Positions 1-46,346 of a stretch of 46,346 bases of DNA are shown here, one piece after another. A program made the translations under genes and the position numbers. The stretch's first letter is position 1; every line of letters starts with the position of its first letter. Source of the stretch: an uncultured Chlorobiaceae bacterium. GTDB lineage: Bacteria > Bacteroidota > Chlorobiia > Chlorobiales > Chlorobiaceae. Location of the stretch: positions 1 through 46,346 of the forward strand of contig CAJAIK010000100.1 in assembly GCA_903939765.1 (NCBI GenBank), given 5' to 3'. The notes under the pieces are model-generated. The model was not told where the DNA came from, ran no database searches, and was given only the letters and a program-made list of their open reading frames with translations.

Positions 1-1
1 G

Positions 2-124
2 CAGGTTCATGAAGCTCATATTCGTAATGAACAAACCGGCGAGGTGCTCGTGATGCAGATGGATGCCAGTGACTTTGCGGGCAGCGTGCTCGGTAGTCTC
101 TTGGATTCAGAGCTTTCGCACTAA
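2..124 (+). CDS. C-terminal fragment of an unrecognised protein
   Basis: An open frame enters from the left edge and gives 40 residues before a TAA stop at 122-124. The fragment is mixed-polarity and ends in SLLDSELSH, with no Cys, no transmembrane segment and no motif I recognise. It is the only rightward reading frame at this edge and no competing gene overlaps it. The 225 bases that follow, up to the convergent sulfate-binding protein gene, hold no convincing gene. No function is proposed. Confidence 0.5.
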   Translation, partial: QVHEAHIRNEQTGEVLVMQMDASDFAGSVLGSLLDSELSH

Positions 125-349
125 GTGGCACAACTCAGGAAAAAACGAAGGCAATGTTATCACAAGAAATCCGAAAGAGACTTCCGTTAAAACACGTTAT
201 CCAGCTTTTTAGTATAAATCGACGGAAGAATTCACTGAGGAAATAAAGCGGGAAGTGTCCGTCTGGAAGCAGCATAGCACTCAATGGAGCTGAACAGGAA
301 ACAGGCTTGCAGCAAAATTCGGCACTGGCAAGAGAGCACGGAACCCCGT

Positions 350-1372
350 TCAGGGGGCATAGATCTGATCAAAAATTCCACCATCGTCAAAGTGGGTTTT
401 CTGGGCAGTACGCCAGTTTCCAAACACGTCCGTCATCGTAAAGAGCTTGATTTTGGCGAAGTTTGCAGCATATTTTTTAAGCATTGCCGGATTTCGGGGC
501 CGACAAAAGTTCTGCGCAATAATCTCCTGTGCCCGGGGTGTGTAAAGAAAGCTTAAATAGGCTTCTGAAAGCTTGCGGGTACCGTGTTTTGCAACATTTC
601 TATCCACAATGGCCACTGGTGGCTCTGCAAAAATGCTGACGGATGGAGCAACGATTTCAAACTTGTCCGCTCCGAACTTATTGAGAATCAGGTGAGCTTC
701 ATACTCCCATGTCAGAAGCACATCACCAAGTCCTCGCTGCGCAAATGTCATGGTTGAACCACGGGCTCCTGTATCAAGCACAAGAACATTGCGATATAAT
801 GCCCTGATAAAGTTCTTTGCCTCCTCTTTCGAACCTGTCTGTTTTTGTTTGTAGCCCCATGCCGCCAGATAGTTCCACCGCGCAGCGCCGCCTGTTTTCG
901 GATTTGGGGTAATGACCGATACACCGGGTTTAACCAGATCATCCCAATTTCTGATCTGTTTCGGATTTCCCTTCCGTACCACAAAGAGAATGGTGGAGGT
1001 GAAGGGTGCGCTGTTGAAAGCAAACCTCTTCTGCCAGTTTGGCGAAAGAAGTTTTCGCTCAGCGATGGCATCAATATCACGGGCAAGTGCCAAGGTCACC
1101 ACATCAGCCTCTTCAAGGCCCTGAATGACTGCCCGCGACTGCTTTCCGGATCCGCCATGTGACTGGTTGATGATCACCGTCTGACTGGTTTTCTTTTTCC
1201 AGTATTGAGCAAACGCAGCATTTTCGCTTTGGTAGAGCTCCCGCGAAGTATCATAAGAGACATTCAGCAGGGTTACACTTTCTCCGGTTGCTTTTGCGAT
1301 AACTCCCGGAACTGCCGAGAGCAAAAGCAGCAGCGCAAAAAACATGATTTTTTTTATCCGGTAATACCTCAT
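350..1372 (-). CDS. sbp: Periplasmic sulfate-binding protein (Sbp family)
   Basis: A 340-residue solute-binding protein that should capture sulfate (possibly thiosulfate) in the periplasm for an ABC importer. Residues 1-26 form a signal peptide with a hydrophobic core ending near IAKA. The mature part carries Sbp-family blocks: LLNVSYD near 35, QSHGGSGKQ near 69, [19 protein letters not shown] and [12 protein letters not shown]. Length matches the family. The start has a strong GGGGAGG ribosome site four to five bases upstream. No CysT/CysW permease or CysA ATPase lies in the window, so its transport partner must be elsewhere. The next upstream genes encode exported DUF1566-type and TPR proteins, not sulfur enzymes. 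Family assignment is firm; the true ligand is not settled. Confidence 0.9.
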
Positions 1373-1404
1373 TTTCCTCCCCGTTATGATAAGAAAGAAA
1401 TTCG

Positions 1405-1884
1405 TTAAAAGGTACGAACAGCTCGTACAGACAAACTATCCATCTTGGACGTAACACCCTGCGAGCCATCCAAAAACAACTGGCTAAAGGCCGATTTGGT
1501 ACCATACTCAGTCGAACTCCAATATTTTTCGTCTGAAAAACCACCAATGACAGCTCTTGATAGATAAAGCTTGTTCAGCTCATCCTTGTCGGGCAAATGC
1601 CAGTCGTTAAAACCATTCTGCTCCAACCGGTCACACAATCCATAGGCATCAGTCCAGTTGAAGCTCCCCGACATATCCTGTTTGGCCGCAATAAGGCCAT
1701 GCTGTAGAGCTACTCTTGAACCCGATTCACCCGGACTTTGAAGAAAGGCAACCTCTACAGGCGACTCTCCAGAGGCTTTTTTTAGCGGTGCCGCCGTCAA
1801 CAATGAAGCGAGCAGGGAAATACCCAAAATCGGTAAAAGAGTGCACCTCCGCCTGTCACTGCATATATGTTCAAATTTTTTCAT
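1405..1884 (-). CDS. Exported DUF1566 (Lcl C-terminal-like) domain protein
   Basis: A small exported protein of unknown role. From the ATG at 1884 it is 159 residues, with a basic N-terminus and a hydrophobic segment ([14 protein letters not shown]) that looks like a signal peptide. The body matches the DUF1566 pattern: LIAAKQDM, then [10 protein letters not shown], then a YWSSTEYG block and a terminal VRAVRTF. Such domains occur in secreted or surface proteins and are sometimes lectin-like, but no activity is established. An upstream in-frame GTG at 1929 would add a second hydrophobic stretch; neither start has a clear ribosome site. It begins only a few bases after the stop of a related gene, so the two are probably co-transcribed. 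Confidence 0.7.
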
Positions 1885-1935
1885 AATAATGCAGATAATT
1901 CCATAAAAAATGAGAATGAGCTCATCCACTCGCGG

Positions 1936-2304
1936 CTATCGAAAACTGTCCTGAGCATCGCGTTTGATGGCATCAGTGCCAGCTACAGTTCCGGATGATA
2001 ACGCTCCCGGCTCCACCCAGTCACGGTAAAGAGCACCGTTAAATGTATCAGATGCTGTTTTGACATGAGACCAGTAAAGATCTTCAGACATATTCGTTTG
2101 TCCGGCAATCATGACCTCTTCGGCGCTCTTTTTGAAACCACCTTCATTTGGCGGGAACAGGTAGATGACTATGCCTCCCCCATATTCATCACCGACTTTC
2201 AGGGTTCGCGCCTGAGAGAGCGGCGAAACGCACAGCAGACAAACGCCTAAAAGCAGCAACGGCTTCACGGGTCGGAGAATCGATATTATTGCTCTATATT
2301 TCAT
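1936..2304 (-). CDS. Exported DUF1566-like protein, apparently N-terminal half only
   Basis: A 122-residue exported protein starting at ATG 2304, chosen because a GTGGAG ribosome site lies about nine bases upstream; a longer reading from 2346 lacks one. Residues 1-32 are a signal peptide ending near SQARTL. The mature part begins VGDEYGGGIVIYL, the usual opening of DUF1566 proteins, and has IAGQTNMSEDLYW near the middle. It stops before the DWxLPxKxEL and YWSSTE blocks that complete the domain in the gene immediately downstream. It could be a truncated paralogue or a short natural form. Function unknown. Confidence 0.6.
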   Translation of the reverse strand: MKYRAIISILRPVKPLLLLGVCLLCVSPLSQARTLKVGDEYGGGIVIYLFPPNEGGFKKSAEEVMIAGQTNMSEDLYWSHVKTASDTFNGALYRDWVEPGALSSGTVAGTDAIKRDAQDSFR

Positions 2305-2404
2305 GATTCCATACTCCACTTTCTTTTCTTTAAAATAAGAAAACAATTATTATTAAAGCGCTTCAGATATTCGGGGGAATTTGACAACCGGGACGGTTCA
2401 GTTT

Positions 2405-4699
2405 TCAACGCTTCAAGCCCCTGATCACCGCAGCGCGCTTTTCTGACTCGTCGGCCGCCGCCATCTCTCCTGTTTTACGATAGATGATCGCCAAATGTTC
2501 AAGAAGAGTGGCAACATGCTCATCAACAGGTCCAAGGCTCTTCTCAACTATCGCCAGTGAGCGCCTGGCTAAGGGCTCTGCTTCGGCATAATGGCCCTCA
2601 GCAGAGTATAAATCGGCAAGGTTCATTAAACTCACCGCTACGTTTTGGCTATCCTGACCAAAGAATTTTTCCCGAATTGCAAGGGATCGAATAAACAGGG
2701 GCTTAGCCTCAGCATATCTGCCCTGGACTTTGTACAGCAACGCAAGATTATTCAATGTCGCTGCAACTTCAGGATGGTCAAGACCGAAGAGCCTTTCCTG
2801 GATGGGGAGAGCACGCAGGTAGAGTGGTTTTGCCTTTATATTGCTGCACTGGTTATAGTAGAACCTTCCAAGGTTGTTTAATGTCGATGCAACGTCAGGA
2901 TGAGCTGGCCCGAGAATCTTCTGCTGGATAGTTAATGCACGCAGGTAGAGTGGCTCGACCAAAGAAAAACGACCCTGGGCCTGATAAAGAGCGGCAAGAT
3001 TATTCAGACTTAAGGCAACATCCGGATGATCCTCACCCAGGGCCTCCTCACGAATGGCAAGCGCACGCCAATAGAGTGGCGCAGCTTCTGCATAGCGGCC
3101 TTGATCAGAGTAAAGTGCTGCAAGATTATTCAGGCTTCTTGCAACATAGGGGTGATCAGAACCAAAAATCTTCTCCCGGATGGCCAATGCACGCAGATAA
3201 AGAGGCTCGGCTTCTGCATATTTGTTTTGAGTGCTGCAGAGCCATGCAAGATTGTTCAGACTTCTTGCCACATCAGGGTGATCGGCACCAAAAAGCTTCT
3301 CCCGGATAGCCAGCGCGCGACGGTAGAGAGGCTCTGCATCGCCATAGCGACCCTGCAAGCTATAAAGTTCGGCCCGATTGTCGAGGCTCTCGGCAACCAG
3401 AAAATGCTCTTGTCCAAGAGCCCCCTCCCTGAGAGCCAGTGACTGGCTGAAAAGAGATTCTGCCTCTGTGTACCGGCCAAGGGCAACATAAATTCCTCCA
3501 AGATTATTCATGCAGGTGGCCCTGTCAGGCTGAGCCAAACCGGAATTTTTTTCACGCATGGCCAGTGCCTGCCTGGAAAGCGTTTCTGCCTCTGCATATC
3601 GGCCCATGGTATAGTAAAAACCGGCAAGGGCATTCAAACTCGCTACAGTCTGAAGGCTATCCAGACCAACGATCTTTTTCTTGATCGTAAGGGCCCTCAG
3701 ATAGAGCGGCTCAGCGTCATCGTATTTCCCTTGCGTTTTGTAGAGCTCAGCAAGGTTGATCAAGCTGGCGGCGACATCGGGATGAAAGAAACCAAAAGAG
3801 CTCTGACGGATTGCCAACACCCGGTGATAAAGAGGTGAGGCCTCGGCGTATCTGCCCTGTGCAAAGTAGATGCCTGCAAGATTATTGAGGCTCGTTGCCA
3901 CATCAGGATGAGCCGAACCAAGGGATGTCTCACGAATCGCCAGCGCCCGTTTAACCAGAGATTCAGCGTCGGCATACCGGCCCATACTCTTGTACAACTC
4001 CGCAAGGTTGTTCCGGCATGTTGCATCCTCAAGGTGATCGGGCGACGGAAGTTTCTCGCAAATTACGAGCGCGCGTCTATAGAGATTCTCTGCATCCGGA
4101 TAGCGGCCAAGGGTGACGTAAAGCCCTGCAAGATTGTTCAGAACCATGACGGCCTCCGGGCGCTGAGGAGGAGGCTCTGTGTCAGAGAGATTGTCATGAA
4201 TGGCAACCGCGTGCCGGTAAAGCGACTCAGCTTCCACATACCGGCCCTGGAGAACATAAAGTCTCGCAATATTATTCAGAATCGGTGCAACATAGAGATG
4301 ATACTGACCAAAGGCCTCCTCACGAATAGCAAGAGCACGCAGGTAAAGAGGAACTGCCTCCAAATAGCGCCCCTGAGTGTTGTACAACTCCGCCAGATTG
4401 TTCAGACTTGTGGCCACATCGGGATGTGCCGAACCAAGAGATTTCTCACGAATTGCCAGTGCCCGGCGGAACATAGGCTCAGCCGCAGCATATCGAGCAC
4501 GGGAATAATAACATCCCGCCAGGTTATTGAGGCTCAAGGCAAGATCTATCGAATCCGGATCAGCTCTCTTTTCCGCCCTCTCTACCGCTTTTTTTGCCTT
4601 CATAAGGGCACTCCCGGCCACACCCCGACCAGATGATGCCACGGCAGCAGAAGTGATGATAAAACAGAGCAGCACACACGCAACAAGCCGCCCGAACAT
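2405..4699 (-). CDS. Exported kinesin-light-chain-type TPR repeat protein
   Basis: About 764 residues from ATG 4699, which opens directly onto a signal peptide (LVACVLLCFIITSAAV). The frame stays open to 4849, so a longer start cannot be excluded, and no start has a clear ribosome site. Almost the whole mature protein is tandem 42-residue repeats: sixteen full copies (one of 46 residues) and a final partial one. The consensus is SLNNLAxLYxxQGRYAEAEP, then LYxRALAIREKxFGxDHPDV. This is the TPR_10/TPR_12 type seen in kinesin light chains and many bacterial scaffold proteins. The fold is a superhelical peptide-binding array, probably periplasmic. No enzymatic domain is attached, so a binding or scaffolding role is inferred. 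The neighbouring MoxR/DUF58 cluster may be functionally linked but that is unproven. Confidence 0.85.
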   Translation of the reverse strand: MFGRLVACVLLCFIITSAAVASSGRGVAGSALMKAKKAVERAEKRADPDSIDLALSLNNLAGCYYSRARYAAAEPMFRRALAIREKSLGSAHPDVATSLNNLAELYNTQGRYLEAVPLYLRALAIREEAFGQYHLYVAPILNNIARLYVLQGRYVEAESLYRHAVAIHDNLSDTEPPPQRPEAVMVLNNLAGLYVTLGRYPDAENLYRRALVICEKLPSPDHLEDATCRNNLAELYKSMGRYADAESLVKRALAIRETSLGSAHPDVATSLNNLAGIYFAQGRYAEASPLYHRVLAIRQSSFGFFHPDVAASLINLAELYKTQGKYDDAEPLYLRALTIKKKIVGLDSLQTVASLNALAGFYYTMGRYAEAETLSRQALAMREKNSGLAQPDRATCMNNLGGIYVALGRYTEAESLFSQSLALREGALGQEHFLVAESLDNRAELYSLQGRYGDAEPLYRRALAIREKLFGADHPDVARSLNNLAWLCSTQNKYAEAEPLYLRALAIREKIFGSDHPYVARSLNNLAALYSDQGRYAEAAPLYWRALAIREEALGEDHPDVALSLNNLAALYQAQGRFSLVEPLYLRALTIQQKILGPAHPDVASTLNNLGRFYYNQCSNIKAKPLYLRALPIQERLFGLDHPEVAATLNNLALLYKVQGRYAEAKPLFIRSLAIREKFFGQDSQNVAVSLMNLADLYSAEGHYAEAEPLARRSLAIVEKSLGPVDEHVATLLEHLAIIYRKTGEMAAADESEKRAAVIRGLKR
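2408..4534 (-). repeat. Tandem 126-bp coding repeats (17 TPR units)
   Basis: Protein-level periodicity of 42 residues corresponds to a 126-bp period in the DNA. Units diverge in sequence but keep LNNLA, GRYAEAE and HPDVA-type blocks. The third unit is lengthened by four residues with a PPPQ insertion, and the last unit breaks down after about 33 residues. The array is in frame throughout, consistent with selection on the protein. Confidence 0.8.
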
Positions 4700-4751
4700 G
4701 TTCACGCTGGTATACAGAGTGCACCTCTCACCACGGATGCCTTGCAAAAAA

Positions 4752-4934
4752 TCAGACATAAGCAAAAAGCTTTTGATTAGCATCAATCCACGAGCGCACC
4801 CCTGTAAAATATAACGCGGCAAATACACTGCCCCAAAATAAAAGCGCAATCTGCCAGAGCGAAAAACAATACCACATGAGCCGCAGCCGAATGGTTTCTG
4901 CTTTTTTCACGTTACCCTTATCGTGCGCAATCAC
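4752..4934 (-). CDS. Possible small single-span membrane protein
   Basis: A 60-codon frame starting at GTG 4934, 17 bases after the stop of the BatD/DUF4381-like gene and ending just before the TPR gene's signal-peptide start. A basic, charged N-terminus (HDKGNVKKAETIRLRLR-like) is followed by a hydrophobic span around WQIALLFWGSVFAALYF and a short polar tail. This is the expected layout of a small inner-membrane protein. There is no recognisable family and the ribosome site is weak. It sits where BatA would be expected in a typical Bat operon, but shows no von Willebrand motif. It could also be untranslated spacer. Confidence 0.4.
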   Translation of the reverse strand: MIAHDKGNVKKAETIRLRLMWYCFSLWQIALLFWGSVFAALYFTGVRSWIDANQKLFAYV

Positions 4935-4951
4935 TCATTGGATAACAACGT

Positions 4952-5923
4952 CTACCCCTCTGCCTTTGGTATGCGGGTAGAACGAATCACTTCTGAAGCT
5001 TTTTTGAGTGACTGACGTGACTCTTCGACATCGGGACGACTGTCGGCAAATTTGACGAGATCGGCCTGTTTGAGCAAGTTCATGATGCTTTCAAATCCTG
5101 CAACACCAATCTTTTTCAAGTCGCGTTCAATCTCTTGCGTTACCGCTTCGAGTGCACTGATTCGGTAGTGGTTTTCAAGAAAGGAGCGCATGATGTTACT
5201 GAGCTCCTCATAGCATTCGTGCGGAGGCATCCCCGCTGAAAGACTTGAACCAAGTTTTCTGAGCTTCCGCTGGGCAATCTGTCCGGAATCAACCCGCTCG
5301 GCGCTGTTGCGCACCGTGCGTTTGAGCAAAAAAAGCAGCAGAAGCACCATACCGGCAACACCAAACACTCCGGCAACAACGCTCATGATCAGAAAAGGGC
5401 GAATCGATGGCTTCAGGGGTGGCTTGAGAGGCCGGAGTTCGCGCATGGAAGAGTCGGTGAGCGCCCGAACAAAGAGCGAGACTGATGGAGTATAAGGAAC
5501 TCTTTTTGTTACCCGTCCCTGGAGATCCCGAAACACCACGGTAAAGGGTGGGAGAGGCTGATAACCACGGCCAAACACCGCAAGTTCAAGCTCAAACTCC
5601 TCCGTGCCCGATTCTCCGGAAAGAGGATACGAGGAGGAGTGTTTCCGGCTGACCAGCTCAAAAAAATGGTTGGCAAGGGAGTCACTCCGGTCGAACCCTT
5701 CAATTGCAGCCACCTCTTTTTCTGAATGATGAACCGTAATCAAACAGCGAATACGGTCGCCGACAAGAGCGCTATCAGGGATAACCTTAACGTTGATGCG
5801 GTACGGCACCGCTTTGACTGCACCGAAGAGGGGTGAAAAGGGAAGCATCGGGCAGAGGAAAAGCAGCAGAAAAAGCAGCCACTTTTGAAGCCCGGCCCTC
5901 TGTAATTCAGAGCTTGCGTTCAC
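4952..5923 (-). CDS. BatD/DUF4381-like membrane protein
   Basis: About 323 residues if started at GTG 5923, which places the hydrophobic signal segment (WLLFLLLFLCPMLPF) near the N-terminus and overlaps the DUF58 gene by 17 bases. A periplasmic beta-rich domain follows (about 35-175) with a DxALVGDRI segment typical of BatD-like proteins. One membrane span comes next (FLIMSVVAGVFGVAGMVLLLL), then a cytoplasmic helical domain with RSFLENHYRISALEAVT and QADLVKFADS blocks. These resemble the C-terminal part of DUF4381 and BatD-type partners of MoxR ATPases. It follows moxR and DUF58 in one leftward transcription unit. The likely role is an envelope-anchored partner of the MoxR/DUF58 pair. The exact subfamily is uncertain. 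Confidence 0.65.
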   Translation of the reverse strand: MNASSELQRAGLQKWLLFLLLFLCPMLPFSPLFGAVKAVPYRINVKVIPDSALVGDRIRCLITVHHSEKEVAAIEGFDRSDSLANHFFELVSRKHSSSYPLSGESGTEEFELELAVFGRGYQPLPPFTVVFRDLQGRVTKRVPYTPSVSLFVRALTDSSMRELRPLKPPLKPSIRPFLIMSVVAGVFGVAGMVLLLLFLLKRTVRNSAERVDSGQIAQRKLRKLGSSLSAGMPPHECYEELSNIMRSFLENHYRISALEAVTQEIERDLKKIGVAGFESIMNLLKQADLVKFADSRPDVEESRQSLKKASEVIRSTRIPKAEG

Positions 5924-6797
5924 GATTCCGGAAAAAAGAGTTAAGGTCACCCGTAAACGGGCGATCCGTGTCGAGAAAAACCGAGTCGATACGCATGCGC
6001 CTGAGCCGCTGACGGAGCTCGTCATGCTGCCTTGATTGCTCCAGCCGATAGCGTTCTATTTCGCGGCGGCTGCCGCCATCGATCGTGAGCCGCAGGCCGG
6101 TTTCCGGCTCTTCCAGGTCAAGCAGACCGCTGTAAGGCAGCGCTTTGTCGAGCGGGTCACTGATGTGCACAAGAATAAAGTCATGACGGGTATTGAGCAG
6201 CTTCATCCCTTTTTCATAATCACTGTCGACAAGATCGGTCAAGAGAAAAATGATCTCCTGTCGCTTGCGGGTATAGCGGATAAAGGAGAGGGCCGCACCG
6301 ATATTGGTGGTGCGGCTCCTTGGCTTCAGTCGAACAAGTTCTTCAAGAATCACCAGCACATGATAACGCCCTTTTCGAGGTGGGATATAGGTTTCAACCC
6401 GGTCGGTAAAAACGAGAAGTCCAACCTTGTCGTTGTTCTGGAGTGCGCTGAAGGCAAGGACGGCACACACCTCAAGGGCAAGATCCTTTTTACTCTGCTT
6501 GCGGCTGCCGAACAGCATTGATGCGGAGCCGTCAACAACAAGCAGAAGGCTCCGCTCCCGCTCCTCGGTAAAGAGCTTGACATAGAGTTCGTGCTTCCGG
6601 GCGGAGGTATTCCAGTCAATGGAACGAACATCGTCACCGTACTGGTATTCGCGGACATTGCTGAACTCGATCCCCTTCCCCTTGAACGATGAGTGGTATT
6701 CACCGCTGAACAACTCGCTGGCCATGCGCTTCGAGCGGATTTCAACACGCCTTATGATATTCTGGAGCTCTTTCAATCGCTCTTCACTCTTTTCCAT
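5907..6797 (-). CDS. DUF58 domain protein (MoxR-associated)
   Basis: About 296 residues. The ATG at 6797 is preferred over one six codons upstream because a GGAG ribosome site sits six to seven bases before it. The defining DUF58 block is present (GEYHSSFKGKGIEF, then YGDDVRSIDWN). It is followed by a von Willebrand-like region with a degenerate MIDAS segment, VVDGSASM. There are no membrane spans, so the protein is probably cytoplasmic or peripheral. DUF58 proteins nearly always lie beside a MoxR AAA ATPase and are thought to be its substrate-side adaptor, often in metal insertion or envelope-complex maturation. Here moxR ends 33 bases upstream and the next gene overlaps the 3' end, indicating tight co-expression. 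Confidence 0.88.
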   Translation of the reverse strand: MEKSEERLKELQNIIRRVEIRSKRMASELFSGEYHSSFKGKGIEFSNVREYQYGDDVRSIDWNTSARKHELYVKLFTEERERSLLLVVDGSASMLFGSRKQSKKDLALEVCAVLAFSALQNNDKVGLLVFTDRVETYIPPRKGRYHVLVILEELVRLKPRSRTTNIGAALSFIRYTRKRQEIIFLLTDLVDSDYEKGMKLLNTRHDFILVHISDPLDKALPYSGLLDLEEPETGLRLTIDGGSRREIERYRLEQSRQHDELRQRLRRMRIDSVFLDTDRPFTGDLNSFFRNRERKL

Positions 6798-6830
6798 TGC
6801 CCACTCCACGCTCATGTTCTGTCGCCAAAA

Positions 6831-7829
6831 TTATGGAACCTGCACATGCTGCAGGATCTGCCGGATAATATCGTCAGGTTTGATGTTGTCAGCCTCAGCT
6901 TCGTATCCCGGTCTTATACGGTGGCGAAGGGTATCGTAGGCGATAGCCTTTACATCTTCCGGGGTTATATATGGCCGATGCTGTAAAAACGCATGCGCTT
7001 TTGCGGCAAGAAGAAGAAATATTGAGGCCCTTGGAGAGGCGCCATACTCTATCATTGCTTCAAGATTGGCCATGCCATATTTTGCTGGTTTTCTGGTAGC
7101 AACAACAAGGTCAACGATATAGCGCTGCACTCTGGGGTCAACGTAAATTCGATCAATCAGTCCCCTTGCTCTGGAAATATCGTGAGGCTGCACAACCGGC
7201 ATGACCGGCAACTTGCTGGCAGTGGTCGCCGATTGCAGCATGATCTCAAGTTCCTCATCGTATGAAGGATAATCGACAAGAATCTTCATCATAAACCGGT
7301 CAACCTGCGCTTCCGGAAGAATATAGGTACCTTCATGCTCAATGGGATTCTGGGTCGCCAGCACCATAAAGGGCTCCTGCAGCGGGAATGTCTGACTGCC
7401 GATCGTTACCTGATGCTCCTGCATTGCCTCAAGCAGTGCGGACTGCACTTTGGCTGGTGAACGGTTGATTTCATCGGCAAGGATAACGTTGGCAAAAACC
7501 GGCCCCTTGCGGGGATAGAACTCCATATCCTTTGGATTGTATATCATTGTTCCGATGAGGTCGGCAGGCAACATATCCGGGGTAAACTGGATGCGCTGGA
7601 ACTTCAGATTCATTGCGGATGCAAAGGTTCTGATAATAAGTGTTTTGGCAAGTCCGGGCACACCCTCAAGCAAAATATGGCCATTAACGAGCATGGCAAT
7701 AAAAATCCTCCCGATCACCTCCTGCTGGCCGATAATCCGCAGGGAAAGCTGTTCCTGCGCCAGTTCGAGAAAACGGGAGGCCTCCGTTATCTGCACTCCA
7801 AGCTCTTCCAGTTCTACTGCATGCTGCAT
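6831..7829 (-). CDS. MoxR-family AAA+ ATPase
   Basis: A 332-residue AAA_3 ATPase. The Walker A motif GVPGLAKT lies at 56-63, Walker B VILADE at 115-120, followed by INRSPAKVQSALLEAMQE. A sensor-type ATQNPIEHEGTY block is present and the C-terminal lid is helical. The ATG at 7829 has a GAGGAGG ribosome site six bases upstream. MoxR proteins act as chaperones that remodel or activate partner complexes, typically with von Willebrand proteins. It is the first gene of the leftward moxR-DUF58-BatD-like unit. The usual BatA/BatB genes are missing here, so the client is not evident from the local context. Confidence 0.93.
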   Translation of the reverse strand: MQHAVELEELGVQITEASRFLELAQEQLSLRIIGQQEVIGRIFIAMLVNGHILLEGVPGLAKTLIIRTFASAMNLKFQRIQFTPDMLPADLIGTMIYNPKDMEFYPRKGPVFANVILADEINRSPAKVQSALLEAMQEHQVTIGSQTFPLQEPFMVLATQNPIEHEGTYILPEAQVDRFMMKILVDYPSYDEELEIMLQSATTASKLPVMPVVQPHDISRARGLIDRIYVDPRVQRYIVDLVVATRKPAKYGMANLEAMIEYGASPRASIFLLLAAKAHAFLQHRPYITPEDVKAIAYDTLRHRIRPGYEAEADNIKPDDIIRQILQHVQVP

Positions 7830-7983
7830 GATGCCTCCTCTCTCTCTTGTGCTTGTTATGAAAACCTCTCAATAGAGGGCTGTGCACGCCAATTTTGTCG
7901 TCAGCGCAGGCTGCTGCTGCTGCCGCCGCTCTCTCTGTGGAACACCTCTTATATTTTGAATCTCCTCGCCTCCGGCTGGCTCC

Positions 7984-8211
7984 TCAAGCCTTCTTGAAGA
8001 AACCCTTGAAGCCAAAAAACACCATGGCTAACCCTCCGACCGTCGCGGGCCATACATAGAGATCGGGGATGTAAAGAAAGCTGTTGAGAAGGCCAAATTC
8101 AGGAGCAAAAAGAAGCATGAGGTTTGCCCCGATAAGGATCATAATCACATGGAGTGCGCTTACCTTCTCGCGCGGTTTGCTATTGTTAACTGGATTGTTA
8201 GCTTTGCCCAT
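7984..8211 (-). CDS. Small two-span membrane protein, unknown function
   Basis: A 75-residue protein from ATG 8211 (an upstream frame extension to 8274 would run into tsaD). A polar 20-residue head is followed by two hydrophobic segments, ALHVIMILIGANLMLLFA and a stretch around VWPATVGGLAMVFFG, and a short basic tail KGFFKKA. No family is recognised. It is divergent from tsaD with only 23 bases between start codons, so the two promoters must overlap the opposing genes. The 154 bases between it and moxR hold no other gene. Confidence 0.6.
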   Translation of the reverse strand: MGKANNPVNNSKPREKVSALHVIMILIGANLMLLFAPEFGLLNSFLYIPDLYVWPATVGGLAMVFFGFKGFFKKA

Positions 8212-8234
8212 AGTTCTACAGAAAAATTTATACC

Positions 8235-9287
8235 ATGAATATTTTAGGCATTGAAACCAGTTGTGACGAAACATCAGCGGCCGTACTTTGCAGCGAAGAG
8301 GTACGGTCGAATGTCGTCAGTTCACAACGCTGCCACACACTTTTCGGCGGCGTTGTGCCGGAACTGGCTTCACGAGAACATGAACGACTTATTGTTTCAA
8401 TTGTGAACGCTGCCGTAACAGAGTCCAATATAAGAAAAAATGAACTTGATGTCATAGCAGCAACCGCTGGCCCGGGATTAATCGGCGCCGTCATGGTAGG
8501 CCTCTGTTTTGCTCAGGGGATGGCATACTCTCTTAAGATTCCGTTTGTTCCGGTCAATCACATTGAAGCCCATATCTTCTCGCCCTTTATCAATGAGGGT
8601 GCGTCTCACCCCTCCCCTGAAGGAAGATTTGTTTCGTTGACGGTTTCCGGTGGCCACACCCTCCTCTCTGTCGTGGAGCAGGATCTCTCCTACAGGGTTA
8701 TTGGCCGAACACTTGACGATGCCGCTGGAGAGGCTTTCGATAAAACCGGCAAGATGCTCGGCCTCCCCTACCCGGCAGGCCCGGTGATAGACAAACTGGC
8801 CAAGAGTGGCAATCCTGCTTTCCACCTCTTCCCGCGGGCACTCACCTCTGCGTCGCAGAGCAGTAAAAATTACCATGGAAATTTTGATTTCAGCTTTTCG
8901 GGCCTGAAAACCTCTGTGCTCACCTGGCTGCAAAAACAAAGTCCTGAACATATTGAAGCGCATAAGGCAGATATTGCCGCATCAATCCAGACGGCCATCG
9001 TCAGCGTGCTGGTCGAAAAAACCGTTGCTGCAGCACGCAGCGAGAGAATCAAGGCCGTTTCAATGGCTGGCGGAGTGAGTGCCAACTCCGAATTGAGAAG
9101 CGCGATGAAAAAAGCTTGCGATAAAGCTGGTATCACGCTGCATGTTCCCGCCGCCGTCTACTCAACCGACAATGCTGCCATGATAGCCACACTTGCCAGC
9201 CTGAAACTATCACGCGGCCTTAAGGCTGAACACCGTTACAATATTGCGCCATACGCAAGCTTTACAGCCGGAGCAAGGAAGGCGTGA
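8235..9287 (+). CDS. tsaD: tRNA N6-adenosine threonylcarbamoyltransferase TsaD
   Basis: A 350-residue cytoplasmic enzyme that transfers the threonylcarbamoyl group to A37 of ANN-decoding tRNAs, working with TsaB and TsaE. The ASKHA-fold start [10 protein letters not shown] is at 4-13. The metal-binding pair H109 and H113 sits in VNHIEAH. SGGHTLL and the late block [12 protein letters not shown] are also present. Length and motif order are standard for the bacterial family. It starts a rightward run with yajC and carA, separated by modest gaps, and is divergent from a small membrane-protein gene. Confidence 0.96.
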
Positions 9288-9365
9288 TTGAAATAGTTCC
9301 ATAAATACATTACATTGCTGCTCTCAATAAAATCAGTTACGTTTTTTTAATATTACGATACGACC

Positions 9366-9722
9366 ATGCCGAACACGCTACTCTCACTGCTTCTCTTTGC
9401 GCCTCCTGTTGCAGGCCAGGCCGCACCAAATCCGCTTATTCAGATTGTCCCGCTGGTACTTATCTTCATTGTATTTTACTTCTTCATGATCCGTCCCCAG
9501 CAGAAAAAGCAGAAGGATCGCGAAAAAGTGCTCGACAGCCTGAAAAGAGGCGACAAAGTTATCACCATCGGAGGTATTCATGGCGTCGTTGCCGGAATCG
9601 ATACGGAGAAAAAAACCGTTCTTGTCCAGGTAAATGATTCCACAAAAATCACCTTTGACCGCACCGCCGTTGCCAATATTGAAAAACAGGAAACTGGCGA
9701 TAAACTCACGACCAAGGAATAA
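9366..9722 (+). CDS. yajC: Preprotein translocase accessory subunit YajC
   Basis: A 118-residue inner-membrane protein of the SecYEG-SecDF-YajC complex. One N-terminal span ([15 protein letters not shown]) runs into the family hallmark RPQQKKQK, then a small soluble domain with [17 protein letters not shown]. It is slightly longer than E. coli YajC at the N-terminus, with an additional weakly hydrophobic stretch. secD/secF are not in the window. It is followed by carA after nine bases, so the two are probably co-transcribed. Confidence 0.95.
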
Positions 9723-9730
9723 GAAGTATC

Positions 9731-10855
9731 ATGCAACCAGCAGCAGCAAAATTGGTACTGGAAAACGGATCTGTCTATAACGGAACAGCATTCGGCCACA
9801 TCGGAGAAACAAACGGCGAAGTGGTTTTCAATACATCGCATACCGGATACCAGGAAATTCTCACCGACCCATCTTATGCCGGCCAGATGGTGATGATGAC
9901 CTATCCGCTGATAGGCAACTATGGCGTCAATCCGAGGGATATCGAATCGGAAAAAATATGGGCATCCGCCATCATTGTTCATGAAGTGTCCCGCATTCAC
10001 AGCAACTTTGAGGCAACCGAAAGCCTTGACTCTTATCTCAAGAGAGCTGGAGTCATGGGCCTTGCCGGTATTGACACCCGGAAGCTTGTTCGGGAAATCC
10101 GTGAAAAGGGCGCCATGAGAGGCGTCATTTCCGCTCTTGAAACGAACGACGAAACGCTCAGGGAGAAAGCCCTTCAAATCCCTGAAATGAGTGGCCGCGA
10201 CCTGGTCAAAACGGTTACAACCAGCGAAAATTATTCCCTTCAAAAAGAGCATGCCCGCTACCATGTCGCAGCGTTCGACTACGGCATCAAAACCAATATT
10301 CTGCGTATGCTGCAGGATGCAGGGTGCCGGGTTACCGTCCTGAAAGCCGGAACAACGGCCGACGAAGTGATAAAATTAAATCCTGATGGTATTTTTCTTT
10401 CGAACGGTCCTGGCGATCCCTCGGCTGTTGATTATGCCATCGAGACCATCAAGCAGCTTGTCGACTATAACCGCACAACCAAGCCTCTGCCGATCTTCGG
10501 CATCTGCCTCGGCCACCAACTGCTCTCTCTGGCTTTCGGTGCGACAACCTACAAACTGAAATTCGGGCACCACGGCAGCAATCACCCGGTTAAAAATCTC
10601 GCAAGCAAGAAAATAGAAATCACATCACAGAACCACGGTTTTGCGGTCGATATGCAATCATTGCCTGAAGAGCTTGAAATGACCCATCTCAACCTCTACG
10701 ATACGACCATTGAGGGAGTACGGCACAAAAAGCTTCCCTGTTTTTCGGTACAGTACCACCCGGAAGCGGCACCAGGACCGCACGATTCGCACTACCTCTT
10801 TGAAGAGTTCACCTCACTTATGGATTTAACTCAACCCATTATTCCGACGAGATGA
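9731..10855 (+). CDS. carA: Carbamoyl-phosphate synthase small subunit
   Basis: A 374-residue glutaminase subunit that supplies ammonia to CarB for carbamoyl phosphate, feeding arginine and pyrimidine synthesis. The N-terminal CPSase small-chain domain ([18 protein letters not shown], then [11 protein letters not shown]) is followed by a class I glutamine amidotransferase domain. The nucleophile is C259 in GICLGHQL, and the histidine partner lies in QYHPEA near the end. The last four bases (ATGA) overlap the next gene's start, suggesting translational coupling. carB is not in the window. Confidence 0.97.
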
Positions 10856-11988
10856 AAAAAAGATTATTCACGCCAGGACCTACACCTGTCCCGGAAAATG
10901 TCATGCTTCGCATGGCGGCTCCGATTATCCATCACAGGAACCCTGAGTTCATGGAGATTTTGACCAGGGTCCACGAGGATCTCAAGTATCTCTTCAGAAC
11001 GACCCAGCCAGTCGTTGTGCTCAGTTGTTCAGGCACTGGCGGTATGGAGGCGACAATTTCAAGCCTCTTTAAACAGGGCGACAAGGTCATCACCGTCAAT
11101 GCCGGCAAGTTTGGCGAGCGGTGGGGAGAGCTGGTCCGCATCTTCACCGGTAACTGCATTGAGGAAAAGGTCGCATGGGGTTCGGCCATTCAGCCTGAAC
11201 GACTTGCAGAGCTGCTCAAAGAGCATCCGGATGCGAAGGGCGTCTGCCTGACTCATTCAGAAACATCAACCGGCACTGCCGCCGATATCCAGACGCTCAC
11301 CGCCCTGATTCGCGAACAGTCCGATGCGCTTGTACTGGTTGACGGCATTACAGCGGTCGGGGCTCACGAGTTTCATTTTGACGACTGGGGTGTCGATATC
11401 TGCATCACCGGTTCACAGAAAGGACTTATGATGCCGCCGGGCCTCGCACTGGTTGCCGTTTCAGAACGGGCGCAGGACATCATCAAGGGACAACGCATGA
11501 CGCAATACTACCTGAGCCTGAAACATGCACTCAAGGCTCATGCCGGCGACGATACTCCCTTCACTCCGGCCGTCTCTCTTGTCATCGGCCTCGACGAAGC
11601 ATTGCAGATGATCAAGGCGGAAGGCATTGAAAATATCTGGAAACGGCACGAAAGCCTCGCTGACGCCTGCCGTCAAGGGTGCAATGCGCTTGGCATGAAG
11701 CTCTTCAGCAACTCCCCGTCGTTTGCGGTTACTCCGGTATGGCTCCCCGAAGGAGTAAAGTGGTCAGCATTCAACAAGGCACTGAAAAACAGCAACGGCA
11801 TAACGGTAGCCGCAGGCCAGGATGACTATAAAGACAAAATTTTCCGTATCTCTCATCTTGGCTTTTATGATGAACTCGACATGCTGACCGTCATCGGCGG
11901 TATTGAACGGGCTCTGAAGGAGATTAACTTTCCGTTTGAAATCGGTGCTGGCGTCAGTGCCGTACAAAAAGCATTTCTCGGCAACTGA
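10852..11988 (+). CDS. Class V aminotransferase (serine/alanine-glyoxylate type)
   Basis: A 378-residue pyridoxal-phosphate enzyme. The opening [12 protein letters not shown] and the HHRNPEF segment are typical of serine-glyoxylate and alanine-glyoxylate aminotransferases. LVDGITAVG holds the cofactor-ring aspartate, and the Schiff-base lysine is K190 in [11 protein letters not shown]. The closest families use alanine or serine as donor and pyruvate or glyoxylate as acceptor. Some annotators label this group a small soluble hydrogenase subunit, which is a historical misname. The start codon overlaps carA by four bases. The true substrate, for example in serine metabolism, cannot be fixed from sequence. 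Confidence 0.88.
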
Positions 11989-12008
11989 TTCTCGGGAGTG
12001 CTTTTGCC

Positions 12009-12674
12009 ATGATTCTCCTGCACACTCTCCTGCTTGTTTTTGCACTCGCACCTTCAATGCAGGAGATGCTCGGGGAGTACCGTTTGCAGCTTAAAGCCGA
12101 CGCACTCTATGAGCGTCGAGCATACAGAGAAGCTGAGACTGCATTTCGACAAATTACAGCTCTTCCTGCACAAAAAGGCAGTGCATCTGCCAGCTTTAAT
12201 CTCGCGTGCGCCCTCTACATGCAGGGAAAATATCCTGAATCGGCAACACTTTTTTCATTCAGCGCAAAGCCCGGCAACAAAGAGCGGTCACTGGGGCTGA
12301 ACGCCATATTCAATGAAGGCAATGCGCTTGCCATGAGAGCTGTCGGAAGCAACGGAAAAGCGGAAAAAAAGATACTCTTCCGCCAATCGCTCAATCACTT
12401 CAAGGCCGTCCTTCTGACCGACCCGGGTGAAAATGATGCAAAAATTAATTATGAAATTGTTCGCCGTTACCTTGATGAACTTGAGAGATCGGAGTTGCCC
12501 CCCTCAGGATTCGAAAAGAAGAGCGCTCCTCCACCCCCACCCTCCGTCATCAGTCAGGATACAGCAAAACGGCTGCTGGAGAACGCCCGACTGGAGGAAT
12601 CCGCACTGATGCAGCACATCCCCCGAACAGGAAAAGCTGCTGCACAAGGCAGCAAGAACAATCAGGACTGGTAA
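12009..12674 (+). CDS. BatC-like TPR protein
   Basis: A 221-residue protein with an N-terminal hydrophobic signal segment (ILLHTLLLVFALAPS). TPR-like repeats follow: DALYERRAYREAETAFRQI, then SFNLACALYMQGKYPESATLF, then FNEGNALAM and a LNHFKAVLLTDP stretch. The tail is proline-rich (a PPPPP run) and polar, ending in KNNQDW. Layout, size and the AxFNLA/FNEGNAL blocks resemble BatC/BatE-type TPR proteins of aerotolerance operons. Here the gene lies between an aminotransferase and a radical SAM gene. batD lies about 4 kb downstream on the same strand, and moxR/DUF58 about 4-6 kb away on the other strand. Confidence 0.65.
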   Translation: MILLHTLLLVFALAPSMQEMLGEYRLQLKADALYERRAYREAETAFRQITALPAQKGSASASFNLACALYMQGKYPESATLFSFSAKPGNKERSLGLNAIFNEGNALAMRAVGSNGKAEKKILFRQSLNHFKAVLLTDPGENDAKINYEIVRRYLDELERSELPPSGFEKKSAPPPPPSVISQDTAKRLLENARLEESALMQHIPRTGKAAAQGSKNNQDW

Positions 12675-12680
12675 GGCGGA

Positions 12681-14126
12681 ATGCGATCACACAAAAAAGT
12701 AGTGTTGGTCTTTCTACCATCGGAAAGCGGTGTTGACGGAGCCCGTTCACTCTACGGCGAGCAAGAGATAAACCCTCTGTCAAAATGGTTTAACCGTTCG
12801 CTCAGAACCATCATCAAGCAGAGCCAGTTTGCCATTCCGCCGCTCTCACTCATGATCCTCAGCTCTCTTGAGGTACCGGGAGTCGAGCAGTCTGTCTGCG
12901 ACATGCGCTTTGAGGAATTCCCAATTAACGAAACCTGGGATCTGGTTGGCATCAGCGTCCAGACAGGAATGGCAAAACAGGCCTTTGCCCTTGCCGACAA
13001 GCTCCGCGCTGCCGGGCTCACAGTTGTACTGGGAGGGGCACATGTCACACTCTTTGCCGATTCATGCCGACCCCACGCCGACGTTCTTGTACTCGGAGAG
13101 GCTGACGACCTCTGGAAGATGCTGCTTAACGACCTTGCAGCAGGCACCCTCAAGCCCCTCTATCAATCCAGCAGTTTTCCCGATCTCGGAATCTCAAGGC
13201 CTGTCAGTAAACGATCGCTGGTTAAAAGCCGCTACTTTACAACAAATCTGATTCAGACAGGAAGAGGGTGCCAATACAGTTGCGACTTCTGTAATGTGCA
13301 TCTTTTGAACGGCCGGAGCCTTCGCAGGAGAGCAATTCAGGACGTTGTCAGTGAAGTTAAGCGGTTTCAGCAGCATGACCGACGAATCTTCTTTTTTGTC
13401 GATGACTCCATTAACGCAGACCCACTTTATGCCCGGGAACTCTTCCGTCAGCTCACTCCCCTGAAAATCCGCTGGTTCGGACAGGCTACAACAACCCTGG
13501 GCCAGCAGCATGAGTTGCTTGAAACCTTCAGCCAATCAGGATGTCAGGCGCTTCTGGTTGGAATAGAGAGTATTGAGACAAAAAGCCGAAGCGCCCATAA
13601 AAAAAACCAGAACAGGGCCGGTGAACTTGCCGGTGCAATTAAAAAAATCAGAGAAGCAGGAATTAGCCTTTATGGCAGTTTTATTTACGGCCTCGATGGT
13701 GACACGCTCGATACTCCGGCGGCAATCCTTGATTTTATAGACGAAACAAGGCTCGACGTCCCCGGCATCAACATTCTACGCCCCACTCCGGGAACACAGG
13801 TTTTTGAACGACTCCGCCAGGAGGGACGGCTGCTCTTCGACCCTCTTGACGTTACCGCATACCGTTACTCGTTCGGTCAGGAGATGCTCTACAAGCCAAA
13901 AAATATTCCACTCGATGCCTTTATTGAAAGCTACTCCGCCCTTACCAGGCAAGTGTTCAACACAAAAAATGCCATCACGAGAGGCTTTGCAGCACCAAGA
14001 GCAAAAAGTGCTGTGATGCTTTTCAATCTCTTCTACACCCATCTCTACAGCCTCTCCCGCCATGACCTGCGCTGTCAGCTTGAAACAGAAGAGAAAGAAA
14101 AAACCATTTTGCCATACGCCAAATAA
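12681..14126 (+). CDS. B12-binding-type radical SAM protein
   Basis: A 481-residue protein with an N-terminal cobalamin-binding-like Rossmann region (about 60-150; GISVQTGMAKQAF, VLGGAHVT, VLGEADD). A radical SAM core follows, whose [4Fe-4S] cysteines are C197, C201 and C204 in GCQYSCDFCNVH. SPASM-type cysteine clusters are absent. The architecture is shared with the BchE/BchQ/BchR methylase-cyclase group and with many enzymes of unknown substrate. In green sulfur bacteria a role in pigment or hopanoid-like tailoring is conceivable, but nothing here proves it. The canonical DxHxxG cobalamin motif is not evident, so cofactor use is uncertain. It starts six bases after the TPR gene and ends 65 bases before the cytochrome genes. 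Confidence 0.82.
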   Translation: MRSHKKVVLVFLPSESGVDGARSLYGEQEINPLSKWFNRSLRTIIKQSQFAIPPLSLMILSSLEVPGVEQSVCDMRFEEFPINETWDLVGISVQTGMAKQAFALADKLRAAGLTVVLGGAHVTLFADSCRPHADVLVLGEADDLWKMLLNDLAAGTLKPLYQSSSFPDLGISRPVSKRSLVKSRYFTTNLIQTGRGCQYSCDFCNVHLLNGRSLRRRAIQDVVSEVKRFQQHDRRIFFFVDDSINADPLYARELFRQLTPLKIRWFGQATTTLGQQHELLETFSQSGCQALLVGIESIETKSRSAHKKNQNRAGELAGAIKKIREAGISLYGSFIYGLDGDTLDTPAAILDFIDETRLDVPGINILRPTPGTQVFERLRQEGRLLFDPLDVTAYRYSFGQEMLYKPKNIPLDAFIESYSALTRQVFNTKNAITRGFAAPRAKSAVMLFNLFYTHLYSLSRHDLRCQLETEEKEKTILPYAK

Positions 14127-14191
14127 TTTTTAAACTGTGAAACAGTATTTCTAACCCGCACCCGGTACAACAATCTAAACCTGTATCAACA

Positions 14192-14905
14192 ATGACCATG
14201 AAGCGCTTCCTCCCTTTTTTGACCGTGTCTCTTTTTTTCCTCAGTGCATGCGGCCTCGAAAAACCACCAGCCTCACTTAAATTTCCTGGTGCAAAGGAAG
14301 ATATCGCACCAGCGGCTCCGGCTGCAACGGCTGTTCCCTCTGACCCGAAACTGGCTGCAGGTAAAGTGGTCTATGACGCCAACTGTGCGGCATGTCACGA
14401 TGCGGGTATGATGGGTGCGCCGAAACCCGGAGACAATGCTGCATGGGCGCCACGTATTGCTCAGGGTATTGACGTCGTCATCAAAAATTCAATTACCGGC
14501 TTCACCGGTAAAGCCGGCACCATGCCTGCAAAAGGTGGCAATGCCAGTTTGACTGACCAGGAGGTAACCAATGCTGTTGCCTTCATGACCGATAAATCAA
14601 AAGGCGCAACAGCAACTGCTGCAACCCCTGCAGCAGCTCCGGCGGCGGCACTGACCGACGGCAAGGCACTCTATGACGCCAACTGTGCCGCATGTCACGA
14701 CTCAGGTATGATGGGCGCTCCAAAACCCGGAGACAAGGCTGCATGGGCTCCACGTATCGCACAGGGAGCCGCTGTTCTTATCAGCCATGCCACCGATGGA
14801 TTCAAGGGCAAGGTTGGCATGATGCCAGCAAAAGGCGGTAAAGCAACACTTACCGGTGCAGAAATATCGAGTATCGTCACCTATATGGTCAACAAATCAA
14901 AGTAA
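14192..14905 (+). CDS. Diheme c-type cytochrome lipoprotein
   Basis: A 237-residue electron carrier. Residues 1-20 form a lipoprotein signal with lipobox LSAC (C20), so it is probably anchored to a membrane facing the periplasm. Two cytochrome c domains follow an Ala/Pro linker, with CAACH heme sites at 65-69 and 165-169, exactly 100 residues apart. Axial methionines lie in GTMPAKGG (M111) and GMMPAKGG (M211). The two domains are nearly identical, with a shared GAPKPGD and WAPRIAQG, which indicates recent internal duplication. A hairpin terminator follows. It heads a three-gene run of related cytochromes and probably shuttles electrons in photosynthetic or sulfur-oxidation chains. Confidence 0.92.
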   Translation: MTMKRFLPFLTVSLFFLSACGLEKPPASLKFPGAKEDIAPAAPAATAVPSDPKLAAGKVVYDANCAACHDAGMMGAPKPGDNAAWAPRIAQGIDVVIKNSITGFTGKAGTMPAKGGNASLTDQEVTNAVAFMTDKSKGATATAATPAAAPAAALTDGKALYDANCAACHDSGMMGAPKPGDKAAWAPRIAQGAAVLISHATDGFKGKVGMMPAKGGKATLTGAEISSIVTYMVNKSK

Positions 14906-14928
14906 ACCGCAAGACTCTTTTTTACCGG

Positions 14929-14960
14929 GCGGGAACTGGCAAAATCAGCTCCCGCTTTTT
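14929..14960 (+). terminator. Rho-independent terminator after diheme cytochrome gene
   Basis: A 10-bp stem pairs 14929-14938 (GCGGGAACTG) with 14946-14955 (CAGCTCCCGC), one G-U wobble, around a seven-base loop. Five Ts follow. It lies 24 bases after the diheme cytochrome stop and should limit read-through to the next cytochrome gene, which therefore needs its own promoter in the following 150 bases. Confidence 0.8.
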
Positions 14961-15110
14961 ATCCCGAAATCACGGTAATAGCGAAATATTCTTCATCCGA
15001 GTTGGATTAGTCGTTTTTAATTCGTATTAACGATTGTGTACCACACAAACACACGCAAAAAACAATACCAGCCCATCATCAAAAAAACCGTTAAAGAGGA
15101 GTAACCCCCT

Positions 15111-15446
15111 ATGTCCCGTTTTATTTCAACCGCGATTTGTGCACTCTTTGTCTGTTCAATCTGTTCTTCTGTAGCATCAGCAGCCACCGACCTTGTCGCT
15201 GGTAAGAAAACCTATGAAACCAGTTGTGTAACATGCCACAAAACAGGCCTGATGGGAGCACCGAAATGTGGCGACAAAGCTGCATGGGCGCCTCGTATCG
15301 CGCAGGGAGTCCCTGTTCTTGTCAGTCACGCCACAAATGGATTCAAGGGTAAAGTTGGCATGATGCCGCCAAAGGGTGGTACTGCGACACTGACCCCTGC
15401 TGAAATCAGCAATGCCGTCGCTTACATCGTCAAAAGTTCAAAATAG
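15111..15446 (+). CDS. Small monoheme cytochrome c (c555-like) with extra cysteine
   Basis: A 111-residue periplasmic cytochrome. The signal peptide ends near VASAA (about residue 25). One heme site is CVTCH at 39-43, with an axial methionine in the GMMPPKGG block. It has one additional mature-region cysteine, C53, in GAPKCGD, where the other cytochromes here have Pro or Leu. A GAGGAG ribosome site precedes ATG 15111. The shared WAPRIAQGVPVL and HATNGFKGKVG blocks show it is a paralogue of its neighbours. It is probably a soluble carrier; the extra Cys might allow a disulfide-linked dimer or a modification, which is speculative. Confidence 0.92.
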   Translation: MSRFISTAICALFVCSICSSVASAATDLVAGKKTYETSCVTCHKTGLMGAPKCGDKAAWAPRIAQGVPVLVSHATNGFKGKVGMMPPKGGTATLTPAEISNAVAYIVKSSK

Positions 15447-15558
15447 AGAGCGAAATTTTTTTGTTCGACGCAAAACATATTTTGATTGATTACATCATAT
15501 TGTGTTTCGCAAGACGAGGTACAACTTTCATACAAAATCATTAAACAGGAGCATTCCT

Positions 15559-15891
15559 ATGTACCGTTTTATTTCTACCGCACTTTGTGCACTTTTTGTC
15601 TGTTCAATCTGCGCTTCAGTAGCATCAGCCAGCGACCTTGCTGCCGGTAAAACCCTGTTCGAGGCAAACTGTGCTGCATGTCACAAAACAGGTCTTGGCG
15701 GAGCGCCGAAACTTGGAGACAAAGCCGCGTGGGCCCCACGTATCGCTCAGGGAGTTGATGTACTTGTCAATCATGCTGTGAATGGTTTCGACGGAACTAC
15801 CGGATCAATGCCGGCTAAAGGCGGCGTCGCAACGCTGACTGATGCCCAGATCGGTGATATAGTGGGCTACATGGCAGAGCAGGGTAAATAA
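15559..15891 (+). CDS. Soluble cytochrome c555-type electron carrier
   Basis: A 110-residue periplasmic monoheme cytochrome. ATG 15559 is chosen over an upstream frame extension because AGGAG lies about eight bases before it and a clean signal peptide (ending VASA) follows. The heme site is CAACH at 38-42; the methionine ligand is in GSMPAKGG. The size and GAPKLGD/WAPRIAQG blocks fit the small soluble cytochromes of green sulfur bacteria. Those carry electrons from thiosulfate oxidation and other donors to the reaction-centre cytochrome. The signal peptide is nearly identical to that of the preceding gene. A terminator follows immediately. Confidence 0.92.
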   Translation: MYRFISTALCALFVCSICASVASASDLAAGKTLFEANCAACHKTGLGGAPKLGDKAAWAPRIAQGVDVLVNHAVNGFDGTTGSMPAKGGVATLTDAQIGDIVGYMAEQGK

Positions 15892-15917
15892 ACTTTCTCC
15901 TATCAAAAAATTGAATG

Positions 15918-15940
15918 GGCGGGATAGTTTCCCGCCTTTT
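15918..15940 (+). terminator. Rho-independent terminator ending cytochrome cluster
   Basis: A perfect seven-base stem (GGCGGGA, 15918-15924, with TCCCGCC, 15930-15936) and a five-base loop are followed by TTTT. It lies 26 bases after the last cytochrome stop and separates the cluster from proC. Confidence 0.8.
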
Positions 15941-16018
15941 CCACTTTCCCGCCAGCCACTTCTTTGGCAACACACGCAACTATTCCATCTTCAGAGAAAC
16001 GTGACCGTGACGATACTG

Positions 16019-16047
16019 TACACTTGAAAATCGGCTGAAAAAGTGTA
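16019..16047. promoter_or_regulatory. Inverted repeat upstream of proC
   Basis: TACACTT at 16019-16025 is repeated inverted as AAGTGTA at 16041-16047 with a 15-base spacer. The pair lies 44 bases before proC and just upstream of a TATAGT sequence at about 16056 that could be a -10 element. It could be an operator for a dimeric regulator or chance; no regulator is identifiable. Confidence 0.25.
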
Positions 16048-16090
16048 ACTATCGGTATAGTAAAGTTTGTACACCAAAATTTGTTTTGTA

Positions 16091-16894
16091 ATGAATAACC
16101 ATCTTCGTCTTGGCTTTGTCGGAACAGGAAGAATTGCCCGCGCGCTTATTGCCGGTCTCATCCAGAGAGAGCAGACTGTTCTTGTTGGCTTTGACAAGGA
16201 ACCAGCCGCTCTTGCCTCCATTGCAGCCGATTACCCTCTTCTGCCTTGTCGCTCAATTGAAGAGATTGCCCTCAAAGCGCAAGTTATTATTATTGCCGTC
16301 AAACCATACCAGATGGAAGAGGTGCTCGGGGCGCTGAAGCCCTCACTTACCACCAATCACCTGCTTGTCAGCGTTGCGGCGGGAATTTCTTCAGAGTTTA
16401 TCCGCAAAAACGCTGGCGAAAGCATCAGGGTCATCAGGGTCATGCCCAATACTCCTGCCTTTGTTGGTGAAGGAATGACCGCCCTGTGCAGGGGCAAAAT
16501 GGCTTCAGAGGAGGATATTCTTCTGGCTTCAAATCTTTTCAGCTCCATTGGACGGGTGGCAATTCTTGATGAATTACAGATGGATGCGGCAACCGCCCTT
16601 TCCGGAAGCGGACCGGCTTACATGTTTCATATTCTTGACTCTCTGGCCGAAGGGGGGGTGCAGTGCGGCCTTTCACGCCAGGAGGCCCTGCTTCTTGGTG
16701 CGCAAACCATGATCGGGGCTGCAAAAATGGTGCTTTCTGGCCGAAAAGGCCCGGAAGAGCTCAAGCAGGAGGTCACGACGCCGGGCGGAACAACAGAAGC
16801 CGGGCTGAAGGTCATGGATGAAAACAACATTCAGCAGATTCTGGTCGCAACAGTTGCCGCCGCTGCGGCACGCTCCAGGGAACTTATGAAATAA
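16091..16894 (+). CDS. proC: Pyrroline-5-carboxylate reductase
   Basis: A 267-residue cytoplasmic enzyme, the last step of proline synthesis (pyrroline-5-carboxylate to proline with NAD(P)H). ATG 16091 is preferred to an upstream TTG because it gives the usual length and starts just before the Rossmann motif LGFVGTGRIARAL. Later blocks include IIIAVKPYQMEEVL, RVMPNTPAFVGEG and the signature ALSGSGPAYMF. The C-terminal VTTPGGTTEAGL block is also typical. It is followed by batD after five bases. No proA or proB lies in the window. Confidence 0.96.
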   Translation: MNNHLRLGFVGTGRIARALIAGLIQREQTVLVGFDKEPAALASIAADYPLLPCRSIEEIALKAQVIIIAVKPYQMEEVLGALKPSLTTNHLLVSVAAGISSEFIRKNAGESIRVIRVMPNTPAFVGEGMTALCRGKMASEEDILLASNLFSSIGRVAILDELQMDAATALSGSGPAYMFHILDSLAEGGVQCGLSRQEALLLGAQTMIGAAKMVLSGRKGPEELKQEVTTPGGTTEAGLKVMDENNIQQILVATVAAAAARSRELMK

Positions 16895-16899
16895 CCGAT

Positions 16900-18249
16900 A
16901 TGGCTGCATGCTTTGCTCGTTACCGGTACCGTCACCTGTTCATGCTCATCATGGCGGTACTTTGTGCTCCGGCAATCGCCAGAGCATCACGACTTCAGGA
17001 AAACAGACCATTTCTTGCTTCCTCAATAAACAACAACCATCCCTTTGCAGGTCAGGAAGTGCTCCTGACCTACAAGCTCTATTTCAGGGATGTCGCACCA
17101 AAAATATCCAATGAGGTGAACCCTTCTCTTCAGGGATTGTGGGCAAAGGAGGCTGGTGCTGAGCGCTTTATCAAAAGTATCCCGACAACGGTTCGGGGAG
17201 AGCACTTCAGAAGCGCTGTTGTCAAACAATTCAAGCTGGTACCCATCCAGACCGGGACAATTACTGTTTCAGGATACAGCATGCTCTGCACTCTGCCCCA
17301 AGAAAATAGTGCACCCGACAGAAAAGAGCCCACTGACCACAGTTTCCGCATCACTGCGCCCGCTATAACCATCTCTGCACGTGCACTTCCTGAGCCTGTG
17401 CCTGAAAAACATTCCGGTGCTGTAGGGATCTTCTCGCTCAACCTCATTCCAAACCGGGAGAAGCTAAAAATTGGAGAATCACTATCCCTGAAGCTCATTC
17501 TCACCGGAACAGGAAGCCTCCTGACCCTTGAACTGCCCGGCATTCAACTCCCCGAAAGCTTCCGGCAAAATCCTCCCGAAAGAACAACTGACCTGAACAA
17601 AGGATCTGAGACGACCTCTGGCTCCATAACCTCAACAACTCTTGCCTGGCCTCAATCAGAAGGTAACTTTCAGATTCCGGCTGCAACCCTTGTTGTCTTC
17701 AACCCCGACACAAAACAATTCAGCACCCTTCATTCGAAATCGCTTGCCATACGAGTAGATGCAGCACAACAGGCAGCACCCGAAGGAGTTGAACGGTCTC
17801 TCACCAACCCTTCAGAACAAAAGAGTAATCCAAGCACGCTCTTCTCATCAGTCGCACTTGCGCTTCTGTTGCTGATAAGCTTTGCTGTCATTGTCCTGAT
17901 CAGAAAAAAACAGCTCAACGATACAAAAAAAATGGCAGCCGATAGTGCGACTGAGCAGGTACCTGAAATCGGGAAATCTGCCCGAACCATGAAACAGAAG
18001 CTGTTAGCCTTGCTTGCAGAAGCGGGTATAAAGAGTCCCGGAGGCATGACAAGGACGGAGTTACATGATGCTCTCCAGGAAATCAACATCCCGGATGAAA
18101 CCCGCGCAGAACTCCCTGCCGTACTTGACTCACTTGATAAAATCCTCTACAGCACCGCCGAGGCAAAAGAGAGTCGCATCCCTGAAAGGATAACCGCAAA
18201 AGTTAACGCTTTGCTGAATGCTTTAAAAAAAGTGAACTCATTGCGCTGA
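16900..18249 (+). CDS. batD: BatD-family exported membrane protein
   Basis: A 449-residue protein with a signal peptide (LFMLIMAVLCAPAIARA). A long extracytoplasmic region of repeated beta-sandwich segments follows, opening NHPFAGQEVLLTYKLYF, a pattern of BatD N-terminal repeats. A second unit (KLKIGESLSLKLILTGTGSL) starts near residue 185. One membrane span lies near 310-328 (SSVALALLLLISFAVIVLI), then a cytoplasmic helical tail with a GMTRTELHDAL segment. BatD proteins partner with BatA/BatB and MoxR in envelope stress or aerotolerance systems. It lies directly behind proC, about 4 kb from the BatC-like gene and 9 kb from moxR/DUF58. Confidence 0.82.
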   Translation: MAACFARYRYRHLFMLIMAVLCAPAIARASRLQENRPFLASSINNNHPFAGQEVLLTYKLYFRDVAPKISNEVNPSLQGLWAKEAGAERFIKSIPTTVRGEHFRSAVVKQFKLVPIQTGTITVSGYSMLCTLPQENSAPDRKEPTDHSFRITAPAITISARALPEPVPEKHSGAVGIFSLNLIPNREKLKIGESLSLKLILTGTGSLLTLELPGIQLPESFRQNPPERTTDLNKGSETTSGSITSTTLAWPQSEGNFQIPAATLVVFNPDTKQFSTLHSKSLAIRVDAAQQAAPEGVERSLTNPSEQKSNPSTLFSSVALALLLLISFAVIVLIRKKQLNDTKKMAADSATEQVPEIGKSARTMKQKLLALLAEAGIKSPGGMTRTELHDALQEINIPDETRAELPAVLDSLDKILYSTAEAKESRIPERITAKVNALLNALKKVNSLR

Positions 18250-18279
18250 AAAGAAAAACCATCAAAACAGAAAACTGAA

Positions 18280-19110
18280 CTAACCCGGCAGACCGAAAAG
18301 AGCAATTGCGCGATCAGGATAATCGGTTATAATCCCCTCGGCACCAATCTGCTTCATAGCAAGCATCTCTTCTGTACTGTTCACCGTCCAGGGTATCATC
18401 CCTATGCCCTCGGCATGGAGAGCTTCCGTCAGCTCCCGATCAACAAGAGAAAAATGGGGATTAATATAGCCGGGGACAAAGCCGAGTTCATGCAATAACA
18501 GGCCGGTATTTTTGGGATCCTCAATTAACAGTCCATAGCAGAGTCCGGGGTTCAATCTCCAGGCCTCCTGGAGCACCCGGCAATCAAAAGACTGTATTCT
18601 GACACGCCACAACAACCCTGCTTCCTCAACAAGCCGAAGCACAAGTGCGGCATAGTAGTCGGGAGAGGGATGAAAAAGCCCATCCTTATCAGGCCATGAC
18701 TTTATTTCAAGATTATAGTGCATCCTCCCCTTCATGCCCGATGATGCCATAAAAGCCTCCACCTCACTGAATACTGTAGAAAGAAGCGGCTTGAAGGCGA
18801 CAACACGCAGTTGCTGAGGAAAGGATGGATGGGGAAGACCGCAGTCAAAAGAGGCAATATCCTGATAGTTCATTTCATAGAGGAGATAGCGCCCCTGCTC
18901 TTCAATGCCGAGTGGGCGACCGTAAGGATCCGCACAAAGAGGAGCGGAAAGCCAGGGGTCATGAGAAACGACAATCTGCTGATCTTTTGAGACCATAAGA
19001 TCAAGTTCCAGAACCCTGATGCCAAGAGTGGCCGCATGACAGAATGCCTGCAGTGTGTTTTCAGGAAAGAGGGCCCTGCCGCCGCGATGAGCCTGTATTT
19101 CAAACGACAT
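18280..19110 (-). CDS. Glycerophosphodiester phosphodiesterase
   Basis: A 276-residue enzyme that hydrolyses glycerophosphodiesters to glycerol-3-phosphate and an alcohol. Catalytic HRGG (H8, R9) and PENT (E17, N18) sit at the N-terminus, then E35 and D37 in LELDL and H50 in VVSHD. The C-terminal ITDYPDRA is typical. There is no signal peptide, so it is probably cytoplasmic (UgpQ-like) rather than periplasmic. The ATG at 19110 has an AGGGA ribosome site. It converges on batD with a 30-base gap. Confidence 0.93.
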   Translation of the reverse strand: MSFEIQAHRGGRALFPENTLQAFCHAATLGIRVLELDLMVSKDQQIVVSHDPWLSAPLCADPYGRPLGIEEQGRYLLYEMNYQDIASFDCGLPHPSFPQQLRVVAFKPLLSTVFSEVEAFMASSGMKGRMHYNLEIKSWPDKDGLFHPSPDYYAALVLRLVEEAGLLWRVRIQSFDCRVLQEAWRLNPGLCYGLLIEDPKNTGLLLHELGFVPGYINPHFSLVDRELTEALHAEGIGMIPWTVNSTEEMLAMKQIGAEGIITDYPDRAIALFGLPG

Positions 19111-19750
19111 AACTATCCCTGTATTGCCGCCGTGACATAACCGTATTGAACCACAATCTCCTTTTTTGGAGGCCGATCTTTCCGGATACGAACATCGTTG
19201 GCAAAAAATTCCAAAAAAAACGCGTGCCTTGGCTGTTATGGATTACGCTTGCCGGATGCCGCGCGCGATACTTTGGAAAAATTCTTCTTTTTCGGTTTTC
19301 TTTTCTGGAGTTTATTCCCGTCCGCACTTTTTGAAAGGGAATTGCCAGCACCGCTCACACCAAAAAAAGTGGACGAAGCATTGCTTCTGTTTTTGTTAAA
19401 CCGGTTTTTGCGATACTTTTTTTCAAGGTCGGCATACGGACTGGGTGGCTCTGGAGAGGTATTGTGGTTATTAAAATTCGGTTCGTCAATGACCTCATCA
19501 ACATCATCCAAAACCACGTCGGGATGAACTTTATTAAGCAAGTTTTTTCTGTTTATGTTCCAAAATCAAGAGCGTTCTTGTTTACTCAGGATTATTTCTG
19601 AAGGGAGTTTAATTTACGATTTTAGAATCAAAATACAAGAAATAGTATTAACCATTGATGCAAGATGAGCCTGATAAAGTTTTTGCGTTGCTTCCTGTCT
19701 GTAGAAGTATTAAATTTCAGTATATCTCATAAAAAAAATGGAGCCCCACA
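19111..19750. other. Gene-poor interval between GDPD and Pmp3-family genes
   Basis: A 640-base stretch with low coding signal. Its only arguable frame is the leftward 101-codon one listed separately at 19236-19541. The part from 19542 to 19750 is AT-rich and probably holds the promoter of the small rightward gene. No RNA gene or clear terminator was found. Confidence 0.5.
19236..19541 (-). CDS. Doubtful small, highly charged hypothetical protein
   Basis: A 101-codon frame opening with TTG at 19541. Residues 1-40 are acidic and Pro/Asn-rich (VVLDDVDEVIDEP). From residue 40 on it is strongly basic and Asn/Ser/Lys-rich (KKYRKNRFNKNRS and RKPKKKNFSKV). There is no ribosome site, no ATG and no recognised family. 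The opposite strand also stays open, but gives implausible Phe/Leu-rich products. The charge segregation looks more protein-like than random, so it is listed, with low confidence. Confidence 0.3.
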   Translation of the reverse strand: MLNKVHPDVVLDDVDEVIDEPNFNNHNTSPEPPSPYADLEKKYRKNRFNKNRSNASSTFFGVSGAGNSLSKSADGNKLQKRKPKKKNFSKVSRAASGKRNP

Positions 19751-19921
19751 ATGGATATTCGCAGATTGGCCCTTGCAGTAATTCTTCCTCCAGCATCAGT
19801 CACAAACAAGGAGGTCGGGACAGTCATGCTGACCGGACTTCTTACCCTGCTCGGCTGGCTGCCCGGTGTTGCCTTTGCGCTGTTCATGATCAACCAGGAA
19901 CCGCGGCAGGCAAAGGCCTGA
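19751..19921 (+). CDS. Pmp3/YqaE (UPF0057) family small membrane protein
   Basis: A 56-residue hydrophobic protein. It has the Pmp3-family layout: a first hydrophobic segment with ILPPASV (residues 11-17), a short polar turn with VGT, and a second segment [18 protein letters not shown]. Pmp3/YqaE proteins are plasma-membrane proteolipids linked to cation and osmotic stress tolerance. ATG 19751 has GGAG eight to nine bases upstream. Its last 32 bases overlap the 3' end of the convergent ABC permease gene. The family match is by pattern; the precise role is unknown. Confidence 0.75.
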
Positions 19922-20717
19922 CAAATCGCCACGCATGTGCCAGGAGAAAGAAAAATCCGGCGACAAGAATAATGGTTGCTCCTGATGCAATATCAAGCAG
20001 GCAGGAGAGCCAGAGCCCGCAGATGCTGAAAAAGGCCGAAAGGACAACAGCCCGAATCATCATGCCGGTCAGACTGCGGCTCAACATCCGCGCTATGGCC
20101 GCAGGAATGGTCAGGAGCGCGATCACCATCACAATACCCACTACACGCACCATAACGACGACCGTCAGAGCAATCAGGCAAAGCATCAGCAGATAGAGTG
20201 CCGTCGTTTTCAGTCCAGACACCGCAGCATACTCCTCATCAAAGGAGATGGCGAGAAACTCCTTGCTGAGCAGCCACACCACAGCAATAATAACCAGATC
20301 AAGCAGCATGATCATCCAGAGATCAAATGAGGGAACCGTCAGAATATTACCGAAGAGATAGCTGAATAGATCAGGCGCATATCCCGGTTTAAGACCGATA
20401 CAGATCACCCCGACCGCCATCCCGACCGCCCAGAAGGTTCCGATTGCCGTATCCTCTGCAACCTTTGCCTTTTTGCTCAACAGACCGATAGCAAGGGCTG
20501 CTGCCAGACTGAACGGGATAACACCCAAAAGCGGATTGATTCCAAGGTAGTAGCCAAGCCCGATACCTCCAAACGCCGTATGCGCTATACCTCCACTGAT
20601 AAAGCCTATCTTTTTTACCACCACGTAGGTGCCGATGATACCGCAGGCAACACTGGAAAGAAGCGCTGCAAGAAGGGCGTTACGCATAAACTCAAAAGCA
20701 AATATCTCCTGTAGCAT
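19890..20717 (-). CDS. Metal ABC transporter permease (ZnuB/ABC-3 family)
   Basis: A 275-residue integral membrane protein with about eight hydrophobic spans, including [19 protein letters not shown]. The ABC-3 family block [18 protein letters not shown] is present near the N-terminus. It forms the transmembrane channel for zinc, or possibly manganese or iron, in the inner membrane. It is the last gene of a leftward binding protein-ATPase-permease operon, 23 bases after the ATPase. Its 3' end overlaps a convergent Pmp3-family gene. Confidence 0.92.
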
Positions 20718-20740
20718 ACCGTATTGTGCTGTTCAATGGT

Positions 20741-21454
20741 TCAATAAAGCGGGATTTTGCCTGGCAGCCACTCAAAGGGACGGCATGATGTTGAGTCGGG
20801 CTGATGCAGCTCAAGCGTCCCATTCAGAGTGGCAATTTTGGTCACATAACGGCTTATAATGGCCGTATCGTGCGTTACAAGAACAATGGTAAGCCTCTCT
20901 TTCAACCGCTCGATCAGATCATAAATGGTCGTTTTCATCTGCGGATCAATACTTGCTGTAGGCTCATCAAGCAGAAGCAACTCGGGCTCTCCGGCAAGCG
21001 CACGGGCAATAAGGGTCCGCTGCAACTCACCTCCCGACAAGTCGCCTATTCTGCGCTCAACCAGCCGCTCAATACCAGCCTGATGGATCGCCTCATCAAC
21101 CAGCTCCCTGTCGAGACGGTTATAGTGCTGAAAAAGTTTTTTTTTCGACAACCGCCCCATCATTACCAGATCACGGACACTGATGGGAAATTCACGGTCA
21201 AAAAAGAGCCGCTGTGGCACGTAACCGATACGCCCCGGGGAGCTTCCTGGCAGCCCGCCGAAAACCCTCACCCTCCCTGCTGAAAAACGTTCCAACCCGA
21301 GAATCACCCTGAGCAGGGTCGTTTTGCCCCCGCCATTCGGACCGACAAGCCCGAGAAAATCACCGTCACCGACCGACAGGGTCACACCATCAAGCACCCT
21401 CACGCCACCCAGATCAACGGAAAGCCGGTCACATTCTATGAGAGGCTGCTTCAT
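20741..21454 (-). CDS. Metal ABC transporter ATPase (ZnuC-like)
   Basis: A 237-residue ABC ATPase that powers the adjacent permease. Walker [10 protein letters not shown] is at 38-46, the signature is LSGGELQR, and Walker B is [10 protein letters not shown]. The switch histidine is in VLVTHDT. The Q-loop segment contains GYVPQR. The start overlaps the end of the binding-protein gene by four bases. Metal specificity is set by the binding protein. Confidence 0.94.
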
Positions 21455-22338
21455 CGCATGGCTTCAATAAAGGCAGTTGTCGCACGCCGGAGGTTATTCT
21501 GATAATCAGATGAGAGCGGGTCAACACTGCGAATCGTGCCGCCAATTTCCCGTGCTATGGTTTCAGCCTGGGAAGAGCTGAACTGTGGAGAGACAAGAAC
21601 GACCGTGATATGATTTGCCTTTGCTTGTTCAATGATACGTTGCATCTGCCGTGGAGTGAGCGTCTTGCCCTCCTCTTCGGCCGCAATCTGCTGAAGCCGG
21701 AAAGCATCAGCGTAATAGCCCCACGCCGGATGAAAAACCAAAAAACGCCTGTTCTTTAACCCGGCGAGCTCTCGCTGAATCTCCCGGTCAAGCAACTGCA
21801 GTTCAGCCTGAAGCTTTGCTGAGCTGGCCACGTACTCTGCCCTGTGAGCGGGATCAGCCGCCGCAAGGGCTCGCTCAACATTCTTTGAAATGATCATACC
21901 GTTTACCGGAGAAAGCCAGTAATGTGGATCGTAACGCCCATCCTGATGCACCAAACCATCATGCTTGACCCGAAGAAGGCGAATACCCTCTACTCCGTTG
22001 CAGAGTCGCAAAGAGCGGTTGATCGACAAAAAGCGCTCCATCCAGTCCATCTCAAACTCGACCCCTGAACCTGCCTTGATAAAGAGTGCGGCATCACCAA
22101 GCCTGGCCATCTGCCGGGGGGAGGGCTCATAACTGTGTGGATTTCCGCCCGGTGGTACCATCACCGACACGGCAACATGAGTGCCCCCGATTCTTTCAGC
22201 AAAATAAGCGAGCGGCGCAATGGAAGCAACAACCTGCAACGTTCCCGTTTCGGCTGGCCGGGCGCAGCCATCGAGAAAAAGGGCAAAAAACAGAAGCGTA
22301 TAAAAAAAATTCCTTACAATGTTCGCCATGCCATCCAC
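21451..22338 (-). CDS. Zinc-type metal-binding lipoprotein of ABC importer (ZnuA/TroA-like)
   Basis: A 295-residue cluster A-I binding protein. From GTG 22338 (AAAGG about eight bases upstream) a hydrophobic signal leads to a lipobox ending at C25 (LDGC). An alternative ATG lies nine bases further in. Likely metal ligands are H68 in NPHSYEPS, H139 in DPHYWLSP and H203 in FHPAWGYY, with a late aspartate around 273-278. The third ligand is His, as in zinc-type ZnuA/TroA proteins, rather than Glu as in manganese-type MntC. The His-rich loop of many ZnuA proteins is absent. It is first in the operon. Confidence 0.88.
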
Positions 22339-22355
22339 GGTTAACCTTTAATGCA

Positions 22356-22389
22356 AGAGTGGTGGCGGATCCCTTATCCGCCCCACTCT
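22356..22389. repeat. Near-perfect inverted repeat between leuA and the metal importer
   Basis: AGAGTGG (22356-22362), one unpaired T, GGCGGAT (22364-22370), a five-base centre, then ATCCGCC and CCACTCT (22376-22389). It forms a 14-bp stem with a single bulge. It has no T-run on either side in the correct position, so it is not a standard terminator. It lies 18 bases before the metal-binding protein gene and about 90 bases after leuA. It could be a processing or stabilising hairpin, an operator, or a leuA 3' end structure. Confidence 0.6.
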
Positions 22390-22480
22390 GAAGATACAAA
22401 AAAAGGTTGCGCTCTTCCGTTAAAGGAGAAAACGTCGTAACAAACCGATAAAAAAGATGGATCTGCCGCAAGAGTTCCTC

Positions 22481-24163
22481 TTACTGCAGCCTGTTCAGCG
22501 CACTGACCGTTGCCTTGATTGAGGCCAGACTGATATTTGAATCAATCCCGGCACCAAAGGAAACCCGTCCATCGGCACAGCCAATCTTGATATAGGCTAT
22601 GGCAAGAGCTCCGGCACTGCGTCCGATAGCATGTTCGGCATATTCGTCAACACTGAAATCGAGACCACTCTCCCTGACAAATCCCTTGACAAATGCATCA
22701 AGAGGACCGTTCCCCTGTGCCTCAAAGCTGAACTCCCGCTCCCTGGTTTGCACAACACAGGTTATGGTGGTATCCTCCTCATCCTGACTCCGAGGTTCCT
22801 CGTCATCCCAACTGATATGGCACTTCTTGAGGGTAACCGGCTCCCGGAGCTTCACATACTCTGCATGAAACAGTTCATGAATCTGCTCCACAGACAACTC
22901 AACACCGCTTGTATCGGCAACGGCCTGGACCGCTTCGGCAAAATCCGGCTGCATCCACTTCGGTATCTGGAGACCATACTCTTTCTCAAGCACATAGGCC
23001 ACTCCACCCTTACCCGACTGGCTGTTGATACGAACAATAGCCTCATAGTTGCAACCAACGTCCTCGGGGTCGATCGGCAGATAGGGAACCGCCCATACAC
23101 CACCCGGTGAGAGCGGTTGCGCTTTCATCCCCTTGCTGATTGCATCCTGGTGCGAACCGGAAAATGCGGTATAGACCAGCTCCCCCGAATAGGGGTGACG
23201 GGGATGAATGTCCATGCGGGTACAACGGCGGTAGACCTCGCGAATCCTCGGCAGATCGGAAAAATCAAGTTCAGGATCGACCCCCTGGGTGAAGAGGTTC
23301 AGTGCCATGGTCACCACATCCATGTTACCGCACCGCTCGCCATTGCCGAACAGTGCACCCTCAACCCGGTCAGCTCCGGCCATCAACGCCAATTCAGCAG
23401 TCGCCACAGCCGTACCACGATCATTATGGGCATGAACGCTGATCAGAACGGCATCACGCGCTTTAATGTTGCGGCAGAACCACTCAATCCGGTCGGCATA
23501 AATATTTGGCAGCGACATTTCAACCGTTGACGGCAGATTCAGAATAATTTTTTCATCCGCCGAAGCACCCCAGGCATCCATCACCGCATGACAGACCTCA
23601 AGTGCATAGTCGAGCTCCGTACCGGTAAAACTTTCCGGACTGTACTCGAAACGGATACCGGCATTGCCGCACTCATCCTTGAGGCGACGAACAAGCGCGG
23701 TACCTTCTATAGCAATAGCCTTGATCTCCTCCCTGTTTTTGCGAAAAACCACATTCCGCTGCAGAGTCGATGTCGAGTTGTAGAGATGCACGATGGCTCG
23801 TTTCGCCCCGCTTATGGCAGCAAACGACTTGCGAATCAGATGCTCCCGCGCCTGGGTCAACACCTGAATGGTGACATCTTCAGGAATAAGATGTTCCTCT
23901 ATCAGCCGGCGCACAAATGCAAATTCCGTTGCAGAAGCTGATGGAAAGCCGACCTCAATCTCCTTGAACCCAATGGAAACAAGAAGCTGAAACATGGAGA
24001 CTTTTTCCTCAACACTCATCGGCACCGGAAGCGCCTGATTACCGTCACGAAGATCCACACTGCACCATATCGGCGCTTTCGTGATGCTCTTGTCAGGCCA
24101 GCTCCTTGCGGAAATTGCAACCGAAGGGTACGCTGTGTATTTCTGATACTTCATCTTTTTCAT
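22481..24163 (-). CDS. leuA: 2-isopropylmalate synthase, long form
   Basis: A 560-residue enzyme that condenses acetyl-CoA with 2-oxoisovalerate, the committed step to leucine. The HMGL-like catalytic barrel opens with VDLRDGNQAL (metal-binding aspartate), and later has EVGFPSAS and HAHNDRGTAVA. The C-terminal LeuA regulatory domain (about 425-555) has FEAQGNGPLDAFV and HAIGRSAGA blocks and normally binds leucine as feedback inhibitor. The length and opening match the long type found in actinobacteria and Chlorobi. The start has AAGGA seven bases upstream. It is preceded by a leucine-rich leader peptide and a hairpin that suggest attenuation. Its leftward neighbour is the metal importer. Confidence 0.95.
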   Translation of the reverse strand: MKKMKYQKYTAYPSVAISARSWPDKSITKAPIWCSVDLRDGNQALPVPMSVEEKVSMFQLLVSIGFKEIEVGFPSASATEFAFVRRLIEEHLIPEDVTIQVLTQAREHLIRKSFAAISGAKRAIVHLYNSTSTLQRNVVFRKNREEIKAIAIEGTALVRRLKDECGNAGIRFEYSPESFTGTELDYALEVCHAVMDAWGASADEKIILNLPSTVEMSLPNIYADRIEWFCRNIKARDAVLISVHAHNDRGTAVATAELALMAGADRVEGALFGNGERCGNMDVVTMALNLFTQGVDPELDFSDLPRIREVYRRCTRMDIHPRHPYSGELVYTAFSGSHQDAISKGMKAQPLSPGGVWAVPYLPIDPEDVGCNYEAIVRINSQSGKGGVAYVLEKEYGLQIPKWMQPDFAEAVQAVADTSGVELSVEQIHELFHAEYVKLREPVTLKKCHISWDDEEPRSQDEEDTTITCVVQTREREFSFEAQGNGPLDAFVKGFVRESGLDFSVDEYAEHAIGRSAGALAIAYIKIGCADGRVSFGAGIDSNISLASIKATVSALNRLQ

Positions 24164-24183
24164 AATATTTTCCTTTTTGTATC

Positions 24184-24228
24184 CTTTAAACGAAGAAAGC
24201 CACCTACCCTTGAGAAGGTGGCGGCTTT
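24184..24228 (-). promoter_or_regulatory. Putative leucine attenuator hairpin upstream of leuA
   Basis: On the minus strand, CCACCT pairs with AGGTGG across a ten-base loop. The stem extends by AAAG/CTTT after a three-base bulge (24196-24228 on the plus strand), then an interrupted T-rich run CTTCGTTT follows. Its 5' arm can instead pair with GGAGGTG (24266-24272) at the end of the leader peptide gene, as CACCTTC, giving seven pairs with one wobble. These two mutually exclusive structures are the classic terminator/antiterminator arrangement. The T-run is imperfect, so strength is uncertain. Confidence 0.6.
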
Positions 24229-24257
24229 AACAATGTTCACTCTGGCTGAAAAACGAA

Positions 24258-24344
24258 CTAAAAGACACCTCCCTCCGGGGCCACGATGCGAAGAAGCAAC
24301 AGGGCCAGTGACAGCAGAAGGTTCTTGTGATTCATTGCACGCAT
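24258..24344 (-). CDS. Leucine leader peptide of leuA
   Basis: A 28-codon frame, ATG 24344 to TAG 24258-24260. It contains NLLLSLALLLLRIV, that is eight Leu codons within ten positions, followed by Ile and Val codons. It ends 94 bases before leuA. Such peptides sense charged tRNA-Leu: slow translation at the Leu run lets the GGAGGTG segment just downstream form the antiterminator, while fast translation to the stop codon covers it. There is no strong ribosome site at ATG 24344; an in-frame ATG at 24335 is an alternative start. Confidence 0.75.
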   Translation of the reverse strand: MRAMNHKNLLLSLALLLLRIVAPEGGVF

Positions 24345-24518
24345 GGTCAGCACAGAAAGTAAAAAAAATCATTAATCGGCTTTGATTGAAAATAAAAAAA
24401 TTGCTGATGCATGCAATGCAAGCCGAAATATTTTCTGAAACCCTGAAGCCATCAAATAAGATCCAGCTTCATAGAAAATCCCCACTCAGTTCCATATTAC
24501 ATATTAAAAAAAGATATC

Positions 24519-26192
24519 TTAACGAGGTTGAACTGACCTGTTCCTTATGATCCGCAGAATATCATTTTTGTTCCCGGCTCGAAGCATCATACTGCGCCAC
24601 TGGCTGTCAGCAGCCATTTTACTGATGGCTCCAAGAAGTCTGACATGACTGTTCGCATCTGAGAGTGGAGAGAGCATCAGGAATATTATCCGGGCGGTTT
24701 TGCTTGATTTCTGATCATAAATACCAATTTTGTTGACACCGATGGCAATAACCGGTTTGTTCAGATTTTCGAGTCTTGCATGAGGAAGAGCAATTTCATC
24801 CCCGACAAATGTACCACCCTGTTTTTCCCGTTCAAGGAGGCTATGGAATGCACTTCCCTCATCAATTTCTGAATTTACCAGGCAACATTCGTGAAGAAGC
24901 TCACGAAAAGCATCCTCCTTTTCCAGAACACGCTCCCACAAAATGACTCGTGCATTCCTGATCGGTTCTTTCCACTCATTCTGCAACTGCTTTGATGGCG
25001 AAAGAGTCTCCTTGATACCGGAAAAATGTTGCGCAGGCGTTTTTGGTTCTTTCACAGTATCCGCTTCCCTTGTATCGAGCACAATCACGCTGATACCCCG
25101 GCATTGGCTGATCAATCGTTCAATAATGGTCTGATGCCCCTGAATGCGCTGCCAAAAAGGCAGTTTTCGTCCTGGGTTACCGATAATAATATGCCCTACC
25201 CGGTACTCTCTGGCAAACTGAAGAATAGTTTTAACCACATCATCACCTTTGTAGGTAAATACCGTTGCACCAAGCTGCTGGGCCAGTGCAAGAGTGTTGG
25301 AATGCATTCGCTGTACCCTGGCATCAATATTGACCGGGCTGTCGGAAAGGGTCTCAACATAAACCGCATACCAGTTTCTGTTCAGCCGCCCTGCTATACG
25401 CGATGCATATCTTAGAATGGTTTCACCGTTCCGGGTGTGTGAACTGAGACAAACCATAAGCTGATCAGGATTTAAAGCAGATTCATCATGGAACTGGCTA
25501 CGCAGCTTCGAATCAAGCTGTGCCGCAAGTTCCCTCAGCGTCAACTCCCGGAGCTGCTCAAGGTTTTCCGGTTTGAAAAAGTTGGACAGTGCCGCTTCCG
25601 AATGACCGGGAACAGAGACGTTCCCTTCACTCAAGCGCAGCCTGAGATCATCGGTCGTCATATCAACATTGACAAGCTGATCGGCCAGCGACAACATACG
25701 ATCGGGGACACGTTCCCTGACCTTTACACCGGTTGCTTGTTCTACCGTTTCATAAAGGCTCTCGATATGCTGGATGTTCAAGGTCGAAATCACATGAATA
25801 CCGGCAGCAAGAATTTCTTCAATATCTTCATAGCGCCTGGAATTTCTGCTTCCGGGAATGTTGGTATGCGCAAGTTCATCGACAAGCACAACAAATGGAC
25901 GGCGCTGGAGGATCGCATCGATATCCATTTCGGTAATTTCGATACCACGATACATCAGGATTTTACGCGCCATGATTTCGAGACCAGAAAGAAGAACTTC
26001 CGTATCCTCTCTTTTATGGGTTTCTACGAGTCCGACAACAACATCAATGCCACTCTCCTTGAGACGACGCGCCTCCTGCAGCATCTGCCATGTTTTCCCT
26101 ACTCCGGCACAGTAACCAAGATATATTTTCAGTTTACCGCGTTGTGAGCGCTGAATAAGACGAAGAAAACTGTTGGCTCGGTTGCTCTCCAT
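24519..26192 (-). CDS. KdpD N-terminal domain-USP-PTS EIIA fusion, no kinase domain
   Basis: A 557-residue soluble protein. Residues 15-225 are a KdpD-type sensor domain with Walker A GYCAGVGKT (26-34), a Walker B-like VVLVDELAHTN (101-111) and STLNIQHIESL. Residues 245-373 are a universal-stress-protein domain. About 425-553 is a PTS EIIA type 2 (EIIA-Ntr-like) domain with the phospho-acceptor block ALPHAR (H471). The four membrane spans, HisKA and HATPase of true KdpD are missing. EIIA-Ntr is known to control KdpD and TrkA in enterobacteria, so fusion to a KdpD sensor suggests potassium or phosphotransfer input. It is last in a four-gene leftward group and probably regulates the adjacent kinase or transporter; that is inference. 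Confidence 0.88.
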   Translation of the reverse strand: MESNRANSFLRLIQRSQRGKLKIYLGYCAGVGKTWQMLQEARRLKESGIDVVVGLVETHKREDTEVLLSGLEIMARKILMYRGIEITEMDIDAILQRRPFVVLVDELAHTNIPGSRNSRRYEDIEEILAAGIHVISTLNIQHIESLYETVEQATGVKVRERVPDRMLSLADQLVNVDMTTDDLRLRLSEGNVSVPGHSEAALSNFFKPENLEQLRELTLRELAAQLDSKLRSQFHDESALNPDQLMVCLSSHTRNGETILRYASRIAGRLNRNWYAVYVETLSDSPVNIDARVQRMHSNTLALAQQLGATVFTYKGDDVVKTILQFAREYRVGHIIIGNPGRKLPFWQRIQGHQTIIERLISQCRGISVIVLDTREADTVKEPKTPAQHFSGIKETLSPSKQLQNEWKEPIRNARVILWERVLEKEDAFRELLHECCLVNSEIDEGSAFHSLLEREKQGGTFVGDEIALPHARLENLNKPVIAIGVNKIGIYDQKSSKTARIIFLMLSPLSDANSHVRLLGAISKMAADSQWRSMMLRAGNKNDILRIIRNRSVQPR

Positions 26193-26256
26193 AGCTTACT
26201 TTCCAGAATAGAATTGGATGTTGGTAAATAAAATCCTGACAGCCATTTTCTTTTGC

Positions 26257-28086
26257 TCATCTGTTTTTTCGAACGGGCAGAGTGAAACAAAAAACTGACC
26301 CTTTTTCTGGAACGCTGTGTGCACCTGCCGTCCCACCATGAGCCTCTACAATCTCCTTCACAATGGATAGCCCGAGACCGATACCGCTTTTCGCATGCTG
26401 GCCTGGCACCCGGTAAAACTGTTCGAAAAGATGTTCGAGATGCTCAGGTGCAATGCCTGATCCTGTGTCTTCAACAGAAAACCGTATGCTTTCGTGTTCT
26501 TCAGCAGCACTGACCGTTATCTTGCCACCCGGTGAGGTAAACCGCAACGCATTTGCAATAAGGTTGGCAAAAACATGCTGGATACTCTCGATGTCGGCCA
26601 TAACTTCCGGCAATCCTTCTGCTATGGTATTGACAATCGAGACTCCCTGATCACGGGCTGCGACAAGAAACTGCCCGGTACCCTCAATACCCATACGAAA
26701 CGGAGAGACAGGCTGAATATTCAGGTGGGCTTTTCCGGATTCAATCCGATTAATATCCAGAAGATCATCAATAATATGCACCAGTCGCTCACATTCCTCT
26801 CGCGCAGCAAGGAGCATATCCGCCTGTTGTTCATTCAGAGTGCCGATACGCTCTTCAAGCAGAAGATGAATAGACATCCTCAACGAAGTCAACGGGGTTC
26901 TCAATTGATGGGAAACCGTCGCAATAACACTGCGTTTCAGTTCAAGCTGCTCATGAAGCTGAGTAACATCCCTGAAAATCAAAGCCGTTCCGATAAACTC
27001 ACCGCTTTCCGAGCCAGAAGGAACCGGTACAGCAATTGGCTGAAAAAAATATTCCCGGTTTTCGAAAAAATGCTGGATCAGACCGTTATCATTGTCTGAT
27101 TCTGCCGAAAAACCATGCCAAAAGCGCCTCTGCAGCAACTCGCTCAGCCATGCAAGACCAAGATCGCGAACGTTTACACCGGGCTTGAGACGAAAAAAAT
27201 GTTCAGCACTCTCCGTTGAGACTTCTACACATCCGTCAAGATCAAGCACCGCTATGGGTGAGGGCAGCACCTTGAAAACCTCCTGCGTGGCCCTGCGGGT
27301 CCGAATCAGGGATTCCCTGTCGCGTTTGCGCATTTTGCGCAGCGTTGCCGCCATTTCGTTAAAAGAGCCGGAAAGCTGTCCGATTTCATCCCTTGAAGCG
27401 GTATCAAGAACAAGATCAAGATTCCCTCTCCTTATCTCTTCAGCCGACACTATCAGCTTTTTTATAGGCATGAGAATCCATCTGTGCGACTGATAGCTGA
27501 AGAGCAGGGCAAGAATTGTACTTGCAAAAATGGCTGCAAGCATGATGTTATGTGCCGAGGCAGCCATAAGCCTTGCCTTATCGTTGGCATCATGCATGTT
27601 TTGCTGGTTCATTTCCAGAATTTGGCGCGCCAGCAGTTTTATTTCATGGAAAAGAGGCTGAATCGTGGAAAAATAAAATTTCTCTCTTTCGGCAACCGAA
27701 GCCATTGAATCGGTAACACGATCCATCACTCCGGTATACCGTTTAAAAAGTATCTGAATCTGTCGGGCTTTTTCATGCTCTCCTGGGAGCGTAATATTCC
27801 CAAGCTCTACACGCAGAGCCGTTCTGAAAGCCAGTTCATATTCCCTGATCGTACGGACGCCCTCATTGTCGTGACCAGCAATAATAATCAGCGCCCCGTT
27901 GTCGATGCGCTCAAGGGATTCTGTCATCTCCTGACAGGCAATGACGCTTCGATAGTTCTGTTTAAGAATAACATCAATGGCTCCGCCAAGCGCGTCGATC
28001 TGGCGGATGGTCAGCAGGCCCATTGCAACAACAATGAGAAGCAGCCCTCCAAACCCGAGAAAAAGTTTTTGCCGGATACCAATCAC
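26257..28086 (-). CDS. Membrane sensor histidine kinase (HAMP-PAS-HisKA-HATPase)
   Basis: About 609 residues. GTG 28086 is chosen because AGGAG lies seven bases upstream. Membrane span one is near 8-27 (LFLGFGGLLLIVVAMGLL), followed by a helical periplasmic sensor region of about 150 residues. Span two is near 180-200, then HAMP (about 200-255), then PAS (about 270-380). The HisKA phosphorylation site is H393 in VSHQLRTPL, followed by a HATPase with N-box NLIANALRF and G-boxes DTGSGIAP and GIGLGLS. The layout resembles KinB-type kinases that pair with NtrC-family regulators. The partner is probably the response regulator two genes upstream. Confidence 0.92.
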   Translation of the reverse strand: MIGIRQKLFLGFGGLLLIVVAMGLLTIRQIDALGGAIDVILKQNYRSVIACQEMTESLERIDNGALIIIAGHDNEGVRTIREYELAFRTALRVELGNITLPGEHEKARQIQILFKRYTGVMDRVTDSMASVAEREKFYFSTIQPLFHEIKLLARQILEMNQQNMHDANDKARLMAASAHNIMLAAIFASTILALLFSYQSHRWILMPIKKLIVSAEEIRRGNLDLVLDTASRDEIGQLSGSFNEMAATLRKMRKRDRESLIRTRRATQEVFKVLPSPIAVLDLDGCVEVSTESAEHFFRLKPGVNVRDLGLAWLSELLQRRFWHGFSAESDNDNGLIQHFFENREYFFQPIAVPVPSGSESGEFIGTALIFRDVTQLHEQLELKRSVIATVSHQLRTPLTSLRMSIHLLLEERIGTLNEQQADMLLAAREECERLVHIIDDLLDINRIESGKAHLNIQPVSPFRMGIEGTGQFLVAARDQGVSIVNTIAEGLPEVMADIESIQHVFANLIANALRFTSPGGKITVSAAEEHESIRFSVEDTGSGIAPEHLEHLFEQFYRVPGQHAKSGIGLGLSIVKEIVEAHGGTAGAHSVPEKGSVFCFTLPVRKNR

Positions 28087-28258
28087 GAGTAAACTCCTGA
28101 TATTTATCGTCAAAATCAAACAGCAGACAAAACACCTGCCATCTTGTCAATCAAGAAAAAAAGAGGGAAACAGATCACCAAAATCTTATAAAAAAACAAC
28201 AACGAGCACCGGCCTGCAACATAGACGCCCAAAATGCAAAATATGAGAAAAAGAGAGA

Positions 28259-30253
28259 TTACACCTTGACCGGCAAAATCACAAAAGGAATACCGCGTAC
28301 ATAAAGATTTCTCTGTATGGCGAAAACAGTGTAGTTGTGCAACCAGCGATCCATCAGCGACTCTTTGATAAAAACAAGCTGGCCGCCGAAAAACACAATA
28401 TTGGGAAATTTTTCCGTAATCGCCGGAACAAGCTTGTTGACCTCTTCAACCACGTCAGTTCCAAGAGAAAAATATGCCTCGGAATAGTACCCATGATCTT
28501 TCATATAGTCAACATACTTGGACGTTTCGTTGCGCACAAAACTGCCGAGATTCTCTATTTCATCAGCTCCCTTGAAGTTCCCCGCATCAATGGAACCGAT
28601 CTCGACAAAAACATAATTTTTATAACTATCGCCGAACAACCTGAAAACACTGAAGAGGGTATGAAGGCCGAGCCCATTAAAGCCGTTCACCAGAATCGCG
28701 GCGGTTTTTGCCTTGGGATCAAAAACCGGCAGCAGGCAAGCGCGGTCACTCTCCTTGTCATGTACATCCGAGCCTGACAGCACCGCGGCCTCAACAATAA
28801 CATCAAGCCGTTTCAGAGTGTGGGTGGTACTGTTGTAATGACCTTTGATAATAAATGCGGCCATAACAAGAAGGCCGGTTATCACCATGGTAACCCACCC
28901 TCCTTCATTAAACTTGAGAACCAGTACCGAGATCAGAATAAAGGTTGTCAGCATCAGGCCGATACCATTAATGAGAAGTTTCCAGCGCCATTTTTTTTCT
29001 GATTCTCGTTTTGTCCACCAATGCCGTACCATCCCGAGCTGTGACAGGGTAAAGGTGATAAAGACATTGATACTGTACAGGACAATCAGAAAATCAACCG
29101 ACCCATTTGAGGCAAGCATCATAATCAGTGCGGCTGTTCCCATGACAAGAATCCCCTTTTCCGTCACAAGCCGGTCACTCAACATGGCAAAACGCGCAGG
29201 CAGCCACTTGTCGAGCGCCATATTTGCCAGTACCCTTGGTCCATCAAGAAAACCAGTCTGTGCAGCAATAAAAAGCAGCACAGCTTCAGAAAACAGCGTT
29301 ACCCAGACAAAGCCAACACCATAAAACCCACCCCATGACGCAGTAATCCCCTGAAAAAGAATCGCGTTCAAGGTCTTGCCTGGCATATCCCGGACATCAA
29401 AAAGAATGTAGGCAAGCATAAGCCCCATAACCGTGACAGAAAGAGAAATCGCCATATAGCGCATGGTTTTCTTTGCCGTCGCAACTTTCGGGTCACGCAA
29501 AACAGGAAGACCATTGCTGACCGCCTCAATACCGGTAAAGGTGCCAGCACCCAGACTGTAAGCCTTCATGACAAGAAAAAGCACCCCGAAAACCCCCAGT
29601 GTATGGAATGACGTGGTAAGCTCACGCCCTGTTTCATGATAAACTTTGCCAAAATCCGCAAGATGGGAGACCACTGCATAAACAATAACAATGAGGTGGG
29701 TAGCAACGAAGAGCAGAAAAACAGGAACGAGGGGCATAACAGCCTCCTTGATCCCTCGAAGGTTCAGGATGAGCAAGCCTATTACCCCGATAACAGCAAA
29801 CCAGAGCTTGAAGCCGAAAAATCCTGCTGGCAAAAAACTGAAAATCGCATCTGCCCCGCTGGCGATTGATATGGTAATGGTCAGCACATAATCGATAAGA
29901 AGCGCACTGCCTGAAATAACACCCATCTGGGGAGAGAGCAGTTTGCTGGCAACCAGATAGCCGCCACCACCGGAAGGGAACAGTTCAATAATGTGCGAAT
30001 AACTTGAAGCAATGATGAGAATGGTAACTCCAGTGGCCAGGGCAACAAAAATCCCAAGTGTAGGATGGCCCTGAAGTGCCTTGAAGGCCTCTGGCGGGCC
30101 ATAGCATGAAGATGATAGTCCATCTGAACCAAGTCCTACCCATGCAAGAAAAGCGGTAAGTGCAAGCTGGTGAAAAATTCTGTGATCCCTGAAATCACGT
30201 GCACCACCAATAAAAAATGTTTTTAGCCGCCGAAATGCTTTATTCACTGCCAT
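28259..30253 (-). CDS. KimA-like APC transporter (probable K+ importer)
   Basis: About 664 residues from ATG 30253 (an earlier TTG at 30262 is less likely). An N-terminal APC-superfamily core of about twelve membrane spans has GLGSDGLSSSCYGP near the start and SSYSHIIELFPSGGGGY. A roughly 180-residue soluble C-terminal region begins after HYNSTTHTLKR. The GSDGLSSxxYGPEE-type opening and the cytoplasmic tail match the KimA (YdaO) potassium symporter branch rather than amino-acid permeases. Potassium as substrate fits the KdpD-type protein in the same group, but it has not been proved. The 182 bases upstream showed no convincing sigma-54 promoter. Confidence 0.82.
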   Translation of the reverse strand: MAVNKAFRRLKTFFIGGARDFRDHRIFHQLALTAFLAWVGLGSDGLSSSCYGPPEAFKALQGHPTLGIFVALATGVTILIIASSYSHIIELFPSGGGGYLVASKLLSPQMGVISGSALLIDYVLTITISIASGADAIFSFLPAGFFGFKLWFAVIGVIGLLILNLRGIKEAVMPLVPVFLLFVATHLIVIVYAVVSHLADFGKVYHETGRELTTSFHTLGVFGVLFLVMKAYSLGAGTFTGIEAVSNGLPVLRDPKVATAKKTMRYMAISLSVTVMGLMLAYILFDVRDMPGKTLNAILFQGITASWGGFYGVGFVWVTLFSEAVLLFIAAQTGFLDGPRVLANMALDKWLPARFAMLSDRLVTEKGILVMGTAALIMMLASNGSVDFLIVLYSINVFITFTLSQLGMVRHWWTKRESEKKWRWKLLINGIGLMLTTFILISVLVLKFNEGGWVTMVITGLLVMAAFIIKGHYNSTTHTLKRLDVIVEAAVLSGSDVHDKESDRACLLPVFDPKAKTAAILVNGFNGLGLHTLFSVFRLFGDSYKNYVFVEIGSIDAGNFKGADEIENLGSFVRNETSKYVDYMKDHGYYSEAYFSLGTDVVEEVNKLVPAITEKFPNIVFFGGQLVFIKESLMDRWLHNYTVFAIQRNLYVRGIPFVILPVKV

Positions 30254-30444
30254 AACGAACAATCCGAAAAAATTAATACCCGGATGAGGCTGCCTCGTTT
30301 TACGTCCGGATCAAAACAGAAACAGCAAACGGTTGCTGCCTGCCTTAAAATCACAAACATAGGGAACGGGAGGCATACGGCATATTGCGAAACACAAGGG
30401 CAGAAAAGAGCGCGCATTGAATTTTGCAAGGCGGCCAAAAAAAG

Positions 30445-31800
30445 TCAAATCCTGTATTGTTTCCGCTTTCTCCAGAGGGTTGCCTGATCAATACCCAAAA
30501 GCTCCGCTGCTTCCTGAAGGGATTTTGATAACGCAAGAATGCGACGGATATGGTTTTCTTCAATCACGTCAAGAGTCAAAGGATCTCCAATACGCACAGG
30601 ATGCGCTTTGGAGAAAATCTGTTCGGGCAGAAGTTCTACACCGATTCGATCTGCTTTACACAGAATGACAGCTCGCTCAACAACATTGCGCAACTCCCGG
30701 ACATTGCCCGGCCAGGAATATGTCCTGAGTGCAAGAAGGGCGCTCTCTGTAAATCCATCAAGACTTTTATGATTCTGTGCTGCAAAAAACTTCAGCATGT
30801 TACCGGCAAGCTGTTCAACATCGTCAGGCCGGCCTGCAAGAGGTGGTACAAAAATCTGTATAACATTCAGCCGGTAAAAAAGGTCTTCACGGAAACGTCC
30901 CTCCCTGACCGCCCTCTCAAGATCAATATTGGTTGCAGCAATGATCCGTACATCCGCTTTACGCGACTGATGATCGCCGATCCGCTCATACTCACGATCC
31001 TGAAGAAAACGAAGAAGTTTTGGCTGAATTGCAAGAGGAAGGTCTCCTATTTCATCAAGAAACAGTGAGCCCCCTTCGCAGGAGGATACCCGTCCGGGAT
31101 TATCCCTGACCGCTCCGGTAAACGAACCCTTGAGATGACCAAACAGCTCGCTTTCAAGGAGATCACAACTTAACGATGGACAGGAAATCACCCCGAATGG
31201 TTTTTCTGCCCTTCTGCTCCAGTTATGCATGGATCGGGCGAGAACCGTTTTTCCCGTCCCGCTCGGACCCCGTAACAGCACAACCGCTTCAGAAGAAGCA
31301 ACCTGACGTACCAACTCGACAACCCGCTGCATGGCAGGATAACGGGAGGTAAACGTTACTTCCGGATGCATACGGCTGAGATCCTCCTGCAACGAGGCAA
31401 TGCGCTGCTCCATACCGCTCACTGCGGCAAGACGCTTGATAACCAGTTCAAGCTGATCGGGTGTAAACGGCTTCGGAATATAGTCGGCGGCACCCCTCTT
31501 CATGGCTTCCACAGCCGTGTCTATAGAGGCATAAGCGGTAATGACGACAACCTTGATCCATGGGCACGCATCCTGGAGCGACTGCACCAGGTCAAGACCA
31601 TTTTCGGTTCCCAAACGCAAATCGATAAATGCAAGGTCAAAAAGCTGCAACTCAGCTTCGGCACATGCATCACGAGAGTTGCTGACCGCTTTGACACGAT
31701 ATCCGCGCGACTCCATAAAAACCGTCAGTGTTTTGCGGATATTTATTTCATCATCAACAATGAGCACATTGAGCATAAGGCATTTTCCGGCAAACATCAT
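30445..31800 (-). CDS. NtrC-family sigma-54-dependent response regulator
   Basis: A 451-residue regulator. ATG 31800 is chosen because a strong GAGGAGG ribosome site lies eight bases upstream; ATG 31776 is an alternative. The receiver domain has the acidic pair D16/D17 and the phosphorylation site D60 (FIDLRLG). The AAA+ domain has Walker A GPSGTGKT and the sigma-54 contact loop GSFTGA instead of the usual GAFTGA. Walker B is SLFLDEIGDLP. A Fis-type helix-turn-helix ends the protein (EAAELLGIDQATLWRK). It leads the leftward group with transporter, kinase and KdpD-EIIA protein and should activate sigma-54 promoters, possibly its own neighbours. Confidence 0.94.
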   Translation of the reverse strand: MMFAGKCLMLNVLIVDDEINIRKTLTVFMESRGYRVKAVSNSRDACAEAELQLFDLAFIDLRLGTENGLDLVQSLQDACPWIKVVVITAYASIDTAVEAMKRGAADYIPKPFTPDQLELVIKRLAAVSGMEQRIASLQEDLSRMHPEVTFTSRYPAMQRVVELVRQVASSEAVVLLRGPSGTGKTVLARSMHNWSRRAEKPFGVISCPSLSCDLLESELFGHLKGSFTGAVRDNPGRVSSCEGGSLFLDEIGDLPLAIQPKLLRFLQDREYERIGDHQSRKADVRIIAATNIDLERAVREGRFREDLFYRLNVIQIFVPPLAGRPDDVEQLAGNMLKFFAAQNHKSLDGFTESALLALRTYSWPGNVRELRNVVERAVILCKADRIGVELLPEQIFSKAHPVRIGDPLTLDVIEENHIRRILALSKSLQEAAELLGIDQATLWRKRKQYRI

Positions 31801-31890
31801 TGGCACTTCCTCCTCGCCTGTCGCCGAAATATCACGCATAATCAGGTTAATGCCAAACACAGGGAAGAAGGGAATAAGCTGAAAATAAAA

Positions 31891-31924
31891 AAAGGCAGTA
31901 CACCTCTTGAAGTGTACTGCCTTT
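31891..31924. terminator. Bidirectional terminator below tRNA-Asn
   Basis: A perfect 10-bp stem (GGCAGTACAC, 31894-31903, with GTGTACTGCC, 31912-31921) has an eight-base loop and A/T runs on both sides. For the minus strand it gives a T7 run just after the tRNA gene. It separates tRNA-Asn from the response-regulator group downstream. Confidence 0.85.
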
Positions 31925-31930
31925 TTTGTG

Positions 31931-32002
31931 CTCCGCGGGCAGGACTCGAACCTGCAACCCTGCGATTAACAGTCGCATGCTCTACCATTGAGCTACCACG
32001 GA
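31931..32002 (-). tRNA. tRNA-Asn (GTT)
   Basis: A 72-nt cloverleaf on the minus strand. Acceptor TCCGTGG pairs with CCGCGGA (one T-G pair), with discriminator G. The D stem is GCTC/GAGC and the anticodon stem TGCGA/TCGCA with loop CTGTTAA (anticodon GTT). The T stem is GCAGG/CCTGC with loop TTCGAGT. CCA is not encoded. A terminator follows and a plausible promoter precedes it. Confidence 0.97.
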
Positions 32003-32037
32003 ATCTGCATCAGCCTTATTTTCGCTGATGGGGTGTT

Positions 32038-32065
32038 AATATACACCGGTTTTTTGAAAATACAA
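32038..32065 (-). promoter_or_regulatory. Candidate promoter of tRNA-Asn
   Basis: Minus-strand TTGTAT (32060-32065) and TATATT (32038-32043) are separated by 16 bases, about 36 bases upstream of the tRNA 5' end. The spacing and -10 match are good for a housekeeping sigma factor. Assigned by pattern only. Confidence 0.4.
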
Positions 32066-32174
32066 ATCCCGACAGGCTTTTTTTATGCATTTTGGTCAAA
32101 GTTGTGCCACAAGCGATTTTCATTTTCCATAATAATTTTTGTACATTGGTTCTCTTTTACTGAAAAGATGGTCT

Positions 32175-32711
32175 ATGCATAAAGATAAATCGCTGATAGA
32201 GATTGGACTGGGTGCTCTTGCGGAGGGAACCAATGAGTTCAATTTCACCTGTAAGGCTGCGGATTTCAAGGGTCGGCAGTTGGCTGATGCCGGTTTTACA
32301 GGGGAAATTAAGGTCAATGTTATTGCTGAAAAAAGTGATGACGAGGTAACCCTCACCATCAACACTTCGGCAATGGGTGATTTTACCTGCGACATCTGTC
32401 TTGCGCCGGTTTCAAAAAAGCTGACCGGGACGCTTGTTCTCTCGTATCTCTTCAGTGAGGCTCCTGATGATGATGACGGAGGAGATGAGGAGTACATACG
32501 ACTCGATAGAAGTGCTGACTCCATCGACATTACAGGAGAAGTTTGCGAGACCCTGCTGCTCTCGTTGCCCATGAAGGTCACCTGTACGGATAACCCTGAT
32601 TGCAGGCTTTACAGCAGTAAGGAAAGCATTGGAAATAATGAGGAGCCTCCGCCCGACAACGTAACGTCGTGGCAGGAGTCTCTTGAAAAGCTGAAAAACA
32701 AGTATCGTTAA
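32175..32711 (+). CDS. DUF177 (YceD-like) protein
   Basis: A 178-residue cytoplasmic protein. ATG 32175 is chosen because the upstream extension lacks a ribosome site. A C-x2-C pair (CDIC) in the middle is followed by the conserved LVLSYLF-type segment and a DDDDGGDEE acidic loop. DUF177/YceD proteins sit immediately before rpmF in most bacteria and affect 23S rRNA or ribosome assembly and, in plants, plastid translation. The position directly before rpmF fits that arrangement. The exact biochemical role is not known. Confidence 0.85.
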   Translation: MHKDKSLIEIGLGALAEGTNEFNFTCKAADFKGRQLADAGFTGEIKVNVIAEKSDDEVTLTINTSAMGDFTCDICLAPVSKKLTGTLVLSYLFSEAPDDDDGGDEEYIRLDRSADSIDITGEVCETLLLSLPMKVTCTDNPDCRLYSSKESIGNNEEPPPDNVTSWQESLEKLKNKYR

Positions 32712-32734
32712 CCGACCTATAAAAGAGTAACACC

Positions 32735-32926
32735 ATGGCAAATCCTAAAGCCAAAATGTCCAAATCCCGAAGGGATAAAAGACGCGCCCAGTTTAATGCC
32801 CGCACCAAGCCGGCAACAACGGTCAACTGCCCTAATTGTGGCGAGCCAACTCTTCCGCATCGTGCATGCCGTCATTGCGGCCACTACCGCGGCAGATGTG
32901 TCGTCAACAAATTGGCAAAGAGCTGA
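32735..32926 (+). CDS. rpmF: 50S ribosomal protein L32
   Basis: A 63-residue ribosomal protein. The family opening [18 protein letters not shown] is followed by a zinc ribbon of two C-x2-C pairs (CPNCG and CRHCG). Length and order after the DUF177 gene and before plsX are standard. The extra C-terminal cysteine in GRCVV is not part of the ribbon. Confidence 0.97.
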
Positions 32927-32961
32927 TTAACAAGTAACAAGAACAAGACAAAAACCCCATC

Positions 32962-33987
32962 ATGTTGACCATTGTTGTTGACGCCATGGGCGGTGACCAC
33001 GCTCCCGCCTGTGTGATCGAGGGAGTTGTTCAGGCTTTGCAGGAGAGCGGTAACAGGTTTGAAATTGTGCTTATCGGCCAGTCTGAAAAAGTTGAGCCGC
33101 TGCTTGCCGCCTGCGATACCAGTGCACTTAACCTGAGATTTCTGCACGCTCCCGAAGTGGTCACCATGGAAGATATTCCGGCTACAGCCGTCAAGACAAA
33201 GCAGAATTCGTCGCTTGTCAAGGGGTTGCAGCTCTGCAAGACAAAAGAGGCTGACGCATTTGTCAGCGCAGGGAATACCGGTGCGCAGATGGCAGCTTCG
33301 CTTTTTGTGCTTGGTCGCATTCCCGGTGTACTTCGTCCGACCATTTACGCCTATTTTCCACGTCTTGGTGAGGGGTTAACCAATATTGTAGATGTAGGGG
33401 CAAATGTTGACTGCAAGCCTGAAAATCTTGTCCAGTTTGCCGAGATGCTCACCATCTACCAGCGCTATGGCGCCGGAATAGAGAAGCCTCTGACCGGCCT
33501 GCTCAATATCGGAGAGGAGGAAGGAAAGGGCACGGAGACGCTCAAGCAGGCTTACTGGCTGCTGAAAGAGGCTGACCGGACGGGAAAAATAACCTTCCTT
33601 GGCAACATTGAGGGGAACGACATTCTGAAGGGAAAGGCCACAATCGTGGTGTGCGACGGCCTTGTAGGCAACACCATACTGAAATTCGGTGAAAGTATTC
33701 CTGAATTTCTCGGCACACTCTTCAAGAGCTCACTGGAAAAACTGGTTCTATCCGGCCAGATGGATCGCGAAATCGCAACATTGACAACCGGCCTCTTCAA
33801 GGGAATGTTTGAACCGTTTGATGTCGAAAAATTTGGAGGAGTTCCCTTCCTCGGCGTTGACGGTATCTCCATTGTCGGTCATGGCCGCTCCTCTTCGAGG
33901 GCGATCAAGAACATGATCTACATGGCTGAACACATGATTGAACGGCGGGTCAACGAACATATTGCGGAAGTCCTGTCAGAAAAATAG
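32962..33987 (+). CDS. plsX: Phosphate acyltransferase PlsX
   Basis: A 341-residue peripheral membrane enzyme that makes acyl-phosphate from acyl-ACP, feeding PlsY and phosphatidate synthesis. Diagnostic blocks are [10 protein letters not shown] at the start, SAGNTGA near residue 102, and [11 protein letters not shown] followed by LGNIEGND. The usual linkage rpmF-plsX-fabH is seen here. A 98-base gap before fabH may hold a second promoter. Confidence 0.96.
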
Positions 33988-34085
33988 TACGTTTCCACCT
34001 GTAGACCTCTGCAGTAAAGGGAGGATCGCCCTGGCTGCAAAGGCAAATTTTGTATTATCCTGCATGAAATAACTGCATACGACGC

Positions 34086-35075
34086 ATGAAAGCTGCAATT
34101 ACGGCAACCGCCAAATATTTACCGCCCAATATTCTGAGCAATCATGACCTTGAGATCATGCTTGACACCAACGACGAGTGGATACGTTCCAGAACAGGGA
34201 TCTGTGAACGCAGGATACTCAATGATCCGGAAAAACCAACCTCATACATGTGCGGGGAGGTTGCACGGCAGCTTCTTGAAAAAAGGCAGATAGATGCCAC
34301 GGAAATAGAGCTGATCATTGTTGCCACCATGACGCCTGACATGCTCTTTCCCTCTACGGCCTGTTTCACGCAGAAAATCATTGGCGCCAGCAACGCATGG
34401 GCCTTTGACCTCAATGCTGCCTGCTCCGGCTTTCTCTACGCCCTGAACGTCGCATCGCGCTTTATCGAAACCGGAGCCCACAAGAAGGTGATGGTCATCG
34501 GTGCCGACAAAATGTCGGCCGTTATTGACTATACCGACCGCTCCACCGCCATCCTTTTCGGAGATGGTGCCGGCGGCGTCATCCTTGAACGGGCAAAAGA
34601 GGAGGGATACGGCATTCTCGATACCCGACTCTATGCCGATGGAACAAATGGCACCGATCATCTTCTGATGACGGGAGGCGGCAGCCGCAATCCGGCAAGC
34701 CATGAGACGGTCGATAAAAAGATGCACTATATCTATCAGGACGGGCGTCAGGTCTTCAAGGCCGCCGTCATGGCCATGGCGGAGGTTGCCGGTGAAATCA
34801 TGAGCCGCAACAGCCTTACGGCGGATGATGTCGACTACCTTGTGCCCCACCAGGCCAATCAGCGGATCATTAACGCCACGGCCGAGCGGATGGGCGTTGA
34901 TGACAAAAAGGTTGTTTCGAACGTCGCCCACTATGGCAACACAACGGCCGGGACCATACCAATATGCCTCGCTGAACTTGACGAAGCCGGTAAACTGCAC
35001 ACCGGTTCCAACCTGGTTCTGGTCAGTTTCGGCGCAGGCTATACCTGGGGCGGCACCTACATAAAATGGCAGTGA
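34086..35075 (+). CDS. fabH: Beta-ketoacyl-ACP synthase III
   Basis: A 329-residue thiolase-fold enzyme that starts fatty-acid synthesis by condensing acetyl-CoA with malonyl-ACP. The catalytic cysteine is C113 ([11 protein letters not shown]); histidine and asparagine partners lie in VPHQANQRI and AHYGNTTAG. Length is standard. It is followed 37 bases later by fabD. Confidence 0.97.
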
Positions 35076-35112
35076 GCTGAACAATTCACCTCTTTACAGA
35101 ACAATCGCATTC

Positions 35113-36021
35113 ATGAAAGCATTCGTTTTTCCGGGACAGGGTTCACAGTATTGCGGCATGGGCCGCGACATTTTTGAAACATTCGCCGCAGCCCGCGAGA
35201 TGATGGAGAGGGCAAACACTATCCTCGGCTACCGGATTACCGACATCATGTTTTCGGGTAGCGAAGAGGAGTTGCGTCAGACCCGCTATACCCAGCCAGC
35301 CATCTTTCTGCACAGCATTGTCGCAGCAACCCTGATCGGCAGAGGAGAGACGGCCATGAGCGCCGGTCACAGCCTTGGTGAATACAGTGCGCTCTGCTTT
35401 GCGGGCTCCATCAGTTTTGATGATGCCGTCCGCATTGTAGCAAAACGGGGTGAGCTGATGCAGAATGCGGGCAAAGAAAACCCCGGAACCATGGCGGCTA
35501 TTATCGGTCTGCCCGACAGCGCCCTTGGGGATCTTCTGGCAGAAGCAGGTAAAGAGGGAGTTATTCAGGCGGCCAATTTCAACTCTCCAGGTCAGGTTGT
35601 GCTTTCCGGAGAGATTCCGGCAGTCAAAAAAGCCATAGAGCTGGCACCTTCCAAAGGGGCCCGTATGGCAAAAGAGCTGGTTGTTTCAGGAGCCTTCCAC
35701 TCCCCTCTCATGAAACCGGTCGAAGAGGAGCTTGCGACCGCACTTGCCGAAATTGAGATAAAAGATGCTGAAATACCAGTCTGCATGAACGCCGTTGCCG
35801 CGCTGGTAACCGACGCCACCGAAATTCGCAAAAACCTGCTTCTGCAACTGACCAGCTCCGTGCTCTGGTCACAATCTGTTGAAGCGATGGTACTGCGCGG
35901 AGCGACTGAGTTTCTTGAAATCGGTCCGCAAAAAGTTTTGCAGGGATTGATCAAGCGTATCGACAAAACAGTCGCCATTCGTGGCATCGACACGGCAGCA
36001 GATCTTTTGCCTCTGGTTTAA
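35113..36021 (+). CDS. fabD: Malonyl-CoA:ACP transacylase
   Basis: A 302-residue acyltransferase that loads malonyl onto ACP. The FPGQGSQ opening is followed by the active-site serine S87 in [11 protein letters not shown]; the histidine is in GAFHSPLM. The QPAIFLHS block and the C-terminal [12 protein letters not shown] are typical. It lies between fabH and fabG. Confidence 0.97.
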
Positions 36022-36073
36022 GAATTGTATTCATTTGTGTACACGAAGCCATTAACATCAACCGACAGAAACC

Positions 36074-36811
36074 ATGTTTGAAGGAAAAATTGCTCTTATC
36101 ACCGGAGCTGCCAGAGGAATAGGGCAGGCTATCGCTTTTGATCTGGCTGCGAGAGGTGCCGATATTGTGGTATGCGATATCAAGGCCGAATGGCTGACGG
36201 AGACCGCAGAAGGTGTTGAGAAACTCGGCAAAAAGGCCTACTGCTTTGAGCTCGATGTCACCAACGCCGAGGCCGTACAGAACGTCGTCAACGACATTGC
36301 GGCAGCAACGGGGAGAATCGACATTCTTGTCAACAATGCCGGCATCACCCGTGACGGACTCCTGATGCGGATGAGCGAAGAGGACTGGGATGCCGTACTG
36401 ACGGTCAACCTGAAAGGAACGTTTGTCTGCACCAAGGCGGTCAGCCGCATCATGATGAAGCAGCGTTCGGGCTCAATCATCAACATCGCTTCGGTTGTCG
36501 GACTCATGGGTAATGCTGGCCAAGCCAACTATGCCGCATCAAAGGGTGGCGTCATTGCCTTTACCAAGTCGGTCGCCAAAGAGCTTTCATCCCGCAACAT
36601 AAGGGCCAATGCCGTCGCACCGGGCTTTATCTCCTCGAAGATGACCGACGCGCTGTCCGATGAAGTTCGCCAGAAAATGCTTGATGCCATCCCGCTCTCC
36701 AGCTTCGGCACACCGCAGGATGTAGCCAATGCCGTTGCATTTTTAGCCAGCGACCAATCATCCTACATCACCGGCCAGGTCCTCAGCGTTAATGGCGGCA
36801 TGGTTATGTGA
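36074..36811 (+). CDS. fabG: 3-oxoacyl-ACP reductase
   Basis: A 245-residue short-chain dehydrogenase that reduces 3-oxoacyl-ACP with NADPH. The cofactor motif is [12 protein letters not shown] follows at 87-90. The catalytic residues are S140, Y153 and K157 (YAASK). The terminal [14 protein letters not shown] is the family signature. It is followed by acpP after an 87-base gap. Confidence 0.97.
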
Positions 36812-36898
36812 TTTGGGCAAGCCTCTTTTCTTTGTATATTGTCAGACTTTTTGAATTTTTTTTAGCCACGACCAACATTTAATCAGGAGAACACAGCA

Positions 36899-37138
36899 AT
36901 GACCGAAGCAGAAATCAAAGACAAAGTATACGATATTATCGTCAGCAAGATGGGCGTCAACAAAGATCAGATCAAGATGGAATCAAAATTTTCCGACGAT
37001 CTCGGTGCAGATTCACTTGATACCGTTGAACTGATCATGGAACTTGAAAGCGAGTTTGGCGTACAGATTCCTGATGAAGATGCTGAAAAGATCGGCACCG
37101 TTCAGCAGGCTATTGATTACATCGTCAAAAAGAAGTAA
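36899..37138 (+). CDS. acpP: Acyl carrier protein
   Basis: A 79-residue acidic carrier protein. The phosphopantetheine attachment serine is S39 in [10 protein letters not shown]. An AGGAG ribosome site lies upstream of ATG 36899. The 87-base gap after fabG is typical for an additional acpP promoter, since ACP is needed in high amounts. Confidence 0.98.
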
Positions 37139-37188
37139 GAAATTCCCAAGGAAAGCAGGCAAACGGAAAACCAGTTAAATCATAACAG

Positions 37189-38442
37189 ATGGCTCAGGAT
37201 CGCAAAAGGATAGTTGTTACCGGGATAGGAATTTTAACTCCTATCGGTCTTACCAAAGAGGATTTTTGGCAGGCACTTTATGAAGGAAAAAGTGGTGCCG
37301 CGCCTATCACCTATTTCGATACAACCGATTTTTCGACAACCTTTGCCTGCGAACTTAAGGGATTTACGGCTTCGGAGCATATTGACAGAAAATCTGCTGA
37401 CCGCATGGATCCCTTCTGTCAGTACGCAGTGATTGCAGCCGGCCATGCACTGAAGGATTCAGGACTTGATCTGGCGGAGATTGATCCGCTGCGAATCGGT
37501 GTGGTGCATGGATCGGGCATTGGGGGAATGACCACCTACGAGCAACAGTTCAAAAATTTTCTGGAACGTGGCCCGAAACGGATCAGCCCCTTCTTTATTC
37601 CCATGCTTATCCCCGACATCGCTGCCGGGCAGATTTCCATCCGCAACGGACTCCGGGGTCCAAACTATGCAACCGCTTCCGCCTGTGCAACATCCCTCCA
37701 TGCCATTATGGATGCATGCATGCTCATTCAGGCAGGTATGGCCGACTACATGGTTTGTGGCGGATCAGAAGCGCCGATAACGCAGATGAGTGTTGGCGGC
37801 TTCAACTCAGCCAGGGCGCTCTCTACGGCCAATGACCGTCCACAGCAGGCCTCCCGTCCTTACGATCGTGACCGTGACGGCTTTGTTATGGGCGAAGGTG
37901 CCGGATCGCTCATTATTGAAACACTTGAGTCGGCAAAAGCCCGTGGAGCAAAAATCTACGGAGAAATCGTCGGTGTAGGAGCAACCGCCGATGCCTATCA
38001 CCTGACTGCGCCGCATCCTGAAGGCATAGGAGCGGTCAATGCCATGAGAACAGCAATCGCCATGGCAGGCATTACGCCCGACAAAATTGATTATGTCAAT
38101 ACCCACGGCACCTCCACCCCACTCGGCGACATTGCAGAAATTGCGGCAATCAAAACCGTTTTTGGTGAACACGCCTACAAGCTCAGCATCAGTGCAACAA
38201 AATCGATGACTGGCCACCTGCTCGGCGCTGCCGGAGTGGTTGAGTCGATCGCCTGCCTGCTTGCCATGCAGCACCAGATTGTTCCACCGACCATCAACTG
38301 CGATAATCTTGACCCGCTGGTTGACCTCGACGTAACACCGAACACCGCAAAACCACGCTCGATCGAATATGCGCTCAACAACGGCTTCGGCTTTGGCGGG
38401 CACAACGGCTCGCTGATTTTCAGGAACGGTTCATCGCTCTGA
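37189..38442 (+). CDS. fabF: Beta-ketoacyl-ACP synthase II
   Basis: A 417-residue elongating condensing enzyme. The nucleophile is C166 ([10 protein letters not shown]); histidines lie in [11 protein letters not shown] and in [12 protein letters not shown]. The opening [12 protein letters not shown] and the glycine-rich end [13 protein letters not shown] are typical. rnc starts 10 bases after its stop. Confidence 0.97.
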
Positions 38443-38452
38443 GGCAGTACCG

Positions 38453-39256
38453 TTGCTGGCTTTGGAAAAGTTTTGGAAAAAGCTGAGAAGCCTGATAGAT
38501 CTGGGGGCGGATTATAGTGAAACGAGTTACAGAACAGAGTGTGCGCTTTCGGATGAGACGGTTGCTCATTTGCAACAACTCATCGGGGAACCGTGCAGCA
38601 ACCTGCTGCTCTACCAGACGGCCCTTACCCACCGCTCGGTTGTTCACGACCCTGCAACACCTTGCCTCATCGAATCCAACCAGCGCCTTGAATTTCTTGG
38701 CGACTCGGTGCTCGGCATGTTGATTTCCGAATACCTTTTCAAAGGCTTTCCCGAAAGTGCCGAAGGAGAGCTTTCAAGCAACCGCGCAAAAATTGTCAAC
38801 AGCAAATCCCTTGCCGGTTTTGCCCGCAGCCTCCAGCTTGGCGACCACCTCATCCTCGGCGAATCGGCCGATCACCATAAAATCCGGAGCAGCGAATCCG
38901 CCCTTGCCGACGCCTTTGAATCCCTCATTGGCGCCATCTATCTCGACAAAGGCATTCAGGCCGCCTACGATTTTGTGATCCGCCATATCATCGAGCATGT
39001 CAATTTCAAAACGATTGTGGCCGCCGAACATAACTATAAAAGCCGCCTCATCGAACACACCCAGTCGAACCATCTGCCGCCACCCCTCTACACCGTGATA
39101 ACCGAAACCGGCGCAGAGCACGAAAAGAGCTTCACCGTTGGGGTGAGCTGCTCCGGCCAGCTTCTTGGAACAGGTACTGCCCAACGAAAAAAAGATGCCG
39201 AGCAGCTCGCCGCCAAAGAGGCTATGGAGCGCATCACCGCAGGGTGGAGTGCCTGA
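38453..39256 (+). CDS. rnc: Ribonuclease III
   Basis: A 267-residue double-strand RNA endonuclease for rRNA and mRNA processing. The signature NQRLEFLGDSVLG, ELSSNRAKIVN and the catalytic SESALADAFESLIGAIYLD are present. A C-terminal dsRBD ends with GTAQRKKDAEQLAAKEAM. The start codon is TTG 38453, with GAGG about eight bases upstream; the N-terminus is about 30 residues longer than in E. coli. The acpP-fabF-rnc order is common. Confidence 0.94.
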   Translation: MLALEKFWKKLRSLIDLGADYSETSYRTECALSDETVAHLQQLIGEPCSNLLLYQTALTHRSVVHDPATPCLIESNQRLEFLGDSVLGMLISEYLFKGFPESAEGELSSNRAKIVNSKSLAGFARSLQLGDHLILGESADHHKIRSSESALADAFESLIGAIYLDKGIQAAYDFVIRHIIEHVNFKTIVAAEHNYKSRLIEHTQSNHLPPPLYTVITETGAEHEKSFTVGVSCSGQLLGTGTAQRKKDAEQLAAKEAMERITAGWSA

Positions 39257-39264
39257 AACTGAAA

Positions 39265-39292
39265 TAACCCCTCGGTTACCTCTCTTTTTTTT
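39265..39292 (+). terminator. Weak terminator after rnc
   Basis: A five-base stem (TAACC/GGTTA, four-base loop) is followed, after CCTCTC, by an eight-T run. The stem is short, but the position right after rnc and before the separate gcvPB promoter region fits termination of the fab operon. Confidence 0.4.
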
Positions 39293-39378
39293 CTGTTTAT
39301 CTTGAGCTTCTCTTCACCTTCTTCTATATTCAAAAACAGCAGTTCATAAAGACCAACAGCCACTCAGGAAGCAAAATA

Positions 39379-40827
39379 ATGAGAGAAAAACTGATTTTTG
39401 ACATTTCCCGCAAGGGACGCAAGGGATACAGCCTCTCCGGAAACAAGTTCCCGGAACTTCCGCTGGAGAGTATTCTCCCCTCAAAGTTTTTGCGTACCAC
39501 ACCCGCCGAACTTCCCGAGGTCTCCGAAAGCGAGGTTGTGCGTCACTTTGTACGGCTTTCCAACCTGAACTACCACGTCGACAAAAACATGTACCCGCTG
39601 GGAAGCTGTACGATGAAGTACAATCCCAAGATAAATGATTATACCTGTGACCTGCCGGGCTTCAGCGCCCTTCATCCCCTCCAGCCCGGTGCAACAACAC
39701 AGGGTGCACTTCAGCTCATGTATGAACTGGCTGAGATGCTGCGCGAAATTGCCGGAATGGCCGCCGTTACCCTGCAACCTGCGGCTGGCGCCCACGGCGA
39801 GCTGACCGGTATACTGCTTATCAAAAAGTACCATGAGTCCATTGGCTCAAAACGCCACAAGCTCCTTGTTGTGGATTCGGCCCACGGCACCAACCCCGCC
39901 TCAGCCGCTCTGGCCGGGTACGAGATCGTCTCCGTCAAAGGCAATGCCGATGGACGGACCGACCTTGACGACCTTCGGAGCAAGCTTGACGGTGATGTGG
40001 CCGCACTGATGCTGACCAACCCCAACACCATAGGCCTTTTTGAAAAAGAGATCCAGCTCATTTCCAAAATGGTGCACGACAACGGCAGCCTGCTCTACAT
40101 GGACGGTGCCAACATGAATGCCTTGCTCGGCATAGCCCGGCCCGGCGATATGGGCTTTGATGTCATGCACTACAACCTGCACAAAACGTTTGCCGCTCCC
40201 CATGGCGGCGGTGGCCCCGGCAGCGGCCCGGTCGGCGTCAGCGAAAAGCTGCTCCCCTTTTTGCCGGTACCGGTTATCGTCAAAGAGGGTACAACGTACA
40301 AGCTCTCCTATGACCTTCCGGAAAGCATCGGAAGGATGATGAATTTTTATGGAAACTTCTCCGTGCTGGTCAGGGCCTATACCTATATCCGTATGCTCGG
40401 GCCCGATGGACTGCGCCGGGTTTCGGAAAATGCCATCATCAATGCCAATTACCTGCTGAGCCTGCTGCTTGAGCGCTACGACCTGCCATACCCGAAAACG
40501 GTGCTTCACGAGTTCTGCCTCTCGGGAGATCGTCAGAAAAAGGCGAGCGGTGTCAAAACGCTTGATATTGCAAAAAGGCTGCTCGATTACGGCTTTCATG
40601 CTCCGACCATCTACTTCCCGCTCATCGTAAGCGAAGCACTGATGATTGAGCCGACAGAGACCGAATCGAAAGAGACGCTCGACGTTTTTGCCCAGGCACT
40701 GCTCGCCATTGCCGATGAAGCCGCAAACAATCCGGCACTGGTACTCTCAGCCCCGGTAACGACACCCGTCAAGCGGCTTGATGACGCAATGGCCTCAAGG
40801 CAGTTGAACATCTGCTGCTCACTCTGA
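39379..40827 (+). CDS. gcvPB: Glycine dehydrogenase (decarboxylating) subunit 2
   Basis: A 482-residue pyridoxal-phosphate subunit of the glycine cleavage system P-protein in two-subunit organisms. The cofactor lysine is K269 in [29 protein letters not shown] and [12 protein letters not shown] are family blocks. Glycine cleavage gives CO2, ammonia and methylene-tetrahydrofolate. gcvPA, gcvT and gcvH are not in the window. The next gene starts 23 bases later. Confidence 0.96.
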
Positions 40828-40850
40828 AAACAACCTCCCAAGGCCAATGC

Positions 40851-42605
40851 ATGAATAAACGATCTCTACTCTCTCTCTTTTCCCTTATTTTTCTCCTGCT
40901 GTTCACGACCGCAGGAGAAACAGGGGCTGCAACAGCAAAACCCGGCACAGAGAAGTGGTGTGCCCGGCAGATTTTCGGCCATAAGGATTCCGGGATTGAA
41001 GAGAGCCTGAAGGCGATGACGCTCTCCGAAAAGGTGGGCGAGATGCTTATTGCCCAAATTGAGGCCCATTACAGCGGCAGTGAAGACAAAGAGTACCTGC
41101 TTTTGAGCCGTCTGGTGCAGGAGGGCAAGGTCGGAGGCATCATGTTCCTCAAGGGCGATGCCTTCAGCGCCGCCATGCTCGCCAACCATTTTCAGTCGAT
41201 TGCCCCGCGCCCCTTGCTGATGAGCGCCGATATGGAACGGGGTGTGGCCATGCGGCTGAGTGGAGCAACCGAATTCCCGCCGAACATGGCTGTCGCTGCA
41301 ACACAGGATAGTGCGCTCGCCGAAGAGATGGCAAAAGCCATAGCCGAAGAGGGGAAACTTATCGGGCTTCACCAGAACTATGCCCCGACGGTTGACCTGA
41401 ACATCAACCCGCTCAATCCCATTATCAACACCCGTTCATTCGGCGACAACGTCCCGCTGACCATCAGCATGTCGAACGCCATCATCAAAGGGCTCCAGTC
41501 GAACGGGATGGTTGCGACGGCAAAACACTTTCCGGGTCATGGGGATGTAACCATCGACAGCCACGTATCACTCCCTGTTCTTCAGGTTGATCGCCAGCAA
41601 CTTGATGCCTACGAACTGAAGCCCTTCAGGGCGGCCATAGAGCAGGGCGTTATCAGCGTCATGGTCGGGCACATCGCCGTACCGAAACTGACCGGCACCA
41701 TGGAGCCCGCCTCCATTTCCAAAATCATCGTCACCGACCTGCTCCGCAATGAACTCGGCTTTCAGGGGCTGATCATTACCGATGCCCTGAACATGAAAGC
41801 GCTCTACAACGGCCAGAACGTCCCGGAAATTTCGGTCAAAGCGGTTCAGGCCGGTAATGACCTGCTGCTCTTTTCACCTGACCCCGAACTTGCCCACAGT
41901 TCCATCGTCAAAGCGGTCGAAGAGGGTACGATACCAATCGGGCAGATCGACGGCTCGGTTCGCCGCATCCTTCAGGTGAAAAAGTGGCTGGGAATCGAAA
42001 ACAGAAAGCTTGTTGATCTGAACCGGATTGAGGGGGAGATCAACCCTGAATTGCACCGCAACCTCGCCCGGCAGATGACCGAGCGAGCTGTCACGCTGGT
42101 ACGCGACACCAACCACAACATCCCCCTCAAAAGGGAGGCATCATCAGGCAACATCCTCAATATCATCCTGCAGGATAAAGCCAATCCGGAAACCGGAAAG
42201 GGGTATATCGAAAAGCTCAACCGCGCCTGCAGCGCCACCCATATCCGCATTGATCCCAATACCGACTCTCTCGGCTATGCAAATGCTGCTGACCTTGCAA
42301 CAAAAGCATCGGCTGTGCTTGTCACCTCATACGTCAAGGCGCTCGCTGGCTCAGGCACACTGACGCTTACCGAAATGCAGCAGCAATTTATCCACTCCCT
42401 TGCAGGACTTGTGCCAAAAGAGACGCCACTGATCTTTATCTCATTCGGCACCCCTTACATCATTAACTCTTTTCCGGAAATATCGACCTACCTCTGCACC
42501 TACTCTTCAAATGAAGCAAGTGAAGAGATGGCAATTAAAGCCGTGAGAGGAGAACTTCAGCCCCGGGGAGTGCTTCCTGTATCGCTGCAGGGGCTCTCAC
42601 GTTGA
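40851..42605 (+). CDS. Exported GH3 beta-N-acetylhexosaminidase-like protein
   Basis: A 584-residue glycoside hydrolase family 3 protein. Residues 1-27 form a signal peptide. The N-terminal barrel has the NagZ-type dyad loop KHFPGHGDVTIDSH and the nucleophile aspartate in LIITDALNMKAL. The C-terminal GH3 domain (about 400-584) makes it longer than cytoplasmic NagZ (about 340 residues). It should release N-acetylglucosamine from peptidoglycan or other glycans in the periplasm. It lies in a tight run with gcvPB (23-base gap) and bchZ (37-base gap), with no obvious functional link. Confidence 0.88.
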   Translation: MNKRSLLSLFSLIFLLLFTTAGETGAATAKPGTEKWCARQIFGHKDSGIEESLKAMTLSEKVGEMLIAQIEAHYSGSEDKEYLLLSRLVQEGKVGGIMFLKGDAFSAAMLANHFQSIAPRPLLMSADMERGVAMRLSGATEFPPNMAVAATQDSALAEEMAKAIAEEGKLIGLHQNYAPTVDLNINPLNPIINTRSFGDNVPLTISMSNAIIKGLQSNGMVATAKHFPGHGDVTIDSHVSLPVLQVDRQQLDAYELKPFRAAIEQGVISVMVGHIAVPKLTGTMEPASISKIIVTDLLRNELGFQGLIITDALNMKALYNGQNVPEISVKAVQAGNDLLLFSPDPELAHSSIVKAVEEGTIPIGQIDGSVRRILQVKKWLGIENRKLVDLNRIEGEINPELHRNLARQMTERAVTLVRDTNHNIPLKREASSGNILNIILQDKANPETGKGYIEKLNRACSATHIRIDPNTDSLGYANAADLATKASAVLVTSYVKALAGSGTLTLTEMQQQFIHSLAGLVPKETPLIFISFGTPYIINSFPEISTYLCTYSSNEASEEMAIKAVRGELQPRGVLPVSLQGLSR

Positions 42606-42642
42606 ACAAAAAAGCATTATAACACAAACGCCTGGCGACAAA

Positions 42643-44052
42643 ATGGGAAAAACAATTCGGGACGAATCGACCGCAAGCGCCTACTGGGCGGCAGTCAACA
42701 CCTTTTGTGCACTCCGCGATGTCCACGTCATTGCCGACGCACCGGTCGGCTGCTACAACCTGGTAGGGGTCGCCGTTATTGACTATACCGATGCTGTCCC
42801 CTATCTCGAAAACTTTACTCCGACCAGCCTGACCGAAAAGGAGATCGCCTCCTCCGGCAGCTCGGAGATTGTGCGAGAGACCATCGAAAAGCTCCAGGCA
42901 CCGGGACGGCAACTCATTCTGGTCTCAAGCGCCGAGAGCGAGATGATCGGCAGCGACCACGAGCGGATGCTCACCATGAAATACCCCGACGTCCGCTTTT
43001 TCCCTTCAAACTCACTCGGTGAAAATGAGTGGCAGGGACGCGACCGCGCGCTGGTCTGGCTCAACGATACCTTTGGCAACAGCGACTCCGCCTCCGTAAA
43101 AGCGGGTACCGTCTCCATTATCGGCCCCACCTACGGCTGCTTCAACAGCCCGTCAGATCTGGCCGAAATCAAGCGGCTCATTGCAGGAGTGGGAGGAGAG
43201 CTGCTGCACGTCTACCCTTTCGAAAGCTCCCTGCACGACATCGCCGACCTGAAAAACTCCGATGTGCTTGTCGTTATGTACCACGAATTCGGCCATGCAC
43301 TGGCGGAAAAACTGGGGCGACCGGTGCTTCAGGCACCCTTCGGCATGGGCGAAACAGAAAAATTCATTCACGACCTTGGACGCCTTTTGAAAAGAGAAAC
43401 GGAGGCCGGGGCATTTCTGCAGCAGGAGAAACGCACCACAATGAAACCCGTATGGGATCTCTGGCGCGGACCGCAGGCGGAGTGGTTTCCGACCATCCGC
43501 TTCGGCGTCACGGCAGCAAAAACCTACGCCCTCGGGCTCGAAACCTTTCTTTCGGGCGAGATGGGGATGCAGTGCCTCTTCAGCCACAACACCGCCGAGG
43601 CCGACAACACCCTTGTCCGGGATGAAATTCAGCAGAAACAGCCGCAGTTCCTTTTTGGCCGGATTGTCGATAAAATCTATCTGGCAGAACTTGACTCGAA
43701 AACCCGCTTTATCCCGGCAGGCTTCCCCGGCCCTATCGTACGCCGGGCGCTCGGCACCCCCTTCATGGGCCACAGCGGAGCGGTCTATCTGTTGCAGGAG
43801 ATTGTCAACGCCCTTTACGACATGCTCTTCAACTTTCTCCCCCTCAATCGCCGCTCAACGGGCATGGAGGAACCGGCACAAAAAGTTGCCTGGAGCGCCG
43901 AAGCCAATGCCCTCTTGAACGAGATGGTCAAAAAAGCGCCCTTCATCAGCCAAATCTCCTACGGACGGGAGCTCAAAAGAAAAGCGGAGCTGCTCACCCT
44001 CCGCCAGGGCAAGGAGAGCGTCACCCCTGAACTGCTCGGAATGGTCACCTGA
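42643..44052 (+). CDS. bchZ: Chlorophyllide a reductase subunit BchZ
   Basis: A 469-residue nitrogenase-like subunit. With BchX and BchY it reduces ring B of chlorophyllide a in (bacterio)chlorophyll synthesis. The opening segment with AYWAAVNTFCALRDVHVI, the PVGCYNL cysteine and the following Y-T-DA motif match BchZ. The SSAESEMIGSDHERML and GHSGAVYLLQEIVNALYD segments and the short C-terminal helix (KKAPFISQISYGREL) are also consistent. BchB was considered, but the opening and the length fit BchZ better. bchX/bchY are not in the window. It confirms a photosynthetic host. Confidence 0.92.
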   Translation: MGKTIRDESTASAYWAAVNTFCALRDVHVIADAPVGCYNLVGVAVIDYTDAVPYLENFTPTSLTEKEIASSGSSEIVRETIEKLQAPGRQLILVSSAESEMIGSDHERMLTMKYPDVRFFPSNSLGENEWQGRDRALVWLNDTFGNSDSASVKAGTVSIIGPTYGCFNSPSDLAEIKRLIAGVGGELLHVYPFESSLHDIADLKNSDVLVVMYHEFGHALAEKLGRPVLQAPFGMGETEKFIHDLGRLLKRETEAGAFLQQEKRTTMKPVWDLWRGPQAEWFPTIRFGVTAAKTYALGLETFLSGEMGMQCLFSHNTAEADNTLVRDEIQQKQPQFLFGRIVDKIYLAELDSKTRFIPAGFPGPIVRRALGTPFMGHSGAVYLLQEIVNALYDMLFNFLPLNRRSTGMEEPAQKVAWSAEANALLNEMVKKAPFISQISYGRELKRKAELLTLRQGKESVTPELLGMVT

Positions 44053-44229
44053 TTTGGATTATTTTGATTTTATGTGTATCGTTGAGAACCACATTACGGA
44101 ACCAGGGAAAACAGTTTTAAACTGAGCAGCCCCCCCGGCCCGGCAGTACTAACAGAAAGAGGCAGCATTGATATTTTCCGGCAAGGGAAAAACCCCTTCG
44201 CCCGGGAGTGAAACGACAGGAACAGAAAA

Positions 44230-46203
44230 ATGTCTGACAATCAGGATATACTGGCTGTAATAGCCCTTACCCTTCCGGACGGGAGTGTTAAAACTTTTCC
44301 CACCGGCACAACCGGCAACGACGTTGCGCTCTCCATTGGACGCAAACTGGCTCAGGATGCCCTGGCGCTCAAGGTTGACGGCGTTACGATTGACCTCTCA
44401 ACACCCCTTACGGCTGATGCCGCAATAGAGATTATCACTTTCAGCTCCCCTGCCGGGCCGGATATTTTTTGGCACAGCTCGAGCCACCTCATGGCACAGG
44501 CCATTGAGGAGCTCTACGAGGGAAGCAAATTTGGCGCAGGCCCCTCCATCGAGCAGGGATTCTACTACGATGTCGCCTCCACCCACCGCTTCCGCGAAGA
44601 GGATCTTCGCAAGATCGAAGAGCGAATGCTGGAAATCGGCAAGCGCGATATCGCAATCCGGCGTGAAGAGATGAGCCGCACTGCCGCCATAGAATTTTTC
44701 AAAACCGTCCGGAACGACCCCTACAAGGTTGAAATTCTTGAAGACACCCTGAAAGAGGTCGAAAGCGTCTCGCTCTACCATCAGGATGGATTCACCGACC
44801 TCTGCATCGGGCCGCATATTCCTTCGACCTCAAAAGTGAAGGCAGTTCTGCTCACCAACATCTCCTCCTCCTACTGGCGTGGAGATTCGGCACGGGAACA
44901 GATGCAGCGCATCTACGGCATAACCTTCCCCTCCGACAAGCTGCTGAAAGAGCATGTTGCAAGGCTGGAAGAGGCCAAACGACGCGACCACCGCAAACTC
45001 GGCACCGAGCTGGAGCTTTTCATGCTCTCGCCGGAAGTTGGCAGCGGCCTGCCGATATGGCTGCCTAAAGGGGCCATCATCCGCAACGAACTCGAAGCAT
45101 TTCTTAAAGAGGAGCAGCGCAAGCGAGGCTACCTGCCCGTCTATACGCCGCATATCGGTAATATCGAACTCTACAAGCGTTCAGGCCACTATCCCTACTA
45201 CAGCGACTCGCAGTTTCCGCCGCTGACCTATCACGATGAAGAGGGCAAACAGGAGCAGTATCTTCTCAAACCGATGAACTGCCCGCACCACCACCTCATC
45301 TACAGTTCAAAGATGCGGAGCTACCGTGACCTGCCCATCCGCCTGACGGAGTTCGGCACGGTCTACCGCCACGAACAGTCAGGCGAGCTCAACGGCCTTG
45401 TCCGTGCGAGAGGCTTTACGCAGGACGACTCGCACATCTACTGCCGCCCCGACCAGCTTGTGGACGAAATTTGTGACGCCATCGACCTGACGCAGTTTGT
45501 TTTTGCAACCCTCGGCTTTACAGAGGTGCAGACCCGCCTCTCCATGCACGACCCCGAAAACCAGTCGAAGTACGGTGGTACCGCCGAGGTATGGGAGCAG
45601 GCAGAAAAAGATGTGCAGGAGGCCGCCGACCGCATGGGTATCGACTACTTTATCGGCGTCGGCGAAGCGAGCTTTTACGGCCCGAAAATTGACTTTATCG
45701 TGCGTGACGCCTTGGGCCGCAAGTGGCAGCTTGGCACCGTACAGGTTGATTATGTGATGCCGGAACGGTTCGACCTCACCTACACCGGCAGCGACGGCCA
45801 GAAGCATCGCCCCGTTGTGATTCACCGTGCCCCCTTCGGCTCCATGGAGCGCTTTATCGGCGTCCTCATCGAGCACACCGCCGGGAACTTCCCGCTCTGG
45901 CTTGCGCCCGTACAGGCCGTTGTGCTCCCCATTGCCGAAGATGTTCACGACTATGCAAAAAGCGTACATCAGGCGCTCCTCACAGCAGGAATCCGCGCCG
46001 AACTTGACACCAGAAGTGAAAAAATCGGCAAAAAAATCCGCGACGCCGAAGTGAGCAAAATCCCCTGCATGATTGTCATCGGACAAAAAGAGCAGGAGAG
46101 CGGCGAAGTATCGCTGCGCCGTCATCGCATCGGTGATGAAGGGCGATTCAGCGTAAGCGGACTGATCGAAAAACTCAAGACAGAGATCAACGGAAAATCC
46201 TGA
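44230..46203 (+). CDS. thrS: Threonyl-tRNA synthetase
   Basis: A 657-residue class II synthetase. An N-terminal TGS domain (about 10-75) is followed by the editing domain with HSSSHLMAQ and CIGPH. The catalytic core has the zinc cysteine in MNCPHHHLIY, TEFGTVYRHE (motif 2) and a HRAPFGSMERFIGVL motif 3. A C-terminal anticodon-binding domain starts near LAPVQAVVLP. The 177-base upstream region may carry regulatory structure. infC follows after 23 bases, the usual thrS-infC order. Confidence 0.98.
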   Translation: MSDNQDILAVIALTLPDGSVKTFPTGTTGNDVALSIGRKLAQDALALKVDGVTIDLSTPLTADAAIEIITFSSPAGPDIFWHSSSHLMAQAIEELYEGSKFGAGPSIEQGFYYDVASTHRFREEDLRKIEERMLEIGKRDIAIRREEMSRTAAIEFFKTVRNDPYKVEILEDTLKEVESVSLYHQDGFTDLCIGPHIPSTSKVKAVLLTNISSSYWRGDSAREQMQRIYGITFPSDKLLKEHVARLEEAKRRDHRKLGTELELFMLSPEVGSGLPIWLPKGAIIRNELEAFLKEEQRKRGYLPVYTPHIGNIELYKRSGHYPYYSDSQFPPLTYHDEEGKQEQYLLKPMNCPHHHLIYSSKMRSYRDLPIRLTEFGTVYRHEQSGELNGLVRARGFTQDDSHIYCRPDQLVDEICDAIDLTQFVFATLGFTEVQTRLSMHDPENQSKYGGTAEVWEQAEKDVQEAADRMGIDYFIGVGEASFYGPKIDFIVRDALGRKWQLGTVQVDYVMPERFDLTYTGSDGQKHRPVVIHRAPFGSMERFIGVLIEHTAGNFPLWLAPVQAVVLPIAEDVHDYAKSVHQALLTAGIRAELDTRSEKIGKKIRDAEVSKIPCMIVIGQKEQESGEVSLRRHRIGDEGRFSVSGLIEKLKTEINGKS

Positions 46204-46226
46204 CTATCTAAAAAAAACCTGAACGC

Positions 46227-46346
46227 ATGAAGAAACAAAAGGTTACGACTCAAAAGCCGAAACTCACCTATCGGGTCAATGAGCAGATCCGTGTTCCGGA
46301 AGTCCGCATTATTTTTCCGGACGGAACACAGGAGGTGATGAAGACC
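46227..46346 (+). CDS. infC: Translation initiation factor IF-3, 5' part
   Basis: Forty codons of IF-3 run off the right edge. The family opening [15 protein letters not shown] is clear. The start here is ATG 46227, not the AUU used in E. coli, with only a weak ribosome site. It prevents premature joining of ribosomal subunits and selects start codons. rpmI and rplT would be expected next. Confidence 0.93.

Follow-up and report, generated by a model that had tools for sequence, protein, structure and literature searches.

The leuA gene of this uncultured member of the Chlorobiaceae is very probably preceded by a leader-peptide transcription attenuator that would set leuA expression according to the supply of charged tRNA-Leu. 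Leucine attenuation at this position had been proposed in a sequence-only reading of the window, by which we mean the whole stretch of 46,346 nucleotides that was analyzed, and it is supported by conservation of the leader and by the better pairing of cognate segments across species, its function in vivo being a prediction. The source belongs to the genus Chlorobium and the named relatives of the leuA locus are Chlorobium and Chlorobaculum, in agreement with the proposed green sulfur bacterial host, and the downstream gene was rightly called leuA, as its product matches TIGR00970 above the cut-off. On the minus strand, a promoter-like pair, the leader open reading frame (ORF), a hairpin with a U-rich tail and leuA follow each other in this order. 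The features are:

24389-24416, minus strand: promoter-like pair TTGCAT, 16 nt, TATTTT (by eye)
24258-24344, minus strand: leader peptide ORF MRAMNHKNLLLSLALLLLRIVAPEGGVF, 28 codons plus TAG stop
24312-24336, minus strand: segment 1, covering the early part of the ORF with the first Leu codons; partner of segment 2
24291-24320, minus strand: control codons LLLSLALLLL, 8 Leu in 10 codons, codons 9-18 of the leader
24252-24282, minus strand: segment 2, end of the ORF to 6 nt past the stop codon, pairs with segment 1 or 3
24206-24227, minus strand: segment 3, comprising the loop and 5' arm of the terminator; forms the antiterminator with segment 2
24196-24228, minus strand: terminator-like hairpin, segments 3:4, -18.4 kcal/mol, z -4.95 against shuffles
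24188-24198, minus strand: U-rich tail UUUCUUCGUUU (direct reading)
22481-24163, minus strand: leuA, 2-isopropylmalate synthase, 560 aa (TIGR00970, 736 bits, cut-off 697)

The frame with eight Leu in ten codons is present as originally described, and the Leu block is directly followed by codons for Arg, Ile and Val. Chance is no explanation for this run: at least 8 Leu in 10 codons occurred in none of 54,696 short ORFs from 60 order-2 Markov copies of the window, and the leader ORF has the top Leu score among the short ORFs of the real window. No clear Shine-Dalgarno sequence precedes the leader start codon, and a strict sigma-70 scan did not pick up the promoter-like pair; a motif TTGC(A/T)...TAT(A/T)TT is found by eye at a similar distance from the leader in most aligned genomes. 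The leader stop codon lies about 95 nt from the leuA ATG in the source genome, and the Shine-Dalgarno sequence of leuA at about 24175 is located outside the terminator-like hairpin. The terminator tail of the source species, UUUCUUCG, is imperfect and most relatives carry UUUUUUCG; a simple terminator pattern scan did not report the hairpin at 24228-24196 in the source species. Further upstream, the window encodes at 24519-26192 (minus strand) a protein with an N-terminal KdpD-like domain and a PTS IIA/PtsN-like domain that lacks the kinase part.

Segments 2 and 3 can form a helix of 17 bp with about -21 kcal/mol (24282-24262 with 24227-24206), and the sequence GGAGGTG (24272-24266), previously suggested to pair with the 5' arm of the terminator, is indeed part of it. 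Antiterminator and terminator are mutually exclusive, as had also been claimed, because both use 24227-24206. Folding of the whole leader revealed in addition segment 1, which the sequence-only reading, limited to 2:3 and 3:4, did not contain. Since segment 1 pairs with segment 2, the leader has the potential for a complete 1:2/2:3/3:4 attenuator. It thus combines a series of end-product codons, a terminator before the gene, an antiterminator, a 1:2 pairing that excludes 2:3 and the corresponding geometry, as found in classical attenuators.

How widespread is this arrangement? Among 98 genomes of the order, 88 yielded a LeuA homologue; 86 upstream regions were taken, of which 83 from Chlorobiaceae (Chlorobium and Chlorobaculum) were long enough to judge. 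A Leu-rich leader is present in 79 of these 83 regions, in one case cut by the contig end, with leader ORF, Leu run and stop codon all retained; the conservation of the Leu run among relatives, by which the original proposal could be checked, therefore holds. Each of these 79 genomes has a single such leader, invariably at leuA. A covariance model found the same 79 genomes with one full-length match each (E 1.3e-12 or better), 63 of them by construction, because those 63 sequences were used to build the model. Weaker matches of the model elsewhere in the genomes were, as far as inspected, for the most part ordinary hairpins that follow groEL-like or tRNA genes. Outside the family, no such leader was detected at the closest leuA relatives, which are from Elusimicrobia (61%), Omnitrophota (58%) and Motilimonas/Marinomonas (about 51%).

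The leader is absent in four genomes (G063, G032, G023 and G085), of which the first three retain the terminator. This retention bears on the possibility that the hairpin merely terminates an upstream transcript, for example that of tRNA-Asn or another neighbor, the Leu-rich frame being there by accident. The terminator of G063 and G032 follows directly after the tRNA-Asn gene, and G023 also has a terminator without a leader, as this explanation would predict. Against it stand the frame, the Leu run, the position of the stop codon and two further helices, all kept in 79 genomes, the promoter motif that closely precedes the leader in most genomes, and the fact that no such leader is seen at the most closely related leuA genes from outside the family, so that we consider a mere upstream terminator very unlikely.

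In the fourth leaderless genome, G085 (L028), leuA is found directly after an apparent potassium-transporter-like gene, which by eye resembles the end of the window gene at 28259-30262, and both leader and terminator are gone. The window itself contains a tRNA-Asn gene at 31930-32002 (minus strand), and in G074 and G065 the attenuator is located directly downstream of a tRNA gene resembling it. As a tRNA gene of this appearance adjoins either an attenuator (G074, G065) or a bare terminator (G063, G032), the gene content that separates tRNA-Asn from leuA is variable.

Evidence for the pairings comes from a swap test, in which the stability of each species' own (cognate) segment partners was compared with that of partners shuffled between species, using 35 divergent representatives. 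Cognate partners paired better for 2:3 (-18.8 versus -17.3 kcal/mol, p=0.0002) and for the terminator 3:4 (p=0.0002), so that the covariation check suggested in the sequence-only reading turned out in favor of both helices, and the same was observed for 1:2 (-20.3 versus -18.9, p=0.0013). Within Chlorobium alone, 1:2 (p=0.0003) and 3:4 (p=0.0005) were significant and the p value for 2:3 ranged from 0.02 to 0.09 depending on the boundaries used. Within Chlorobaculum alone, with few representatives, only 3:4 was significant, and 1:2 and 2:3 were not (14 and 10 representatives). Control segment pairs were mostly null in this test; one of them, a1:c2, gave a signal (p=0.0016), and the a2:c2 hairpin, located between the stop codon and the terminator, received moderate support only (p=0.004).

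Moreover, when the columns were shuffled or the register was slid, the paired cells and the covariation score stayed below the real values, and in the case of the shuffles every one did so; this holds for 2:3, for 3:4 and for the core of 1:2. The 1:2 helix is formed by differing bases in the two genera, AACGAAC with GUUCGUU in Chlorobium and GUCAAC with GUUGAC in Chlorobaculum, and it reaches through the Leu codons, with 17-26 bp in the lineages compared. A tree-based covariation test of every column pair yielded no significant one, because phylogeny, with its two genera, outweighs other signals and the register of the helices shifts between lineages. Two other pairings were considered and rejected. 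A local hairpin of the last Leu codons with segment 2 was not supported by swaps within either genus, and we therefore favor the long-range 1:2 pairing; an apparently independent helix joining the ORF start to the region after the stop codon, which would form a pseudoknot with 2:3, corresponds to the base of 1:2.

How could the ribosome decide between these structures? Judging from the promoter motif, transcription would start some 35-40 nt before the leader ATG, and a ribosome would translate the leader. When Leu-tRNA is scarce, the ribosome is expected to stall in the Leu block and to mask segment 1, leaving segment 2 free to pair with the nascent segment 3, whereby the terminator would be blocked and leuA transcribed. 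When leucine is ample, a ribosome reaching the stop codon would cover segment 2, hairpin 3:4 would form and transcription would end before leuA. If the leader is not translated at all, 1:2 and 3:4 should both form and transcription should likewise end. The geometry of the leader is compatible with these steps, as the last Leu codon before segment 2 is at a median of 12 nt from the start of the segment-2 region used, and the leader stop codon is 3 nt beyond the end of that region. In a model with fixed ribosome footprints, a ribosome at the Leu block left 2:3 complete, with a median of 13 expected pairs, before segment 4 exists, and the terminator formed both with a ribosome at the stop codon and with no ribosome. 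When the complete RNA is considered at equilibrium, the terminator prevails over 2:3 in most species, and antitermination would therefore have to be kinetic. Stalling, termination and the response to leucine are predicted in this scheme, and the pairing potential and its conservation are drawn from the comparison across species.

A leader peptide could also act on translation, through ribosome reinitiation or another control of leuA translation and not through transcription termination. Leader ORFs can raise downstream translation (PMC4833913), and the LEU element at actinobacterial leuA was proposed to involve the Shine-Dalgarno region (PMC1262725). However, the distance from stop codon to ATG is about 95 nt here as compared to 10-11 nt in the former study (PMC4833913), and a U-rich run follows the hairpin, from which the leuA Shine-Dalgarno sequence is excluded, making an action on translation very unlikely.

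Attenuation by the RNA also accounts better for the leader than a functional small protein encoded by the short ORF, which we regard as highly improbable. The ORF with its Leu-rich stretch is conserved, as would be expected of such a protein, but the sequence outside the Leu block varies widely, the site entropy is on average much the same at all three codon positions and the C-terminus is in another frame in several species. More precisely, the peptide stops early in G076, G061, G033, G072 and G073, at a UAA inside CUCUAAGGGG, and the same bases are read in another frame as ...ALRGGAF in relatives. As the RNA segment is kept there and the coding is not, selection in this region appears to act on RNA pairing and not on the C-terminus of the peptide. 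Finally, a T-box or other ligand-binding riboswitch, as the structured leader before an amino-acid gene might suggest, is hardly credible, since no relevant Rfam match, T-box included, was found at E values up to 0.5-1.

By every feature tested, the leuA leader is, as judged from its sequence, a classical leader-peptide attenuator and thus of a known kind. The leu and trp attenuators of enterobacteria (leuL/trpL) consist of control codons for the end product, the alternative pairings 1:2, 2:3 and 3:4 and an intrinsic terminator before the first gene. Such enterobacterial leader-peptide attenuators were reportedly treated by Vitreschak in 2004. Control codons, the three pairings and the terminator are common to them and to the Chlorobiaceae leuA leader, whereas Rfam sees no sequence similarity between the two, segment 2 of Chlorobiaceae has its start within the ORF and the Chlorobium leader contains a longer Leu block than E. 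coli leuL.

The ilvD attenuator of Staphylococcus aureus also has a short Leu-rich leader and a terminator before a branched-chain amino acid operon, and mutants of this Leu/Ile-rich attenuator support a response to leucine; it differs in the gene, ilvD, and in an antiterminator that pairs with the poly-U tail (PMC5794164). The actinobacterial LEU element likewise includes a leader peptide ahead of leuA in which Leu codons form a run, but it has a pseudoknot and Leu codons paired with the Shine-Dalgarno sequence, in contrast to the terminator and classical segments of Chlorobiaceae, and attenuation was judged unlikely for it (PMC1262725). No LEU-type pseudoknot was seen in the window, where the hairpins end upstream of the leuA Shine-Dalgarno sequence. 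According to a paper of 2010, leader-peptide systems had been known from Proteobacteria and Actinobacteria alone until the Firmicutes case that is described there (PMC2965389). In the Bacteroidota, leader-peptide attenuation was proposed for amino-acid operons of Flavobacterium psychrophilum, a relative with the same proposed mechanism; the passage concerned names neither leuA nor Chlorobi (PMC9723704).

Rfam holds no family for the leuA leader. The original remark that such a system had not been described in Chlorobi stands for the open literature, in which no description of a leuA attenuator in Chlorobi was found, and is checkable only in part, the survey of Lopatovskaya, Seliverstov and Lyubetsky from 2010 being outside that scope. 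This survey is said to cover bacterial amino-acid attenuators on a large scale and may list Bacteroidetes/Chlorobi, and a claim of priority should therefore wait.

A second leader was found upstream of ilvD, which there precedes ilvB, in most Chlorobiales examined (L196-L208, L231-L290); in the source genome it is located upstream of position 19498 of contig C123 (L204). It often comprises 45-60 codons with an Ile/Val/Leu-rich stretch just before the stop codon, and the conserved hairpin following it pairs better in cognates than in swapped partners (p=0.0003). A weaker terminator-like hairpin overlapping the latter was not supported by the swap test (p=0.38). The ilvD leader is also present in G086 and G087, both without a leuA leader, which belong to a sister family that we read as the Chloroherpeton lineage. 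A search for Trp leaders at trpE and for His leaders at hisG gave none. It could be imagined that green sulfur bacteria have two branched-chain amino acid attenuators, one for Leu at leuA, restricted to Chlorobiaceae and acquired after entry of the gene, hence an independent origin of the classical design, and an older one for Ile/Val/Leu at ilvD that is shared with the sister family; we consider the arguments for and against this history evenly balanced. The source genome also encodes a second, distant isopropylmalate-synthase-like protein, 29% identical (contig C45, 2225-3748), and Leu synthesis may thus have two entry enzymes.

Taken as an attenuator, the leuA leader would, on strong comparative evidence, extend a textbook design to the phototrophic green sulfur bacteria, and the leuA gene to which this design belongs has no leader in its closest relatives from outside the family. 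For Chlorobaculum tepidum it provides a candidate leucine-responsive element. Together, the leaders at leuA and ilvD predict that both branched-chain operons would be sensed via tRNA charging.
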